Part shown: in pieces, positions 1 through 64,000 of the stretch
Numbering within the stretch: the stretch's first letter is position 1
Layout: each line of letters begins with the position of its first letter
Origin: Providencia alcalifaciens
GTDB lineage: Bacteria; Pseudomonadota; Gammaproteobacteria; Enterobacterales; Enterobacteriaceae
Direction: 5' to 3'
Length of the DNA stretch: 64,000 bases
NCBI RefSeq assembly: GCF_020271745.1
Contig: NZ_CP084296.1
Coordinates: forward strand, 3,968,001-4,032,000
Translations under genes and position numbers: made by a program
The notes under the pieces: generated by a model
What the model was told of the DNA's origin: nothing
Databases searched by the model: none
The model's input: the letters and a program-made list of their open reading frames with translations, nothing else

Positions 1-589
1 TACGGCGACCAAGTACTAAAGGGCGAATACCGTGCGGATCACGGAATGCCAACATCCCGTGGCCAATAATCAGTGCCACACAAGCATAGGCGCCACGGAT
101 TTTTTTGTGCATTGATGCCACAGCACTAAAAATGTTATCGGGTTCGAGAGGAAAGTGGTCAAACTTATCTAATTCGTATGCTAATACGTTTAGAAGAATT
201 TCGGAGTCTGACGTGGTATTCACATGGCGGCGTGCTGTTTCAAATAAACTCCGAGCGAGTTCGTGAGCATTTGTCAGATTACCATTATGTGCAAGGGTGA
301 TACCAAAAGGAGAGTTAACGTAAAAAGGCTGGGCTTCGGATGCGCTGGAGCTACCCGCGGTTGGGTAACGCACATGTCCAATACCCATTGAGCCTTGAAG
401 GCGCAGCATATGGCGCGTTTCAAAGACATCTTTTACTAAACCATTTGCTTTACGCAAACGAATATTGTTTTTACCATCAATAGTCGCAATACCCGCTGCA
501 TCTTGCCCACGGTGCTGTAGCACCGTCAACGCATCATAAATTGATTGGTTTACCGGTGAAACACCGGCGATACCGACAATACCGCACAT
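1..589 (-). CDS. purF: Amidophosphoribosyltransferase (partial, N-terminal part)
   Basis: First committed step of purine synthesis: glutamine plus PRPP gives phosphoribosylamine. Only the N-terminal ~196 residues are present; the gene runs off the left edge. The protein starts MCGIVGIAG, so after removal of Met1 the catalytic Cys2 of the Ntn glutaminase domain is exposed. [13 protein letters not shown], the HVRYPTAG loop and the AHNGNL segment are all present, as in class II glutamine amidotransferases. It lies 14 bases downstream of cvpA on the same strand, the usual enteric cvpA-purF operon, and should be controlled by the PurR box before cvpA. Confidence 0.97.
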
Positions 590-603
590 TTAGTCTTTCC
601 TCA

Positions 604-1107
604 TCAGCCAGACGGAGAGATATTCTCCGGTAGGAAACTTGACGCATTTTGCAGGTAGTCAAAGAACCACCTAATAATATGACTGAACTGGGGAATAAGC
701 TGTGAACGATGCCAATCCTCACTTTGAGGAAGCGGTGTAAATGTATCGAGAAAAAACAACAGCGCCGATACAATTAATACCCCACGCAACGCACCGAAGC
801 AGATCCCCAGTACACGATCTGTACCCGATAATCCGGTTTTTTGTACTAATGAGCTAATCACATAGTTCACCACTGCACCGACAATCAATGTCGCGATAAA
901 CAGTGCTGCAATCGCAATACCATTACGAACCAAAACATCCTCAAAGTTCGTAAAGTAACTCGCTAAGTAAGGATAAAACGTACTTGCTACGAAGAACGCA
1001 CAACCCCAAGTGATTAACGATAATGCCTCACGTACAAATCCACGGATCAGGCTTACCAGTGCCGAGAAGCCAATAATGGCGATAATTGTGTAATCAATCC
1101 AGACCAT
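604..1107 (-). CDS. cvpA: Colicin V production protein CvpA
   Basis: Inner-membrane protein of 167 residues (E. coli homologue about 162). Four hydrophobic segments are visible, at about residues 5-22, 30-50, 63-85 and 100-120, and an [16 protein letters not shown] segment follows the first helix as in the family. Knockouts in E. coli affect colicin V export and tolerance of bile or envelope stress, but the biochemical role is not settled. It directly precedes purF and shares its transcript. A PurR operator lies 54 bases upstream of the start codon. Confidence 0.95.
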
Positions 1108-1160
1108 ATTTCATTCCAAAATTCGCATTCACGTCAGCGGCGAATGCATTCTAACAGAAA

Positions 1161-1176
1161 ACGAAAACGTTTGCGT
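1161..1176 (-). promoter_or_regulatory. PurR operator upstream of cvpA-purF
   Basis: The 16-base palindrome ACGAAAACGTTTGCGT matches the PurR consensus ACGCAAACGTTTNCGT at all but one fixed base. It lies 54 bases upstream of cvpA, where E. coli also has a PurR site. Purine repression of cvpA-purF is therefore expected. Confidence 0.88.
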
Positions 1177-1284
1177 AACCATTTTTCATTGAATTTAAAA
1201 AAATCAGCGGCGAAAAGAAAAAATCATAATCGCCGCAGTAAGTTACTAAATACCCTTATTTTTTAGGGATAATTGAATGTCAAT

Positions 1285-2007
1285 TTAAGGCTTAAAGGCT
1301 TGAATTATCCCTTTTGTACCGGTAATTGCGTTCAGTTCAGGTAAAGCAGATTCAAGCTTCTGCCTTGATGCTTCTGGTCCCACATAAATACGGGTTAATT
1401 TGTTATTCACCGGTTGCGCTGGCACCGTATAAACCTGATACCCGGACAATCTTAGCTTCGCCACAATTTCTTCAACCTTGCTGGCATTATTGAGGGCAAT
1501 CACTTGCACCACATAGGCTTTACCTTGAGGTTCTTGTTTCGGTTCTGGCTTCGGTTCTGGTTTAGGTTCTGGTTTAGGTTCCACTTTAGGCTTAGGCTCA
1601 GGTTTTGGCTCTGGCTTAGGTTCCGGCTTCGGTTCTACTCGTGGTTTTTCTGGAGTGACATTAGCAGGAATGGCGCCTCCATTTTGATTCACCACATTTT
1701 GACCAGTATTACTTTGATTTGCACTGTTTGCGGTTACAGGAGGCAGCTCACTTTGCTTTTGCTCAGTAATCGCTTCCGATAACATCGCTTCAGAAGTTCC
1801 TTCCGAAGACGCGGTCGATGCACTGTGTGTAATCGGCGCAATTGACTCAATATCTTCTTCATCACCCGGTTTGGGAATAATCGGAATGGCTGCAAATTCA
1901 TTCTCATTGTATTTCTTATCGCCATCCAGCAATGCAGGCAATACGATGACCCCCGCAGCGACTAAAACAATGGCGCCAGCAAGACGATTCTGGAATTTAC
2001 TAGCCAC
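1285..2007 (-). CDS. dedD: Cell-division SPOR-domain protein DedD
   Basis: Septal-ring protein of 240 residues. There is one N-terminal transmembrane anchor (about residues 8-26, in LAGAIVLVAAGVIVLPALL), a long low-complexity periplasmic linker and a C-terminal SPOR domain (about residues 165-240, with AYVVQVIALNN). SPOR domains bind denuded septal peptidoglycan. The linker contains about eight KPEP-type repeats at residues ~125-165, longer than in E. coli DedD (220 residues). I chose the GTG start at 2007: it gives MASKFQNRLAG, matching the family, and has AAGGA 9 bases upstream. Longer in-frame extensions would run into folC. It follows folC by 5 bases. Confidence 0.93.
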   Translation of the reverse strand: MASKFQNRLAGAIVLVAAGVIVLPALLDGDKKYNENEFAAIPIIPKPGDEEDIESIAPITHSASTASSEGTSEAMLSEAITEQKQSELPPVTANSANQSNTGQNVVNQNGGAIPANVTPEKPRVEPKPEPKPEPKPEPKPKVEPKPEPKPEPKPEPKQEPQGKAYVVQVIALNNASKVEEIVAKLRLSGYQVYTVPAQPVNNKLTRIYVGPEASRQKLESALPELNAITGTKGIIQAFKP

Positions 2008-2012
2008 TGGCT

Positions 2013-3299
2013 TTATCCTTCTGTTTTCTCTAATAGCATCATGACGTGAGCCACAGTATGGAATGATCCACACACCACAATAACATCTTGTGGTTGCGCA
2101 TCCGCGCACGCTTGTTGCCAAGCTGCTTCCACGGAATCAAACTCATAGGCACCGTCAACGTGCTGACTAAGCTCAGTCACATCTGCACCACGAAACTCTT
2201 TCAGAGGTGCAAGATACCAGTCAGTTACCTGTTGGGATAAACAGGTTAATGTCCCTTGAATATCTTTATCCCCCAGCATTCCCACCACCGCACGAATTCG
2301 ACGACCTTCTGTAACCGGTAATTGCGCAAGTTTGGAGACTAAATAACCCGCAGCATGAGGGTTATGGGCAACATCCAAAATCATTAACGGGTGTTCGCCA
2401 ATAATTTGAAAACGTCCTGGTAACTGAGCAGTACTTAAACCTTGGTGGATAGCTTGGTCAGTGATTTTCTGCGCTAACTGGGAATCAATCTCCATCAAGC
2501 AGCTGATCACCCCCATCGCGGTGGCTGCATTAGCCAACGGCACATTAGGTAACGGTAAATTAGCCCATGACCGCTGAGAACTTTCCCAAGACCAATGTTG
2601 CCCCTGCTCTTGGTAATGCCAATCCTTGCCACGACGAAACAGTATGGTGCCTATTTTATCGGCATAAGCGCCTATAGAGTCTGGCATATCAGGTTCGCCC
2701 ACCACGCCATAATGACCTTGACGGAAAATACCCGCTTTCTCATGACCAATATGCTCACGGTCAGAACCTAGCCAATCGGTATGATCAAGCGCAATACTGG
2801 TGATTGCCGCGATATCCGCATCCACGACGTTAGTTGCATCAAGGCGACCGCCTAGCCCTACTTCAAGGATCACAATATCTAACTCAGCTTGCTTAAATAA
2901 TTGTAGTGCAGCTAAGGTGCCATATTCAAAGTAGGTTAACGAAATATTTCCACGCTGCGCTTCGATAGTCGCAAATGCTTGGCAGAACTCACTTTCAGTA
3001 AGCTCTTTACCTTGGATTCGGACGCGTTCCGTGTAGCGCACTAAATGTGGCGAACTGTAGACACCCACCTTCAAACCCGCCGCCATCAAAATGGACTCAA
3101 GTGTATGGCAGGTTGTGCCTTTACCATTGGTACCGGTGACAGTGATTACGCGAGGAGCAGGTTGAGTGAGGTGCATTTGACGGGCAGCTTGCCCTACTCG
3201 CTCCAACCCCATGTCAATATTTTGGCTATGCAGGTCGGTGAGATAAGAAAGCCAAGCCTCCAATGGAGACTTGGCTGTAGGAATGATTAGATTACTCAT
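2013..3299 (-). CDS. folC: Bifunctional dihydrofolate/folylpolyglutamate synthase
   Basis: Cytosolic ATP-dependent ligase that adds glutamate to dihydropteroate and folates. It has 428 residues (E. coli 422). The Mur-ligase P-loop TGTNGKGTT lies at residues 55-63. The omega-loop region [14 protein letters not shown], the metal-site region [12 protein letters not shown] and DVAHNPHAA in the C-terminal domain are all present. The ATG at 3299 gives [17 protein letters not shown], aligning with E. coli; an adjacent ATG at 3302 is equally possible. It overlaps the end of accD by 8 bases, suggesting translational coupling. Confidence 0.96.
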
Positions 3300-4260
3300 C
3301 ATCTTTTTTATGTTTAGAGCCTTTTGCTTTATCTGCATCATCGGCAGCATCAACAAGATCAATTTCCACATCAACCACTTCAACAACCAGCGCTGGCGCG
3401 GTGTTAAGACTTGGACGATTGGTTAACATCGCTAGGATATCAGCCAGACGATCACGCATATCTTGACGACGCACGATCATGTCAATTGCCCCTTTTTCCA
3501 GCAGGAATTCACTGCGCTGGAAACCTTGTGGTAATTTTTCACGAACGGTTTGTTCGATAACACGAGGACCCGCGAAACCAATCAGTGCTTTAGGTTCAGC
3601 AACGTTAATATCACCCAACATCGCTAAACTTGCAGAAACACCCCCCATGGTTGGGTCGGTCAATACAGAAATGTACGGTAAGCCACGTTCTTGCATTTTC
3701 GCCAGTGCAGCACTGGTTTTCGCCATTTGCATCAGAGACAGCAACGCTTCTTGCATACGCGCACCACCACTGGATGAGAAGCAAACTAACGGACAGTTAT
3801 CTTCCAAAGCTTGTTCTACGGCACGGACAAAACGTGCACCCACAACCGATGCCATTGAGCCCCCCATAAAGGAGAATTCAAACGCAGCCGCAACAACAGG
3901 CATCTCTTTGAGCGTACCTTTCATAACGACGATAGCATCTTTTTCACCCGTCTCTTTCTGGGCTGAGCTAATTCTGTCTTTGTATTTTTTAGAGTCGCGG
4001 AATTTGAGCACATCTTTTGGCTCTAATTCACTACCTAATTCCGTTGTTGAGTTTTCATCAAGGAAAGATTCAAGGCGTTGGCGAGCATGAATACGCATAT
4101 GGTGGTCACATTTTGGACACACTTGTAGGTTACGCTCAAGCTCAGCACCGTAGAGGACTTGCCCACAGCTATCACATTTAGTCCAAACACCTTCAGGGAT
4201 GTTTGCTTTATGGGATGGGGTTGAAGTACCTTTTTTTAAAATTTTCTCAATCCAGCTCAT
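3292..4260 (-). CDS. accD: Acetyl-CoA carboxylase carboxyltransferase subunit beta
   Basis: Beta subunit of the carboxyltransferase that moves CO2 from biotin-BCCP to acetyl-CoA, making malonyl-CoA for fatty-acid synthesis; it works as A2D2 with AccA. It has 322 residues. An N-terminal four-Cys zinc ribbon uses C29, C32, C48 and C51. The crotonase-like core includes [21 protein letters not shown] and the glycine-rich [15 protein letters not shown] region. The C-terminal tail is acidic and lysine-rich. The 160-base gap before dedA should hold its promoter. The gene overlaps folC. Confidence 0.97.
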
Positions 4261-4420
4261 TAATGGACCTTTTCGTCTGATTGCACTCTGACAACACTTC
4301 GAATAATACCAGCTACTGAATTTCAGGGATGGTTATATAAGAAGCATCTATCAGTATGTTATTTTTTGCCATTAAACCACAATGATATCTCACTGTAGAT
4401 AAAAACTTTTTTCAAACCGA

Positions 4421-5128
4421 TTATTGGTTATCGTTTTTTTGCGTCGCCGCACTATTTTCTTTTGCCACTGCATTTTTTCCTTTTACAGCAGCTCGACGGT
4501 GGCGAATAATTTCAATGACACCCGGCAGAATCGAAATAAAGATAATCGCGACTATCAGTAATTTCAAATTCTTTTGTACTATTGGTAAATCACCAAATAA
4601 ATACCCTGCATAGGTAAAGAGTAGTACCCATAATAGCGCACCTGCCACATTATAAAAGGCAAAATGGCGGTAAGACATTTTACCCATACCCGCAACGAAA
4701 GGTGCAAAAGTTCTCACGATAGGTACAAAACGCGCCAAAATAATCGCTTTTCCACCGTGTTTTTCATAAAACTCATGGGTTTTATCTAAATAGCTACGGC
4801 GGAAAATTTTTGAGTTCGGGTTCTTAAATAGCTTTTCACCAAAGATCCGCCCAATGGTGTAGTTCACTGCATCACCAATAATTGCCGCAATAATCATCAA
4901 TAACACCATGAGGTGTACGTTCAAATCATTACTTGGTAATGCCGCTAACGCACCCGCGACAAATAATAATGAATCCCCAGGAAGGAAAGGCGTCACCACC
5001 AGCCCCGTCTCACAGAATAGGATCAGGAATAAAATACCGTAGACCCAAACACCATACTGGGCGACCAATTCCGCAAGATGCACATCAATATGTAAAATAA
5101 AATCAATAATAAAACTGATAAACTCCAT
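4421..5128 (-). CDS. dedA: DedA-family inner-membrane protein
   Basis: DedA/SNARE-associated (VTT-domain) membrane protein of 235 residues. Family members work in envelope homeostasis, and some have been identified as undecaprenyl-phosphate flippases. Visible family features are the re-entrant-loop motif [23 protein letters not shown], the FxRFxP-type motif [20 protein letters not shown] and several hydrophobic helices. The C-terminal tail is charged. The start at 5128 is chosen because GAGGAACACC immediately precedes it; an upstream ATG at 5140 overlaps this ribosome-binding site. It follows truA by 35 bases in the same direction. Confidence 0.93.
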
Positions 5129-5163
5129 GGTGTTCCTCATGTGGAGATTTATATTAACGATCT

Positions 5164-5979
5164 TTACAGCAGCTCATCCGCGAGAAATAGAGGCCCCATC
5201 ACATTCTGTGGTAGGTCAAATTTTTCAGGATAATCCACGCTCACTAAATACAATCCTTCCGCTTTGGCTGTCGCCGCCGCTTTCGTTCTATCTTTTAATT
5301 CTAGAAGATACGCCATCCAATCAATTTCTTGATTACCACAACCTATCTCCAACAAACTGCCAACAATGTTTCTCACCATATGGTGTACAAACGCATTGGC
5401 TTTAATATCAACAACCACATAGTTTCCGTGACGCGTTACATTAACATGCATCACATTACGCCAAGGGCTTTTTGACTGGCACTGCACCGCTCGGAATGAG
5501 GTAAAATCACGCTCACCCAGCAATGCTTGTGCCGCTTGGTGCATACGCTTTTCATCAAGCGGAAAATGAAAGTGCGTGACACCATTCGATAAAATTGCAG
5601 GTCGATAACGGTGATTAAAAATCACATAACGATATCGACGTGCGGTTGCACTAAAACGCGCATGAAACTCATCATCCACAGGTTTACACCAGCGAACCGC
5701 AATATCGTCAGGAAGATGGGTATTCGCCCCCATCGTCCATGCAGCCTCTTTACGATTAACTGAAGTTTCAAAATGTACCACCTGCCCAGTCGCATGAACA
5801 CCTGCATCCGTACGTCCTGCACAATTGACGGTGATTGGCTCCGCGGCAATTTTAGACAGGGCAGCCTCAAGGCAGCCCTGTACACTTTTTACTTCTTGCT
5901 GGCGTTGCCAACCATAATAACGACTACCGTTATACTCAATTCCGAGGGCAATGCGATGCAACTTTGAGGACTCCGACAT
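5164..5979 (-). CDS. truA: tRNA pseudouridine(38-40) synthase TruA
   Basis: Converts uridines 38-40 in the anticodon arm of many tRNAs to pseudouridine. It has 271 residues. The catalytic motif [15 protein letters not shown] contains the nucleophile Asp58. The second half carries the family segments [18 protein letters not shown] and [15 protein letters not shown]. The start codon overlaps the usg stop codon by one base (TAATG), so translation is probably coupled. Order usg-truA-dedA is the same as in E. coli. Confidence 0.97.
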
Positions 5980-6989
5980 TAGTAATACAGCTCCTGAGCC
6001 AGTTTTTCTGCTGTCTCAACCGCCATTAGCGCACCGCCAAAACGAACGTTATCCGCTACTGACCAGAACTGTAAAATCTCCGGTATACCATAATCGTTAC
6101 GAATACAGCCGATACTTAAGAAGTCATTACCTGATGCGTCAGTCACTTGAGTTGGATAATCGCCCTCTTCTGAGACCTGTATATCATCAAAACGTTCAAA
6201 TTCTTCGCGAGCTTCTTCCGCGCTAACTGGGCGTAATGTTTCTAAGTGCACCACTTGCGCATTACCATAAAATACAGGTGACTGAATAAAGCTTACGGAG
6301 ACTGGCAAACCTTCATCTTGCAGCACTTTACGCACTTGCTCCACTAAACGGCGCTCTTGCACAACACTGCCTTCACCATCAGATAATAATGGCAGCATGT
6401 TAAAGGCTAATTGCTTAGTAAAACGCCCTTCTTCCGCAGGGATACCATTTAGTAAACGCGCGCTTTGACCTGCTAATTCATCAACAGCGGCTTTACCGTA
6501 TGCTGACATCGACAGCATATTAGTAAGTGTAATGCGACCTAATCCAGCCGCATCCACTAACGGTTTGATGGAAGTTAATAGCTGGCTAACATAACTGTCT
6601 GCCACCGAAATAATATTGCGATTACGGTAATCCGCTAATACTTGCGGGTTAACGCCCGGTACCACTAACGGTACGTCGGGGTCTAACGCAAAAACACCGC
6701 TGTTATCAATCACAATGCAGCCTTCTTGCGCCGCTAATTCTGCATACTGTGCCGCGGCTTCTTCGCCTGCTGCAAAAAAGGCAATTTGCGCCTGCGACCA
6801 ATCAAAGTCTGCGGCTTCTTGCACTTGATAGCTTTTACCGTTGAAACGAATGCTCTCCCCAGCACTGCGCTCACTGGCCAGTAAATAAAGCTCACCAACG
6901 GGAAACTCTCTTTCTTGAAGCAGGGAAAGAATACCTTCACCCACTGCGCCTGTTGCCCCGAGTAATGCAATATTCCAACCTTCTGTCAT
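5979..6989 (-). CDS. usg: USG-1 protein, aspartate-semialdehyde dehydrogenase-like
   Basis: Member of the aspartate-semialdehyde dehydrogenase superfamily, 336 residues. The N-terminal nucleotide-binding segment is [17 protein letters not shown] (residues 8-24) and the dimerisation domain follows, with QLAFNMLP and [12 protein letters not shown]. The catalytic Cys of true Asd enzymes is missing: the stretch [20 protein letters not shown] has no Cys, as in E. coli Usg. It is therefore unlikely to be an active Asd. Its function is unknown. It is conserved between pdxB and truA. A terminator-like hairpin separates it from pdxB, so it may have its own promoter. Confidence 0.93.
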
Positions 6990-7001
6990 GGTTTTTCCTC
7001 T

Positions 7002-7048
7002 AAAAAAATCAAAGTGAAACGAGCTGTGATTAGCCGCTCATTTCACTT
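7002..7048 (-). terminator. Rho-independent terminator after pdxB
   Basis: On the minus strand the 13-base arm AAGTGAAATGAGC pairs, with one mismatch or wobble, with GCTCGTTTCACTT across an 11-base loop. It is followed by TTTGATTTTTTT. It lies directly after the pdxB stop codon and before usg. Confidence 0.8.
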
Positions 7049-7062
7049 AAAAGAATCTGTTA

Positions 7063-8187
7063 TTAAATTTTTACGTTAAAGCCTAATTCTCTCAGTAACT
7101 GAGCTGTCTCTAGGTTATCGCATTGAACTGTTAACGATGACCATTCACGGCGTTCTTGGTAATGTTTACGTAATTTATCGAACTCACCGGGAATGCCAGC
7201 CACTGCGCGCAGCGATGCATCATCACGGCGCACATCATACACGAGATGCACTAATCTTTTGAGCTGGCTTTGCGTTAATTTACCATTGATATTAATGCGG
7301 TCGATATCGGGTTTCGGTAACAGCGCTGCCAGTGACACATTCACAGGCTTACCTAAGAATTCGCAATAAGCTTCAAAGACTTGGGTTGTTCCTCGCGCTT
7401 TTCCTTCTAAAGTATAGCCTGCAATATGCGGCGTACTGATATCTACATACGCCAGCAACTCTGTATCCAGATCAGGCTCAGGCTCCCACACATCCAATAC
7501 CACACTCAGCGGCTTGCCTTGTTCAAGCAACTGTAATAACGCTTGGTTATCCACCACTTCACCACGGCTCGCATTAACCAAAATGGTGCCATCGCGTAAA
7601 TTTGCGAGTCGAGACTCATCCATTAAGTGGAAAGTAGAATATTCACCCTCCATGTTGAGCGGCGTATGGAAAGTTAAAATATCAGCCTGATCTAGTAGCG
7701 AATCGAATGAAACAAAAACTTCTTGGTCGCCTTTATCTGCTCGAGGAGGGTCACATAATACGGTATTAACGCCCCACGCTTGCAGACGCTTATACAAGCG
7801 CCCTCCCACATTCCCGACACCTACTATCCCAACGGTTTTATCGCGCAAATCAAAGTTATCGCGTTCCGCCAGCATCAGTAATGCAGAAAAAACATACTCA
7901 ACGACGGCAATGGCATTGCACCCCGGCGCTGAAGAGAATCCAATATTGGCTTCGGCAAGCCACTGGGTATCTACGTGGTCAAACCCTGCTGTTGCCGTGC
8001 CGACGAATTTTACTGGCGTATTGCTCAGTAATGATTTATTCACTTTGGTAATTGACCGCACCATCAATGCATCTGCATCAGTCAGTTCCTGTTCTGGCAC
8101 TGGGCGCCCTGGTACTGCTTTAACTTCACCTAGCTCACTAAATAGTGTTTGAGCATATGGCATGTTTTCATCAACCAAAATTTTCAC
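7063..8187 (-). CDS. pdxB: Erythronate-4-phosphate dehydrogenase
   Basis: Second step of the DXP-dependent pyridoxal-phosphate pathway: 4-phosphoerythronate is oxidised to 2-oxo-3-hydroxy-4-phosphobutanoate. It has 374 residues. The D-2-hydroxyacid dehydrogenase fold is evident. The Rossmann motif is [12 protein letters not shown], the catalytic Arg is in NASRGEVVD, the Glu in [11 protein letters not shown] and the His in [11 protein letters not shown]-terminal PdxB dimerisation domain includes [25 protein letters not shown] terminator follows the gene. Confidence 0.97.
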
Positions 8188-8452
8188 GGAATTCGTCCCA
8201 ATAGAATGTATGTCATGCCCGATTTGGCTGTCACACTATACTCCAAATCGTCGATGTGCTGAATTATTTACATGACATGCTTTTGGTTGAAATTGATAGG
8301 TTATTTGGCGACATTTAATTTTTCTTTTTATTAAACAAACTTACAGATGAGTCTGACTACCTAATCCCAAAGATTTCATGTTTAATCAGCAAAACCATAT
8401 TAAAAATTATTCACTTTTCAGGAAGACATTTATTTTGAAAGGCATATTGATT

Positions 8453-9316
8453 GTGAAAAAAGTATTACTGTCGCTCCCCCTAATGTGCTCGTTTTATGCC
8501 TATGCTGGCGAGCAAAACTGCTCGGCAGACACCATCGCTATCAACAACTTTAATAATTTCGTCTTTGCCCAAGAGCGCCCATTTAACGACTCGTTAAAAG
8601 AGATGAATGCGCGTACCACCAGCCAAGATGATTACATCAACAACACGGTTCAGACGAAATTTGATAATTGTGGAGCCTTAATAGAATTAACAGGCCATGA
8701 AGTCGTCAGATTCAGCATTCACGACACCGTCACGGTCAAATCTATTGACATGATTATGAAAAAAAATGGTCGCGGCTGGGAGTACAAAGTCGCATTTAGG
8801 TTGTCTGTTATTAATCAAGATAATGTTGAAAATACCCTCTTGCAGCAAAAAACAACTGGGAAGTATCTCACTGACCCTAATGGGAAAATAATCGAAGCCA
8901 AAGATTCTTCTTATACGACGAATCTCGACAAATCGCGCATATTAACAAGAGCAGACACGCGCTTTTTAACTGACGATAATGGACGACTCTCTGAATCCAA
9001 TCGTGTCAGTACACAAGAAAATGATAGTGTGAAAACAACCTACCACTATGATATGAGAAATCGTTTAATACGTACGCAGTCTGACTCGACCGTCGAAGAA
9101 TTTACCTATGGTGATGATGACAGAGAGTTAAGTAACAAAACCATTAAAGAATTTTTTACCACCGAAACCACCGTGACGACCTCTAAAAGCTGGAATAAGT
9201 TCGGAAGATGCACTGAGGCAGAACAAACTATAACCACGTTAATTAAAGATGAGCACGGAGGGAAAGATAGCGTGTACAACTACCACGCTAATATCAAATA
9301 CGATTATGTATATTGA
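8453..9316 (+). CDS. Secreted protein of unknown function
   Basis: Not recognised. The GTG start at 8453 is chosen because it places a textbook Sec signal peptide at the N terminus (KKVLLSLPLMCSFYAYAG, cleavage likely near residue 20); an in-frame ATG at 8378 would bury the signal behind 25 polar residues. The mature protein (~265 residues) has two Cys near its start (QNC, DNCG), is rich in Thr, Asp and Asn, and ends in motifs resembling YD/Rhs-type strands (TYHYDMRNRLIRT, EEFTYGDDDREL). It stands alone between pdxB and an AraC-type regulator, in a part of the chromosome that differs from E. coli. Confidence 0.7.
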   Translation: MKKVLLSLPLMCSFYAYAGEQNCSADTIAINNFNNFVFAQERPFNDSLKEMNARTTSQDDYINNTVQTKFDNCGALIELTGHEVVRFSIHDTVTVKSIDMIMKKNGRGWEYKVAFRLSVINQDNVENTLLQQKTTGKYLTDPNGKIIEAKDSSYTTNLDKSRILTRADTRFLTDDNGRLSESNRVSTQENDSVKTTYHYDMRNRLIRTQSDSTVEEFTYGDDDRELSNKTIKEFFTTETTVTTSKSWNKFGRCTEAEQTITTLIKDEHGGKDSVYNYHANIKYDYVY

Positions 9317-9327
9317 TTTTGTCGCTG

Positions 9328-10125
9328 CTATGGGATCAGCTCTTTCATCCGAAATCGCTCAGGAGTGACCCCTGAAATTTGCTGGAACATCGCAATAAAT
9401 GCGGATGCCGAGCTGTATCCAACATCCAAGGCAACTTCGTGGACACTTTTACCTTTGTCTAGTCCAGCAACTGCATGTAAGTAACGCAGTCTCTGGCGCC
9501 ACTCACTGAATGACATGCCCAACTCTTGTTGGCAACGGCGAGATAACGTTCGCTCCGAGGTATAAGCCCGCTTTGCCCACTGGGCGAGCGTTGTATTATC
9601 CGCAGGATCTTGCTGTAGTTCCGCTAAAATTGGCGCTAACAATTTATCTTTGCTGGTGGGTAAATAGGTATCTTGGCTCGGCGAAATAGCAAACTGGTCA
9701 ATCAATACCTCCCCCAAACGAATATCCTGTTCGGTTTCGGGCTGAACAATTCCCCGTTGGTACATATCCGTCATGATGGTGTGGAAAATGGGGCTTAATC
9801 TCACAACACATGCTTTACTGGCAAGTCGCGGCGTATAGGTTTGGGCAAAATCAATAATACGAAATTTAACACTCTGCTTATTAAAACTCGCATGTTGGGT
9901 ATTGGCAGGGATCCAGATGCAAAACTCTGGTGGTGCCATATAATGCTTGCCTTCCACTTCCATTTCCATAATCCCGCAGACCACATACAGCAATTGACCA
10001 AATGTATGGGAGTGGGATTTGTATTCAGTTTGTTGGTTGACCTGCTCATGGCGCAAGGCAATAAATTCAGGTTCAATAATATTGCATTCGTTAATTTGTA
10101 GAACATCACTTTTTAAATTATTCAT
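9328..10125 (-). CDS. AraC-family transcriptional regulator with cupin sensor domain
   Basis: 265 residues. The N-terminal cupin domain (about 1-110) contains HSHTFGQLLYVVCG and the WIPANTQHAS motif. A C-terminal double helix-turn-helix (about 165-262) includes TSERTLSRRCQQELGMSFSEWRQR and the family signature VALDVGYSSASAFIAMFQQISGVTPERFR. It is transcribed divergently from the DMT transporter at 10224, which is its most likely target. Three TGTCTGAA-like elements lie in the shared 98-base spacer. The inducer is unknown. Confidence 0.9.
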   Translation of the reverse strand: MNNLKSDVLQINECNIIEPEFIALRHEQVNQQTEYKSHSHTFGQLLYVVCGIMEMEVEGKHYMAPPEFCIWIPANTQHASFNKQSVKFRIIDFAQTYTPRLASKACVVRLSPIFHTIMTDMYQRGIVQPETEQDIRLGEVLIDQFAISPSQDTYLPTSKDKLLAPILAELQQDPADNTTLAQWAKRAYTSERTLSRRCQQELGMSFSEWRQRLRYLHAVAGLDKGKSVHEVALDVGYSSASAFIAMFQQISGVTPERFRMKELIP

Positions 10126-10129
10126 AGGC

Positions 10130-10184
10130 TGTCTGAAAAGCGTTATCGATTGTCTGAATATCAGTATATATAATATTTCGGACA
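10130..10184. promoter_or_regulatory. Repeated TGTCYGAA elements between araC-type gene and transporter
   Basis: TGTCTGAA occurs at 10130-10137 and 10151-10158, exactly 21 bases apart. An inverted near-copy, TTCGGACA, lies at 10177-10184. Direct half-sites spaced by two helical turns are typical of AraC-family operators. A TATACT -10-like hexamer for the transporter lies at 10189-10194. Binding is inferred. Confidence 0.5.
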
Positions 10185-10223
10185 GATGTATACTCCTGTG
10201 ACTGATTAGGGAGAACGTTGTTA

Positions 10224-11144
10224 ATGAAATATTTATTGTTTCCGCTGACCGCGGTTTTATTATGGTCCATGAATGCCATCGTCAACAAAGCCGCTGCAAC
10301 GGCGATTGATCCTGCTGCCATTTCGTTTTATCGCTGGGCTCTGGCATTCTTAGTCATGACCCCATTTGTTCTGCGCTCGGTACTGAGCCATGCCAAAGTG
10401 GTTAAGCAACATTGGTGGCAACTTGCTATCTTAGGTGCTTTGGGGATGATGCTGTATCAAAGTTTAGCTTACTATGCCGCACATACGGTAAGTGCGACGT
10501 TTATGGGGGTGATGAACTCATTTATTCCGCTATTAACGGTGGTAATTAGTATTTTTGTTCTGAGAGTGATCCCAACCGTTGGGATCGTTGTTGGTTCCGT
10601 TCTGTCCCTGTTTGGATTGGCCTGGCTAGTCAGCCAAGGAAATCCAAGTTCATTACTGGATAATGGATTGGGCCAAGGGGAATTGCTGATGATTGTCGCT
10701 TCCGCCGCTTATGCACTGTACGGGGTATTAACTAAGCGTTGGTCGATTCAGCTATCCAGTTGGGATTCACTGTATGTACAAGTATTTTTTGGGGTTTTAT
10801 TATTAATTCCAAACTTCTTGATGGCAGATGATGTGAGCCTTAACCGCGATAATATCGGGTTAGTTTTATTCGCAGGGATTGCCGCATCGATTCTAGCGCC
10901 GGCAATGTGGATTCAAGGCGTTCTCCGTTTAGGCGCTAATACCACCTCTATCTTTATGAACCTCGCTCCAGTATTTACTGCCATTATCGCGATATTCACC
11001 CTTGGGGAAGAGTTAAAGAGTTATCACTTAATTGGGGGAGGCATCGTATTACTTGGTGTGATGTTAGCCCAACAACTGCGCACCCCGCTCACTCAGCTAT
11101 TTTGTCGCAAGAAAAAAGCGTTAGAAGAAGATACCTGTCAGTAA
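10224..11144 (+). CDS. EamA/DMT-family transporter
   Basis: Inner-membrane drug/metabolite transporter of 306 residues with two EamA repeats, about ten hydrophobic helices in all. The first repeat begins LLFPLTAVLLWSMNAIVNKAAA and includes ISFYRWALAFLV; the second includes GELLMIVASAAYALYGVLTKRWS and ASILAPAMWIQGVLRLGA. A basic C-terminal tail (CRKKKALEED) should be cytoplasmic. The ATG at 10224 is chosen because AGGGAG lies 10 bases upstream. It is probably controlled by the divergent AraC-type regulator. Substrate unknown; YdcZ/RhaT-like amino-acid or metabolite export is the usual role. Confidence 0.88.
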   Translation: MKYLLFPLTAVLLWSMNAIVNKAAATAIDPAAISFYRWALAFLVMTPFVLRSVLSHAKVVKQHWWQLAILGALGMMLYQSLAYYAAHTVSATFMGVMNSFIPLLTVVISIFVLRVIPTVGIVVGSVLSLFGLAWLVSQGNPSSLLDNGLGQGELLMIVASAAYALYGVLTKRWSIQLSSWDSLYVQVFFGVLLLIPNFLMADDVSLNRDNIGLVLFAGIAASILAPAMWIQGVLRLGANTTSIFMNLAPVFTAIIAIFTLGEELKSYHLIGGGIVLLGVMLAQQLRTPLTQLFCRKKKALEEDTCQ

Positions 11145-11200
11145 TTGATTCACTGTTATTTATCGCTAAAAACAATAAAGCAATGTCGTGAATTCATACG

Positions 11201-11220
11201 CCCCACTTTGTGGGGTTTTT
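11201..11220 (+). terminator. Rho-independent terminator after the DMT transporter
   Basis: CCCCAC-TTT-GTGGGG followed by five T. It lies 57 bases after the transporter stop codon. Confidence 0.85.
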
Positions 11221-11459
11221 CATCTTGATTGATTTTTATCCGTATTGGCCTCTATCACATATTCACTCTTAGAATAAGCGTTTGCCCACTTAAGCTGAAT
11301 AATCAAGCAAAATCCGATTGCATCTTATTTATATCTCCTTAGACTTTGCTAAATACCCATTTATTTTTTAAGGGTATTTATATTGCCATGAAGTATTTAT
11401 TCGATATGCCTATAAGGATTATGGGATATCACAAAATACATACCCATTGAGACAAAATA
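11221..11459. other. AT-rich spacer before the Sel1-repeat gene
   Basis: The gap between the transporter and the Sel1 gene is 315 bases in all, the first part holding the terminator. The rest is strongly AT-rich, with several TATTTATA-like stretches that could serve as promoters. I see no gene or RNA here. Confidence 0.5.
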
Positions 11460-14400
11460 ATGATGACTAAACAACTGAGAATAGGTCTTTTTATATTTAT
11501 AATAATTGCCATTTCAATTGGCATTTACCTTGTAAATACTTCCAGCAAGTCTAATTCAGCGCAAGCAGGTTACGATTTATATCAACAAGGCGAAACTGAA
11601 GCCGCTTTTGCGCTATTTCAAAATAGCGCAGAGAGCGACTCTCAATCTGCTTATGCGCTAGCCATGATGTATAAAGACGGGATTGGAACACTGTCAGATG
11701 ACAAAAAAGCGCAATATTGGTTGGAAAAATCAGCCTCACAGGGCAACAAAAGCGCACTCTATAATCTTGGCTTTTACCGCTATAACCAGGAACTCGAGGG
11801 GACTTCTGACGATCAGTATGGTTTAGTATCACTAACAAAATCTGCAGATCTTGGCGTACCAGAAGCTCAGATTATGGTCGGGGGTATTTATATGGCAGAC
11901 GAGACTGATAAAATCCCGCAAGATATTGAGTTAGCTCGTCAATATTTTACACTTGCAGCAAAGCAAGGTTCACCATTCGCGCAATTTGCCCTTGGCTATA
12001 TTGCCCATGATTTTGACAAAGATAATAAAAAAGCAGTCGAAATCTTAACCCCTCTGGTAAGTAAAAGTTTTCCATTACCAGCCATGTTGCTTGCAGAAAT
12101 TTATACCGAGGGAGGGAATGGCGTCACACCGAATAAATTTTTTGCAGAAAAATATGAGAAAATGTCAATCGCATCTGCCTTCGACTTTATTTCAGATGCA
12201 AATGAATTTGAGCCCGCCCCACTATCTATTTATGGGTCTCTGACACCAGAAGAAAAACAAAAAATCGTTGAAGATTTAGACAAGAGAGCTCGCCAAGGTG
12301 ATGAAGTCGCCATTTATATTTTATATCAGAAATATATGACTGGTGATGGAGTCAAAAGAAATAAGAATATTGCATCCGCATATTTACGCCCTTTAATACA
12401 ACAGCGCGCACCAAAGGCTTTATATTTAAATTACCTTGCTGATAGAAATAATATCGATGATTTAGTCGAAGCTGCTGAACATGAATACCCAGATGCCATG
12501 TATCAAGCATACCAAATTTTTTCGGGAAATACCTTTGACTATAATATTGACCGTAATGACACACTTGCCAATAAATATCTCATGGGTGCGGCAGATTTAG
12601 GCCATCATGATGCTCTCGTGAAGATCGTTGAGAAATCAATCAACAGTTATCAATTCCCAAATCGTCAGTTAGTTGATTTGACAACAAAATACACACCAAT
12701 ATTAATGGAGAAATACCCTAATTCACCCGAAGCACTTATCGTTGCAAGCCAAGTATACAGTGAAGAAGATAGCCCATTATATTCGCCAGAAAAATCCTTT
12801 TCCGCACTAGAAAAATCCAATAAATTGGCCCCTGATTATGATTCTCAAGTCCAATTAGCCCGTTATTATATTCGGGGTTTTGGTACAAAAACAGATTTAG
12901 AAAAAGCGGTTAAAATACTCAAACCCAACTTAGATAACCAAGGTAGACCTTCCACTGCCGATCGTTTGTTAGTTCAACTCTATTATCACACTGATATTCA
13001 GGCGTATATAGATGAAAAAACGATCATTGATATTCTAAAAAATGATGTGATAGAAAGAGAAAATTATACCTTAGCGCATTTCTATGCCAATTATTTATTA
13101 CGAGAAGATCCTGAAAAGAATAGTCAGCTTGCTTTCAAACTATTTGAAGAATCGAGTGATTATTCCTCGAATGCACGAATTTACTATGCTGCTGCATTAT
13201 TAAAATATAAACCTGAACAAATCGACCTTGCCGCCAGGATCATTGCCAGTTTGCTCTCTTCGGAAGATAGTATGGCAGAGTTGACCCCTAATGAAAAAGA
13301 TACCGCTAATGATATCCTACTCGAAGTTGCCTTCCAAACAATTGAAACTAAACGTTTATTAATAAATTTAGCGCTGTATGATAACAACCCCAAAGCCCTT
13401 GCTCTCGTAGAGCCACTCGTTGGTAATGATGCGGATATTACCTACTTGTATGGCATGACAAAACTATCTCAATTAGATAATGTAAATCGTTTAAGCGACG
13501 ATGAACTAAAACCCTATTATGACACTCTTCTCAATGCAGCTGAATTAGGCAGTTCATCGGCTTATTTATATATAGCTCAAAATCTTGATGCCGTTAATTA
13601 TTATAATGATAGAACCGCCTATTATAAAAACCGATTCCAACAAATCACGGGACTCAAACCCACTGACCTAATTCCAACATATAAGAAATGTGCAAAATTA
13701 GGCAATAACCGATGCTTATATGAATTAGGTGAAATTTATCAAGAAGGAAAATATGGGGAAGACTCTAACTATGATATTGCATTGGAATATTATGGGAAAA
13801 TATCAGACCCCGACTTTAGTTTTTTAAAATCACGCAAAACGGAGATTGAAAGAGCAAAAGCCCGATTTATTCAGATTCAAAATGATGCGAATAACAGTGA
13901 CCCTGAAGCATTACGTATGCTCGCTAATGCCTATAAATTTGGTAATTATGGGCAAAAAATTGACGATGAAAAATGGCTTAAATATTTAACCATCAGTGCA
14001 AAATTCAATAATAAGCAAGCCTTAAATGACCTAGTAGATTATTACAGCCAAGACGAATTCATTGATGCTAATAAAGCCAAGATATTAGCTTACTATGACC
14101 AACTCGCTGAATTAGGTGACCAAAGTTATACCCGCGAATTAGCACATCAATATTTAAATGGTAGCCGCCTTGTTGAGCCTGACCGCCAAAAAGCCCGTGA
14201 GTATTATATTAAGTCAGGAAGTTGGGGCGATCAGTATCTTCGATATATGAACACATACGACCTTGGCATGAAAATGTTAAATGAAAGCCCATCTGCAAAA
14301 TTCAATGTCGGGGATGCTTATTTATATGGTCATGGCGTAAAACAAGACACCAATGAAGCAATTAAATACTTAAAACAAGCGAGTGATGAAGGAAATAATG

Positions 14401-16133
14401 CGGCCATACAGCGTTACACTGAACTACTCTACATGGGCATTTATGATAAAGAGAAACACCAATGGGTAGCCGAGCCGGATTGGGATAATGCCATATTCTA
14501 TTTAAGAAAACACACGGAGCCTGAGCGTGTAAAAACCTATCTTGAGGTATATGAGACCCTCGTAGAGCCCGCACAAAAAGGGGATGCATCCGCTTATGCT
14601 AAATTAGGTGACTGGTATTATTCTTGGGGAAACAACGCTGCGGCACAACTGTACTATATAAAAAGCATTGATGCAGGTAACATTGCCGCTTATCGGCTCT
14701 TAGACCGAGTCACTGAAGAGCCTGCTGTGAAACGCCAAAATTATTTGGATGGAACCGCAAAGGATGACCTTTTTTCCAAGGTACAACTTGCCAGCGTCTA
14801 TTTACATGACGCCAATATCGATAAAAACTCACCGGATTATCATCTTGCTCTGCAATATCTCGATATTGGGATGAAATCTACCGATGCTTCAATCTCAGAA
14901 AATGCATTTCAACTATTAGCCGATTTATATAAAAATGGCGTTGTATTGAAAAATGATCAAATTCTACATAGTGAAAATAAAGAAAAGTACCTTGAGTTAA
15001 TTCAACTTCAATCTGAAAAACGCCCTGAAGCCTTAATTCGTTTATATAAATATTATGCTGACATTGATAATCCAAAAGCTCTCGATTATTTATATCGTGC
15101 TTATCAGCAAGGGGATTTAAATGCTACCTTCATGCTATATGAACTCAATAATCCGGGGGAATACTGTACCAATAGTCGTAAAGCAGACATCGATAAGTCG
15201 AGTGTTTACTTAAAAGAATGGCTCGACAAAAAACAATTCGGAAAAAATACAGATAGGAGTTATATCCAAGAACCCGAAAGTTTAAGCAAAAACATGGGAG
15301 ACATATACCTAGAGGGCAGCTGTGATACAGCCAAAGATATCGATAAAGCAATTGAATGGTATCAAACTTCGTTGAAGTATCATGATACCCATGCACTAAA
15401 TAAGCTGTATCAAGCTTATGTCGAAAAAAAGGATGCTAAACAAGCTTACTACATTGCATTACGTTTAGAGAAAGACACTGAGTACATTGAGTTATTAAAC
15501 ACCTTGTTACCGCAAGAACGACAAGAAATAGAACAGCGATTTGCCGATGAGCAAGCATTCCAAAAATATGGCCGTTTTGCTCAGCAAATTGAAGAAAAGC
15601 GTCTCAAAGCCGAAGCCGGGGATCGTATCGAAGCATTCTCATTAGGCATCAGCTATGCGCGAGGCGAAATGGTACCTCAAGATACGCAGAAGATGATCTA
15701 CTATTATCAATTAGCAGGGAAAAACGGCTATTCACGCGCCTATAACATCTTAGGAAATCTGTATCGTAAGGATAATGAAAAAGGGATTGAAAGAGATTAC
15801 CCGAAAGCACTTTATTACTTTGATTTAGGCGCAAAACAGAATGATAGTAATACCGCGCATTTAGCGGGGGATATGCTCTATTTTGGGCAAGGCATTCCTA
15901 AAGATTATGCCCAAGCAGCGAAGTATTATGAAATCACTGACTTAGAGCAAGGTGCCCATCACGCGATGGCAAAATATAAGCTTGCCTACATGTATTACAA
16001 CGGTTTGCTTGGTACTAAGAGCAGAGAAGATATTCAAAAAGCGCATGACTATCTTGAGATAGGTGCAAAATACTTAGATAAAGACTCGACCGCAGCATTA
16101 AAGGAATGGGATTTTAGCATATTAAATCAATAG
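11460..16133 (+). CDS. Giant Sel1-repeat (TPR-like) membrane-anchored protein
   Basis: 1557 residues. The N terminus is a single hydrophobic helix (about 8-26, in RIGLFIFIIIAISIGIYLV) after basic residues, fitting a signal anchor with the rest in the periplasm. The remainder is helical repeats of 33-40 residues of the Sel1 type, such as A..YKDGIGTLSDDKKAQYWLEKSA, LYGHGVKQDTNEAIKYLKQAS, YFGQGIPKDYAQAAKYYE and YYNGLLGTKSREDIQKAHDYLE. The clearest repeats are at both ends; the middle is degenerate. Sel1 repeats mediate protein-protein contacts. No catalytic domain is apparent. Two ATGs (11460 and 11463) are possible; no strong ribosome-binding site is seen. Its base composition is more AT-rich than the core genes. 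Confidence 0.85.
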   Translation: MMTKQLRIGLFIFIIIAISIGIYLVNTSSKSNSAQAGYDLYQQGETEAAFALFQNSAESDSQSAYALAMMYKDGIGTLSDDKKAQYWLEKSASQGNKSALYNLGFYRYNQELEGTSDDQYGLVSLTKSADLGVPEAQIMVGGIYMADETDKIPQDIELARQYFTLAAKQGSPFAQFALGYIAHDFDKDNKKAVEILTPLVSKSFPLPAMLLAEIYTEGGNGVTPNKFFAEKYEKMSIASAFDFISDANEFEPAPLSIYGSLTPEEKQKIVEDLDKRARQGDEVAIYILYQKYMTGDGVKRNKNIASAYLRPLIQQRAPKALYLNYLADRNNIDDLVEAAEHEYPDAMYQAYQIFSGNTFDYNIDRNDTLANKYLMGAADLGHHDALVKIVEKSINSYQFPNRQLVDLTTKYTPILMEKYPNSPEALIVASQVYSEEDSPLYSPEKSFSALEKSNKLAPDYDSQVQLARYYIRGFGTKTDLEKAVKILKPNLDNQGRPSTADRLLVQLYYHTDIQAYIDEKTIIDILKNDVIERENYTLAHFYANYLLREDPEKNSQLAFKLFEESSDYSSNARIYYAAALLKYKPEQIDLAARIIASLLSSEDSMAELTPNEKDTANDILLEVAFQTIETKRLLINLALYDNNPKALALVEPLVGNDADITYLYGMTKLSQLDNVNRLSDDELKPYYDTLLNAAELGSSSAYLYIAQNLDAVNYYNDRTAYYKNRFQQITGLKPTDLIPTYKKCAKLGNNRCLYELGEIYQEGKYGEDSNYDIALEYYGKISDPDFSFLKSRKTEIERAKARFIQIQNDANNSDPEALRMLANAYKFGNYGQKIDDEKWLKYLTISAKFNNKQALNDLVDYYSQDEFIDANKAKILAYYDQLAELGDQSYTRELAHQYLNGSRLVEPDRQKAREYYIKSGSWGDQYLRYMNTYDLGMKMLNESPSAKFNVGDAYLYGHGVKQDTNEAIKYLKQASDEGNNAAIQRYTELLYMGIYDKEKHQWVAEPDWDNAIFYLRKHTEPERVKTYLEVYETLVEPAQKGDASAYAKLGDWYYSWGNNAAAQLYYIKSIDAGNIAAYRLLDRVTEEPAVKRQNYLDGTAKDDLFSKVQLASVYLHDANIDKNSPDYHLALQYLDIGMKSTDASISENAFQLLADLYKNGVVLKNDQILHSENKEKYLELIQLQSEKRPEALIRLYKYYADIDNPKALDYLYRAYQQGDLNATFMLYELNNPGEYCTNSRKADIDKSSVYLKEWLDKKQFGKNTDRSYIQEPESLSKNMGDIYLEGSCDTAKDIDKAIEWYQTSLKYHDTHALNKLYQAYVEKKDAKQAYYIALRLEKDTEYIELLNTLLPQERQEIEQRFADEQAFQKYGRFAQQIEEKRLKAEAGDRIEAFSLGISYARGEMVPQDTQKMIYYYQLAGKNGYSRAYNILGNLYRKDNEKGIERDYPKALYYFDLGAKQNDSNTAHLAGDMLYFGQGIPKDYAQAAKYYEITDLEQGAHHAMAKYKLAYMYYNGLLGTKSREDIQKAHDYLEIGAKYLDKDSTAALKEWDFSILNQ

Positions 16134-16190
16134 GTTAATTATTTCCATTCTAAGTTCATCACAAAGTCGATATTTGTTCGATGAATAACA

Positions 16191-16221
16191 CTCCCCTCTC
16201 CAACTTTCTTGAAGGGGGGAG
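16191..16221. terminator. Probable terminator hairpin between convergent genes
   Basis: CTCCCC at 16191-16196 pairs with GGGGAG ending at 16221. It lies between the convergent Sel1 gene and tctE and abuts the tctE stop codon. No long T tract follows on either strand, so efficiency is uncertain. Confidence 0.4.
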
Positions 16222-17661
16222 TTAATCTTGATTCTTCGGCGCCCGACTCGATTTCAAAGTGATACGCACCAACAGTCCGCCGAGATGCTCACTCTTTAGG
16301 AGCTGCAATTCTGAGCCGTGATAACTGGCAATATCTTGAACTAAAGCTAACCCCAGCCCCGAACCTTCCAAGCCCTTGGCATTATTTAATCGCATAAACG
16401 CTTTAACAGAACGATGGATATGCTTATTAGCAATACCCGGTCCCGAATCTTCAACTTCCAGTTTCACCATGGATTTATGCTGCTCATCCATCATCACGCG
16501 CACAGTAACTATCCCTTTCTCTGGGGTATATTTAATCGCATTATCGATTAAGTTAGCGCACATTTCCGCCAGCAAAATAGCATCCCCTTTAACCCAGCAA
16601 TGATCTAATCCTTCATAACCTAAATCAATCTGTTTACTCTCTGATTGCCCCAAGCGGGTAAAACAGACTTGCTGAACAATTTCGACTAAATTCACGGCTC
16701 GATATAGCTTTATCGCTTCCTTTTCGTGCTCTTTTAAACGCGCAAGCTGTAATAACCGATCAGTTAATACAATGGTGTTATCCAACGTTTTATTAATAGC
16801 TTGCAAACTTTGCTGTTTCTGTTGCTCATCATCGCTATTGAGTGCCACTGAAACTTGAGTTTTTAATACCGCTAACGGGGTTTTTAATTGATGAGAAGCA
16901 TCGGCACTGAAACGTTCTTGGCGCTTTAACATACGCTTTAACCGCTCCACATAACGATTAAGAGCATCAACAAGTGGCGAAAGCTCCGACCATGGCAACA
17001 CATTTGGAATTGGCGTGAGGTCATTCGCGGCGCGACCCAACATGAGATTAGAAAGCTTTTTCAGCGGTGTTAATAATTTACGTAGTAGCAAATACGCCAA
17101 TATCAGTGTCACAACCACCACGGTACCTTGGCTCATTAAAGCCGAGATCAGTAGTTGATTGGCAAAATCTTGCCGAGCATACACCGTTTCAGCGACACGG
17201 ATCTCGACCATACCTTGGATCCCACCTTCGTTAATCGGTTGGAAAAAGGTCGCCACTCGAATGGGTAGTCCCATATACTCCGCATCATAAAAGTAGACTA
17301 AAGCAGTGTAATGTTGAGAACGCATCCAGTAAGGTGGGATTGGCGGTAGGTCATCATAGCCAGAAATGGTTTCCCCGTGAGGAGCGATGACTTGGTAAAA
17401 CAGACGGTCATTGTTATTCAGCTCAAAGCTATCAAGAACCACATAAGGCACATTCACGGAAAGATGTTCATCCACAACTTGCAATCGCTCCGCCACCGTC
17501 CTCGCCGACGCGAGCAATGTTCGGTCATAGGCAAGGTTTGCGGCGTTTTTAGCACTATAATAGTGGGTATAAACAGAAAAACTTCCCAACAAAATGAGGG
17601 GGATACCGAAAAATAGCAGCAACTGATGAAAGAGAGAGCGTGGATGAGAGACTAATTTCAT
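16222..17661 (-). CDS. tctE: Sensor histidine kinase TctE
   Basis: Membrane sensor kinase of 479 residues. TM1 lies at about residues 12-30, a periplasmic domain at ~31-170, and TM2 at ~175-195 (SQGTVVVVTLILAYLLL). A HAMP-like linker follows, then the dimerisation box SADASHQLKTPLAVLKTQ with the phospho-accepting His. The ATPase domain carries the N box NLIDNAIKYTP, G1 VEDSGPGI and G2 GSGLGLALVQDI. Order and overlap with tctD (4 bases), plus the divergent tctCBA operon, identify it as the partner that senses tricarboxylates, as described for Salmonella TctDE. A relaxed match to other citrate/Bug-type sensors is possible. Confidence 0.88.
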   Translation of the reverse strand: MKLVSHPRSLFHQLLLFFGIPLILLGSFSVYTHYYSAKNAANLAYDRTLLASARTVAERLQVVDEHLSVNVPYVVLDSFELNNNDRLFYQVIAPHGETISGYDDLPPIPPYWMRSQHYTALVYFYDAEYMGLPIRVATFFQPINEGGIQGMVEIRVAETVYARQDFANQLLISALMSQGTVVVVTLILAYLLLRKLLTPLKKLSNLMLGRAANDLTPIPNVLPWSELSPLVDALNRYVERLKRMLKRQERFSADASHQLKTPLAVLKTQVSVALNSDDEQQKQQSLQAINKTLDNTIVLTDRLLQLARLKEHEKEAIKLYRAVNLVEIVQQVCFTRLGQSESKQIDLGYEGLDHCWVKGDAILLAEMCANLIDNAIKYTPEKGIVTVRVMMDEQHKSMVKLEVEDSGPGIANKHIHRSVKAFMRLNNAKGLEGSGLGLALVQDIASYHGSELQLLKSEHLGGLLVRITLKSSRAPKNQD

Positions 17662-18326
17662 ACACTACACTGCTCCAATCGGTATCCCAATCCGCGTAAC
17701 GTATTGATATTAATATCTGAACCCGCAAGTTTTTTGCGGACCCGATGCACATACAGTTCAATACTTTGTAAATTGGCTTCATCCGACAGTGAGAATACCT
17801 GCTCAAATAATTGTGTTTTTGAAACAGGTCGCCCTCTGCGATGAAAAAGCGTATTCAATACCGCGTATTCTCGCGGGGTTAAACCTAACGGCTCCGTCTT
17901 CAGTGAAAAATAGCCTTCGTCATGAAAACAGAGATCACCAAAACACTGGTCGCTATTCACATTCCCTTGGCTCCGACGTAATAGCGCACGCACTCGAGCT
18001 TCTAATTCCGCAATATCAAAGGGTTTAGTCAGGTAATCATCCGCTCCTGCATTCAACCCTTTCACACGATCGGCCACATCTGAATTTGCTGTCAATAACA
18101 GCACGGGAATTTCTTGATGGCGTTTACGCATCTGGGCTAACACATCCAAACCACTCATCCGTGGTAATGAAACATCCAATACCACCAATGAATAATTTTC
18201 AGTTTGTAATAACTGGTCAGCGCTATAGCCATCACAGGCAATATCAACAGCAAATCCCGATGCTGTTAAGGCTTTTTGTAACCACAATGACAACTCTTCA
18301 TGATCTTCAACCAATAACATTCTCAT
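17658..18326 (-). CDS. tctD: OmpR-family response regulator TctD
   Basis: 222 residues. The receiver domain (1-115) has the acidic pair in LLVEDHEEL, the phospho-acceptor Asp in LVVLDVSLPRMSG, the conserved Thr in LLLTANSDVADRVKG and the Lys in DDYLTKPFDIAEL. The C-terminal winged helix (~125-220) contains LTPREYAVLNTLFHRRGRPVSK and SIELYVHRVRKKL. The start at 18326 gives MRMLLVEDHEEL, aligning with TctD of Salmonella; an in-frame ATG at 18341 lacks a ribosome-binding site. It probably activates tctCBA from the direct repeats at 18538-18559. Confidence 0.9.
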   Translation of the reverse strand: MRMLLVEDHEELSLWLQKALTASGFAVDIACDGYSADQLLQTENYSLVVLDVSLPRMSGLDVLAQMRKRHQEIPVLLLTANSDVADRVKGLNAGADDYLTKPFDIAELEARVRALLRRSQGNVNSDQCFGDLCFHDEGYFSLKTEPLGLTPREYAVLNTLFHRRGRPVSKTQLFEQVFSLSDEANLQSIELYVHRVRKKLAGSDININTLRGLGYRLEQCSV

Positions 18327-18537
18327 TCGTCGCCCACTCATTATGATTATTTATGCGTATAAGTTGGCACTCTCTCGATTGAATGAAAAGTGTTAAACGT
18401 GATATTTACCGAAGCTATCACAACAATCCTTCGTTAACCCGCTGCCACAAATAAAAATTAACATTAAATTAACATGATTATGAAGGGAAAATATAAAACA
18501 ATCTGATATGTATCACATAAAAATAATTTTATTTGTT

Positions 18538-18559
18538 AATGAAAGGTAAATGAAAGGTT
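18538..18559 (+). promoter_or_regulatory. Tandem 11-bp direct repeat: probable TctD operator, with -10 of tctCBA
   Basis: AATGAAAGGTA at 18538-18548 is followed without a gap by AATGAAAGGTT at 18549-18559. A TACAAT -10 hexamer lies at 18565-18570, so the repeats cover the -35 position, where no good -35 hexamer exists. Two direct repeats with an 11-base period over -35 is the standard layout for promoters activated by OmpR-family regulators. A weaker related copy, ATGAAGGGAAA, begins near 18480. The rest of the 356-base spacer holds no gene. Confidence 0.6.
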
Positions 18560-18682
18560 CTCGATACAATGATGAGTGGCGAACAAACATTATCCGCAGC
18601 TATTCATCTACAACGACATATCCATAACGACATAACCAACAACAACCAAGTAACTTAATTATTGTCTAGTGAGGAATGAAGC

Positions 18683-19657
18683 ATGAAGAAGTTCACAATC
18701 AAAACCTTAGCAGCAGCAATTTTTTTAGTTGGCGTTAACCAAGCAATCGCGTTACCTGAAAGAACCGAATGTATTGCCCCTGCCAAACCTGGTGGTGGCT
18801 TTGATTTAACCTGTAAACTCGTTCAAGTCTCCATGCTGGAAACCAAAGAAATCGAAAAACCGATGCGTGTGACTTACATGCCAGGTGGAATTGGCGCCGT
18901 CGCTTACAACGCCATTGTGGCTCAACGCCCAGCTGAGCCGGGAACCATCGTCGCATTCTCTGGTGGCTCCTTGCTCAACCTTGCTCAAGGTAAATTTGGT
19001 CGTTACAACGAAAATGATGTTCGCTGGCTCGCGAGTGTTGGCAGCGACTATGGCATGATTGCCGTGCGTGCAGACTCCCCTTATAAAACCTTAGGCGAAC
19101 TGATGGACGCCTTCAAAAAAGATCCAAACAGCATTGTCTTCGGTGCAGGTGGCTCCATCGGTAGCCAAGATTGGATGAAAACCGCGCTACTGGCCAAAGC
19201 TATCGACTTAGACCCACGTAAAATGCGCTATGTGGCTTTCGAAGGCGGCGGCGAAACACTGACAGCCCTGTTAGGTAACCACATCCAAGTGATCTCTGGT
19301 GATATCAGTGAAATGACTCCCTATATTAGCGACGGAAAAATCCGCATCCTAGCAGTGTACGCGGATAAACGCTTACCGGATGGACTCGCTAATATCCCAA
19401 CGGCTAAAGAGCAAGGCTATGACATTGTTTGGCCAATCATTCGCGGATTCTATATGGGGCCTAAAGTTTCTGACGCAGATTACAACCAATGGGTTGAAGC
19501 CTTCCAAAAATTACAACAAACCGACGAATTTAAAAAGCAGCGTGAATTACGTGGTTTATTTGAATACAACCTTTCAGGCCCAGAACTGGACGCTTACGTG
19601 AAGAAAGAAGTTGAGAACTACCGTGAGCAAGCACGTTCCTTCGGGTTAGCGAAATAA
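18683..19657 (+). CDS. tctC: Tripartite tricarboxylate transporter, periplasmic binding protein TctC
   Basis: Bug/TctC-family solute-binding protein of 324 residues with a Sec signal peptide (1 to ~23, KKFTIKTLAAAIFLVGVNQAIA). The mature part starts with ECIAPAKPGGGFDLTCKLV, the glycine-rich ligand loop of the family. VTYMPGGIGAVAYNAIV and VFGAGGSIGSQDW are further binding-cleft segments. It delivers citrate or another carboxylate to TctAB. First gene of tctCBA, with GTGAGGAATGAAGC before the ATG as ribosome-binding site. It is divergent from tctDE. Confidence 0.93.
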   Translation: MKKFTIKTLAAAIFLVGVNQAIALPERTECIAPAKPGGGFDLTCKLVQVSMLETKEIEKPMRVTYMPGGIGAVAYNAIVAQRPAEPGTIVAFSGGSLLNLAQGKFGRYNENDVRWLASVGSDYGMIAVRADSPYKTLGELMDAFKKDPNSIVFGAGGSIGSQDWMKTALLAKAIDLDPRKMRYVAFEGGGETLTALLGNHIQVISGDISEMTPYISDGKIRILAVYADKRLPDGLANIPTAKEQGYDIVWPIIRGFYMGPKVSDADYNQWVEAFQKLQQTDEFKKQRELRGLFEYNLSGPELDAYVKKEVENYREQARSFGLAK

Positions 19658-19667
19658 CGGAGCTACT

Positions 19668-20099
19668 ATGAGCCAACGCATATTTGCCATAGTCTGGCTG
19701 ATACTGTGTGGGATCGGGCTGTATATCGGCTGGGGCATCCAAAGTGAGTTTAGCTATGAACCACTGGGCCCCCGCCCCTTCCCGATAGCCATACTGTCAT
19801 TAATGACCCTGTGTGCACTCGCACTCCTGCTTGGCCGCCAAGAAGCCGTTGAATGGCCAAAGCCCTATGTCTTGCGCCGTTTAGTTTTATTAATCATTAC
19901 ATTAGTCATTTATGCATGGGCGTTTGAATGGTTAGGATTCCCATTAGCGACCACTTTACTGACCATCAGCGTTGCCCTGTTATTTGGTGCAACCCCAATA
20001 GCCGCCCTAATTTCCGGTCCGATTCTTGGTCTTTCGTTGTTTTACGCCTTCGACAAATTGCTCGATGTAACATTGCCAATCGGCGAACTTTTTAGCTAA
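19668..20099 (+). CDS. tctB: Tripartite tricarboxylate transporter, small membrane subunit TctB
   Basis: 143 residues with four hydrophobic helices (about 5-25, 38-55, 68-100 and 110-132). The segment EPLGPRPFPIAILSLMTL is characteristic of TctB. It forms the membrane complex with TctA. It starts 10 bases after tctC and ends 10 bases before tctA, each gap carrying a GGAG-type ribosome-binding site, so the three genes form one operon. Confidence 0.92.
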   Translation: MSQRIFAIVWLILCGIGLYIGWGIQSEFSYEPLGPRPFPIAILSLMTLCALALLLGRQEAVEWPKPYVLRRLVLLIITLVIYAWAFEWLGFPLATTLLTISVALLFGATPIAALISGPILGLSLFYAFDKLLDVTLPIGELFS

Positions 20100-20109
20100 G
20101 GAGAAAAGT

Positions 20110-21618
20110 ATGGAAACGTGGATGTATTTATCTCAAGGCTTTGAGGTAGCGCTTATCCCTCAAAATATTATGATAGGGTTGATTGGTTGCTTTATCGGTA
20201 CGATTGTCGGGATGTTACCGGGTCTTGGTCCCATTAACGGCGTCGCCATTTTATTACCTTTAGCATTTGCGTTGAAGCTCCCTGCTGAATCTGCACTTAT
20301 TTTACTGGCTACCGTTTATCTAGGCTGCGAGTACGGAGGACGAATTTCTGCGATCCTATTGAACGTTCCTGGTGACGCCGCGGCGATTATGACCACGTTA
20401 GATGGTTATCCGATGGCGAAGCAAGGTAAAGGAGGCATCGCGCTCTCGATTTCTGCCGTCAGTTCATTTATCGGTTCCACTATTGCGATTACTGGGATCA
20501 TTTTATTTGCACCATTACTGGCACAATGGTCGCTCGCCTTCGGGCCTGCTGAATATTTCGCGTTGATGGTCTTTGCTATCGCGTGTTTAGGCAGCATGAT
20601 GAGCCAAAATCCCGTCAAATCGCTGCTCGCAGCATTGATTGGTTTGGCACTAGCAACCGTCGGTGTCGATGCCAACTCTGGGGAATACCGTTTTACCTTT
20701 GACAGCGTTAACCTATCCGATGGCGTCCAATTTATTGTCGTGGTTATTGGACTGTTCTCTGTGAGTGAGATATTACTCATGCTAGAAAGCACGGCGACCG
20801 GGCAAGGTTTAATCCGCAAAACAGGTCGAATGTTATTTAGCAAAAAAGAAGCCAAGGCCTGTGCAGGTCCAACATTACGATCCTCATTTATTGGCTTCTT
20901 CGTGGGTGTTTTACCGGGTGCGGGGGCGACTATCGCTAGCGCCATCACCTATATGACCGAGAAAAAAATTGCGGGGGATAAAGGGACATTTGGTGAAGGG
21001 GATGTTCGAGGTGTCGCAGCACCTGAAGCGGCCAACAACGCCTCTGCTTGTGGATCATTTATCCCGATGTTGACCCTCGGTGTTCCGGGTTCGGGTACGA
21101 CGGCAGTGATGATGGGGGCTCTGACTCTGTATAACATCACCCCAGGTCCGGGGATGTTCACTGAACAGCCACACATCGTTTGGGGATTAATTGCCGCGCT
21201 GCTCATCGCTAACGTTGTGTTGTTAGTAATGAATATTCCGCTGATTGGCCTATTCACACGTATGCTCACCGTACCACTGTGGTTTTTAGTCCCTGCGATT
21301 GCTTGTGTCTCTGCGGTTGGCGTTTACGCCGTACACAGCACCACTTTTGACCTACTGCTAATGATGGGGCTTGGGGTATTCGGCTATATATTGCGAAAGA
21401 TGAACTTTCCACTATCTCCGCTGATCCTAGGGTTTGTTTTGGGTGAAATGTTAGAACAAAATCTACGCCGCTCGTTATCTATCAGTAATGGGGATTTCAA
21501 TATTCTATGGAGCAGTACTATTTCTAAGAGCTTATTAATTCTGGCGGTGTTGGTTCTGGTGTTACCACCCATTGTGAAACTCATTCGCAAACGTCGCCGT
21601 CAGGCTGCTCAAGCATAA
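20110..21618 (+). CDS. tctA: Tripartite tricarboxylate transporter, large permease subunit TctA
   Basis: 502 residues and about 12 membrane helices. Two related glycine/proline-rich motifs characterise the family: GTIVGMLPGLGPINGVAILLP near residue 33 and GFFVGVLPGAGATIASAITY near residue 262. Further conserved stretches are YLGCEYGGRISAILLNVPGD and LTLGVPGSGTTAVMMGAL. With TctB and TctC it performs sodium- or proton-coupled carboxylate uptake. Last gene of the operon; a strong terminator follows 31 bases after the stop codon. Confidence 0.95.
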   Translation: METWMYLSQGFEVALIPQNIMIGLIGCFIGTIVGMLPGLGPINGVAILLPLAFALKLPAESALILLATVYLGCEYGGRISAILLNVPGDAAAIMTTLDGYPMAKQGKGGIALSISAVSSFIGSTIAITGIILFAPLLAQWSLAFGPAEYFALMVFAIACLGSMMSQNPVKSLLAALIGLALATVGVDANSGEYRFTFDSVNLSDGVQFIVVVIGLFSVSEILLMLESTATGQGLIRKTGRMLFSKKEAKACAGPTLRSSFIGFFVGVLPGAGATIASAITYMTEKKIAGDKGTFGEGDVRGVAAPEAANNASACGSFIPMLTLGVPGSGTTAVMMGALTLYNITPGPGMFTEQPHIVWGLIAALLIANVVLLVMNIPLIGLFTRMLTVPLWFLVPAIACVSAVGVYAVHSTTFDLLLMMGLGVFGYILRKMNFPLSPLILGFVLGEMLEQNLRRSLSISNGDFNILWSSTISKSLLILAVLVLVLPPIVKLIRKRRRQAAQA

Positions 21619-21649
21619 TTCCAAACTGTACGTTATGACTGAAAGATTT

Positions 21650-21677
21650 AGCCCCATAAAAATGGGGCTTTTTTTGT
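21650..21677 (+). terminator. Rho-independent terminator of tctCBA
   Basis: AGCCCCAT-AAAA-ATGGGGCT followed by seven T, after tctA. Confidence 0.92.
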
Positions 21678-21919
21678 ATATTAGAATACTGATTCTTTGC
21701 TTCAAATAGCCCTGTTCATATAGCTATTCACTTCCCTCATCAATAGTTGGTGTTTGCACAATAAATACAAACCATACACCGTATTATCTATTCTTCATTT
21801 TCATTGCTTTTTATGTTGAGCATTTATATGCAGCTTGAAGATAAGATACTTGCGGATAACGCTGATAATAGTAATGGAAACTTCAATATTCGATAGGCTG
21901 GGCGGTTTATCGTGGTCAA
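21678..21919. other. Non-coding spacer between tctA and the 85-residue gene
   Basis: About 240 bases, AT-rich, between the tctA terminator and the terminator of the converging small gene. No gene, tRNA or clear repeat is seen. Confidence 0.5.
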
Positions 21920-21952
21920 TAAAATTTGCCCCATAACGATCTCGGGGCAAAC
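21920..21952 (-). terminator. Rho-independent terminator of the 85-residue gene
   Basis: On the minus strand TTTGCCCC and GGGGCAAA pair around an 11-base loop and are followed by TTTTATT. It begins 7 bases past the stop codon of the small minus-strand gene. Confidence 0.82.
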
Positions 21953-21958
21953 TTTTCA

Positions 21959-22216
21959 TTAATAAAACGGATATTTCGTATAACTCAACAAGGTAATATT
22001 TTTATTACTCGCGTCTTCGCCATAATAAACATGTTTTGATGGTGGCGTGGAAACCTCAACGGCTTCTTTTTGTCGCTTTTCAAAAAGTGGAAACATAGTT
22101 TTAGTATTAAATGCACGCTTAATTTTTGCAGGGAATAGTCCTTTAATGCTTTTAATCAATGCATTAGCCAAAATTTTTAAATCATTTTTCCAAATCTTAC
22201 ACCGCGTGAAATCCAT
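21959..22216 (-). CDS. Small basic protein of unknown function (85 residues)
   Basis: Not recognised. The N-terminal half is basic (MDFTRCKIWKNDLKILANALIKS, then GLFPAKIKRAF). The C-terminal half is polar, with several Tyr. There is no signal peptide or membrane helix. Support for a real gene is a good ribosome-binding site (AAGGGG, 6 bases before ATG) and its own terminator. It sits between tctA and fabB at the edge of the accessory block. It could be a small regulatory or stress protein, but nothing in the sequence says so. Confidence 0.6.
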   Translation of the reverse strand: MDFTRCKIWKNDLKILANALIKSIKGLFPAKIKRAFNTKTMFPLFEKRQKEAVEVSTPPSKHVYYGEDASNKNITLLSYTKYPFY

Positions 22217-22320
22217 ATTAACCCCTTATTGATACATGAATAGAGCAAATATCATGGCACTATTTTCATTACGGTAATTTAATAAAATGATGATTATGGT
22301 GACGACAATATTTAAGCCAT

Positions 22321-22350
22321 AAAAAAAGCGAGAGCCTTGGCCCTCGCTTT
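22321..22350 (-). terminator. Rho-independent terminator of fabB
   Basis: On the minus strand AAAGCGAGGGC pairs with GCTCTCGCTTT (one wobble) and is followed by a run of T. It lies 28 bases after the fabB stop codon. Confidence 0.9.
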
Positions 22351-22378
22351 CTATTCAGTGCAATTTAGTGAATGAAAC

Positions 22379-23590
22379 TTACGCTTTGTATTTGCTCATC
22401 ACTAACGTTGCGTTGGTACCACCGAAACCGAAGCTGTTAGACATTACTGTGTTCAGTGCTTGCTCAGTTGGTTTAGTGATGATGTTCAAGCCTTTCGCTT
22501 TCTCATCTAAATTCTCAACGTTGATGCTTGGTGCGATAAAGCCATGCTCTAACATCAGCAAGCTATAAATCGCTTCTTGAACGCCTGCTGCACCTAAAGA
22601 GTGACCTGTCATCGCTTTGGTTGCAGAAAGTGCTGGGCAATCGTGACCAAACACTTCTTGGATTGCTTCTAACTCTTTAGTATCACCGACTGGCGTTGAA
22701 GTACCGTGTGTGTTGATGTAGTCGATTTTATCAACACCGTGCATTGCCATTTGCATACAACGCACTGCGCCTTCACCAGATGGAGCCACCATGTCAGCAC
22801 CGTCAGACGTTGCGCCGTAGCCAACCACTTCTGCGTAAATGTGTGCACCACGCGCTAATGCGTGCTCTAACTCTTCAACCACGACGATACCGCCACCGCC
22901 CGCAATAACGAAACCATCACGGTCTTGGTCATACGTTCTTGATGCTTTCGATGGAGTTTCGTTGTACTTAGTAGACAGAGCACCCATTGCATCGAACTCA
23001 CACGTCATTTCCCAGCTCAGTTCTTCACCGCCACCTGCAAACACAACATCTTGTTTGCCCAGTTGGATCAGCTCAACCGCGTGACCGATACAGTGTGCAG
23101 ACGTTGAACATGCAGAGCTGATTGAGTAGTTAACGCCTTTGATTTTGAACGGTGTTGCTAAGCAAGCAGAAATACCCGAGGCCATTGCACGAGTCACCAT
23201 ATATGGACCCACACCACGCAGACCTTTTGCACGCATACCATCAGAACCGGCTACTTGGTTACGAGGAGAACCACCACCTGAGCCGACAACAACACCCGTA
23301 CGCAGGTTAGAGACTTGGTCTTCCGCTAAACCTGAATCTTTAATCGCCTGTTCCATTGACAGGTAAGCATAGACAGAGCAATCACTCATGAAACGGCGGA
23401 CTTTACGGTCAATTAGGCCTTCAGTATCCAGCTTTACATCACCCCAGACATGGCTACGCAGCCCTGCCTCTTTAAATTCTTCTGAGAAAGTGATCCCGGA
23501 ACGACCTTCCTTCAGAGAAGCCAGTACTTCTTCCTGGTTATTACCAATGCTGGAAACAATACCTAGGCCAGTTATGACTGCACGCTTCAT
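22379..23590 (-). CDS. fabB: Beta-ketoacyl-ACP synthase I
   Basis: Condensing enzyme needed for elongating unsaturated fatty acids. It has 403 residues. The thiolase-fold active site is complete: nucleophile Cys161 in [12 protein letters not shown], the first His in [13 protein letters not shown] and the second His in [18 protein letters not shown]. The C-terminal [16 protein letters not shown] is diagnostic for KAS I/II. It is divergent from mnmC as in E. coli. The promoter spacer has adjoining FabR- and FadR-type sites, so activation by FadR and repression by FabR are expected. Confidence 0.97.
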
Positions 23591-23642
23591 TCGTTACCTC
23601 ATGTCTATAATTATATGATTACGGGATTACAGGTGTCACTTT

Positions 23643-23676
23643 AGCTTACACTTGTACGCTGAACAAGTCCGATCAG
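23643..23676 (-). promoter_or_regulatory. Adjacent FabR and FadR operators of fabB
   Basis: Read on the minus strand, CTGATCGGACTTGTTC (23676-23661) is the FadR site known from E. coli fabA. It is followed immediately by AGCGTACAAGTGTAAGCT (23660-23643), an imperfect palindrome of the FabR type. The joint arrangement is that of E. coli unsaturated-fatty-acid promoters and lies 53 bases upstream of the fabB start codon. Confidence 0.8.
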
Positions 23677-23791
23677 GGTAAATATTTGTATTTTTTTTAT
23701 CATGACACAAATAAGGCTTTTATGTGACGGTAGCCTTACGCTGATATCAGCGTTAGAATTTGAATATGATTTTGCAATAACGGGCTTAAAC

Positions 23792-25822
23792 GTGAAAAAG
23801 ACAGCTGTACAAACCGCTCACCTCAGTTGGAATGAGGAAGGCACACCGATTTCAGAACAGTTTGAAGACATCTATTTTTCTAACCAAAATGGGTTAGAAG
23901 AGAGCCGCCATGTGTTTTTGCAGGGAAACCATTTTCCACAGCGATTTCTAACACACCAAGATGAAACTTGTGTGATCGCCGAGACAGGATTTGGTACTGG
24001 ATTGAATTTTCTCGCTTTATGGCAAGCCTTCAACCAATTCAAAGCCGAAAACCCCAATGCAAAATTACAACGATTACATTTTATTAGCTTTGAAAAATAC
24101 CCTTTATCAAAAGTAGATTTAATCGCCGCACACCGTTGTTGGCCTGAGTTAACCAAGCTCTCGGGGCAATTATGTGAACAGTGGCCACCCGCTCTCCCCG
24201 GTAACCATCGAATTATTTTAGAAAATGGTGCGATCACCCTAGATTTATGGATTGGTGATGTAAATACGCAAATATCCATACTTAATGATAATTTAAACAA
24301 TAAGATAGATGCATGGTTTTTGGATGGCTTTGCGCCGTCAAAAAACCCGCAGATGTGGAGTGAACAGTTGTTCGCTGCAATGGCCAAATTTGCGCGTCAA
24401 GGTGGGACATTTGCCACCTTTACGGTAGCTGGATTTGTCAAACGCGGATTACAACAAGCGGGCTTTACTATCATGAAGACCAAAGGATTTGGTCAGAAGC
24501 GTCAAATGTTGACGGGGGTATTAGAAAATAATTTTACTCGCCCGATGGCGCCTTGGTTTGCGCGTCAACCTGCCTCTCATACCGATGATATCGCGATTAT
24601 TGGCGGTGGAATTGCCAGCCTCACCTTAGCCCGTTCACTCAGAAAACGCGGAGCGAATGTCACTATTTATTGCAAAGACCAGCAAGTCGCTCAAAACGCA
24701 TCAGGAAACCGTCAAGGCGCAGTCTACCCCTTATTAACCGGAAACGATAATGCCTTAGAACGTTTTTTTGTTAGCGGCTTCCCGTTTGCGACTCGCGTTT
24801 ACCGACAACTTGGCACGCAAGGTCTCGAGTTTAATGGACAATGGTGTGGGGTAAGCCAAATGGCGTATAACCCTAAATCCACCAAAAAAATCGACAACAT
24901 GCTGCAAACCGAATGGCCGGAAGAGTTTGCTGTTGGCAAAGATAGACAGCAGCTCAGTGAACTTAGCGGTGTGGATGTCAATCATCGAGGTATTTATTAC
25001 CCCACTGGTGGATGGCTATCTCCTGCGCAATTATGCGAAAGCTTAGCGCAAAAACTCACTGAAGAAGGTGTCAATTTCCACTTTGGTTTGTCAATCAATG
25101 ATTTACAGCGCTCAGAGGAAAGTTGGGAGCTGACACTCGATAACCAAAAAAAAGCCCATCATCAAACCGTGGTGATTGCCAATGGCCATTTACTGAATCA
25201 ATTTGAGCAGACTCGGAATCTGCCTATCACCCCTGTACGAGGGCAAGTCAGCCATATCCCGACAAACCCAACATTACAGCAATTAAAAACCGTGCTGTGC
25301 TTCGAAGGTTATATGACGCCAGAAGATACCACAAACCAGCACCATTGCTTGGGGGCGAGTTATCAACGAGACAATTTGAGCCTTGAGTACTCAGAGGAAG
25401 AGCAGCAAGAAAATCTGCAAAAGCTGCTCACCAGCCTACCGGATGTGGATTGGACGGCGCAGGTAGATATCTCTGACCAACAATCACGCCAAGGGATCCG
25501 CTGCGTGATCCGCGACCATATGCCGCTACTCGGCAATGTGCCTGACTTTGATGCTTTAATGCAGCAATATGAGGATTTACCCGATCAACTACATCGCGAA
25601 AAATCTATCTCGCCATCGCCAGCGTATCCAAATCTATTTGTGTTCGGCGCATTAGGAGCGCGAGGGCTGTCCACGGCCCCACTTTGCGCTGAAATATTAG
25701 CCGCACAAATTTTTGATGAGCCGATGCCTGCCGACGATGACGTACTTGCCGCATTACATCCAAATCGTTTTTGGGTGAGAAAATTACTGGCGGGACGCCC
25801 AATCACCACGAAAGAGGCGTAA
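23792..25822 (+). CDS. mnmC: Bifunctional tRNA 5-methylaminomethyl-2-thiouridine biosynthesis protein MnmC
   Basis: Finishes the mnm5s2U34 modification in tRNA for Lys, Glu and Gln. The C-terminal FAD domain removes the carboxymethyl group and the N-terminal domain methylates with SAM. It has 676 residues (E. coli 668). The methyltransferase domain (~1-240) includes [14 protein letters not shown] and [15 protein letters not shown]. The oxidase domain (~270-660) starts with the dinucleotide motif [15 protein letters not shown] and has [11 protein letters not shown]. The GTG at 23792 gives [19 protein letters not shown], aligning with E. coli; the in-frame ATG at 23702 would add 30 unrelated residues. 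Confidence 0.95.
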
Positions 25823-25853
25823 ACGAAAAGAGGGCTTCCATTTGGAAGCCCTC
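25821..25853 (-). terminator. Rho-independent terminator of the minus-strand yfcL-side operon
   Basis: A perfect 10-base stem GAGGGCTTCC/GGAAGCCCTC with a 4-base loop, followed on the minus strand by TTTTCGTTT. It lies between converging mnmC and the acetyltransferase gene, so it may stop both. Confidence 0.82.
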
Positions 25854-25873
25854 AGAACGAAGCAATATTGAGA

Positions 25874-26425
25874 TTAATTAATACTCAACTGCATAGCACA
25901 GCGATCAATCGCTTGAAACCCAGCATCTACTTCGTGTTGCAAGATATCTTGTAATTCGCGCGTCAATTGCACCTCTTCCATTATTGAAAAACCAAGGCGC
26001 TGATAATACGGTGCATTCCACGGAATATCACGAAACGTGGTCAATGCAACCTGACCAATCTGTTGGGATTGTGCGAACTCGATAACCTGCTGAATAAGCC
26101 ACTTACCTAAGCCTTGCCCCTGCGCTGACTGCTGAACTGAAAGCTCCACAATATGCAGGCTATCGCTCAAATGCGCTGCCATAATAAAGCCAACTGGCTG
26201 GTCATGATTATCCACAGCGAGCCACTCTAAGCCATTCGCAATACACTCAACGTGGTTTTCTACCGGTTGAACCTCGCCTTGGGCAATCCAATCAAACTTA
26301 GGATGTCCGGCAAAAGTTTGCCCCGCAGACGCTTCTACCTCAGGTAAGAATTGGGCATCTTCATGGGTTGCTAATCGAATGGAATACATGCCATTAATAG
26401 AAGACATATAATCAATGGGATACAT
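25874..26425 (-). CDS. GNAT-family N-acetyltransferase
   Basis: 183 residues. The acetyl-CoA-binding motif A is IVELSVQQSAQGQGLGKWLIQQVIEFA, with the QGQGLG pyrophosphate loop. Motif B follows, with NAPYYQRLGFSIMEE. This is a single GNAT domain with no signal or membrane segment. The substrate cannot be told from sequence. It is the last gene of a run epmC-yfcL-GNAT, starting 4 bases after the yfcL stop codon. The start codon is uncertain: ATGs at 26407 and 26389 are alternatives and none has a strong ribosome-binding site. Confidence 0.88.
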   Translation of the reverse strand: MYPIDYMSSINGMYSIRLATHEDAQFLPEVEASAGQTFAGHPKFDWIAQGEVQPVENHVECIANGLEWLAVDNHDQPVGFIMAAHLSDSLHIVELSVQQSAQGQGLGKWLIQQVIEFAQSQQIGQVALTTFRDIPWNAPYYQRLGFSIMEEVQLTRELQDILQHEVDAGFQAIDRCAMQLSIN

Positions 26426-26429
26426 ACAA

Positions 26430-26702
26430 TTAACGCACAGTATCTAGCAGTGTTTTCCACATACCCAGCACTAGGATTTGGTCTGGAGGGGTCAGTTCAC
26501 CGGCTTTGATGGCGTTTTGGATACTCAGCTCAACGCGCTGATACAATGCATCAACACTGGTTTCGTTCTCTTCTTGCAGCTCTGCCACAGCAAGGGTTAA
26601 GTGACCACGCAGATAGCCACCAGCAAACAGCTCATCATCGCTGGCGTGTTCAACCATATCATCAATTCTTGTCAGTATGCGTGTTTCAAAATCCGCAAGC
26701 AT
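26430..26702 (-). CDS. yfcL: YfcL family protein
   Basis: 90 residues, acidic and mostly helical; starts [21 protein letters not shown], as in E. coli YfcL. No function is established for the family. Conserved next to epmC and mnmC in enterics, here 30 bases after epmC. It has no membrane segment or recognisable catalytic motif. Confidence 0.9.
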
Positions 26703-26732
26703 GCTTAATCCTTACTGTAGTGAGTGATTCTA

Positions 26733-27281
26733 TTAGGCGAAGATATCTTCCGGATAAGGGAAAAGTTCCGCGCAAAGTGGGGGGGTATTGTAAAACGATT
26801 GTAACGCATTAATAAAGCGTAGCGGCCTCTCTGGGATGCCTTTTTCGAGGTATTCCATCACTTGACTATGCACTTTACGCATAAAGGCGATACGGTCGGG
26901 TTCAAAATTGCCTTCCAAGTTGTCGCAACTCACATTAAACGGGATGCCCGTTGCCACACAGAAAAACCAATCCAATGCTTGAGGTTTGATTTCGACCACT
27001 TCAAAGTCACACTGGGTTTTCTCATCGCGACCATCTGGGCAGTACCAATAACCGTAATCCACTTGCTGGCGGCGTTTTTCCCCAGCAATGCACCAGTGAG
27101 AGATTTCATGGAGTGCACTGGTAAAAAAACCGTGTGCAAACACAATTTGGCTATATGGTGTGGTGTCATCGGCAGGTAAGTAGATAGGCTCGTCGTCCCC
27201 TTTTACCAATTTGGTATTGTACTCTTCACCGAAACACTGTTCGAAAATATCAATAAGTTGCTGATAATGATGTTGGGTCAT
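26733..27281 (-). CDS. epmC: Elongation factor P hydroxylase EpmC
   Basis: Hydroxylates the lysylated Lys34 of elongation factor P, the last step after EpmA and EpmB. It has 182 residues. A metal-binding-like motif, SALHEISHWCIAG, is followed by QVDYGYWYCPDGR and FEVVEIKPQALDWFFCVATG, all typical of the EpmC (YfcM) family. It sits between yfcA (17 bases upstream) and yfcL in the conserved enteric order, so the four genes probably form one transcript. Confidence 0.95.
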   Translation of the reverse strand: MTQHHYQQLIDIFEQCFGEEYNTKLVKGDDEPIYLPADDTTPYSQIVFAHGFFTSALHEISHWCIAGEKRRQQVDYGYWYCPDGRDEKTQCDFEVVEIKPQALDWFFCVATGIPFNVSCDNLEGNFEPDRIAFMRKVHSQVMEYLEKGIPERPLRFINALQSFYNTPPLCAELFPYPEDIFA

Positions 27282-27298
27282 GGAACGCTTAAATCATC

Positions 27299-28102
27299 TT
27301 AAAATAATGTGAGAAACCAAGCTTTAATATCATCACCGTGGCTGTCATTTAACAGCTTAATACTCATTAAGAGTGAAATCACGACGATCATCGGCCTGAT
27401 AAGTTTTTGCCCTTTGGTTAACACTAAGCGAGCGCCAAGTCTCGCACCAACCATTTGGCCGGCAAGCATAACAAAACCGAGTACCCAAAGAACATGACCT
27501 CCGATAATAAAAAAGATCAAAGATCCAAAATTGGAGGCGAAATTTAACAATTTTGCATGTGCAGTGGCTTTGGCGAGGTTATACCCTAATAGCAGGACAT
27601 AAGCGAGCGCTAAAAACGAGCCAGTTCCTGGTCCAAATGCCCCATCATAAAAGCCGATACTCATCCCCGCAGCAACCCCAAAGATTGGCATGCTGACACG
27701 CTGAGGTCTATCTTGCACCCCCAAAGATGGTGTGAGTAAGAAATAGAGCCCAACGCAGATGACCATCACTGGCAACAGCTGCTTTAGAAAAGCGGTATCG
27801 ATGGATTGAATTAAAATTGCCCCGAGCATTGCCCCTATCATGGTCATGATCACCGGGAAAATTTGCTCTCGCAAATTAATGGCTTTACGCCTTGCAAAAT
27901 AGAGTGTGGCAGAGAATGAACCACCAATGGCTTGTAATTTATTGGTCGCCAAGGTTTCGACGGGAGTGATCCCCACAGAAAGCAACGCAGGAATAGTCAG
28001 TAAACCACCGCCCCCCGCGATAGAGTCAATAAAACCGGCAAGCAGAGCGACAAAAAACAGCAGAGCATAAACTTCAGGTGCAACGGCGGTAAACCAATCC
28101 AT
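27299..28102 (-). CDS. yfcA: TauE/SafE-family membrane protein YfcA
   Basis: 267 residues with about eight hydrophobic helices. The TauE/SafE signature is the repeated glycine-rich helix start, LAGFIDSIAGGGGLLTIPALLSVGI near the N terminus and GMSIGFYDGAFGPGTGSFLALAYVLLLG in the middle. Family members are proposed anion or sulfite/sulfonate exporters; the substrate here is unknown. It is upstream of epmC. E. coli has mepA between yfcA and aroC, which is missing here. Confidence 0.92.
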   Translation of the reverse strand: MDWFTAVAPEVYALLFFVALLAGFIDSIAGGGGLLTIPALLSVGITPVETLATNKLQAIGGSFSATLYFARRKAINLREQIFPVIMTMIGAMLGAILIQSIDTAFLKQLLPVMVICVGLYFLLTPSLGVQDRPQRVSMPIFGVAAGMSIGFYDGAFGPGTGSFLALAYVLLLGYNLAKATAHAKLLNFASNFGSLIFFIIGGHVLWVLGFVMLAGQMVGARLGARLVLTKGQKLIRPMIVVISLLMSIKLLNDSHGDDIKAWFLTLF

Positions 28103-28278
28103 TTCACATTCCAGATAAGTAAACTATCATGATGCAGATTTGTTATTTATTGATTATCTTATTGAAAGCTAAACAATATCACAGCCCGGATGGATTATAA
28201 TCGAGGTTTCATCCTAACCTTTAACGCGCAGTGGATACCCATGCCGAGCAAGAATATCCACTGAAAAACGTCAATGAC

Positions 28279-29367
28279 TTATTCGAATGGTGCTATTGCT
28301 GGCACAACATCCGCACACTGCCCACGGTGACGCAAGAAGTGATCCATCAGCACAATCGCCATCATGGCTTCGGCGATAGGTACTGCGCGTATCCCCACAC
28401 ATGGGTCATGGCGACCTTTGGTGATCATTTCCACTTCCTCTCCATCACGATTCAAGGTTTTCCCTGAAACGGTAATACTTGATGTTGGCTTCATGGCGAT
28501 ATGGGCAATAATTGGTTGGCTGCTGCTTATCCCGCCTAAAATTCCACCGGCATGGTTAGATGTAAAGCCATGGCGTGTCATTTCATCGCGATTTTCGCTA
28601 CCTTTCAAACTGACTACGCCAAAACCGTCACCAATTTCGACCCCTTTAACTGCATTGATGCTCATTAAAGCATGAGCAATATCCGCATCTAAGCGATCAA
28701 AAACAGGCTCGCCTAAACCAGCAGGGACATTTTCGGCCACAACGGTGACTTTTGCCCCGATAGAATCACCCTCTTTTTTCAAGCCACGCAGTAACTCATC
28801 AAGGGCATCTAATTTGCTCGGGTCAGGACAGAAGAATGGGTTTTCTTCGACAATCGACCAATCTTTAATTTCACACTCTACGCTGCCCATTTGCGTCAGA
28901 CATGCGCGAATTTGAATGCCAAATTTCTCTTGTAGGTATTTCTTGGCAATAGCGCCCGCAGCAACACGCATCGCTGTTTCACGTGCGGATGAACGCCCGC
29001 CACCGCGATAATCGCGCAGGCCATATTTCTGTTCATACGTGTAATCGGCGTGCCCTGGACGGAACACGTCTTTAATTGCACCATAATCTTGGGAACGCTG
29101 ATCGGTATTTTCAATTAATAGACCGATACTGGTGCCTGTCGTCACACCATTAAAAACCCCCGATAGAATTTTCACTTGATCGGGTTCACGACGCGCAGTG
29201 GTATAGCGTGATGTGCCCGGACGACGGCGGTCTAAGTCGATTTGTAAATCTGCTTCTGTCAGCGCTAATCCCGGCGGAACACCGTCAACGATGCAGCCTA
29301 ATGCTAGCCCGTGTGACTCTCCAAAGGTGGTCACACGAAACAGTTGCCCAATTGAATTTCCAGCCAT
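28279..29367 (-). CDS. aroC: Chorismate synthase
   Basis: Last step of the shikimate pathway: EPSP to chorismate, using reduced FMN. It has 362 residues. The three family signatures are present: [18 protein letters not shown] near the N terminus with the catalytic His, [20 protein letters not shown] in the middle, and [21 protein letters not shown] near the C terminus. It follows prmB with a 105-base gap; both are on the minus strand as in E. coli. Confidence 0.97.
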
Positions 29368-29472
29368 TCCCTGTTTCCTATTTGCTTGCGATTCTTATAC
29401 TTGTTAAGAAATATGATGTTATGCGTAATTATTATGTTTTATGTGATTATAACGAGTAACGCAACTCTATTA

Positions 29473-30405
29473 TTAATCAATATATAACGCAAAGTGTTCG
29501 TGATGTTCCACCAACTGTTCACGGGTTAACATAAACACACCGTCACCACCAAATTCAAAATCTAACCAAATAAATGGAATATCTGGATATTGGTCAATCA
29601 GATGCACCATGCTGTTGCCCACTTCGCACACTAAAATGCCCTCTTCGGTTAAGAAGCGCGGAGCGTTTGCGAGAATACGACGAACCAGTTTGAGACCATC
29701 GCTACCAGCTGCCAGAGCCAGCTCAGGCTCGACACGGAACTCTTGTGGCAGATCGTCCATATCTTCTGCATCCACATACGGTGGATTGGTGACAATCAGG
29801 TCATATTTAACGTCTGGCATATCACGGAATAGGTCAGAACGAATTGGGATCACGCGGTGCTCTAAACCATGATTCGCAATATTTTGCTCAGTCACCGCCA
29901 AGACATCCGTAGAGATATCCACGGCATCCACTTCGGCTTCAGGGAATTCATGAGCACAAGCAATCGCAATACAGCCACTGCCCGTACATAGGTCAAGGAT
30001 GGTTTGTGGTTCATCAGATAATAAACCCACAAAATGGTTGTTAATCAGCTCACCAATTGGCGAACGCGGGATCAGCACTCGCTCATCCACATAGAATTCA
30101 TGTCCACAGAACCACGAACTGTTGGTCAGATAGGCAACTGGAATGCGGTCATTGATACGGCGTAATACACGTTCAATAATGCGGTGACGCTCCGTTGGTG
30201 TCAGGCGCGAAGTTAGTAGCTCATCCGGTAAATCCAGTGGTAAATACAGGCTTGGCAAAACTAACTGTAAAGCTTCATCCCATGGGTTATCGGTGCCGTG
30301 ACCATAATAGATATTGGCTGCATTAAAGCGGCTCATGGTCCAACGTAAAATGTCTTGAATGGTATGAAGTTCTGCGACGGCTTCATCAACGAAGATCTTT
30401 TCCAA
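29473..30405 (-). CDS. prmB: 50S ribosomal protein L3 N(5)-glutamine methyltransferase
   Basis: Methylates a glutamine of ribosomal protein L3 using SAM. It has 310 residues. The SAM-binding motif I is [16 protein letters not shown] and the catalytic motif is [10 protein letters not shown]. The N-terminal helical domain starts [22 protein letters not shown], near-identical to E. coli PrmB. In E. coli it lies divergent to smrB; here a 15-kb block with hut genes separates the two. Confidence 0.96.
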
Positions 30406-30498
30406 GAAGGGATTCTCCTGCCTGTGGATTAAAAGGGAAAATTTGAATGGCTAAAGTTTGCCACGAAGTGAAAGACAAATCAGCAGATTAATGTAAGA

Positions 30499-30530
30499 AA
30501 ATACGCAGATAAGCACTTGTTTGCGTATTT
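30499..30530. repeat. Inverted repeat upstream of prmB
   Basis: A perfect 9-base inverted repeat, AAATACGCA and TGCGTATTT, separated by 14 bases. It lies between the prmB start and the terminator of the hut permease, so it could be an operator or a leftover of the insertion junction. No further evidence. Confidence 0.35.
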
Positions 30531-30537
30531 GCGCGCT

Positions 30538-30574
30538 AAAAATAACCGCGCCCCGGATTTTCATCAAGGGCGCA
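30538..30574 (-). terminator. Rho-independent terminator of the hutU-hutH-permease operon
   Basis: On the minus strand GCGCCC pairs with GGGCGC across a loop of 14 bases and is followed by GGTTATTTTT. It follows the permease stop codon by about 25 bases. Confidence 0.75.
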
Positions 30575-30598
30575 GCGTCTATCATGATGTTAAAAACG

Positions 30599-32005
30599 TT
30601 ATGCTAATTCTTCGACTTCTTCCGTCGTTTTTTCTGGTTTTTTCACCTTTCCTGATTTTTTCACTAATAGCGCGTAAGCAATAGTGAGTAACAACAACCA
30701 ACCGATCCCCACATACAGCGCAATTCGGGTACTTTCAAAATAGCCTAACACACCGAAAATAAACACCATAAAGGCAATTGCAAGGATCGGTGCAACTGGC
30801 CACATCGGTACTGGGAATTTCAATTGCTGAACCTGCTCTGGCGTCATCTTACGGCGCATCGCAAATTGTGCCAGTAAAATCATTAACCAGACCCAAATCG
30901 TGGCAAACGTGGCAATCGAGGCGATCACTAAGAACACATCTTCGGGGATCACATAGTTCAGAACCACGCCAATTAACAATACCAGCACCATGACTAACAC
31001 CGTCATCCATGGCACCCCATTTTTGGTTAACTTAGTGAATGATTTAGGCGCCTGACCTTCATGAGCCATACCGTACATCATGCGACCCGCACCAAAAATG
31101 TCACTGTTAATTGCCGAGATGGCGGCGGTGATCACTACAACGTTCAATATATTCGCCGCAGCTGAAATGCCTAAACTATCAAAAATCTGCACAAACGGGC
31201 TGCCATTTTGACCTACTTGGTTCCACGGATAGATGCACATCAGTACAAACAGTGTTAATACATAAAACAATAAGATACGTACAGGCACCGCATTAATGGC
31301 TTTTGGAATGGTCACTTCCGGATTTTTGGCTTCGCTTGCGGTGATACCGATGACCTCGATTCCGCCAAAGGCAAACATCACCACCGCAAATGAAGCAATT
31401 ACCCCACCTATCCCATTCGGCATAAACCCACCGTTATTAAACAGGTTAGATACCCCAACTGCATGTTCAGAAGCTTGACCGAAGCCAAACATCATAATAG
31501 CCGCACCACCGACGATCATCGCGACAATCGCCCCCACTTTAACAATCGACAACCAAAATTCCATTTCGCCGAATGTTTTGACATGACACAGGTTAATAGC
31601 ACCAATAAAGCAGATAATGCTGAGCACCCAAATCCATTGTGCGACATCGGGGAACCATAATTTCATATAGACCCCAAATGCCGTGACATCAGCCAAGCAG
31701 ACAATTAGCATTTCAAAAACATACGTCCAGCCTGTGAAAAAGCCCGCTCGCGGACCTAAATAGTGGCTAGCATATTGAGAGAATGACCCCGCCAATGGGC
31801 TACGAACCGCCATTTCACCGAGCGCGCGCATGACCATAAAAACAGCGGCGCCTCCAATAATATAAGCCAGTAAAACAGCCGGACCGGCAGTTTCAATGGC
31901 TTTAGCTGAACCATAGAATAACCCCGTTCCTATTGCTGAACCGAGGGCCATAAATCGGATATGACGCGCAGAAAGCCCACGCGCAAGTTGTGATGTGCTT
32001 TGCAT
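30599..32005 (-). CDS. Amino-acid permease, probable histidine permease (HutT/ProY-like)
   Basis: APC-superfamily (AAT family) transporter of 468 residues with 12 hydrophobic helices. The family signature near the N terminus is [28 protein letters not shown], and [22 protein letters not shown] occurs in the middle. The C-terminal tail is charged. It lies 115 bases downstream of hutH in the same direction and before a terminator, so it probably imports histidine for the pathway; proline is a possible alternative because ProY is the closest E. coli type by eye. A hairpin in the gap may tune its expression. Confidence 0.88.
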
Positions 32006-32048
32006 GTTGTGTCCTTCGTATTTTTATCAGTCGTTTCGAAGAGAATTC

Positions 32049-32071
32049 GCAGCCGATACATAGTCGGCTGC
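32049..32071 (-). repeat. Intercistronic hairpin between hutH and the permease
   Basis: A perfect 8-base stem GCAGCCGA/TCGGCTGC with a 7-base loop. There is no T run on the minus strand, so it looks more like an mRNA-processing or attenuation hairpin than a full terminator. Confidence 0.5.
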
Positions 32072-32120
32072 TTCTAAAACACTTACTTATAGGAACTATC
32101 GGTATATGAACGACAGGTTT

Positions 32121-33653
32121 TTATGAATGAAAAACCGAGTTTGCTGCAAACAACGTGGCCAGTTTATGTTGATCAATAAGCGAGATAGCCGCCTCGATAT
32201 CCGGCGCAAAATAACGGTCTTTATCGTAATACGCCACTTTATCACGCAGAGTTTTACGGGCTTTTTCCAATTTTTCGCTCGATTTCAAGCCATCACGGAA
32301 ATCCATTCCCTGACACGCAGATAACCATTCAATGGCTAAAATGCCCGTCACGTTTTTCGCCATTTCCCATAAACGGCGACCTGCCGCAGGTGCCATGGAA
32401 ACGTGGTCTTCTTGGTTGGCGGATGTTGGTAAACTATCCACGCTAGATGGATGTGCTAATGCTTTGTTCTCACTGGCTAATGCCGCTGCTGTCACCTGGG
32501 CAATCATAAAGCCGGAGTTCACGCCACCATTGTTAACTAAGAACGGTGGTAATTGGGACATATGCGTGTCCATCAACATCGCAATGCGGCGCTCTGATAA
32601 TGCACCAATTTCAGCTAATGCCAGTGCAATATTGTCCGCCGCCATAGCAACTGGCTCTGCATGGAAGTTACCACCAGAAATAATGTCGCCATTATCGGTA
32701 AACACCAGTGGGTTATCTGACACCGCATTAGACTCAATCAAAATCACTTCCGCCGCTTGGCGCATTTGTGTTAAACACGCCCCCATGACTTGCGGCTGGC
32801 AACGTAATGAATACGGGTCTTGAACTTTCGAACAATTCGCGTGAGATTGTGACAGTTCACTGCTTGGCGATAATATATCGCGGAACAGCGCAGCCACATC
32901 GATTTGACCTTTTTGACCGCGAACTTCTTGGACTCGCGCATCAAATGGCTTACGAGAACCTAATGTTGCTTCCACACTTAACGCCCCACACACAATGCCG
33001 GATAACAGCAGATTTTCTGCCGCAAACAAGCCTTTTAACGCAAACGCTGTGGAGGTTTGAGTGCCGTTCAGGAGCGCTAAACCTTCTTTAGCTTCCAACG
33101 TTAATGGTTTCAACCCCGCTTTTTCTAACGCTTTTTTCGCGGGTAGCCATTGACCTTCAAAACGCGCCTGCCCCTCACCAATCAGAATTAAACTCATATG
33201 TGCAAGTGGCGCTAAGTCGCCGGATGCGCCTACTGACCCTTTTGCTGGAATGAACGGGTAGACTTGAGCATTAACTAAAGCAATTAGTGCTTCAATCACT
33301 TCAAGGCGAATCCCTGAAAAACCACGCGCAAGGCTATTAATTTTGAGTACCATAATCAGGCGAACCAGATCATCATCCAGTGGCTCACCGACGCCAGCCG
33401 CATGGGACATCACAATCGAGCGCTGTAAAGATTGCAGATCTTTACTGGCAATACGGGTGTTAGCGAGTAAACCAAACCCGGTATTGATTCCATACGCGGT
33501 TTTATCTTCCGCAATAATTTGATTTACGGTCGCAACACTTTTTGCGATGACGCTGTGAGCATGTTTATCTAACGCGACAGTCACTGGTTTTTGGAAGACA
33601 ACGCGTAATTCGTCGAGTGTCATTTTCCCCGGATGGATAGTTAATTTAGTCAT
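32121..33653 (-). CDS. hutH: Histidine ammonia-lyase
   Basis: First step of histidine degradation: histidine to urocanate and ammonia. It has 510 residues. The MIO cofactor forms from Ala-Ser-Gly in [19 protein letters not shown]. Other signatures are [26 protein letters not shown] and [19 protein letters not shown]. The ATG at 33653 is used because it has AGGAG 10 bases upstream; the GTG at 33662 overlaps this site. It starts 12 bases after hutU and is co-transcribed with it. Confidence 0.97.
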
Positions 33654-33665
33654 CAATGGCACTCC

Positions 33666-35345
33666 TTAACGTGTTTTTAGCATAGGTAAGTTTAAGTTTT
33701 TCTCTTTGGCGCATTCGATAGCAATGTCATAGCCTGCATCCGCGTGGCGCATCACCCCTGTCGCTGGGTCATTGTGCAGTACGCGAGCAATACGCTCTGC
33801 CGCCGCATCTGTACCATCACAGACAATCACCACACCAGAATGTTGAGAGAAGCCCATTCCGACACCGCCACCATGATGTAATGACACCCATGTAGCACCG
33901 CTCGCCGTATTTAATAGCGCGTTGAGTAATGGCCAATCCGACACCGCATCCGAGCCATCTTTCATCGCTTCAGTTTCACGATTTGGACTCGCTACCGAGC
34001 CTGAATCTAAATGATCACGTCCAATAACAATCGGTGCAGAGACTTCGCCGCTTCTGACCATTTCATTGAACGCTAAACCTAACTTGGCGCGGTCTCCCAA
34101 ACCAACCCAGCAAATACGCGCTGGTAAGCCTTGAAAACTAATACGTTCACGAGCCATGTCGAGCCAACGATGCAGATGCTTATCGTCTGGCAGTAATTCT
34201 TTCACTTTGGCATCCGTTTTATAGATATCTTCAGGATCCCCAGATAGAGCCACCCAACGGAAGGGACCAACACCACGGCAAAATAGGGGGCGAATATAGG
34301 CAGGAACAAACCCAGGGAAGTCGAACGCATTTTCAACACCCATTTCCAACGCCATTTGACGAATATTGTTACCGTAATCGAATGTCGGAATGCCTTGGGC
34401 TTGAAAAGCCAGCATGGCTTTTACATGTTCCGCCATGGATTTTTTCGCCGCCAGCGCAGTGCCTTGCGGGTCTTTCACGCTCTTCTCGCGATACTCATCC
34501 CAGCTCATACCAATCGGCAGATAGCCATTGAGCGGGTCATGAGCACTGGTTTGGTCGGTAACCATGTCTGGCTTAATGCCACGACGAACCATTTCAGGTA
34601 AAACGTCAGCCGCGTTAGCACACAGTGCGATAGAAACGGCTTTGCCTTCTGATGTGTACTTTTTAATACGCGCTAATGCATCATCCAGATCGGTGGCTTG
34701 TTCATCCACATAATGGGTTCTTAAACGGAAATCGATGCGGCTTTGCTGGCACTCAATATTTAATGAGCAAGCCCCTGCTAACGTTGCCGCTAGTGGCTGC
34801 GCGCCCCCCATTCCACCTAGACCGGCCGTTAATACCCAACGCCCAGTGAGGTCGCCGTTGTAATGTTGGCGTCCCGCTTCAACGAAGGTTTCATAGGTGC
34901 CTTGAACAATCCCTTGGCTACCAATATAAATCCAGCTTCCTGCGGTCATTTGGCCGTACATGGCTAAGCCTTTTGCATCCAGCTCATTGAAATGTTCCCA
35001 ATTCGCCCAATGCGGTACAAGGTTGGAGTTAGCGATTAATACACGAGGAGCATTTTCGTGAGTTTTGAATACACCGACAGGTTTTCCTGATTGCACCAGC
35101 AAGGTTTCGTCGCTATCTAGCTGTTTCAGGGATTCAACAATTTGGTCATAACATTGCCAGTTACGTGCTGCGCGGCCAATCCCACCATAAACCACAAGTT
35201 CATGGGGATTCTCTGCCACGTCAGGATCGAGGTTGTTCATCAACATACGCAGTGGCGCTTCTGTCAGCCAATTTTTAGCTGTTAAGGTTGTTCCACGAGG
35301 TGCTCGAATTTCAATATTGCGATATTTGTTATTTAGCTTTGTCAC
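33666..35345 (-). CDS. hutU: Urocanate hydratase
   Basis: Second step: urocanate to imidazolone propionate, with tightly bound NAD. It has 559 residues, the usual size. NAD-binding [17 protein letters not shown] is present, as are [13 protein letters not shown], the [18 protein letters not shown] region and [20 protein letters not shown]. The GTG start at 35345 has AGGG 8 bases upstream; in-frame extension to 35456 crosses the HutC operator and is not coding. First gene of hutU-hutH-permease. It is divergent from the acyl-protein synthetase gene. Confidence 0.96.
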
Positions 35346-35401
35346 GAATATACCCTCACTTAGATACGTGTTTGACTTATTGCGTCTCCTTATAGATATA
35401 G

Positions 35402-35419
35402 TTGTATATACATGTACAA
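35402..35419 (-). promoter_or_regulatory. HutC operator upstream of hutU
   Basis: TTGTATATACATGTACAA, containing the perfect 10-base palindrome TGTATATACA at 35403-35412. This matches the TGTATATACA core described for HutC. The same 10 bases occur before hutI at 46104-46113. It lies 57 bases upstream of the hutU start. Confidence 0.82.
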
Positions 35420-35540
35420 TCAATTTATTTTTTAACAATCTCAAAGGTAAAAACACACAGCGATAAAATATTTTATCTAATTAAAACAATTGATTAAAAA
35501 AATACCCCTTGATTTTATTGGCGTTTTTTTATTCTAATTC

Positions 35541-35556
35541 TGCCTACCAGATCACA
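35541..35556. promoter_or_regulatory. Possible CRP site in the hutU / lux-like spacer
   Basis: TGCCT-N6-TCACA. The right half, GATCACATTT, is a perfect CRP half-site; the left half is poor. Catabolite control of hut genes is well known in enterics, so a CRP site here is plausible but weakly supported. Confidence 0.35.
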
Positions 35557-35737
35557 TTTGATTCACAGTTATTTTACATTTAGCTTTTAACCTTATTCGA
35601 GAAAATGCCCTAAACGAATGCTCAAGATAATTCTAATAGTGTTTACGTAATAGTCATTATTCGGAATATTTACCTTTAGTTCATTTTAATAACCGACAGA
35701 ATAGGATTAATAACCCTAAATCTATTATGGTAAAAAG

Positions 35738-36778
35738 ATGCCAAATAATAATAACAATCCGATTGATATACTGATTAACACTCAAATGCCTTATGCCATT
35801 GAAAATCAAAATGATCATCTATTTGATGTCGCGATGAATTATGCTGACCAATGGCACCGCCAACATAATGCTAACTATGAAAAACTATGGTTGGCTGAAC
35901 CTAAACCGCTTATTCCCGTTGGCTTATTCAAATCCCTCGATTTAGCGACGCAAACTGACAGTGATGGCATGTGGTTAACCAGCTCAGGAACAGGAAAAAA
36001 AGGCAAAGCCGCGGTTTTCTTTGACAACCTCAGCTTAAAACGCATTGAAACGGGGATGGTGCAAATTTTCCTGCATAATCAACTCATTTCAACCACTCCC
36101 GCACGTTTTTTACTGCTCTCTCCTGACCCCGCGAAAGGGGATCATGCAGGTTTTGCGACGGCATTTTTGAAATTTACCCAGTGCGCGCCTATCCATGAGC
36201 TCGTCTTTACGGTTTCTCCTGAGGGGGTATTTGATAGTGAGCTCGCTTGGGCAACATTAAAACGTTGGGCCGACGATGATGCACCAATCTACATTTTTGG
36301 GTTAACGCTGTATTTTGAACACCTGTGTCTCAGCCGCCCTGATACCTTTGCTTTAAAAGGCAATGTCAGGGGGCTTAGTGGTGGCGGTTGGAAAGGCATG
36401 ACTAAGCAGCTAGAGCGTCCGCAAATTGTGCAAGGATTAAAAGAAACCCTAAATGCGCCATTGGTGGATATTCGCGATATTTATGGCATGACAGAGCACC
36501 CTCTGCATTACATTAGCTGCCCAGAGGGTCATTTCCATATTCCTGCTTTCTCACGTTTTTCTATTATTAATGAGCAAGGAGAGCCCGCCCCAGAAAATCA
36601 CGTTGGTTTTATCGCCTTAGAAAGCCCACTGTTTGCCTCTATTCCTTCTCAGCGCTTACTGACTCAAGATTTAGGCAGTTGGGGAAAACAGTGTGATTGT
36701 GGCCATCCACTCCCGTTCCTACGCTATATTGGGCGCGCAACTTCCCCTGAAGGAACTTGCGCGGCGCAAGTCAAATGA
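35738..36778 (+). CDS. LuxE-type acyl-protein synthetase
   Basis: 346 residues of the LuxE/PaaK adenylate-forming family. LuxE activates a fatty acid with ATP and carries it on a Cys before passing it to LuxC. Seen here are the phosphate loop TSSGTGKKGKAA (81-92), SGGGWKG (214-220), the YGMTEHP motif (249-255) that contacts the adenylate, and the C-terminal CDCGHPLPFLRYIGRA with DLG before it. A Cys at 341, six residues from the end, sits where LuxE has its acylated Cys. First gene of a six-gene operon; its stop overlaps the next start (ATGA). The ribosome-binding site is weak. PaaK-like CoA ligase is the alternative, less likely given its partner. Confidence 0.82.
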   Translation: MPNNNNNPIDILINTQMPYAIENQNDHLFDVAMNYADQWHRQHNANYEKLWLAEPKPLIPVGLFKSLDLATQTDSDGMWLTSSGTGKKGKAAVFFDNLSLKRIETGMVQIFLHNQLISTTPARFLLLSPDPAKGDHAGFATAFLKFTQCAPIHELVFTVSPEGVFDSELAWATLKRWADDDAPIYIFGLTLYFEHLCLSRPDTFALKGNVRGLSGGGWKGMTKQLERPQIVQGLKETLNAPLVDIRDIYGMTEHPLHYISCPEGHFHIPAFSRFSIINEQGEPAPENHVGFIALESPLFASIPSQRLLTQDLGSWGKQCDCGHPLPFLRYIGRATSPEGTCAAQVK

Positions 36779-37866
36779 ACTCGCAGATTGAAGCACGCAT
36801 AACGCGCATTCAGCGTTGTTTAGCCGACTGCGTGACAGAGAATTGGCAATTCTCGCCCGATACTGCCACACAGGCATTTTGTCTCGCTCGGTTATCAGAG
36901 ATCTGCCGCTCTTCAAGCTTACAGGATAAACTTCATCGAGAACTTGGGGATAAACATTGGCGAGCGCCGACGCGTTTGCTGATTGTGGTTTCAGAGAGCG
37001 ACCCACTGGGTACCTTAGAAGCGCTGCTAGCGGGCTATGTAATTGACAGTAAAATTCGCATTAAAACGCGGCTCTCCACCCAATGGCTACAAACAATTCG
37101 CCAGCGATTAGCCCTGAGTGACGATGAATGCCAAATCCTGGAATGGGATAGCCAACACCAAGATGATGTTCAGATCCTAAACGGCATTGATACTATTTTG
37201 CTAGCAGGTGGTGATGCGCTTATTCGCCATTACCGCCAAGTCACACCGTCACATATCAAGCTCATCGAGCTGGGACCCAAAATCAGTGGGATGGCAATTG
37301 TGGGAAATTCACTTCCCGACCTTGATTTACTTCTGCGCGATATTTGCTTATTCCAACAACAAGTGTGTAGTTCCCCGCGGTTTATTTTGCTCGATAACCC
37401 TGAATGTGCCGCAGAACTGTATCAGCAACTGAGAGCTAAGTTAGATGTCTTGAGCATATTGCCCGATACCCGTCGTTTACAACAAATGGCGCACTACCAA
37501 AGCCTAAAATTAACCGAGGCCATGAATCCAACGGAGTTTCCCGCTATTTATAGTAAAACAACGGGTTGGGGTTTGACTTATCAAACTCAATTTAATCCCT
37601 CGGAGTGGCTACCTGCTGGATTCCAATTGGTGGTCGCACCCATTGAAGAGAGTTTAGCCCTCACTCAGCGTCAGTGGGTTGGACAATTACAAACACTCGG
37701 CTATCACGGATCGTTACGTCATTTACCCTTAGAGAATTACAGTTTTACCCGTTACTGCCCTATCGGTAGCATGCTCCTGCGCCCGATGAGTGCTGCACAT
37801 GACGGCTTTTTTATGCTCTCTGCTCTGGTTTATTTCATCAACCAAGAAGGAGATAACTTTGCCTAA
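36775..37866 (+). CDS. LuxC-type acyl-CoA / acyl-protein reductase
   Basis: 363 residues of the LuxC family, which reduce an acyl thioester to the fatty aldehyde with NADPH through an acyl-Cys intermediate. The probable catalytic Cys198 lies in FQQQVCSSPRFILLD, like the QxCxSPQ motif of LuxC. IELGPKISGMAIVG (164-177) and ILLAGGDALIRHYR match the nucleotide-binding half. It is shorter than luminous LuxC (~480), mostly at the N terminus. The ATG at 36775 overlaps the previous stop codon; the in-frame ATG at 36757 lies inside the upstream gene. It pairs with the LuxE-like protein as in the fatty-acid reductase complex of luminous bacteria. Confidence 0.83.
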   Translation: MNSQIEARITRIQRCLADCVTENWQFSPDTATQAFCLARLSEICRSSSLQDKLHRELGDKHWRAPTRLLIVVSESDPLGTLEALLAGYVIDSKIRIKTRLSTQWLQTIRQRLALSDDECQILEWDSQHQDDVQILNGIDTILLAGGDALIRHYRQVTPSHIKLIELGPKISGMAIVGNSLPDLDLLLRDICLFQQQVCSSPRFILLDNPECAAELYQQLRAKLDVLSILPDTRRLQQMAHYQSLKLTEAMNPTEFPAIYSKTTGWGLTYQTQFNPSEWLPAGFQLVVAPIEESLALTQRQWVGQLQTLGYHGSLRHLPLENYSFTRYCPIGSMLLRPMSAAHDGFFMLSALVYFINQEGDNFA

Positions 37867-38884
37867 TCCTTCGGTTTTTATCACGGGCGGTACGGGCTTT
37901 ATTGGCGCCCATTTAGTCCACGAACTGGTGACTTTAGGCTACCCAGTGACAGTGTTACAACGAAATCCTACACCAGCCATCATCGCTAACCGCCCTGCAC
38001 TTCCCATCACAGTGAAGTGCGTCATTGGTGATATTTTACGCCCAGAGAGTTATCAGCAAGCGATGATGGGGCACGATATTGTGATCCACTTAGCGGCAGA
38101 TTACCGTGTCGGACTCCCCCCCAACCGCCAAGCTCATCAATCCATGTTTCAAACTAATGTGGTGGGGACGAAACGAGTCCTTGATGCCGCTGAACGCGCG
38201 GGTATTTCACATATGCTTTATATGAGTACCACCGCCGCCTTTGGGGAAACGTTCGGGGAGTTACCCGATGAACATCATCGCCACAATGGAACATTTCGCT
38301 GCTACTACGAGGAGACAAAACATATCGCCCATGAGCAAGTAGCCAAACGTCAACAAGCAGGTCTTCCGGTTAATATTGCCATTTGCAGCGGGGTATTTGG
38401 TGCTGGCGATAACAGCGTTTTGGCGCAAACTATGGACGCCTATTTCAACAATAAAGTTCCGTTTCAGCTTGCCACCACCAGTACCTTTCAGCTTTGTCAT
38501 GTCAGCCATATTTGCGATGGGCTAATTAAATTACTCGACCCGAAAATCCAACGTCAGACTTACCTATTTACGGGGGAGACTTTCTCAATGCCGGAAATAT
38601 TTCGTTTATTGAGCCAAGTTGCTCAGCGCGAACCATTGCCTGAAAAACGGGTGTCTTCCTTTAAATTGCTCGCATCGCTGATGGATAAACTCGCTGGTGT
38701 GGGGCTTAAAATGCCACTTTCCCAAGAAGCCTTGCGCATTTTAGATGGTAGCTCCTACACCTACTCCTGTGCAAAAGCACAGCAGGAATTAGGCTGGCAT
38801 GCTGGTGAAACTCACAATGAATTGATTGAAGCGATAACTCAACGAAAAAACAGCATTAATCAAACGACCAAAGGAATGCAATGA
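37859..38884 (+). CDS. NAD(P)-dependent epimerase/dehydrogenase (extended SDR)
   Basis: 341 residues. The Rossmann motif GGTGFIG is at residues 10-16 and the catalytic YEETK (Tyr150, Lys154) follows the STTAAFGE segment holding the Ser/Thr. The VIHLAADYRVGLPP region resembles HpnA, dihydroflavonol-reductase and 3-beta-hydroxysteroid-dehydrogenase-like SDRs rather than sugar-nucleotide epimerases. The start is a TTG at 37859, chosen because AAGGAG lies 7 bases upstream; it overlaps the reductase stop. The next gene starts at its stop codon (ATGA). It probably reduces or oxidises a product of the LuxC/LuxE pair. Confidence 0.85.
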   Translation: MPNPSVFITGGTGFIGAHLVHELVTLGYPVTVLQRNPTPAIIANRPALPITVKCVIGDILRPESYQQAMMGHDIVIHLAADYRVGLPPNRQAHQSMFQTNVVGTKRVLDAAERAGISHMLYMSTTAAFGETFGELPDEHHRHNGTFRCYYEETKHIAHEQVAKRQQAGLPVNIAICSGVFGAGDNSVLAQTMDAYFNNKVPFQLATTSTFQLCHVSHICDGLIKLLDPKIQRQTYLFTGETFSMPEIFRLLSQVAQREPLPEKRVSSFKLLASLMDKLAGVGLKMPLSQEALRILDGSSYTYSCAKAQQELGWHAGETHNELIEAITQRKNSINQTTKGMQ

Positions 38885-41109
38885 AACCGCAACATTTAAC
38901 GTGTCAATGGGGGCGCGTTGTCGTTTCCCTTGAATCTGACCAACTGTTATCGGTGAAAGGCGATACCGACTGTGCGGTGTTTTTTGGCCAAGGTTATGGC
39001 ACCGCCAAGCTGCGTTTATGGCAACTGGATTTAACTCGCCGAGTCGCTAGTGGACGGCTCGCTGAAATTATGGGAAACGCGGCGCTACGTACTGATATTT
39101 TCCAGCGCCGATTAGGTTTACCAGAACTTGCCGAGCGCGCCGAAAAACTCGACCAAGCAGCGCCTGAAGGTTCATGGCAAGCTCAGCAACATCAACATAT
39201 TCAAGCCTATATTGCAGGGATTAATCACGCATTAGAGCGAATGAAAATATTGCCGATTGAATGCCTGTTACTGCGCTATCGCCCAGAAGCCTTTACCGTA
39301 ATCGACAGCTATTTGTTAGGGCAACTCAAATATTTCATTAATTCCGCGTGGCAGTATGAACTGTTTCACACTCGATTAGCCAATAAGCTCACCACCACGC
39401 AACATCGCCAGTTGCTCACCACCTTTAGCCAAGAAGGCGAGCAAATTGCGCCATTGCCTTTAGACGAACAAATGGACTATCACCAAGATGTCGTCAATGC
39501 CCTGAAAGATGGTTTAAAAGGATTGCAACATTTGGGGCTTTCCTCCCCCGATACTGGTTCAAATGTGTTCGCGGTAAATGGAAGTTGGACGAGTTCAGGC
39601 AAACCGCTGCTCGCTTCTGACCCGCATATGGGGCAAGTTAACCCCAACTTTAACCTGCTATGTCGGTTAGAGAGCCAAGAAGGGCTGAATGTTTTGGGTT
39701 CCCATTTTCCCGGAGCGCCGGGAATTATTGTCGGTCGCAATCCTCAGGCTGCATGGGGAATGGTTGGGATCATGGCGGATAACCAAGATCTTTTTTGGGG
39801 AAAAATTGATGTCGATAACTTACAGGTTGAAACCGCGTCTGGTGTTCAGTCTCTGAATAAACGCATTCATAATATCCAGCTAAAATCAGGCACATCACAC
39901 ACCTTCACCACCTACGATTTTGCTCATGGACGCTTAGTTTCTGAGAAGAATGGCTATGGCATGTTTTTACGTTGGCCAGCACTGGATGACCCTTCCGGCG
40001 ATATTACGTTTTATCAGCTGGCTAAATGCCATGATTGGCACTCATTTCGTGACGGTTTACGCCATGTGAGAAATTCCCCCATGATGGTGGGTTACGCCGA
40101 TGAACATGGTGATATTGGCTTGCAAACCATGGGCTACATTCCTCAACGCCATCAACAATTGGGCAGCCTGCTGCTTAATCTCACTGAACCTCAGCATCAG
40201 TGGCTAGGCTATGTACCTTTTGATGATTTACCGTCTGAACATAACCCTGAATGTGGCTATGTGATTTACGCTAACCAATACAATCAATCGTTATTGGACA
40301 ACAAAGTGCCATTGTCCAATCGCTGGCACGCACCTAGCCGAGCATTACGCATTGAGGCGTTGATTCAACAGAATCGTTCACACTCCTTGGATTCATTCAA
40401 AGCAATACAAGACGATAAAACGGACTATTTTGCCCAAAAAACCCTACCGTTTTTATTATCTTATGTTCCGGAAGATACACGGCTATCCGCATGGAATGGC
40501 AATACGAAAAATATCGCCGAGTCTCGCCTGTTTGATGTTTGGTTTCAGCATATTACTGACGCTTTACTGAAGAAAACCCTGCGTCGTGGCGCCCGAACGT
40601 TGTATACCGATTTTTGGCCCGGCTATCGCTGGAACATACTGAATATCCTGCAAAATCATACAGTGGATTGGCAGTATTGTGATGATGATATTGAAACACT
40701 TGTGCGCGAAGCCTACGCACGGGCGCTGGTGGCAAGCCAAAAGATGGTTCTCCCTCAAGTGGAATTTCAACATAGCATTAAAAAACCGTTATGGCTCAAT
40801 CGGTTTTTCACCGGACGTTATCTTTATGATGGCGGAAATAGAGAAACCGTTCATGCCACACGGCAAAATGCGGATTTCCTCACTCAATCTCACGCAGGGG
40901 AAAATAAAACTGTCAAGACCAAGCCTTACACGTTTGGACCCAGCTTTAAATTACTGTCTGATTTAAGTCATCAGCAGACCTGCTGGTACCTCATTAATAC
41001 CCCTGCTAGCGGGTCACCGTTTTTTTGGCGATTAAAACCCGCACTTAATGCATGGAAAAAAGGCATCAGGACAGAAACCCAACTCTCATTATTAAAAGGA
41101 CGTTCGTAA
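38881..41109 (+). CDS. Penicillin-acylase-family Ntn hydrolase, apparently cytoplasmic
   Basis: 742 residues, the size of penicillin G acylase/acyl-homoserine-lactone acylase precursors. The autocatalytic cleavage site is likely Gly226-Ser227 in DTGSNVFAVNG, giving a beta chain with N-terminal Ser. The ASDPHMG motif, the FPGAPGIIVGRNPQAAWGMVG segment and YANQYNQ follow as in the family. Unlike most members it has no signal peptide (MKPQHLTCQWGRVVV). Members hydrolyse, or form, amide bonds between an acyl chain and an amine. In this operon it may remove or attach a fatty-acyl or aminoacyl group. It overlaps the SDR by 4 bases; the radical SAM gene starts 1 base after its stop. Confidence 0.85.
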   Translation: MKPQHLTCQWGRVVVSLESDQLLSVKGDTDCAVFFGQGYGTAKLRLWQLDLTRRVASGRLAEIMGNAALRTDIFQRRLGLPELAERAEKLDQAAPEGSWQAQQHQHIQAYIAGINHALERMKILPIECLLLRYRPEAFTVIDSYLLGQLKYFINSAWQYELFHTRLANKLTTTQHRQLLTTFSQEGEQIAPLPLDEQMDYHQDVVNALKDGLKGLQHLGLSSPDTGSNVFAVNGSWTSSGKPLLASDPHMGQVNPNFNLLCRLESQEGLNVLGSHFPGAPGIIVGRNPQAAWGMVGIMADNQDLFWGKIDVDNLQVETASGVQSLNKRIHNIQLKSGTSHTFTTYDFAHGRLVSEKNGYGMFLRWPALDDPSGDITFYQLAKCHDWHSFRDGLRHVRNSPMMVGYADEHGDIGLQTMGYIPQRHQQLGSLLLNLTEPQHQWLGYVPFDDLPSEHNPECGYVIYANQYNQSLLDNKVPLSNRWHAPSRALRIEALIQQNRSHSLDSFKAIQDDKTDYFAQKTLPFLLSYVPEDTRLSAWNGNTKNIAESRLFDVWFQHITDALLKKTLRRGARTLYTDFWPGYRWNILNILQNHTVDWQYCDDDIETLVREAYARALVASQKMVLPQVEFQHSIKKPLWLNRFFTGRYLYDGGNRETVHATRQNADFLTQSHAGENKTVKTKPYTFGPSFKLLSDLSHQQTCWYLINTPASGSPFFWRLKPALNAWKKGIRTETQLSLLKGRS

Positions 41110-41110
41110 A

Positions 41111-42529
41111 ATGGCAATCATGAAGCAGTGGCAACAAACTGGCCACCCTGCACGTTTATGGCATCCGATAGCCAATCACGCCATCCAGTGTGAATTATGC
41201 CCTCGCGCCTGCAAAATCAAATTAGGCCGCGTGGGTACCTGCAAAATGCGTCGTAATGAAGATGGTAAATTGATGACGCTGAATTACGGTAAATCCGTTC
41301 CAATGACGCAGGAATCTATCGAAACCGAAGCGGTTTACCATTACTCACCGGGGGAGCGCATTCTTTCGCTGGGGAATATTGGTTGCATGCTGCGTTGCGA
41401 TTTTTGTCAGAACTGGAGTACCAGTCAGGCTCGGTATGTTCAAGATAATAATGTGGCCTATTACAGCCCTGAAGATGTGGTCAATTACGCGCTAAAACAT
41501 AATATTCGTGTTTTATCATGGACCTATAACGACCCGATTGTTTGGCATGAATTTGTGATGGATACAGCGAAACTGGCGCGGGAAAAAGGGCTAAAAAATC
41601 TGTACAAAAGTGCCTTTTACATTAGCGAAAAAGGCATCGATGAGCTGCTCACAGTGATGGATATTTTTAGTATTTCCCTAAAATCGATGCAAGATAGCTT
41701 TTATCGCCAACATACCGGTGGACGACTGCAACCCGTTTTGGACGGTATCAAGCAAGTGTATGACGCCCGTAAAGGCAGCAATTACCCACATTTAGAGGTT
41801 TCTAACCTGTGTGTGACGGGGCGCAATGATAACCTTGAAGAGACGCGTAAAGTCTCTGATTGGATGCTGAAATATCTCGATGCCGATATTCCCCTGCACT
41901 ATGTTCGATTCCATCCTGATTATCAATATACTCATGTTGAACGCACCTCTATTCCATTCTTAGAGCAAGCCCGTTTGCAAGCTATTAACGACGGGATGCG
42001 CTATGTGTATGTCGGGAACGTGTTTGATACCACCAGCGCCAACTCTTACTGCCCTGAGTGCCAAACATTATTGGTGAAACGTAGTGGATTAATTGCTGAG
42101 CCGCATATGGATAATGGACTCTGCCCAAATTGCCATGCCCAAACAGCGATTATTCTTCCATGGGAAAAATCCAATACAGACAAACAATCGCTTAGCATTC
42201 CTGGAGGATTGACCTGCATTAACCACATATTCCGTGGCCCCGTTCAAGCTTGCCATATTGAACAAGCTAATGAATCTGAGATTTTCTATCAATTTGTTGA
42301 TAAACACGGTGACGCAGTTGGTCCAATCAGCACCAATAGCTGTACCCGCTTTATGTTGTCTAAGAGCGATGCTGCCGCAGCAGGGATCCGTTTATATCAT
42401 CACGATCAGCAGCCTTGCCAAGTGTTCGAAGTGTATGACCGCGCGCACTTCCCAGTGACTGAAGTGGAAAAAACCCATCTGGGCAGTGAGAACGTGCCCG
42501 TGACGTTTATTCCCTTAAAGGGGCGCTAA
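41111..42529 (+). CDS. Radical SAM enzyme of the AmmeMemoRadiSam type
   Basis: 472 residues. An N-terminal Cys cluster CELCPRACKIKLGRVGTC (C27, C30, C34, C44) precedes the radical SAM motif CMLRCDFC (C92, C96, C99; CX3CX2C). This pair of motifs is typical of the radical SAM member of AmmeMemoRadiSam systems and of PflA-like activases. A zinc-ribbon pair, CPEC (314-317) and CPNC (338-341), follows, and then ~120 extra C-terminal residues of unknown function. No AMMECR1 or Memo gene is in the window. It is cytosolic. The reaction is unknown; being fifth in a lux-like operon suggests chemistry on the operon's product or activation of another enzyme. Confidence 0.85.
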   Translation: MAIMKQWQQTGHPARLWHPIANHAIQCELCPRACKIKLGRVGTCKMRRNEDGKLMTLNYGKSVPMTQESIETEAVYHYSPGERILSLGNIGCMLRCDFCQNWSTSQARYVQDNNVAYYSPEDVVNYALKHNIRVLSWTYNDPIVWHEFVMDTAKLAREKGLKNLYKSAFYISEKGIDELLTVMDIFSISLKSMQDSFYRQHTGGRLQPVLDGIKQVYDARKGSNYPHLEVSNLCVTGRNDNLEETRKVSDWMLKYLDADIPLHYVRFHPDYQYTHVERTSIPFLEQARLQAINDGMRYVYVGNVFDTTSANSYCPECQTLLVKRSGLIAEPHMDNGLCPNCHAQTAIILPWEKSNTDKQSLSIPGGLTCINHIFRGPVQACHIEQANESEIFYQFVDKHGDAVGPISTNSCTRFMLSKSDAAAAGIRLYHHDQQPCQVFEVYDRAHFPVTEVEKTHLGSENVPVTFIPLKGR

Positions 42530-42530
42530 T

Positions 42531-43772
42531 ATGCCATTAAATCGCGGTTACTCTTATTTACGGGCGCAGTGGATTGCGGCACAACTTCGTCGCCATAAAC
42601 TCACTGATAAAGCCCCTAATATTCCCATCATTTACCTTCCTGGCATTTTGGGTAGCAAACTGTTTGATCGGAATAAGCAGCAATTTATCTGGGGGGATTA
42701 TCGTGGTGTGTTTACGCCCAGTGACTATGAATACCGCGAGCCATCTGGCAGCCTACCACCGGATATCCTTGCCACTGAACAGCTTCATGAATTCACCATT
42801 ATTCCCAAGCTTCTTACCACCTTGGTGACTCAAGAATTGAAAGATGTTTTGGAAATAGGTTTAGGGTATCGAGAGGGGCAAGATTTATTTTTTCTCGCCC
42901 ATGATTGGCGAGCAGATCATCGCCAATTAGTGAAGGCATTGGATGACGAAATCGCACGGTTAACCACTCTATTTGGTCAGCAACAACCGTTTATCATTAT
43001 GGCGCAATCCGCCTCTAATTTAGCGGTACGATATTGGTTGCGCCAAACCAGTGATGAGAATCGGCAGCGAATTGCCAAATGGTATGCATTTGGTCCACCC
43101 TGGGAAGGTACATTTCATGCGTGGTCAATGATGGAAACAGGCTACTACGCTGGTAGCCGCTATTTTTACGGTTTCTCTCCCGATGATATCGCTGGGTATC
43201 CCAGTGCCTATCAATTATTGCCTCCCCATCCAACAGCCATTGATCACCATGGAAATGTGATAACAGATTTTGATTTGTATGATGCCGACAGTTGGCAGCA
43301 ATGGCGCATTGGTCCTTATAAAACCTCACCAGGTTGTGAACAGAACCAACGGGTAAGAGACAATCTTTCCCGTCATTTAGCGAGCGCAAAAACATTCCAT
43401 CAAGCCATTGCGGGGGAATGCTCCAAAGAACAATCTGTCCCTCAAACATGGTATTTAAGTGATAATAATTTAGCGGTCACTCAAGCAGTTTGGGGAAGAG
43501 AACGTTGGTATTTACAGGCAAAATCCATCACCAGAGATTTTCCTCAGCTTACGTCTCAAGCTTTAGCTAAAGGGGATGACCATCTCCCCTTAGCGGGATT
43601 GTTAAAACAGCGCTGCGGTCCGCTTGTGCGAGATAGTTACCAGCAGCCGTGGGGAGAAAGCTTCGTGTTTATTAGCCAAGCATCTACTCATCGAGCGCTC
43701 ATCAACCACACGCCAAATTTACGCAGTGTGGCTTTTGATATTGCGACAATCAGGCAGTCGCTGGCGCGTTAA
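42531..43772 (+). CDS. LCAT-like alpha/beta hydrolase or acyltransferase
   Basis: 413 residues resembling the lecithin:cholesterol acyltransferase/PDAT family. IPIIYLPGILGSKLFD (31-46) is the usual oxyanion-loop start, and FFLAHDWRADHRQ (120-132) the family YDWR region. The nucleophile is probably Ser160 in IIMAQSASNLAVRYWL, although the elbow reads AQSAS rather than GHSMG. There is no signal peptide or membrane helix. In a lux-like operon it could release or transfer fatty-acyl groups, the job done by LuxD in luminous bacteria. It starts 1 base after the radical SAM stop; its own stop overlaps that of convergent hutC by 4 bases. Confidence 0.78.
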   Translation: MPLNRGYSYLRAQWIAAQLRRHKLTDKAPNIPIIYLPGILGSKLFDRNKQQFIWGDYRGVFTPSDYEYREPSGSLPPDILATEQLHEFTIIPKLLTTLVTQELKDVLEIGLGYREGQDLFFLAHDWRADHRQLVKALDDEIARLTTLFGQQQPFIIMAQSASNLAVRYWLRQTSDENRQRIAKWYAFGPPWEGTFHAWSMMETGYYAGSRYFYGFSPDDIAGYPSAYQLLPPHPTAIDHHGNVITDFDLYDADSWQQWRIGPYKTSPGCEQNQRVRDNLSRHLASAKTFHQAIAGECSKEQSVPQTWYLSDNNLAVTQAVWGRERWYLQAKSITRDFPQLTSQALAKGDDHLPLAGLLKQRCGPLVRDSYQQPWGESFVFISQASTHRALINHTPNLRSVAFDIATIRQSLAR

Positions 43773-44512
43773 GAGGAAAAGCTACCTTTGAGTTTATATC
43801 GATGACCGGGAAACAATAACTTAGTACTGGTCACGATATGGCTTTGCGACCATGTTCGGCGGGTAATTTGCAGGCACGATGCGCCCACATGCACTTGCAA
43901 AAGCCGGGCACTACGATCATCCGCTTCTACCGCTTCAACAATATGCTCACCCTGAGTCAGTGGCGCAACACGGGATAAATAATCGTGGGGAGTGATAGTT
44001 AGAAAGTCTTGTTCCAGATAATTCGGTGCTGCCAGCGCATTCACAAAACGGTCTTCAATTTGCACAGGAATATCATTTTCCAAATGGACAATCACGGAAT
44101 GATAGACCGGCGTTTCTGGGGGAATATTTAACTCTTTTGCCAGTGTGACTGATGCTTTGACTTGTTCTAACTTGTTAATTTTGCAGCTGTATTGATGATT
44201 TCTGGCGAGGATCTCATCTTCAATGCTGTGAATTTCAAACAAGGCAGATTGCCCTTTAGGCTCGGCAACAAAGGTACCTACCCCTTGAAGACGCACCAAT
44301 AACCCTTCAGCGGTAAGTTCCCGTAAGGCTCGGTTCGCCGTCATTCGGCTACAATCAAACTGCACAACCAACTCGGCTTCTGAAGGCACTCGGTCGTTGG
44401 CTTGCCACTCTCCTGCTTGTATTTTTTCAATAATTGACTGCTTAACTTGCAAATACAATGGAACAGGAGTTTTCAGCTTCGGTTTTTTTTCGGCCGTCAC
44501 GTTTATTTCCAA
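43769..44512 (-). CDS. hutC: Histidine utilisation repressor HutC
   Basis: GntR-family repressor of 247 residues that responds to urocanate. The winged helix (~20-90) includes PLYLQVKQSIIEKIQAGEW and VVQFDCSRMTANRALRELTAEGLL. The C-terminal UTRA ligand domain (~100-240) contains PVQIEDRFVNALAAPNYL and LLQVHVGASCLQITRRTWS. The TGTATATACA palindromes before hutU and hutI are its likely sites. It is separated from hutI by a 125-base palindromic repeat. Confidence 0.93.
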   Translation of the reverse strand: MEINVTAEKKPKLKTPVPLYLQVKQSIIEKIQAGEWQANDRVPSEAELVVQFDCSRMTANRALRELTAEGLLVRLQGVGTFVAEPKGQSALFEIHSIEDEILARNHQYSCKINKLEQVKASVTLAKELNIPPETPVYHSVIVHLENDIPVQIEDRFVNALAAPNYLEQDFLTITPHDYLSRVAPLTQGEHIVEAVEADDRSARLLQVHVGASCLQITRRTWSQSHIVTSTKLLFPGHRYKLKGSFSS

Positions 44513-44623
44513 ATAAGTAATGTGTGTGAGTCGTCAACATTGAAAATCAATCAAAATAATTACTGCCTATAGTGGAGATGATATTCTTAGGCAGCAATCA
44601 GAACTTTATGAATAAATAGTATT

Positions 44624-44748
44624 ATACTCGTCATACTTCAAATTGCAGCGTTGTTGACTACGCTCATTCGCACTAGTTACATACTTATGTATGCTCCTAG
44701 CGACTCATTGACTTGTCGCCTAGCTGCACCTCGAATTATTTAGAGTAT
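44624..44748. repeat. Palindromic intergenic repeat element (MITE-like)
   Basis: A 125-base element bounded by ATACTC and GAGTAT. The first and last 25 bases form an imperfect inverted repeat with clear identity at the outer 6 and inner 5 positions (TGCAG). A second small palindrome, CATACTTATGTATG, lies near the middle. It resembles the ~130-base dispersed palindromic elements of Yersinia, Serratia and relatives, whose ends read ATACTCGTCATACTTCAA. It lies between hutI and hutC. Only one copy is seen in this window. Confidence 0.65.
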
Positions 44749-44796
44749 ATAACCTGAAAATCAGAAACGCTTTTCTATTTTAACTCAAATAAACCA

Positions 44797-46032
44797 TTAA
44801 TTTTTGTGGGTTACTTTTCCTTGGTAAACACGCTGATTTAATGGATTGCTGCCTTGTTCATAAATCATTTCTACCGGATCCTTGGCATTCCATACCACAA
44901 AGTTGGCTTGATAACCGACGCGTAATTGCCCAAGGCTATGCTCTCGCCCTAATGCTTTTGCTGCGTGGCGTGTCACTCCTGCCCAAATTTCTTCCGGGGT
45001 TAATCTAAATAATACCGCCGCCATATTCATCACCATACGCAAAGAGGCAAATGGACTGGTGCCTGGGTTAAAGTCCGTAGAGATTGCCATGGGTACTTGG
45101 TTTTCGCGTAATAATTCAATCGGTGGTAATTTTGTTTCACGTAAAAAATAAAACGCACCGGGTAATAATACTGCCACGGTTCCACTGCGTTTGAGGGCTT
45201 GAATACCTTGGAGATCTAAGTATTCAATATGGTCGACTGATAGCCCGTTAAACTCGGCCACCAGCTCGCTTCCCCCTAAATTAGAGAGTTGCTCCACATG
45301 CCCTTTTACTGGAATTCCTAATTTTTTCGCTGCTAAGAATAATTTCTCGCTTTGTTCAAGAGAAAAGCCAACACTTTCACAGAATACGTCCACTGCATCA
45401 AATAGCCCTTTCTTCCATAGCTGCGGCATAATTTCATCGCAAATAAGGTCAATGTAATCGTCCGCTTTACCTTTATATTCTGGTGGAACCGTATGCGCGG
45501 AAAGTAATGTCGAACTCACGTCGATCGGATAAGCTGCAAATAATCGTTTTGCCACTGACAGTTGTTTCTCTTCGTTGGCAAGATCTAAACCATAGCCCGA
45601 TTTCATTTCAACGGTGGTGACGCCTTCACGGATCAACGCTTCTAAACGCGGTTTTGACACCTCAAATAGCCCATCTTCACTCATGGCTCGCGTAGAACGA
45701 ACGGTGGAATTGATCCCGCCACCCTGTGCGCTAATCGTTTCATAGGAGACGCCATTCATACGCTGTTCCCACTCAGCGGCTCGGTTACCGCCAAACACTA
45801 AGTGGGTATGGCAATCAATCAGTCCCGGTGTGATTAAGCGACCTTCTACATCGACAATGTGGCAGCCGTTTGCATCAACTTGGTCCCTTGGGTGAATGGC
45901 AATGATCTGCTCACCACGAATGATTAAATCGTAATTTTCCAGTAACCCGTATGCGGTTTCAAGTTCAGTATTCATTGTGGCGATCCGTCCGTTACGCCAG
46001 ATCACATCATTTTCGTGTGCTTTAAATAACAT
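44797..46032 (-). CDS. hutI: Imidazolonepropionase
   Basis: Third step of histidine degradation: imidazolone propionate to formiminoglutamate. It has 411 residues of the amidohydrolase fold. Metal ligands are in [21 protein letters not shown], the next His in [11 protein letters not shown], and the later HIEYLD and [17 protein letters not shown] segments are typical of HutI. It is transcribed towards hutC. The promoter region carries the HutC palindrome. No hutG or hutF is present in the window, so the last step must be encoded elsewhere. Confidence 0.97.
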
Positions 46033-46103
46033 AAATCATCCCATGGCAGCAGAAACCCGATTCGGCTTCACATATGAAAGGTATAGATACAAACGTATAT
46101 ATA

Positions 46104-46113
46104 TGTATATACA
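46104..46113 (-). promoter_or_regulatory. HutC operator upstream of hutI
   Basis: The perfect palindrome TGTATATACA, identical to that before hutU, sits in a TA-rich run 72 bases upstream of the hutI start. Confidence 0.78.
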
Positions 46114-46296
46114 ATTAGACTATTTATCGGTCTGTTGTCAATCTCTACTCACGTAAAAGTTATAAATTTGTTACGTAGCGCTAAAAATATTCTATGATAA
46201 CCGTTCATGGGAAAAATGGGTTACACTACGTCCTGTTTTGCGACCTGTTTTGCCCATCCAAGAAAGTATCATTTATTAACAATTGATTTATAAACA

Positions 46297-46842
46297 ATGA
46301 CTAAAAATAAATTCGCCTTAGAAGACGGCGACATCAATCTCTTTAAAGACGCTATTCAAGGTGCTAAAAAAATTCACCAAGATCAAATAGTGCATGTCCC
46401 TATTCGCGCGAAAGTCACTCAACCATCCAGTAAGAAAGTTCAGCAAGAACAAGTGGATGCTTCTTTTTATTTTTCTGATGAATTTCAACCGCAGTTAGAT
46501 AATGAAGGCCCTACTCGCTATTTAAGACCCGATGCCAACCCGTATGAGTTGAAAAAATTACGTCGTGGAGACTATGTGCCGGAGTTATTTCTGGATCTTC
46601 ACGGGTTGACCCAAATGGAAGCTAAACAAGAAATTGGCGCGTTAATTGCGGCTTGTAAGCGGGAAAATGTCCATTGCGCCTGCATCATGCATGGGCACGG
46701 TAAGCATATTTTGAAACAGCAAACACCACTGTGGCTTGCTCAACATCCTGATATTGTTGCTTTTCACCAAGCCCCTAAAGAATGGGGTGGCAACGCTTCG
46801 CTGCTGTTATTAATTGAAACGACTGAGAGTGCTCGCCGTTAA
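46297..46842 (+). CDS. smrB: Ribosome rescue factor / endonuclease SmrB
   Basis: 181 residues. SmrB cleaves mRNA between collided ribosomes. The Smr domain lies at about 92-170 with [21 protein letters not shown], and the [19 protein letters not shown] motif contains the conserved HGxG. The N-terminal extension includes DASHYFSDEF-like [10 protein letters not shown], the ribosome-binding region. In E. coli it is divergent from prmB; here the hut/lux-like block lies between. Confidence 0.96.
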
Positions 46843-46879
46843 GCACTCACTTCGTTTTCATCACCTAGGATGCTCAAAC

Positions 46880-47365
46880 TTAAGATTGGGTCAACGAAAT
46901 CTGCGATGGACTGAGCATCCATTCTAAATGGTATTTCATCTGCTCAGTATCCACCTCAACACATGCAATCGTCGATGTTGTAAACATTGGCGGTGCTTCG
47001 TGAGGACATAACTCCGAGACCAAATAGCCAACCAGCGGCAGGTGCGAAACCACCAAAACGCCCTTAGCGCCACTGAATGCATAATCTCGAATTTGAGAGG
47101 CAACCCAATCCGCATTTCCTCCGGGGGTTAGCCCTTCCATAATTTGCGCTTGCGCTGGCAGCGATAATGCTTCACGCATCACTTGTAATGTCTGCTCTGC
47201 GCGTAAATAGGGGCTCACTAATACCGTATCAATCTGAGGCTGACGGGCTTGTAGCCATTTCGCCATCAGTACTGAATCATCTTTTCCCTTTTGGGTTAAT
47301 GGTCTCGCTGAATCACTCGCCGCCTGAATTGCCGCATCACCGTGACGCATAATATAAACTTGCAT
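46880..47365 (-). CDS. sixA: Phosphohistidine phosphatase SixA
   Basis: Histidine phosphatase of 161 residues that removes phosphate from phosphohistidine proteins (ArcB Hpt domain, nitrogen PTS). The RHG motif MQVYIMRHGDA at the N terminus holds the catalytic His; the second His lies in VLVVSHLPLVGYLVSEL. It converges with smrB, ending 37 bases from it. It is in the usual place between smrB and fadJ. Confidence 0.95.
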   Translation of the reverse strand: MQVYIMRHGDAAIQAASDSARPLTQKGKDDSVLMAKWLQARQPQIDTVLVSPYLRAEQTLQVMREALSLPAQAQIMEGLTPGGNADWVASQIRDYAFSGAKGVLVVSHLPLVGYLVSELCPHEAPPMFTTSTIACVEVDTEQMKYHLEWMLSPSQISLTQS

Positions 47366-47533
47366 AATCCACCATCTGTGCCGCTGTCTCCCATGAGAAC
47401 GCGGGTCTTTTTGTTAAGATAATTATTGTTAAAGATAACCATCAGTTGGGGTGAGGAGAGATTCTGCAACAAACCCGTTGCAAATAAAATGATTTACATT
47501 GTTTTTTACTGACAATTTTTGCTATTCAGCCAT

Positions 47534-47576
47534 AAAAAAACCTGATAACCACAGTGTTTAACTGCGGCATCAGGTT
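47534..47576 (-). terminator. Rho-independent terminator of fadIJ
   Basis: On the minus strand AACCTGATGCCGCAG pairs (one bulge or mismatch) with CTGTGGTTATCAGGTT, followed by seven T. It lies 20 bases past the fadJ stop codon. Confidence 0.92.
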
Positions 47577-47596
47577 GATTAAACAGCGATTATCGC

Positions 47597-49810
47597 TTAA
47601 TGAATGTCGCTATTTTCTTCCGTCGAAGATGCATTTTTTTCATGATCATTCACCGAATAAAACGTGCGATTAGACTGTGACATTTCAATCAATAAGTCGC
47701 ACGGCGCAAACTTATCGCCATGTTTCTCCGCTAAGTGTTGCAACGTTTCCACGGTTTTACTGATACCAAGGCTATCCATATAACGGAAGGGCCCCCCAAA
47801 GAATGGCGGAAAACCAATTCCAAACACCGCACCAATATCCCCATCTCGCGCGCTACGGATAATCTTCTCATCTAAGCAGCGTGCAGCTTCATTGAGCATT
47901 AACATGACACAGCGTTGAGCAATATCCGTTTGGCTCGTTGACGTTGAGGGGTGAATGTTAATCAGTGAATAAATACCCTGGTCAACTTGACGTTTTGTGG
48001 ATTTTTTCCAGAAGGCCAACTTACTTTTTGACTGCCCATAAACATAAAAACCACGACCGTTTTTCTTCCCTTTGCGGTCATCGTTGATCACTTTGTCGAG
48101 CGCATCAGGGGCTTTAAAACGGTTGCCAAAACGCTCAACGAGAATTGGTAAAATTTTGGTTCCTACGTCAATACCCACTTCATCAAGTAGATGGAACGGT
48201 CCAACCGGGAAACCAAATTTCACTAATGCCTTATCAATATGGTCAATCGCCTCGCCTTCCACAAGGCATTGCGCCGCTTCACACAAATACGGTGCCAGAA
48301 TACGGTTCACATAGAAGCCTGCATCATCACCAACGACGATGGCGGTTTTACCTTGGCGCTTAGCAAAGGCAACCGTGGTTGCGATGGTAGTGGCATTCGT
48401 TTGCTGGTGCGGGATCACTTCCACCAGAGGCATTTTATCCACGGGGCTAAAATAGTGCAGCCCAATCACTTTCTCAGGATGGGGGCTACCTTCCGCAATA
48501 CGATGAATGGGTAACGAAGACGTATTTGAGGCAAAAATCGCTTTGCCATCTGACATTTTTGCGGTTTCCTGCACCATTTTACGTTTCAGTGCCAGATCTT
48601 CAAATACGGCCTCCACCACAATGTCCGCTGATTCTAGTCCTTGATAGGTCAATGTCCCCGAAATTCGAGCCATAATTGCATCCCGTTCCCGAGGCTGTAA
48701 GCGTCTTTTACTCACTCGCTGGGAAAGCAGGTCCCAACTATAACGCAGAGCTTGAGTGATACCTTTATCCGAAATATCTTTAATACGTACCGGATATTTA
48801 CCCAATACCGCACTCACATAAGCGATACCGCCGCCCATCAATCCGCCGCCAAGCACACCCACTTGTTTGATAGTTTGCGGTTTAGCGTCCGCCCCAGTTT
48901 CATTTTTCAATGCGGTAGAGGCAAAAAATAGGCTACGTAACGCAGCAGATTCTGGCGTCATTGCCAGTTCACCAAACGCTTTGGCTTCTTCAGCGAATCC
49001 CGTTTTTAACCCACTATTCATACCCGCTTTCACCACCTGAATAATCTTTTCTGGTGCCGGATAGTGCCCTTGGGTTTTACTTAATGTTTTCTCTTTCGCG
49101 CTGGAAAACACTTTATTACGCAATAATTTACTGCTTAACAAACGCTGTTGCCAAGGGAGAGGTTTACGTTTTACGCCCCCTTTTTGCGCCAGTTCAACCG
49201 CCGTATCCAGTAGAATAGAAACCGGAACTACGTCATCGACTAATCGCATTTTCAACGCTTGCTTGCCTTTTAATTGGCGCCCTGTCAGCATCATGTCTAA
49301 GGCATTTGGGATCCCAATTAAACGAGGTAAACGCTGAGTCCCTCCTGATCCTGGTAGTAACCCTAACTGCACTTCAGGTAAACCCAGTTTGGTTTTATCA
49401 TCATCAGAACAAATGCGTGCATGACACGCGAGCGCTAATTCCAAACCACCGCCAAGGCAAGCGCCGTGGATAGCCGCAATAATCGGTAATGGGTAATTAT
49501 CAATTTTATCAAATAGCGTGTGCCCTTGTTTTGATAGCTCACTCGCCTGCTCTTTACTGGTGCAGTTAGCTATCATGCTGATATCCGCACCTGCGATAAA
49601 ACTGTCTTTTTTACCCGAGGTGATCACCAAGCCTTTCAGGCCTGATGTCGATTGTGCTTGCTGCAAAATGGCATGAAATTGCTGTGCAAATTCCGCCTTT
49701 AGGGTGTTCACTTTTTCATTAGGAACATCAATATAAATAACCCCAACATTGCCATTTACTATCTTTAATGTGAATGCAGGTTCCGTGATGACTGCTGAAT
49801 GTTGCGTCAT
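47597..49810 (-). CDS. fadJ: Fatty acid oxidation complex subunit alpha FadJ
   Basis: Multifunctional enzyme of anaerobic beta-oxidation: enoyl-CoA hydratase and 3-hydroxyacyl-CoA dehydrogenase. It has 737 residues. The crotonase domain (~1-190) includes [10 protein letters not shown] and [19 protein letters not shown] with [17 protein letters not shown]. The dehydrogenase part (~315-600) has the NAD motif [18 protein letters not shown] and [13 protein letters not shown]. The ATG at 49810 gives [13 protein letters not shown] and shares one base with the fadI stop (TAATG); the upstream in-frame ATG lies inside fadI. Confidence 0.96.
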
Positions 49811-51129
49811 TATTCTGCCTCCAAAATCATTGCTACACCAAGCCCACCCGCCGCACAAGCTGTGGTTAGCCCAAATCCGCCACCGCGTCTACGTAGCTCA
49901 TTCAATGTTTGGGTCACCATTCTCGCCCCTGTCGCAGCAAAAGGATGACCATAAGCAATAGAACCGCCTAGCACATTAAATTTGTCCATATCAATTTCCC
50001 CAATCGCTTTCGACAAGCCCAGTTTTTCTTGGGCAAATTTTTGACTGGCAAACATTTGAATATTGGTGAGTGTTTGGGCAGCGAACGCTTCGTGCATATC
50101 AATCAAAGTCAAATCTTGCAGAGAAAGCCCCGCTCTTTGTAATGCAATCGGTGTGGCATAGGAAGGTCCCAGTAGCATATCTTCCCACACATCGATTGCC
50201 GAGAAAGCATAACTTTTGATGTAACCTAAGGGGGTATAACCCAGTGCTTTTGCTCGAGATTCGGTCATCATCAACACGGCTGCCGCCCCATCAGTTAATG
50301 GTGTGCTGTTGGCTGCGGTCACGCTACCGTGTTTTCTATCAAACGCAGGTCTGAGTTTCGCATAGGAAGCGAGCACTGAATTTTCACGCACGTTGTTATC
50401 CTGCGAGAATGCGTGCTTGTAAGGTGGCATATACGCGGTCATCACTTCTTGCTCTAACACTCCGCTTTTCCACGCTTTGGCTGCCAGCACATGAGAGCGA
50501 TGGGCTAATTCGTCTTGTTGCTCACGGCTAATATGGTAACTTTTCGCCATCTGTTCAGCGGTGTCGCCCATACGTAACCCAGTGGAGTATTCTGCGACAC
50601 CCGGTGCGACTGGGGCTAAATCCTTCAGGCGTAATTTACTGATAAGCGATAATTTTTGCCCAAATGATTTGGCTTTACTTAACGCTAATAGTGTAGCAGC
50701 CAGCTTTTTCGATACGCCGATAGGCAGCACAGAGGATGAATCCGCCCCACCCGCGATACCTACGGAGATATCCCCCACCATCATACTTTGCGCCACATTC
50801 ACAATGGCTTGAAAGCTGGTCGCACAAGCGCGAGAAACACTGTAAGCATCCGTCGATACGCTCATACCAGTACCTAGCACAATTTCTCTCGCAATATTGG
50901 GCGCTTCAGGCATTTGAACTACTTGTCCAAAAACCAATTGCTCAATAATCGATGGGTCTATATCACTACGATGCAGTAGTTCTGCAACGACGGTTTTGCC
51001 TAAATCTACCGCGGGAGTATTTTGGTAGGCCGTGGATTGTTTAGCAAAAGGCAAACGTAATCCACTAACAATGGCAATCCTTTCTTTTGTGGCATGTTGA
51101 TTATCGCCATGGTGGGAGAGTTGATTCAT
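49810..51129 (-). CDS. fadI: 3-ketoacyl-CoA thiolase FadI
   Basis: Last step of beta-oxidation; beta subunit of the FadIJ complex. It has 439 residues. The acyl-accepting Cys is in [15 protein letters not shown], the catalytic His in [21 protein letters not shown] and the second Cys in [13 protein letters not shown]. It forms an operon with fadJ. A FadR-type site lies 50 bases upstream. Confidence 0.96.
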
Positions 51130-51178
51130 GGTCGCTCCTGCTAAAAGAAAAATAAGTAGAATTGTTGTGATTAAACCA

Positions 51179-51195
51179 AGAGGTCTGACCTGTAT
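51179..51195 (-). promoter_or_regulatory. FadR operator upstream of fadIJ
   Basis: AGAGGTCTGACCTGTAT matches the FadR core GGTCNGACC with flanking symmetry. Repression by FadR in the absence of long-chain acyl-CoA is expected. Confidence 0.7.
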
Positions 51196-51310
51196 CGATT
51201 GTTAACATATTCTTCACATTTATCAATCAGCGTGGATAAAAAATGCGAGCTCACACACAAGTTACAATTAATTGGCAATAAAGCGGGGAAATTAGGTGAG
51301 TTTTTAGCAA

Positions 51311-51371
51311 TAAAAAACCCATTCACTTTAAAAATGACGCATCCGCGAAATAATAGAGTCAATGGGCTTTA
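51311..51371 (-). terminator. Terminator downstream of yfcZ
   Basis: On the minus strand AAGCCCATTGACT pairs, with a few mismatches, with AGTGAATGGGTTT across a ~35-base loop and is followed by a T run. The long loop lowers confidence. Confidence 0.55.
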
Positions 51372-51392
51372 AAAAGGAATTCAAACGTTTGA

Positions 51393-51689
51393 TTAACGTA
51401 AGCCTAATTGGAAAATCAGACTTTCTGCTTCACAGCTAAATGTAAAGTTAGCCGATAACTCTACACCACCCGTAACTGGGTTGATTGAGTGAGCAATTTC
51501 ACACGGTTCTGACTCAACAGATTTGGCTTTTTCTGTGAGTGTTTTCAGCATCGCTTCAGCTTCTTGCTGAGTCGCAAAAATATGCTGATACGATGCGGTG
51601 CAATCTTTATTTTCCAGAACTGTACCAACATCTACACAGCAGCACGCAGCTGTTTCATCCGCGCTACAACGTTTAATCGCATCAGTCAT
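51393..51689 (-). CDS. yfcZ: YfcZ/YiiS family protein
   Basis: 98 residues. The Cys-rich N-terminal segment ETAACCCVDVGTVL and the SFIFQLGLR-like C terminus (SLIFQLGLR) are characteristic. No function is established. It sits between fadI and fadL as in E. coli. The protein is small and soluble, without signal peptide. Confidence 0.92.
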   Translation of the reverse strand: MTDAIKRCSADETAACCCVDVGTVLENKDCTASYQHIFATQQEAEAMLKTLTEKAKSVESEPCEIAHSINPVTGGVELSANFTFSCEAESLIFQLGLR

Positions 51690-51918
51690 TTTATTCTCCC
51701 AATGAACAAACTGTTAAGTAAGTATCATAACGCTGAAAAAGTGCCAAACACTAGTGATATCAAAATTAATTACTAATAATCCAACATAAGTTTGATCTAG
51801 CTCCTTATATGAGCATTTCTCACTCTTCAAATGCACTCAAATGTTGCCATTATGTTAATTACATCGCATTTTCGAAAAGAAAAAACGCACAAAAACAAAA
51901 CAACCTTGCAACATACCC

Positions 51919-51935
51919 AGTGGTCGGACCTATAC
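51919..51935 (+). promoter_or_regulatory. FadR operator 1 of fadL
   Basis: CAGTGGTCGGACCTATA, with the TGGTCGGACC core of FadR sites. E. coli fadL also has two FadR operators. Confidence 0.65.
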
Positions 51936-51941
51936 TCATTG

Positions 51942-51958
51942 AACTGGTCTGATTTGTC
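51942..51958 (+). promoter_or_regulatory. FadR operator 2 of fadL
   Basis: AACTGGTCTGATTTGTC; the left half is a perfect FadR half-site (AACTGGTC). It lies 23 bases from operator 1, about two helical turns. Confidence 0.65.
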
Positions 51959-52040
51959 GTAGAGGCAAGCGACCCTACAATTCAGCGCTTCTTGCGATAG
52001 AAGTCGCTTATTTAAATAAAACTACTAGAGGGTTTTGGTC

Positions 52041-53312
52041 ATGAACCAGAAAAACCTATTTGCTCGATCAGCTTTAGCAATCGCAGTGGCGGTTATTTCT
52101 TCCAATGCAAGCGCAGCTGGTTTTTTGCTGAATGAATATTCAACCTCAGCCTTAGGACGTGCATTTTCAGGCGCAGGAGCCGTCGGCGACAACGCAAGTG
52201 AAGGCAGCCGCAACCCAGCTGCAATGATGTTATTTGATCGACCAACTATGTCGATTGGTGCCGTGTATATTGACCCTACCGTTGATATTAAAGGCCGTAC
52301 TAGCGATGCATTTACTGCCAATAATATCGCTCCTAACGCCGTTGTTCCTAATGCTCACTTTATCTTCCCAATTAATGATAAGTGGGCTGTCGGTACCTCA
52401 ATGACCACTAACTTTGGTCTTGCTACTGACTTTCATAAAGATTACGCCGCAGGCCCTATCGGTGGAAAAACAGATTTAAAAACCGTTAACTTAAATTTAA
52501 GTGGTGCATACCGTATTAATGACAATTTCAGTTTTGGTGTGGGCGCTAATGCTGTTTATGCCGATGCTGAAATTACACGTCATACAGGAAAAAATATTCC
52601 ATCTCTGGGAATTACCCCCAGTACTACCGCCGCAAAACTGAAAGGTGATGATTGGGGTTATGGTTGGAATGCGGGTTTATTATATGAAATCAACCCAGAT
52701 AACCGTTTAAGCTTCACTTACCGTTCAAAAGTCAAAGTGAAATTTGAAGAAGGTAAGTATTCTAATGACCTTCCTACGGCAATTGGTGGTTTAGGCGGTA
52801 AGACGGTCAAAGGCACTTTAGATCTTAATCTACCTGATATCTGGGAATTCTCGGGCTACCATAAAGTCGATCCTAAGTGGGCGCTGCACTATAGCGTTTC
52901 TTACACTGGCTGGAGCACCTTTAAAGACCTCACTGCCTACCAAAAAAGCAATGGTAAAGAGCTATTCCACAAACCAGAAAACTTTGATGATGCATGGCGC
53001 TTAGCATTAGGTACTACCTACTACTATGATGACAATTGGACCTTCCGTACTGGTATTGCTTACGATGAAAGCCCAGTGCCATCTAAATACCGTTCAATCT
53101 CAATTCCAGACCAAGACCGTTACTGGCTGACCGCAGGCACCACTTATGCATTTAACAAAGATGCCTCTGTGGACTTAGGTATTGCTTATATGCACGGTAA
53201 AAAAGTCAATATCAACGAAAGACTAGACGAAAAAGATCCTAACTCAGTGGAGCGCTTCAAATCTGAAGGCTCTGCATGGTTATACGGCGTTAACTTTAAC
53301 TATACATTCTAA
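52041..53312 (+). CDS. fadL: Long-chain fatty acid outer-membrane transporter FadL
   Basis: Outer-membrane beta-barrel of 423 residues that takes up long-chain fatty acids. The Sec signal peptide ends after SSNASA (residue ~25). The mature N terminus [22 protein letters not shown] is the conserved hatch segment, with NPAAMM following. The C terminus ends in Phe (FNYTF), as needed for BAM insertion. The ATG at 52041 has GAGGG upstream. FadR control fits the two upstream operators. Confidence 0.95.
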
Positions 53313-53656
53313 TCAGTTATATCTTATCGGGGGAGTTCACTCCCCTGATATCTCCCTCTCCAATCCCTTCCTCTGCGCCACTTTCCTTTTATACTCTTCG
53401 CAGAAAAATCATCCTCAAGCTAAATTTTTCTTGACTTTTTTTTGTACAGATTTATATATTAATTATAGCCCGATGTTATTTTATTGTTAAAAACATTCCT
53501 GCGGCTTATTCATGTACTGATCCCAGTCATAAGTATCCACTCAATCATTATTTTATCATCATTGTTATATCGATTTTTAACTGCGATGCTGACCTTCATT
53601 TTTTTGACATGAAGATGCTGTAAAGTTGCTTACTAAGCGATTATCTGAGGAAGACC
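53313..53656. other. Spacer between fadL and a 31-residue gene
   Basis: About 344 bases. The hairpin at 53325-53350 lies at the start. The remainder is AT-rich and could hold a promoter or 5' leader for the 31-residue gene at 53681. No other gene is seen. Confidence 0.5.
53325..53350 (+). terminator. Terminator-like hairpin after fadL
   Basis: TATCGGGGGAGT pairs with ACTCCCCTGATA (one wobble) 12 bases after the fadL stop codon. A pyrimidine-rich rather than T-rich tail follows, so termination efficiency is uncertain. Confidence 0.55.
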
Positions 53657-53680
53657 ATGGAAAAAACATAGGAGGGCATT

Positions 53681-53776
53681 ATGGGAACATTATTCACTAT
53701 CAGCTTTGTTAGCGTGTTAGTCGTCAGTGCCGTGATTGACACAGTCATCCAACGAGGAAAACAGGACAATGACTAG
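53681..53776 (+). CDS. Small single-helix membrane protein (31 residues)
   Basis: MGTLFTISFVSVLVVSAVIDTVIQRGKQDND: an ATG with an excellent ribosome-binding site (GGAGGG, 4 bases before), one hydrophobic helix (~3-23) and a charged tail, the typical layout of enteric small membrane proteins. A four-codon reading frame (ATG GAA AAA ACA TAG, 53657-53671), also with a GAGGA site, ends just before its ribosome-binding site. I do not recognise the family. A 13-base inverted repeat follows at 53784. Confidence 0.55.
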   Translation: MGTLFTISFVSVLVVSAVIDTVIQRGKQDND

Positions 53777-53783
53777 CAGTTTA

Positions 53784-53826
53784 TTTATCACTCTCTGATG
53801 TCCAACAAAACATAGAGAGTGATAAA
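53784..53826. repeat. Perfect 13-bp inverted repeat
   Basis: TTTATCACTCTCT and AGAGAGTGATAAA separated by 17 bases, between the small gene and the mlaA stop codon. It may act as a terminator for either, though no T run follows. Confidence 0.55.
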
Positions 53827-53852
53827 CCCCACCGAATCAATCGACCAACCAA

Positions 53853-54602
53853 TTAATCAATCGAATCCAGCTCCCCTTCAATGACCGCCGCATTTGGGTT
53901 ATTTGCCGGTTGCAGCGTTCCCCCTCTTGATAAGAAATCATTACGTTGGAAGTAAGCTTCGCGGAACATTAAGTAAGGGTCGGAAGAGCTTTTCAGCAAT
54001 CCATCCGAATCAAGTAATCTTGCACGGGTTTCAATCCCTTCCAGTGCCCATTTACCCGCCGACATCCAGAACGTTAAATAACTCAGCATCGGGTAGAGAT
54101 CGTCTGCTAGGTTACCACCTTCCTCGCGCAATGTTGCACTGCCATAACCCGGTAAAACCACATAGGGGCCATAACCCACATCATAATAGCCTAACGTATT
54201 CCCGAAACGCTTCGGTTCTTCTTTGACTAGCTGAGGATTGGCCATGCCAGCAACATCAATTAAACCACCGATACCAAACACAGAGTTCAAGAAAAAGCGG
54301 TTAAAGTGCTTAAAGCCTTGCTCCACTTCCCCACGGAAAAAACTGTTTAGCATGCTGGCTGGTTCTTCAAGGTTGCCGAGAAAGTTACTGAGTCCGTTTC
54401 GAGCAGGCATTGGCACATAATCGCTCCAAGCAACGGCTACAGGTCTTAAGACATATGGGTCTAAGACATTATAGTTAAAGTTAAACATTGCTCGGTTAAA
54501 GCCTTCTAGCGGGTCTGAACGCTGTTGCGTTTCTGGGTCAACGCTCGCGCACCCAACCATTAAAACTCCCGCGAGAAGAACGCTACTGATGCGAAACTTC
54601 AT
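53853..54602 (-). CDS. mlaA: Intermembrane phospholipid transport lipoprotein MlaA (VacJ)
   Basis: Outer-membrane lipoprotein that removes misplaced phospholipids from the outer leaflet and passes them to MlaC. It has 249 residues. The signal peptide ends in the lipobox MVGCAS (Cys about residue 18). Conserved segments are DPLEGFNRAMFNFNYNVLDPYVLRPVA, PARNGLSNFLGNLEEP and GYGPYVVLPGYG. The ATG at 54602 has GGAGGG upstream and aligns with E. coli; ATG 54605 is adjacent. Confidence 0.96.
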   Translation of the reverse strand: MKFRISSVLLAGVLMVGCASVDPETQQRSDPLEGFNRAMFNFNYNVLDPYVLRPVAVAWSDYVPMPARNGLSNFLGNLEEPASMLNSFFRGEVEQGFKHFNRFFLNSVFGIGGLIDVAGMANPQLVKEEPKRFGNTLGYYDVGYGPYVVLPGYGSATLREEGGNLADDLYPMLSYLTFWMSAGKWALEGIETRARLLDSDGLLKSSSDPYLMFREAYFQRNDFLSRGGTLQPANNPNAAVIEGELDSID

Positions 54603-54994
54603 CATTCCCTCCATCCTTTATTCCACCTTGCCATGGTGTTTTTATCGTTATTACTAATCGCTTTATCATAAAAGCAAATAGAAAAATCTGTTAAGCGTTT
54701 TGAGTGGTTTAATTGCTATATAGATATAATTATAACCTATTTAATTATCAACTTATCATAAGAAATCCATTCGAATTACCCCAAACACCAGGGTAGCTTC
54801 AGTAAATGTGATTAATTAGTGAATTAACATAGAGATAGACTTATCTGAAATAATTTTAGTCTAAAAAATAAGGTGCTTAAAAACCCAACAAAGAAAAGAG
54901 TAAAAAAGATAAAAGCAGAGAATTTGAGTGTAACAGCTTGATTCGATGGAAGGTGGACAGTAAAATGCCAAGCGCTATTACGCAGTATCTCAAT
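54603..54994. other. Spacer between mlaA and tRNA-Arg
   Basis: 392 bases, very AT-rich, with no gene. E. coli has yfdC at this place; it is missing here. It must hold the mlaA promoter and the tRNA promoter, but I cannot name them with confidence. Confidence 0.5.
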
Positions 54995-55069
54995 GTCCCC
55001 TTAGTTAAATGGATATAACGAGCCCCTCCTAAGGGCTAGTTGCAGGTTCGATTCCTGCAGGGGACACCA
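54995..55069 (+). tRNA. argW: tRNA-Arg (anticodon CCT)
   Basis: 75 bases including an encoded CCA. The acceptor stem GTCCCCT pairs with AGGGGAC, and the T arm is TGCAGGTTCGATTCCTGCA. The anticodon loop CTCCTAA has CCT at 55028-55030. It is nearly identical to E. coli argW, which lies in the same place after mlaA/yfdC and is a known prophage/island insertion site. Here an integrase fragment follows. Confidence 0.97.
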
Positions 55070-55232
55070 TTACCACTTCTAAAGACATCTCAAGACTTCC
55101 AATTTTTTAAATAAAAACAATAGATTAATTATTTTGACTTCCAAGAAGGTCTAGTAACTTCTAGTGGAATCTAAGTATTAATGTGTATAGTATTGTGTAT
55201 AGGTCTAGGTTCGATAAAAAACTATACACATT

Positions 55233-55673
55233 ATGCTGCTCACTGATATCCAAATTCGTAAAGCTAAGCCTAAAGATAAGGCTTACACCCTAAATGATGG
55301 CAATGGCTTATCCCTTCTCATTGAACCCAATGGTTCCAAGGGGTGGCGATTTCGTTACCGCTTTGCGGGTAAGCCTAAAATGATTTCATTTGGCGTGTAT
55401 GGGCAAATTTCTTTAGCCGATGCCAGAAGAAAAAGAGACGAAGCAAAAAAACAACTATCAGAAAACATCAATCCTAGTGATGCACGTAAATCAGAAAAAA
55501 TAATCCTCAAATACGCCACGGAGAATACATTTCAAGCTGTTGCAATGGAATGGCACACATCCAAATGTTCTACTTGGACAGAAGGCTATGCTAGTGAAAT
55601 ATTGCGTTGCTTTGAAAATGATGTTTTTCCTTACATTGGTAGCAGGCCGATAGACCTTATCCGCTTCATTTAA
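55233..55673 (+). pseudogene. Tyrosine-type integrase, truncated
   Basis: 146 residues. The N-terminal arm-binding domain of P4-type integrases (DUF4102) is intact: LLTDIQIRKAKPKDKAYTLNDGNGL and GWRFRYRFAGKPKMISFGVYG. The start of the core-binding domain follows (FENDVFPYIGSRPIDLI). The protein then stops, so the catalytic R-HxxR-Y domain (~250 residues) is missing; I find no continuation in other frames. It lies 163 bases after tRNA-Arg(CCT) in the same direction, the standard place for an integrase that used this tRNA as attachment site. Confidence 0.88.
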
Positions 55674-55840
55674 TTGTTCGGTTAATCAACACGGATGGAC
55701 AAATGGATGATTAATCAAATTGATGAGGTTAAGGTTAAATAGTTATTTTAATGAATTGGTTAGCGCTATTTTATGCATCTCGCTGTTTATTATAATGGTA
55801 AAACAGACTGATTTTTTAATTTCAATAAGGATTCTAATAA

Positions 55841-56563
55841 GTGAACTTCACGAATATAACAACTCGAATAAAAGAAAAAAATGGATTGAAAATTTTTTTA
55901 GCTATTTCTTTGATAGTAATATGGTTTAACCTTGATTATAATTTTTCACAAATTTTTTTAGCATATATTGTGGAACCATTACATTTAGAATCATTTTTTA
56001 TTCTAATATACCGATTAACATCAATTACACTATTTATATTACTGCTTTTGTTTTTTCGGTGGTATAGCGAAAGTATTAGTGAAATAGCGCTAGGAAGGGT
56101 GTTTTCAACAAAATCATCCATCCCATTTTTTCTAATCATTCTTCTATCTGTGCTTGTCAATGCTTATTTTAAACTAGGCGGTGATATGGTTACAAGAGAA
56201 CACCTCATATTTGATGAAGGAGTTATCAATAACATATTGTTATTCGTTATAACATTTATCATAAGCCCCATTGTTTATGAAGTCATCTTTAGAGGTATTG
56301 TGTTTAGCGCAATCCAAAAAGAAAACAAAACAATCATTTGGTTATTTTCTGTTATACCATTTGTTATATTCCACATTTATACAATGACTAATGTAATTTC
56401 TCCTTCGATTTGGGTGAGGATCATGATTTATCAGTATGATGTGAGCATCATGCTAATTTTTCTTTCATGTGTTCTGACGTTTGCTCGAATGAGATCGGGC
56501 GGTGTGCTATTACCTATAATATTGAACTCATTCTTTTTTATGTCATATATTAAAATGATGTGA
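55841..56563 (+). CDS. CPBP-family-like intramembrane protein
   Basis: 240 residues with about seven hydrophobic helices. CPBP (CAAX protease/bacteriocin-processing) motifs are partly kept: YEVIFRG resembles EExxxR but lacks the first Glu, FVIFH matches FxxxH, and an Asn in ILNSFFF fits the last motif. Members process peptides or protect against bacteriocins. The GTG start has AAGG 10 bases upstream. Low GC. It stands just after the truncated integrase. Activity is uncertain because of the altered first motif. Confidence 0.65.
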   Translation: MNFTNITTRIKEKNGLKIFLAISLIVIWFNLDYNFSQIFLAYIVEPLHLESFFILIYRLTSITLFILLLLFFRWYSESISEIALGRVFSTKSSIPFFLIILLSVLVNAYFKLGGDMVTREHLIFDEGVINNILLFVITFIISPIVYEVIFRGIVFSAIQKENKTIIWLFSVIPFVIFHIYTMTNVISPSIWVRIMIYQYDVSIMLIFLSCVLTFARMRSGGVLLPIILNSFFFMSYIKMM

Positions 56564-56735
56564 TTTTTTTAAATTGGGCTGTGCATTCAGTATATAGCTA
56601 AAAAATTAATAGAACAGGGATCCAAATAATGACTTAAGCAACTCCCAGATAACCTATTAATCTATCTATATAATAACACCACGTAACTTTAAGCTATTCA
56701 CACAAAGCCATTGGATATAAGGAGCCATAATTGAA

Positions 56736-57152
56736 ATGAGAATTAATCTATTCATGTTAATTGCCATAGTTACATCGACTCCGATTCCAAGCTATGCTAC
56801 AGAGTCTGAAGTCATATCTTTACCATTCTATTCTCACTGCTTGGATATGGATGAAGATCTAGTATTTAACGGAAGTATAAATTACTTATGTGAATTTGAA
56901 GGTATAGGAATTGAACAAATTTATAATAACTACAAATCATATCTATACCATCAAGAGCTACTGCAAAATACCTTACCGAAAAAAGATATGTTATATGAAA
57001 CAGAGAATGTTGAGGTGATTTATAAGTGGTTACCACCAAATAAACTCAGATTAACGGTCACTTACGATAATGGCACTGAACAATACATATATTATTTTAT
57101 CAAAAAAAAGAATGGCACAACTGTTTTTCATCAAATTAATACTGGCTACTGA
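56736..57152 (+). CDS. Small secreted protein of unknown function
   Basis: 138 residues with a Sec signal peptide (RINLFMLIAIVTSTPIPSYA, cleavage after ~21). The mature part is acidic with two Cys (HCLDMD, YLCEFEG) that could form a disulfide. It ends in beta-strand-like segments. AAGGAG lies 12 bases before the GTT... ATG start. Not recognised. In an effector-rich island a periplasmic immunity protein is one possibility, but nothing proves it. Confidence 0.6.
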   Translation: MRINLFMLIAIVTSTPIPSYATESEVISLPFYSHCLDMDEDLVFNGSINYLCEFEGIGIEQIYNNYKSYLYHQELLQNTLPKKDMLYETENVEVIYKWLPPNKLRLTVTYDNGTEQYIYYFIKKKNGTTVFHQINTGY

Positions 57153-57180
57153 TATTTTTTTAATGAACTGGTGACGTGTT

Positions 57181-57540
57181 ATGACCTTCAATAAGTACAG
57201 TGACTTAATTTTCTTTCTAAGAAAAAAGTGGCTTCCGCTGGGTGTGAAAAAAGTTGATATTAACAATCATGAAACTCACTTCTACTACAAGGGGTTTATT
57301 AATACGCTTGCACAATCATTGAGTCCAGATATTTGCATGATAAAAAAACCTGATGCTGTGCAATGGGGAGTCGATATGGAAGCTATCGGCATGGAATGGG
57401 ACAATGAATATTTTAGTATTACAGCAAGTCCCGTTGATGAAAGGGTTTTCCTGATAATTGTTATTGAAAAAGCTGGAAAAATAGAGCACCTAAATAAATT
57501 TCTAAAAGTTTTCTTAGCACAACAAAAAGATAAAAATTGA
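57181..57540 (+). CDS. Small cytosolic protein of unknown function
   Basis: 119 residues, no signal or membrane helix. It starts MTFNKYSDLIFFLRKKWLPLG and includes AVQWGVDMEAIGMEWDNEYF. Size, low GC, position 28 bases after the secreted protein and location in the island would fit an immunity or adaptor protein. I do not recognise a family. A terminator follows 48 bases after the stop codon. Confidence 0.55.
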   Translation: MTFNKYSDLIFFLRKKWLPLGVKKVDINNHETHFYYKGFINTLAQSLSPDICMIKKPDAVQWGVDMEAIGMEWDNEYFSITASPVDERVFLIIVIEKAGKIEHLNKFLKVFLAQQKDKN

Positions 57541-57588
57541 CGAAGTTGCTAATTCTTGCGTTGATTTAAGTCCGAGTATCATAAGGAA

Positions 57589-57614
57589 AAGAGAAGATAA
57601 GTCTTCTCTTTTTT
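57589..57614 (+). terminator. Rho-independent terminator after the two small genes
   Basis: AAGAGAAGA and TCTTCTCTT form a 9-base stem with a 4-base loop, followed by T residues. Confidence 0.85.
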
Positions 57615-57703
57615 GGATTATCAGCCTCTTAAAAATTTGCAATCGAAGAGCCATTACTGAATATATCAAATAGTGAGAAAGCAGAATTTCTATAAATCTA
57701 AAA

Positions 57704-57740
57704 TCCATTTAGGCCGTTACATCGGTGGTAACGGCCTAAA
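57704..57740 (-). terminator. Perfect 15-bp inverted repeat after the lipoprotein gene
   Basis: CATTTAGGCCGTTAC and GTAACGGCCTAAATG separated by 7 bases, 4 bases past the stop codon of the minus-strand lipoprotein gene. The trailing GGATTTTAG is only moderately T-rich. It is probably a terminator; a transposon or recombination remnant is less likely. Confidence 0.6.
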
Positions 57741-57744
57741 TGAT

Positions 57745-60024
57745 TTACCCATAGATTTTTTTGAGTGTGCGACCAATATCAATTTTTAGCCATTTATTTT
57801 CTCTGACAGACCAAAGCCACAGGTTATTTTTTGCTATTTTATATTTACTGTAATCAGATGCAGGAATAATGACGTCCGCATACTCACTTAATAACATAAT
57901 GCGGTCATCCATACGAATAATATAGAACACCCCCTGAGGCAATATTATTTTTTCTGTTACCACGGGGGTTTCAGACACGGTACTATCAACATCATTAACC
58001 CATCGGCCGCTGTGAATTGTATCGTCAAAGATAAGAATCTGCCGACTTTTTTCTGACGTAATAATCGAGCTACCGTAGCCAAGAATGTCCCCTTGATGAT
58101 TGAATATAATTTCAGTAGTAGGTTTCCGAAAATGTACTCTGGCAATATAAAAACCGTTATAATCCGATATCAAAGCAAGCTTCGGCTCAATCAGCCATTT
58201 CCGGGTATTTAAATCAAATACCCCTGTTCCGCAGCACCTTGACATGATAACCGCATTTCCTGCCTTATTAAATTCAAAGCGCTCTCCGCTAACAAGAAAC
58301 TCTCCCTTTTTAGTATAGAGTTTCAGTTTATCGCCTTCATGTTTTGAATTGGTATCACGTGCCTGAATAAGGCCATTTTCTTTCGTGTATATAGTATGGT
58401 TTTCCGGTGGATTACGGATAATTACTTCACCAGTATCTGAGCGTAGCAACAGACTATTGAAACTGATAAACGCCTCATCTTCTGTGGTATCATATCCGTC
58501 CCACATATCATCCTCATTTATTTTGTACTGTAGGAAATGCTTCATACGGACAGGGTCAATAGGGTTCAGCTGTAAGGGTGAAATTTGACGTAATAATTGT
58601 GTAATAATCGTCTGTGTCATCAAATCATTTTGGGTGATATTATTTGACACAAATGTGTATTGCAGGGTCAGCTCGGTATTTGTTTCACCGAAGAAATAAA
58701 AAATTGGCGGTGAATCATTAATAAAAACATCTTGATAAATTCGTCCTTGTGGATATTTTTCTTTCAACTTAGTCTGTAATTCCTCCACAGTCGCTTTATG
58801 TAATGTTACTGATAACCCCATTGAATTATTTCTGAAGAAATCAGATGAATAGTCTAAATTAATCCATTCATCTTTCATTGAGTCTCTTTCTGGATAACGG
58901 AAAAAAAACTCTGGTGAAGCAATGGCATTATCAACTCGTTCCCTCACAGCTCTAGTCAATTTATCTTTATCAATATAATCATTCAGCGATGAATTAAATT
59001 TCTCCTCAAATTCATCTTTATTTGATAGCAGATCACGTTCCTCGGCAATTATTCCGACGTTATCTGGATTCAAAGTACGAATAACCCTGTAATCGTGAAG
59101 AAACGATTCAGTAACCTCCTTATAATCATCTGGTAAAACAGCAAGATATAGTATTCGACTGGAGGTATCATAATAATAATACAGCCCTGTGAGCGACATC
59201 GTATCCGAGTAGAAAATCGCTCCACTCCTTTCATCAAAAATCGTTGCATCCATTTTTTTAAGGACCGACTTAAGGTCAGTGACTGGATCACTTTCTTTTA
59301 TCGCGATGACCACTCCATCAAAAAAACGTCTGCTTTTATAGTGGTAAGCTCTGATTTGGTCTGGCTGATACGGCAAATCAAACCAGGATAAATACATTTT
59401 AATATCTTCATCATCATCCGGTTGTATTTCGGTCAGTGTGTCTTGAAAATTCAGTTTCAAGATATGGGGAGATATTTCTGGCCAGCCAATATTGACTTGT
59501 TTTCCATTAAAATCTTTCAGCGGATACCGCGTAATTGCATCTATCTGAGTCAAATACCCAAGATTCTTCTGTGTGGTTAATAGCGTATAGGTTGCTTTTA
59601 TCCGCTGAATTTCACTACCATCTTCAGCCACTGGTTTTAGCGTAAAGGTAATAACACACTCTCTAATACAGGCATGACCCTTGTCAAAAATGAGCTGAGG
59701 CTGATTCGGATTGGTATTATTCAGTCTAAACGGGTTCACTTCCCCGGTATAATGCCCATCATTATCTGGGGTGAGTGAGATTTCGTTCCTGATAGTGTAC
59801 CAAGTTAATGATTTATCGTTCTGAATCTTAAAGTAAAAGTTCTCAGTGTTTTTTTTCAATTGACTGATATATTTTTCATATCTATCTGATGGTTCATCAT
59901 CAAACAACTGAATATCTAAATTACTGATAATATAATATTGCTCAATTGGGGATGTTTTCTCTTTGCACCCAGTTAAAAATGCGATATTTAATAACAGTGC
60001 TGCTGCCAAAATTTGTTTTTTCAT
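57745..60024 (-). CDS. Large lipoprotein of unknown function, linked to a Tle1-type effector
   Basis: 759 residues. The signal peptide ends in a lipobox, AFLTGCKEK (Cys20). The residue after Cys is Lys, so outer-membrane sorting is likely. The N-terminal half has no recognised domain. The last ~180 residues look like WG-type beta-propeller repeats (AGNAVIMSRCCGTGVFDL, KWLIEPKLALISDYNGFYIA, KWLKIDIG). ATG 60024 is chosen for the signal peptide; the longer frame adds 46 unrelated residues. It follows the DUF2235 gene by 160 bases on the same strand. It might be an additional immunity or adaptor protein for that effector. Confidence 0.65.
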   Translation of the reverse strand: MKKQILAAALLLNIAFLTGCKEKTSPIEQYYIISNLDIQLFDDEPSDRYEKYISQLKKNTENFYFKIQNDKSLTWYTIRNEISLTPDNDGHYTGEVNPFRLNNTNPNQPQLIFDKGHACIRECVITFTLKPVAEDGSEIQRIKATYTLLTTQKNLGYLTQIDAITRYPLKDFNGKQVNIGWPEISPHILKLNFQDTLTEIQPDDDEDIKMYLSWFDLPYQPDQIRAYHYKSRRFFDGVVIAIKESDPVTDLKSVLKKMDATIFDERSGAIFYSDTMSLTGLYYYYDTSSRILYLAVLPDDYKEVTESFLHDYRVIRTLNPDNVGIIAEERDLLSNKDEFEEKFNSSLNDYIDKDKLTRAVRERVDNAIASPEFFFRYPERDSMKDEWINLDYSSDFFRNNSMGLSVTLHKATVEELQTKLKEKYPQGRIYQDVFINDSPPIFYFFGETNTELTLQYTFVSNNITQNDLMTQTIITQLLRQISPLQLNPIDPVRMKHFLQYKINEDDMWDGYDTTEDEAFISFNSLLLRSDTGEVIIRNPPENHTIYTKENGLIQARDTNSKHEGDKLKLYTKKGEFLVSGERFEFNKAGNAVIMSRCCGTGVFDLNTRKWLIEPKLALISDYNGFYIARVHFRKPTTEIIFNHQGDILGYGSSIITSEKSRQILIFDDTIHSGRWVNDVDSTVSETPVVTEKIILPQGVFYIIRMDDRIMLLSEYADVIIPASDYSKYKIAKNNLWLWSVRENKWLKIDIGRTLKKIYG

Positions 60025-60184
60025 CTTTTTAGTCCGTCGGTTTCCTACTAAGTTTCCTTTCGTTATTTCATTTATGAGTAGATGAATATAGATACGTGAG
60101 AAGTGGAGTTTGAAAGTGCTAAATTTATGGGATTTAGTGTGACTGTAATAAAAAAGTGCCATTGCTTAAACTTAAGCCATTTTA

Positions 60185-61990
60185 TTACTTACGTGGTTCC
60201 ATCCATCGTATGGAAAAATAGCCATCATTGATGCCCTCTGCCCGCTGGACATCATGTACAAACCACGCATATAGCACTCGAGAATCGACGCATATTCTTA
60301 TTGGAGGGGCCTTGCTGTCATACCCTGCTTCACCGCACTGAATAAAATATCGGGCGCGTCGACGTGCAGGTTCGAGGATATTATTGACATATAATTCTGG
60401 TGGGTTATTAAATTTTTGAGTCAACAAAACATCAGCAGCTCTAGATACCTCAGATAACCAGCTCCAGTGTTTTTTCAAAAGGCGTATATCATTATCAATA
60501 TCACTTGAATCCTGTTTAGCTTGGCGGGTAATGCCGAATCCTCCTTGTAGCGAACCAGGGCCCGTCAGTGTGTCCGACTTTTCTTTTTCTAGACGGCGTA
60601 ACTCACTCTTATATTCATAAAACTGCCTGCCCAGCCACTCAAAGTAACCGTCAAGATGCCAATTCATGGCGCCGTAGCCCAACTTTTGCATACCGACTGT
60701 CATCTGATAATCTTCAGCCCACTCTTCGACGGATTGGCTTTCCACATTATCTTTTATATCAAAATAAGACCAGACCAATAAATCCTTTTTATAGAGTTTT
60801 TCCAAATCGAGAAACGGAACCGCTGACATCATTGCTTCAGTATACATTTTTCTCAGAGATACCCGAGACAGCTCAGCACTTGGTTTTTGTTCATCAGGTT
60901 TAAAGCCGCCTCCAATATCTTCACTGCACCCCGGCATCAAAATTTCCTCATGAGCAACACCCTCTCGCCCAGTACGGTAAATACAGCGCCAGCGCCGACG
61001 TTCATGTGCTGCGACCAAGTGCAGCGAACGCCTGACAGCGTTCGGCAAGGGAGACATATGTTCAAGATACTTACGCCCAAAGAGTGAACCTACAGTCCCC
61101 GCGACCTTCGCAACAGGACCAGGCAACCAACTGACGGCCTCGGCGGCATAATCTAACCCATTATCACTGCTTAATGGTGTATCTCGCGAGCAGTCAAACA
61201 ATCCAGCAAACACAATGTTCACTGGAGTCCCGCGATAAACGGGCCTACCGCCTTTTTTCTTCTCATCTTTTTCACAAAGATCTTCCAGCAAGATATCCAG
61301 AAACTGGCGTGCTAATGTTCCTCCCATATCAAACCCGAAGACTGAAACAGAAATGAGTTTAACGGGTATCTCCCCACTTTGGGTGGCCTCTTCAAATGAG
61401 CGCACAAAGCGCACTTTTGCACTGTTAAGGCGCGAATCCGCCCCAGTCACAAAAGTGTAAGCCATAAATTCAGAATCACGTAGCCATGGGGTGGCTTCGA
61501 TACCCGCTTTTCTCCCACTATTTATGTATGTATCCTTTAGCATTTTCGCACGATCTTTAGGACTTAACAGTTTGTCTTTAGTCTGCTTCAATATGTCCTT
61601 TCCACTGGTTCCCCCCATCGCGGACTGAAAGGCATCTTTTGCCAAATCAACAGGCTTGCTTTTAACGTCATCCTCAAGCGAGCGAAGGGATTGATCCATT
61701 ATACTCTGAATTTTTTCTGCCATGGTCTCATTAAACGGCGTGCCCATCCCTGAGATATAATGTTTTTTGTATGTTGCTACATCCGTTTCATCACCATCTT
61801 CCGGATATGCACGAAACAAACGCGCAATATTACTTAGTCGTCCTTCCGGAGCATCCTGCTCAACATTACGTCCTACTCCGTCAAAAAAGAAGGCAATGTG
61901 TAAGATCCGTGAACAGTTACCCAATTGATAGTCGCAGGCCTGCTGCGCTCGAGATGCGCCTGCAATTATATAATCCAAATCCTTTATCAT
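60185..61990 (-). CDS. Tle1-like DUF2235 phospholipase-type effector, nucleophile Ser replaced
   Basis: 601 residues. The DUF2235 alpha/beta-hydrolase core runs from HIAFFFDGVGRN (31-42) through YISGMGTPF, SVSVFGFDMGGTLARQF (214-230), VFAGLFDCSRD (260-270) and SLHLVAAHERRRW. In Tle1 enzymes of type VI secretion the elbow reads GFSRG; here it is GFDMG, Asp221 in place of Ser. The C-terminal ~250 residues are helical, with a coiled-coil region near 490-510. There is no signal peptide, as expected for T6SS cargo. Its start overlaps the stop codon of an immunity-type gene (ATGA). No VgrG, Hcp or PAAR is in the window. Confidence 0.8.
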   Translation of the reverse strand: MIKDLDYIIAGASRAQQACDYQLGNCSRILHIAFFFDGVGRNVEQDAPEGRLSNIARLFRAYPEDGDETDVATYKKHYISGMGTPFNETMAEKIQSIMDQSLRSLEDDVKSKPVDLAKDAFQSAMGGTSGKDILKQTKDKLLSPKDRAKMLKDTYINSGRKAGIEATPWLRDSEFMAYTFVTGADSRLNSAKVRFVRSFEEATQSGEIPVKLISVSVFGFDMGGTLARQFLDILLEDLCEKDEKKKGGRPVYRGTPVNIVFAGLFDCSRDTPLSSDNGLDYAAEAVSWLPGPVAKVAGTVGSLFGRKYLEHMSPLPNAVRRSLHLVAAHERRRWRCIYRTGREGVAHEEILMPGCSEDIGGGFKPDEQKPSAELSRVSLRKMYTEAMMSAVPFLDLEKLYKKDLLVWSYFDIKDNVESQSVEEWAEDYQMTVGMQKLGYGAMNWHLDGYFEWLGRQFYEYKSELRRLEKEKSDTLTGPGSLQGGFGITRQAKQDSSDIDNDIRLLKKHWSWLSEVSRAADVLLTQKFNNPPELYVNNILEPARRRARYFIQCGEAGYDSKAPPIRICVDSRVLYAWFVHDVQRAEGINDGYFSIRWMEPRK

Positions 61991-62529
61991 GGTTCATTTT
62001 TCTCCATATCAGGCATTGGCCGGTAGTTGGGGCTGCGTGGGTCATAGGGCGAAAAGGCATTATCACTCCATCCCAGTACCACTTTATCACCCGGTAAAAA
62101 ATAGACGTGCAAGTCGTTTTCCCCCCGCTTGCGCTCCGGCATAGGCATAACGACACGACGTTGCTCAGGGCGCATTCCAGCATCATACTGAGGCCCAGTG
62201 ACATCCAACGTCCAAATCACTTCCGCCGTCTTTCCGCTAATGCGGCCGCAGCAGGTTGTCGCGCCTCCACTAGCACTTACATACTTATTGTTGGGGTCAT
62301 ATGCCCAAGCATTACCACCCGCTACACCATTCACACTGAACCCTAAAATAGGACGATCTATTTTACTGTGAATGATAAGGGTTACTCCCCCTGCTGGCGG
62401 GCCGAATGCGGCTATGGCAACACTCCCCCAGATTGGGGAAAGTAATATCAGCCATAGCAACCAAGCCTTTCGGGCATAGAAGCGATTAAAGGCGTTGTCA
62501 AAACGACGAAATCGGGATGACCAATCCAT
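61987..62529 (-). CDS. DUF3304-type immunity protein, copy 1
   Basis: 180 residues. A basic N terminus and one membrane helix (KAWLLWLILLSPIWGSVAIAA, ~22-42) precede a periplasmic domain with GFSVNGVAGG, TTCCGRISG, the WTLDVTGPQYD segment and LHVYFLPGDKVVLGWSDN. These features match DUF3304 proteins that neighbour Tle-type lipases and act as immunity proteins. Unlike the other copies it ends MEKNEP, its stop codon overlapping the effector start. The ATG at 62529 has AAGGAGAG 5 bases upstream; an in-frame TTG at 62550 lies upstream of that site. Confidence 0.78.
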   Translation of the reverse strand: MDWSSRFRRFDNAFNRFYARKAWLLWLILLSPIWGSVAIAAFGPPAGGVTLIIHSKIDRPILGFSVNGVAGGNAWAYDPNNKYVSASGGATTCCGRISGKTAEVIWTLDVTGPQYDAGMRPEQRRVVMPMPERKRGENDLHVYFLPGDKVVLGWSDNAFSPYDPRSPNYRPMPDMEKNEP

Positions 62530-62680
62530 TGAAGCTCTCCTTATTAACAATAATTGTTTAAAATCAAAATTAACTTAACCTAAATAAAAAGTGAAGTTTG
62601 CCGGTGAATTGAAGCAAGCTCAAGTGGCGTTAATTGATTTCGAAAAGGTAATCCAATCTCCTGTACATTTGCCCTAATTA

Positions 62681-63211
62681 TTATTTCTCCATATCAGGCA
62701 TTGGTCGGTAGTTGGGGCTGCGTGGGTCATAGGGTGAAAAGGCATTATCACTCCATCCCAGTACCACTTTATCACCCGGTAAAAAATAGACGTGCAAGTC
62801 GTTTTCACCCCGCTTACGCTCCGGCATGGGCATAACAACGCGACGTTGCTCTGGGCGCATTCCAGCATCATACTGAGGTCCAGTGACATCCAACGTCCAA
62901 ATCACTTCCGCCGTCTTTCCGCTGATGCGGCCGCAGCAGGTTGTTTTACCGTTTTCCCCTGCATACTTATTGTTAGGATCATGAGCCCAGGCATTACCAC
63001 CTGCTACACCATTCACACTGAACCCTAAAATAGGACGATCTATTTTACTGTGAATGATAAGGGTTACTCCCCCTGCTGGCGGGCCGAATGCGGCTATGGC
63101 AACACTCCCCCAGATTGGGGAAAGTAATATCAGCCATAGCAACCAAGCCTTTCGGGCATAGAAGCGATTAAAAGCGTTGTCAAAGCGGCGAAATCGGGAT
63201 GACCAATCCAT
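62681..63211 (-). CDS. DUF3304-type immunity protein, copy 2
   Basis: 176 residues, nearly identical to copies 1 and 3. It differs around residues 85-95 (YAGENGKTTCCG instead of YVSASGGATTCCG), which makes it one residue shorter, and ends MEK. It has the same membrane anchor and the same ribosome-binding site (AAGGAGAG). About 150 bases of intergenic DNA separate it from copy 1, itself almost identical to the spacer between copies 2 and 3. Confidence 0.77.
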   Translation of the reverse strand: MDWSSRFRRFDNAFNRFYARKAWLLWLILLSPIWGSVAIAAFGPPAGGVTLIIHSKIDRPILGFSVNGVAGGNAWAHDPNNKYAGENGKTTCCGRISGKTAEVIWTLDVTGPQYDAGMRPEQRRVVMPMPERKRGENDLHVYFLPGDKVVLGWSDNAFSPYDPRSPNYRPMPDMEK

Positions 63212-63362
63212 TGAAGCTCTCCTTATTAACAATAATTGTTTAAAATCAAAATTAACTTAACCTAAATAAAAAGTGAAGTTAGCCGGTGAATTGAAACAAG
63301 CTCAAGTGGCGTTAATTGATTTCGAAAAGGTAATCCAATCTCCTGTACATTTGCCCTAATTA

Positions 63363-63896
63363 TTATTTCTCCATATCAGGCATTGGCCGGTAGTTGGGGC
63401 TACGTGGGTCATAAGGCGAAAAAGCATTATCACTCCATCCCAGTACCACTTTATCACCCGGTAAAAAATAGACGTGCAAGTCGTTTTCACCCCGCTTACG
63501 CTCCGGCATGGGCATAACAACGCGACGTTGCTCTGGGCGCATTCCGACTTCATACTGAGGTCCTGTGACACTCAACGTCCAAATCACTTCCGCCGTCTTT
63601 CCGCTAATGCGGCCGCAGCAGGTTGTCGCGCCTCCACTAGCACTTACATACTTATTGTTGGGGTCATATGCCCAAGCATTACCACCCGCTACACCATTCA
63701 CACTGAACCCTAAAATAGGACGATCTATTTTACTGTGAATGATAAGGGTTACTCCCCCTGCTGGCGGGCCGAATGCGGCTATGGCAACACTCCCCCAGAT
63801 TGGGGAAAGTAATATCAGCCATAGCAACCAAGCCTTTCGGGCATAGAAGCGATTAAAGGCGTTGTCAAAACGACGAAATCGGAATGACCAATCCAT
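63363..63896 (-). CDS. DUF3304-type immunity protein, copy 3
   Basis: 177 residues. Its middle part (YVSASGGATTCCG) matches copy 1 while its C-terminal third matches copy 2 at the DNA level. It has private changes WTLSVTGPQYEVG and SFRFRRF. It starts MDWSFRF at 63896. The DNA upstream (63897-64000) resembles the other spacers but has diverged more, so this may be the first gene of the array, or another copy may lie beyond the window. Confidence 0.77.
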   Translation of the reverse strand: MDWSFRFRRFDNAFNRFYARKAWLLWLILLSPIWGSVAIAAFGPPAGGVTLIIHSKIDRPILGFSVNGVAGGNAWAYDPNNKYVSASGGATTCCGRISGKTAEVIWTLSVTGPQYEVGMRPEQRRVVMPMPERKRGENDLHVYFLPGDKVVLGWSDNAFSPYDPRSPNYRPMPDMEK

Positions 63897-64000
63897 AGAA
63901 GCTCTCCTTATTAATAATCATTGTTCAAAATCACAAATTACTTAACCTAAATGAAAGTGAAATTAGTCGGTTAATTTAATTCCAATACAAAAATTGACAA

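Follow-up and report, generated by a model that had tools for sequence, protein, structure and literature searches.

What chemistry could join a LuxE-type and a LuxC-type protein to four enzymes of other families, when all six are encoded together in a compact operon of Providencia and no luciferase accompanies them?

The operon and its setting

The six genes lie on the plus strand and fill positions 35738–43772 of the window (the whole 64-kb stretch analysed, 3968001–4032000 of a 4.2-Mb Providencia genome), all six open reading frames being found where the initial annotation had placed them. The first (35738–36778) encodes a 346-aa LuxE-family acyl-adenylating enzyme (PF04443, 62.8 bits; PDB 7xc6_E, LuxE, 3.4e-14 with profile A1). 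The second (36775–37866), its start taken as the ATG at 36775, encodes a LuxC-family acyl reductase (PF05893, 59.8 bits; PDB 7xc6_A, 3.2e-6 with profile A2). An extended, HpnA/3-beta-HSD-like SDR follows (37859–38884; Pfam Epimerase 104.6 and 3Beta_HSD 77.8 bits, with NCBIfam and alignment A6), and then a penicillin-acylase-family Ntn hydrolase (38881–41109; PF01804, 405.1 bits, spanning residues 17–728 of 742; PDB matches to D-succinylase and penicillin G acylase). The last two are a 472-aa AmmeMemoRadiSam-type radical SAM enzyme (41111–42529; Pfam Radical_SAM, 50.5 bits; TIGR04337, 300.6 bits) and an alpha/beta hydrolase of the LCAT/lysosomal phospholipase A2 fold (42531–43772). All six proteins exceed the Pfam gathering scores, the last weakly (PF02450, 27.3 versus 21 bits); the families first proposed for the SDR, acylase, radical SAM and LCAT-like proteins are thus borne out, TIGR04337 being passed as well.

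The genes had been described as meeting at ATGA or 1-base junctions. This holds for four of the five: the luxE/luxC and SDR/acylase junctions are 4-base ATGA overlaps (at 36775 and 38881), and there are 1-base gaps between the acylase and radical SAM genes (41110) and between the latter and the LCAT-like gene (42530). It does not hold for luxC/SDR, which we read as an 8-base overlap with the SDR starting at the TTG at 37859, behind AAGGAG. The sixth gene stands tail-to-tail with hutC, with a 4-base overlap. No luciferase domain was found among the six proteins with Pfam, in agreement with the earlier remark that luxA and luxB are missing, nor was an NRPS, PKS, carrier protein, transporter, importer, exporter, CoA ligase or beta-oxidation gene. 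The open reading frames and the comparison with relative G009 (below) revealed no gene in the insert beyond the six.

Elsewhere in the window, positions 54995–57540 hold tRNA-Arg(CCT), then a short integrase-like gene (55233–55673; arm-binding and part of the central domain) and, in the same AT-rich stretch, a gene for an Rce1-like membrane protein; this segment has the look of a genomic-island stub. The gene at 60185–61990 encodes a Tle1-like phospholipase domain of type VI secretion (PF09994, 42 bits) and is adjoined by an 805-aa gene without Pfam match (57745–60162).

Co-occurrence and mobility

The identical six-gene order is present in 10 further genomes, making 11 with the window, in five genera: G018 and G010 (Providencia), G026, G235 and G322 (genus g4), G069 and G260 (g47), G354 (g121), and G317 and G223 (g181). 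Identity to the window copy ranges from 47% for LuxC to 90% for the radical SAM protein. The pairwise identities correlate across all gene pairs with r of 0.84–0.98, as expected if the six genes were inherited together. Co-occurrence of the six families had been put forward as the check on whether they belong together, and their shared order in 11 genomes supports a single functional unit.

The operon is rare (9 of 392 sampled family genomes), and the family-wide profile searches, which covered the LCAT-like, LuxC and radical SAM proteins, find its parts largely in each other's company. The LCAT-like protein occurs in 10 of the 392, nine times at full length and once, in G417, as a 42-residue remnant. 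With the LuxC profile, 15 of the 392 match at E up to 1e-8: the same nine operon genomes at E below 1e-180, three genomes in genus g131 with E of 1e-93 to 1e-101, and three more weakly. Among 285 genomes sampled (not confirmed to fall within the 392), the radical SAM profile retrieves exactly these nine operon genomes at a threshold of E 1e-40. Close acylases (at least 63% identity) are found in 5 of 147 relatives, each time with the other five genes, and 15 further genomes of that search have distant acylases only. At the level of the class, the window genome alone matches the LuxC profile among 369 genomes; the LCAT search returns it and three others at 28–29% identity, and the other five genes were not found in the stretches fetched around those three matches.

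The G417 remnant (L052:3876–4001, 41–42 residues) is in a congener of the operon carrier G354 and is likely a trace of operon loss.

hutC is present in all 24 Providencia genomes and hutU adjoins it without the operon in 23; only in the window genome does the operon lie between the two. The hutC of G009 is 98% identical to the window's, and between hutU and hutC an inserted block of 8188 bases (35582–43769) in the window replaces 76 other bases in G009. In G018 and G010 the operon is elsewhere, the hut genes being absent from the stretches fetched. In three of four genomes of genus g4 it is between glmU and a LysR gene, which are adjacent in the fourth (G389). At least four chromosomal sites are occupied, G018 and G354 being counted as one since they share one neighbouring gene, at differing distances. 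The six genes are therefore a real, movable and co-inherited unit. The three Providencia copies, though at different chromosomal sites, have TATTTACCTTTAGTT upstream of luxE (35667–35681, plus strand, in the window). It is not enriched in the genome and, being common to copies at different sites, seems to travel with the block.

Conservation of the catalytic residues

Roles for the residues below come from knowledge of the families. Alignments A1, A2 and A4 hold 10 of the 11 loci (all but G322), A3 likewise 10 (all but G010), and A5 and A6 all 11. In LuxE (A1) the SSGTG motif and the C-terminal Cys341 are invariant; the alignment to 7xc6 ends short of Cys341, which would be the acyl-bearing residue. 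In LuxC (A2, with its numbering) Cys198 within VCSSPRF is invariant. Adjacent genes with conserved cysteines place the two proteins in the broad Pfam LuxC/LuxE acyl reductase pair. The initial label 'Lux-like' thus stands at the level of Pfam family, with cysteines invariant in all 10 aligned, but is loose in that the proteins fall far below the NCBIfam equivalog cut-offs (25.2 versus 550 bits for LuxE, 33.1 versus 750 for LuxC).

The SDR retains S123, Y150 and K154 in all 11 loci (A6). In the acylase (A3, 10 of 10 aligned) the autoprocessing site Gly226-Ser227, His249 and Asn465 are invariant, as befits a penicillin-acylase-type Ntn hydrolase; from its position, Asn465 is probably the oxyanion Asn. 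The radical SAM protein has CX3CX2C at C92/C96/C99, two further groups of invariant cysteines (C27, C30, C34 and C44; C314, C317, C338 and C341) and a C-terminal extension from about residue 350. It passes the NCBIfam AmmeMemoRadiSam model TIGR04337 (300.6 bits, cut-off 220). In the LCAT-like protein Ser160, Asp349/Asp350 and His387/His393 are invariant. Its predicted structure, in which residues 347–395 have pLDDT below 50, supports an LCAT/LPLA2 fold. By a simple hydropathy scan, none of the window proteins has a conspicuous signal-peptide-like N-terminus, save for the stretch ahead of the preferred SDR start; the maximum for the LCAT-like protein is 1.62, at residue 31.

The enzymes look active; none of the catalytic residues varies among the copies aligned. 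In the assemblies, the G010 acylase is frameshifted and an in-frame TAG interrupts the radical SAM gene of G322, so some copies may be inactive. Comparison of the window with G018 gives a dN of 0.05–0.20 with dS saturated or not computable, which makes the indication of constraint qualitative only.

LuxE-LuxC relatives occur outside the operon. Three genomes of genus g131 have the pair without the other four genes (L099:7877–9945, L100 at about 8141–10011, L101:9197–11235). The two that were aligned, L099 and L101, have lost both catalytic cysteines along with the SSGTG segment of LuxE, yet their frames are still open and dN/dS is 0.21–0.23; the pair may be an operon relic, or a reused or maintained pair of dead enzymes. 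L102 has a fused remnant. At 25–29% identity, L103 and L104 (in G309 and G393) have LuxC-like domains within open frames of 807 and 816 codons and LuxE-like regions next to them, a LuxE-LuxC arrangement of another kind within the same family.

A proposed pathway and its alternatives

We consider it an even call that the operon is a movable, self-contained cytoplasmic six-enzyme pathway in which an acid is converted to an aldehyde and passed onward via the SDR, with acyl, amide and radical SAM steps. Going by family, LuxE would adenylate a carboxylic acid with ATP and carry the acyl group, LuxC would take it on Cys198 and reduce it with NAD(P)H to the aldehyde, and the SDR would reduce or otherwise handle the carbonyl. 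The reductive LuxE/LuxC step is a matter of family knowledge. The LPLA2/LCAT-like enzyme would cut an acyl group from, or move one between, a membrane lipid and a pathway intermediate, the Ntn hydrolase would make or break an amide, and the radical SAM enzyme would make one C-H-based change; where these three enter the pathway is conjectural. Since none of the six is an NRPS, PKS, synthase, carrier protein or transporter, the product is most probably small and lipid-like, made from lipids or acyl-amino compounds that the cell already has. What the substrate and product are, and that they are lipids, is inference, and a fatty acid as substrate would be a guess: with LuxE and LuxC so distant from the lux equivalogs, the acid may be something other than a long-chain fatty acid. 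The two acyl enzymes may also do nothing but hydrolyse. Further points against the pathway are the rarity of the operon, the damaged copies in G010 and G322, and the three genomes that keep LuxE-LuxC without the rest, though the cysteines are lost in the two aligned.

A more specific version is speculative and improbable as it stands. Here an acylceramide-like lipid would arise by a new route, the operon being a movable lipid-signal or membrane-modifying pathway: LuxE, LuxC and the SDR would turn an N-acyl amino acid, by reduction at its carboxyl, into the corresponding N-acyl amino aldehyde or alcohol; an O-acyl chain from phospholipid would be added or removed by the LPLA2-like enzyme; the Ntn hydrolase would trim the N-acyl group or exchange it; and a C-H-based change would be installed by the radical SAM enzyme, without Memo. 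An animal relative of the LPLA2-like enzyme esterifies the primary alcohol of ceramide.

The two enzymes of acyl-hydrolase type would also suit breakdown or salvage, the six together degrading a host or bacterial lipid such as a compound with N-acyl and O-acyl chains. This is rather unlikely: an importer, a CoA ligase and a beta-oxidation gene are absent among the six, and LuxE/LuxC-type chemistry is reductive, spending ATP and NAD(P)H. It is less likely still that LuxE and LuxC supply a glycan or a protein with an acyl-derived group, as is supposed for flagellin glycosylation islands, even though LuxC/LuxE accompany fatty-acid genes in islands of Enterobacteriaceae and Aeromonas according to passages of PMC4875605 and PMC7874193. 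The inserted block has no glycosyltransferase and no flagellar or pse gene, its six genes include no carrier protein, and it occupies differing sites which, with neighbours named by eye, do not look flagellar.

Ntn acylases of this kind have a prodrug role, and the operon's acylase distantly matches RenL (28.9% identity; a 33-kb record of Candidatus Endohaliclona renieramycinifaciens). A natural product of peptide or alkaloid type, deprotected by the Ntn hydrolase through loss of an acyl group, is nevertheless a poor prospect, as an NRPS, a PKS and an exporter are absent among the six, the acylase lacks a signal-peptide-like stretch, and the RenL match is one among 113 to plasmid records, none of which reaches 60% identity. 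The patchy distribution of a movable unit at changing sites would suit an anti-phage or other conflict island. That is very improbable, for all six proteins look metabolic and none gave a clear match to a known anti-phage system, PADLOC returning only Cas8c for one protein (E 0.0095, 12.7 bits) without a passing stretch.

The pathway from acid to aldehyde and onward would matter in several ways. The operon is a compact, complete-looking six-enzyme pathway for which no described product was found. As close relatives with and without it are available at defined insertion sites, its product is searchable by comparative metabolomics. An AmmeMemoRadiSam-type radical SAM enzyme that acts without Memo would gain a pathway context, as would a bacterial LPLA2-like protein that looks cytoplasmic.

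Comparison with known systems

The enzyme families are known and the LuxE/LuxC core is of a known type; the stable six-gene combination was not found described in the literature searched. In keeping with the initial statement that no described pathway with exactly this set was known, the search surfaced only a paper on flagellin islands. That paper lists luciferase-free LuxE in 73 strains and LuxC in 80, in flagellin glycosylation islands of Enterobacteriaceae, in the passages concerned (PMC4875605), and passages of another describe luxE and luxC in those of Aeromonas (PMC7874193). These islands and the operon are alike in having LuxC/LuxE without luciferase. They differ in that the islands carry ACP, 3-oxoacyl-ACP reductase, ligase and glycosyltransferases, none of which is among the operon's six.

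The radical SAM protein passes TIGR04337 of the AmmeMemoRadiSam system, but a Memo partner (PF01875) was found in none of the 11 operon genomes, against 5 of 14 in the positive control. Plasmid-borne relatives leave its C-terminal extension uncovered in six of six cases. A radical SAM domain related to Memo-Ammecr1 systems is mentioned in another context in a passage of PMC7159879.

With the penicillin G, cephalosporin and D-succinyl acylases the operon's acylase shares the Gly-Ser site of processing, followed 22 residues later by a His, an arrangement also seen in glutaryl/cephalosporin acylases. It is 25–32% identical to its distant relatives and differs in that it looks cytoplasmic. The sixth protein, at 14–17% identity and with its weak PF02450 match, is a distant member of the lysosomal phospholipase A2/LCAT family and differs in lacking a signal-peptide-like N-terminal stretch. 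While the operon has four unrelated enzymes in place of luciferase and LuxD, it resembles the LuxC-LuxE-LuxD fatty-acid reductase of the lux system in its Pfam LuxE and LuxC domains and in the retained LuxC cysteine, and both proteins have the LuxC-LuxE structure 7xc6 as their best PDB match.
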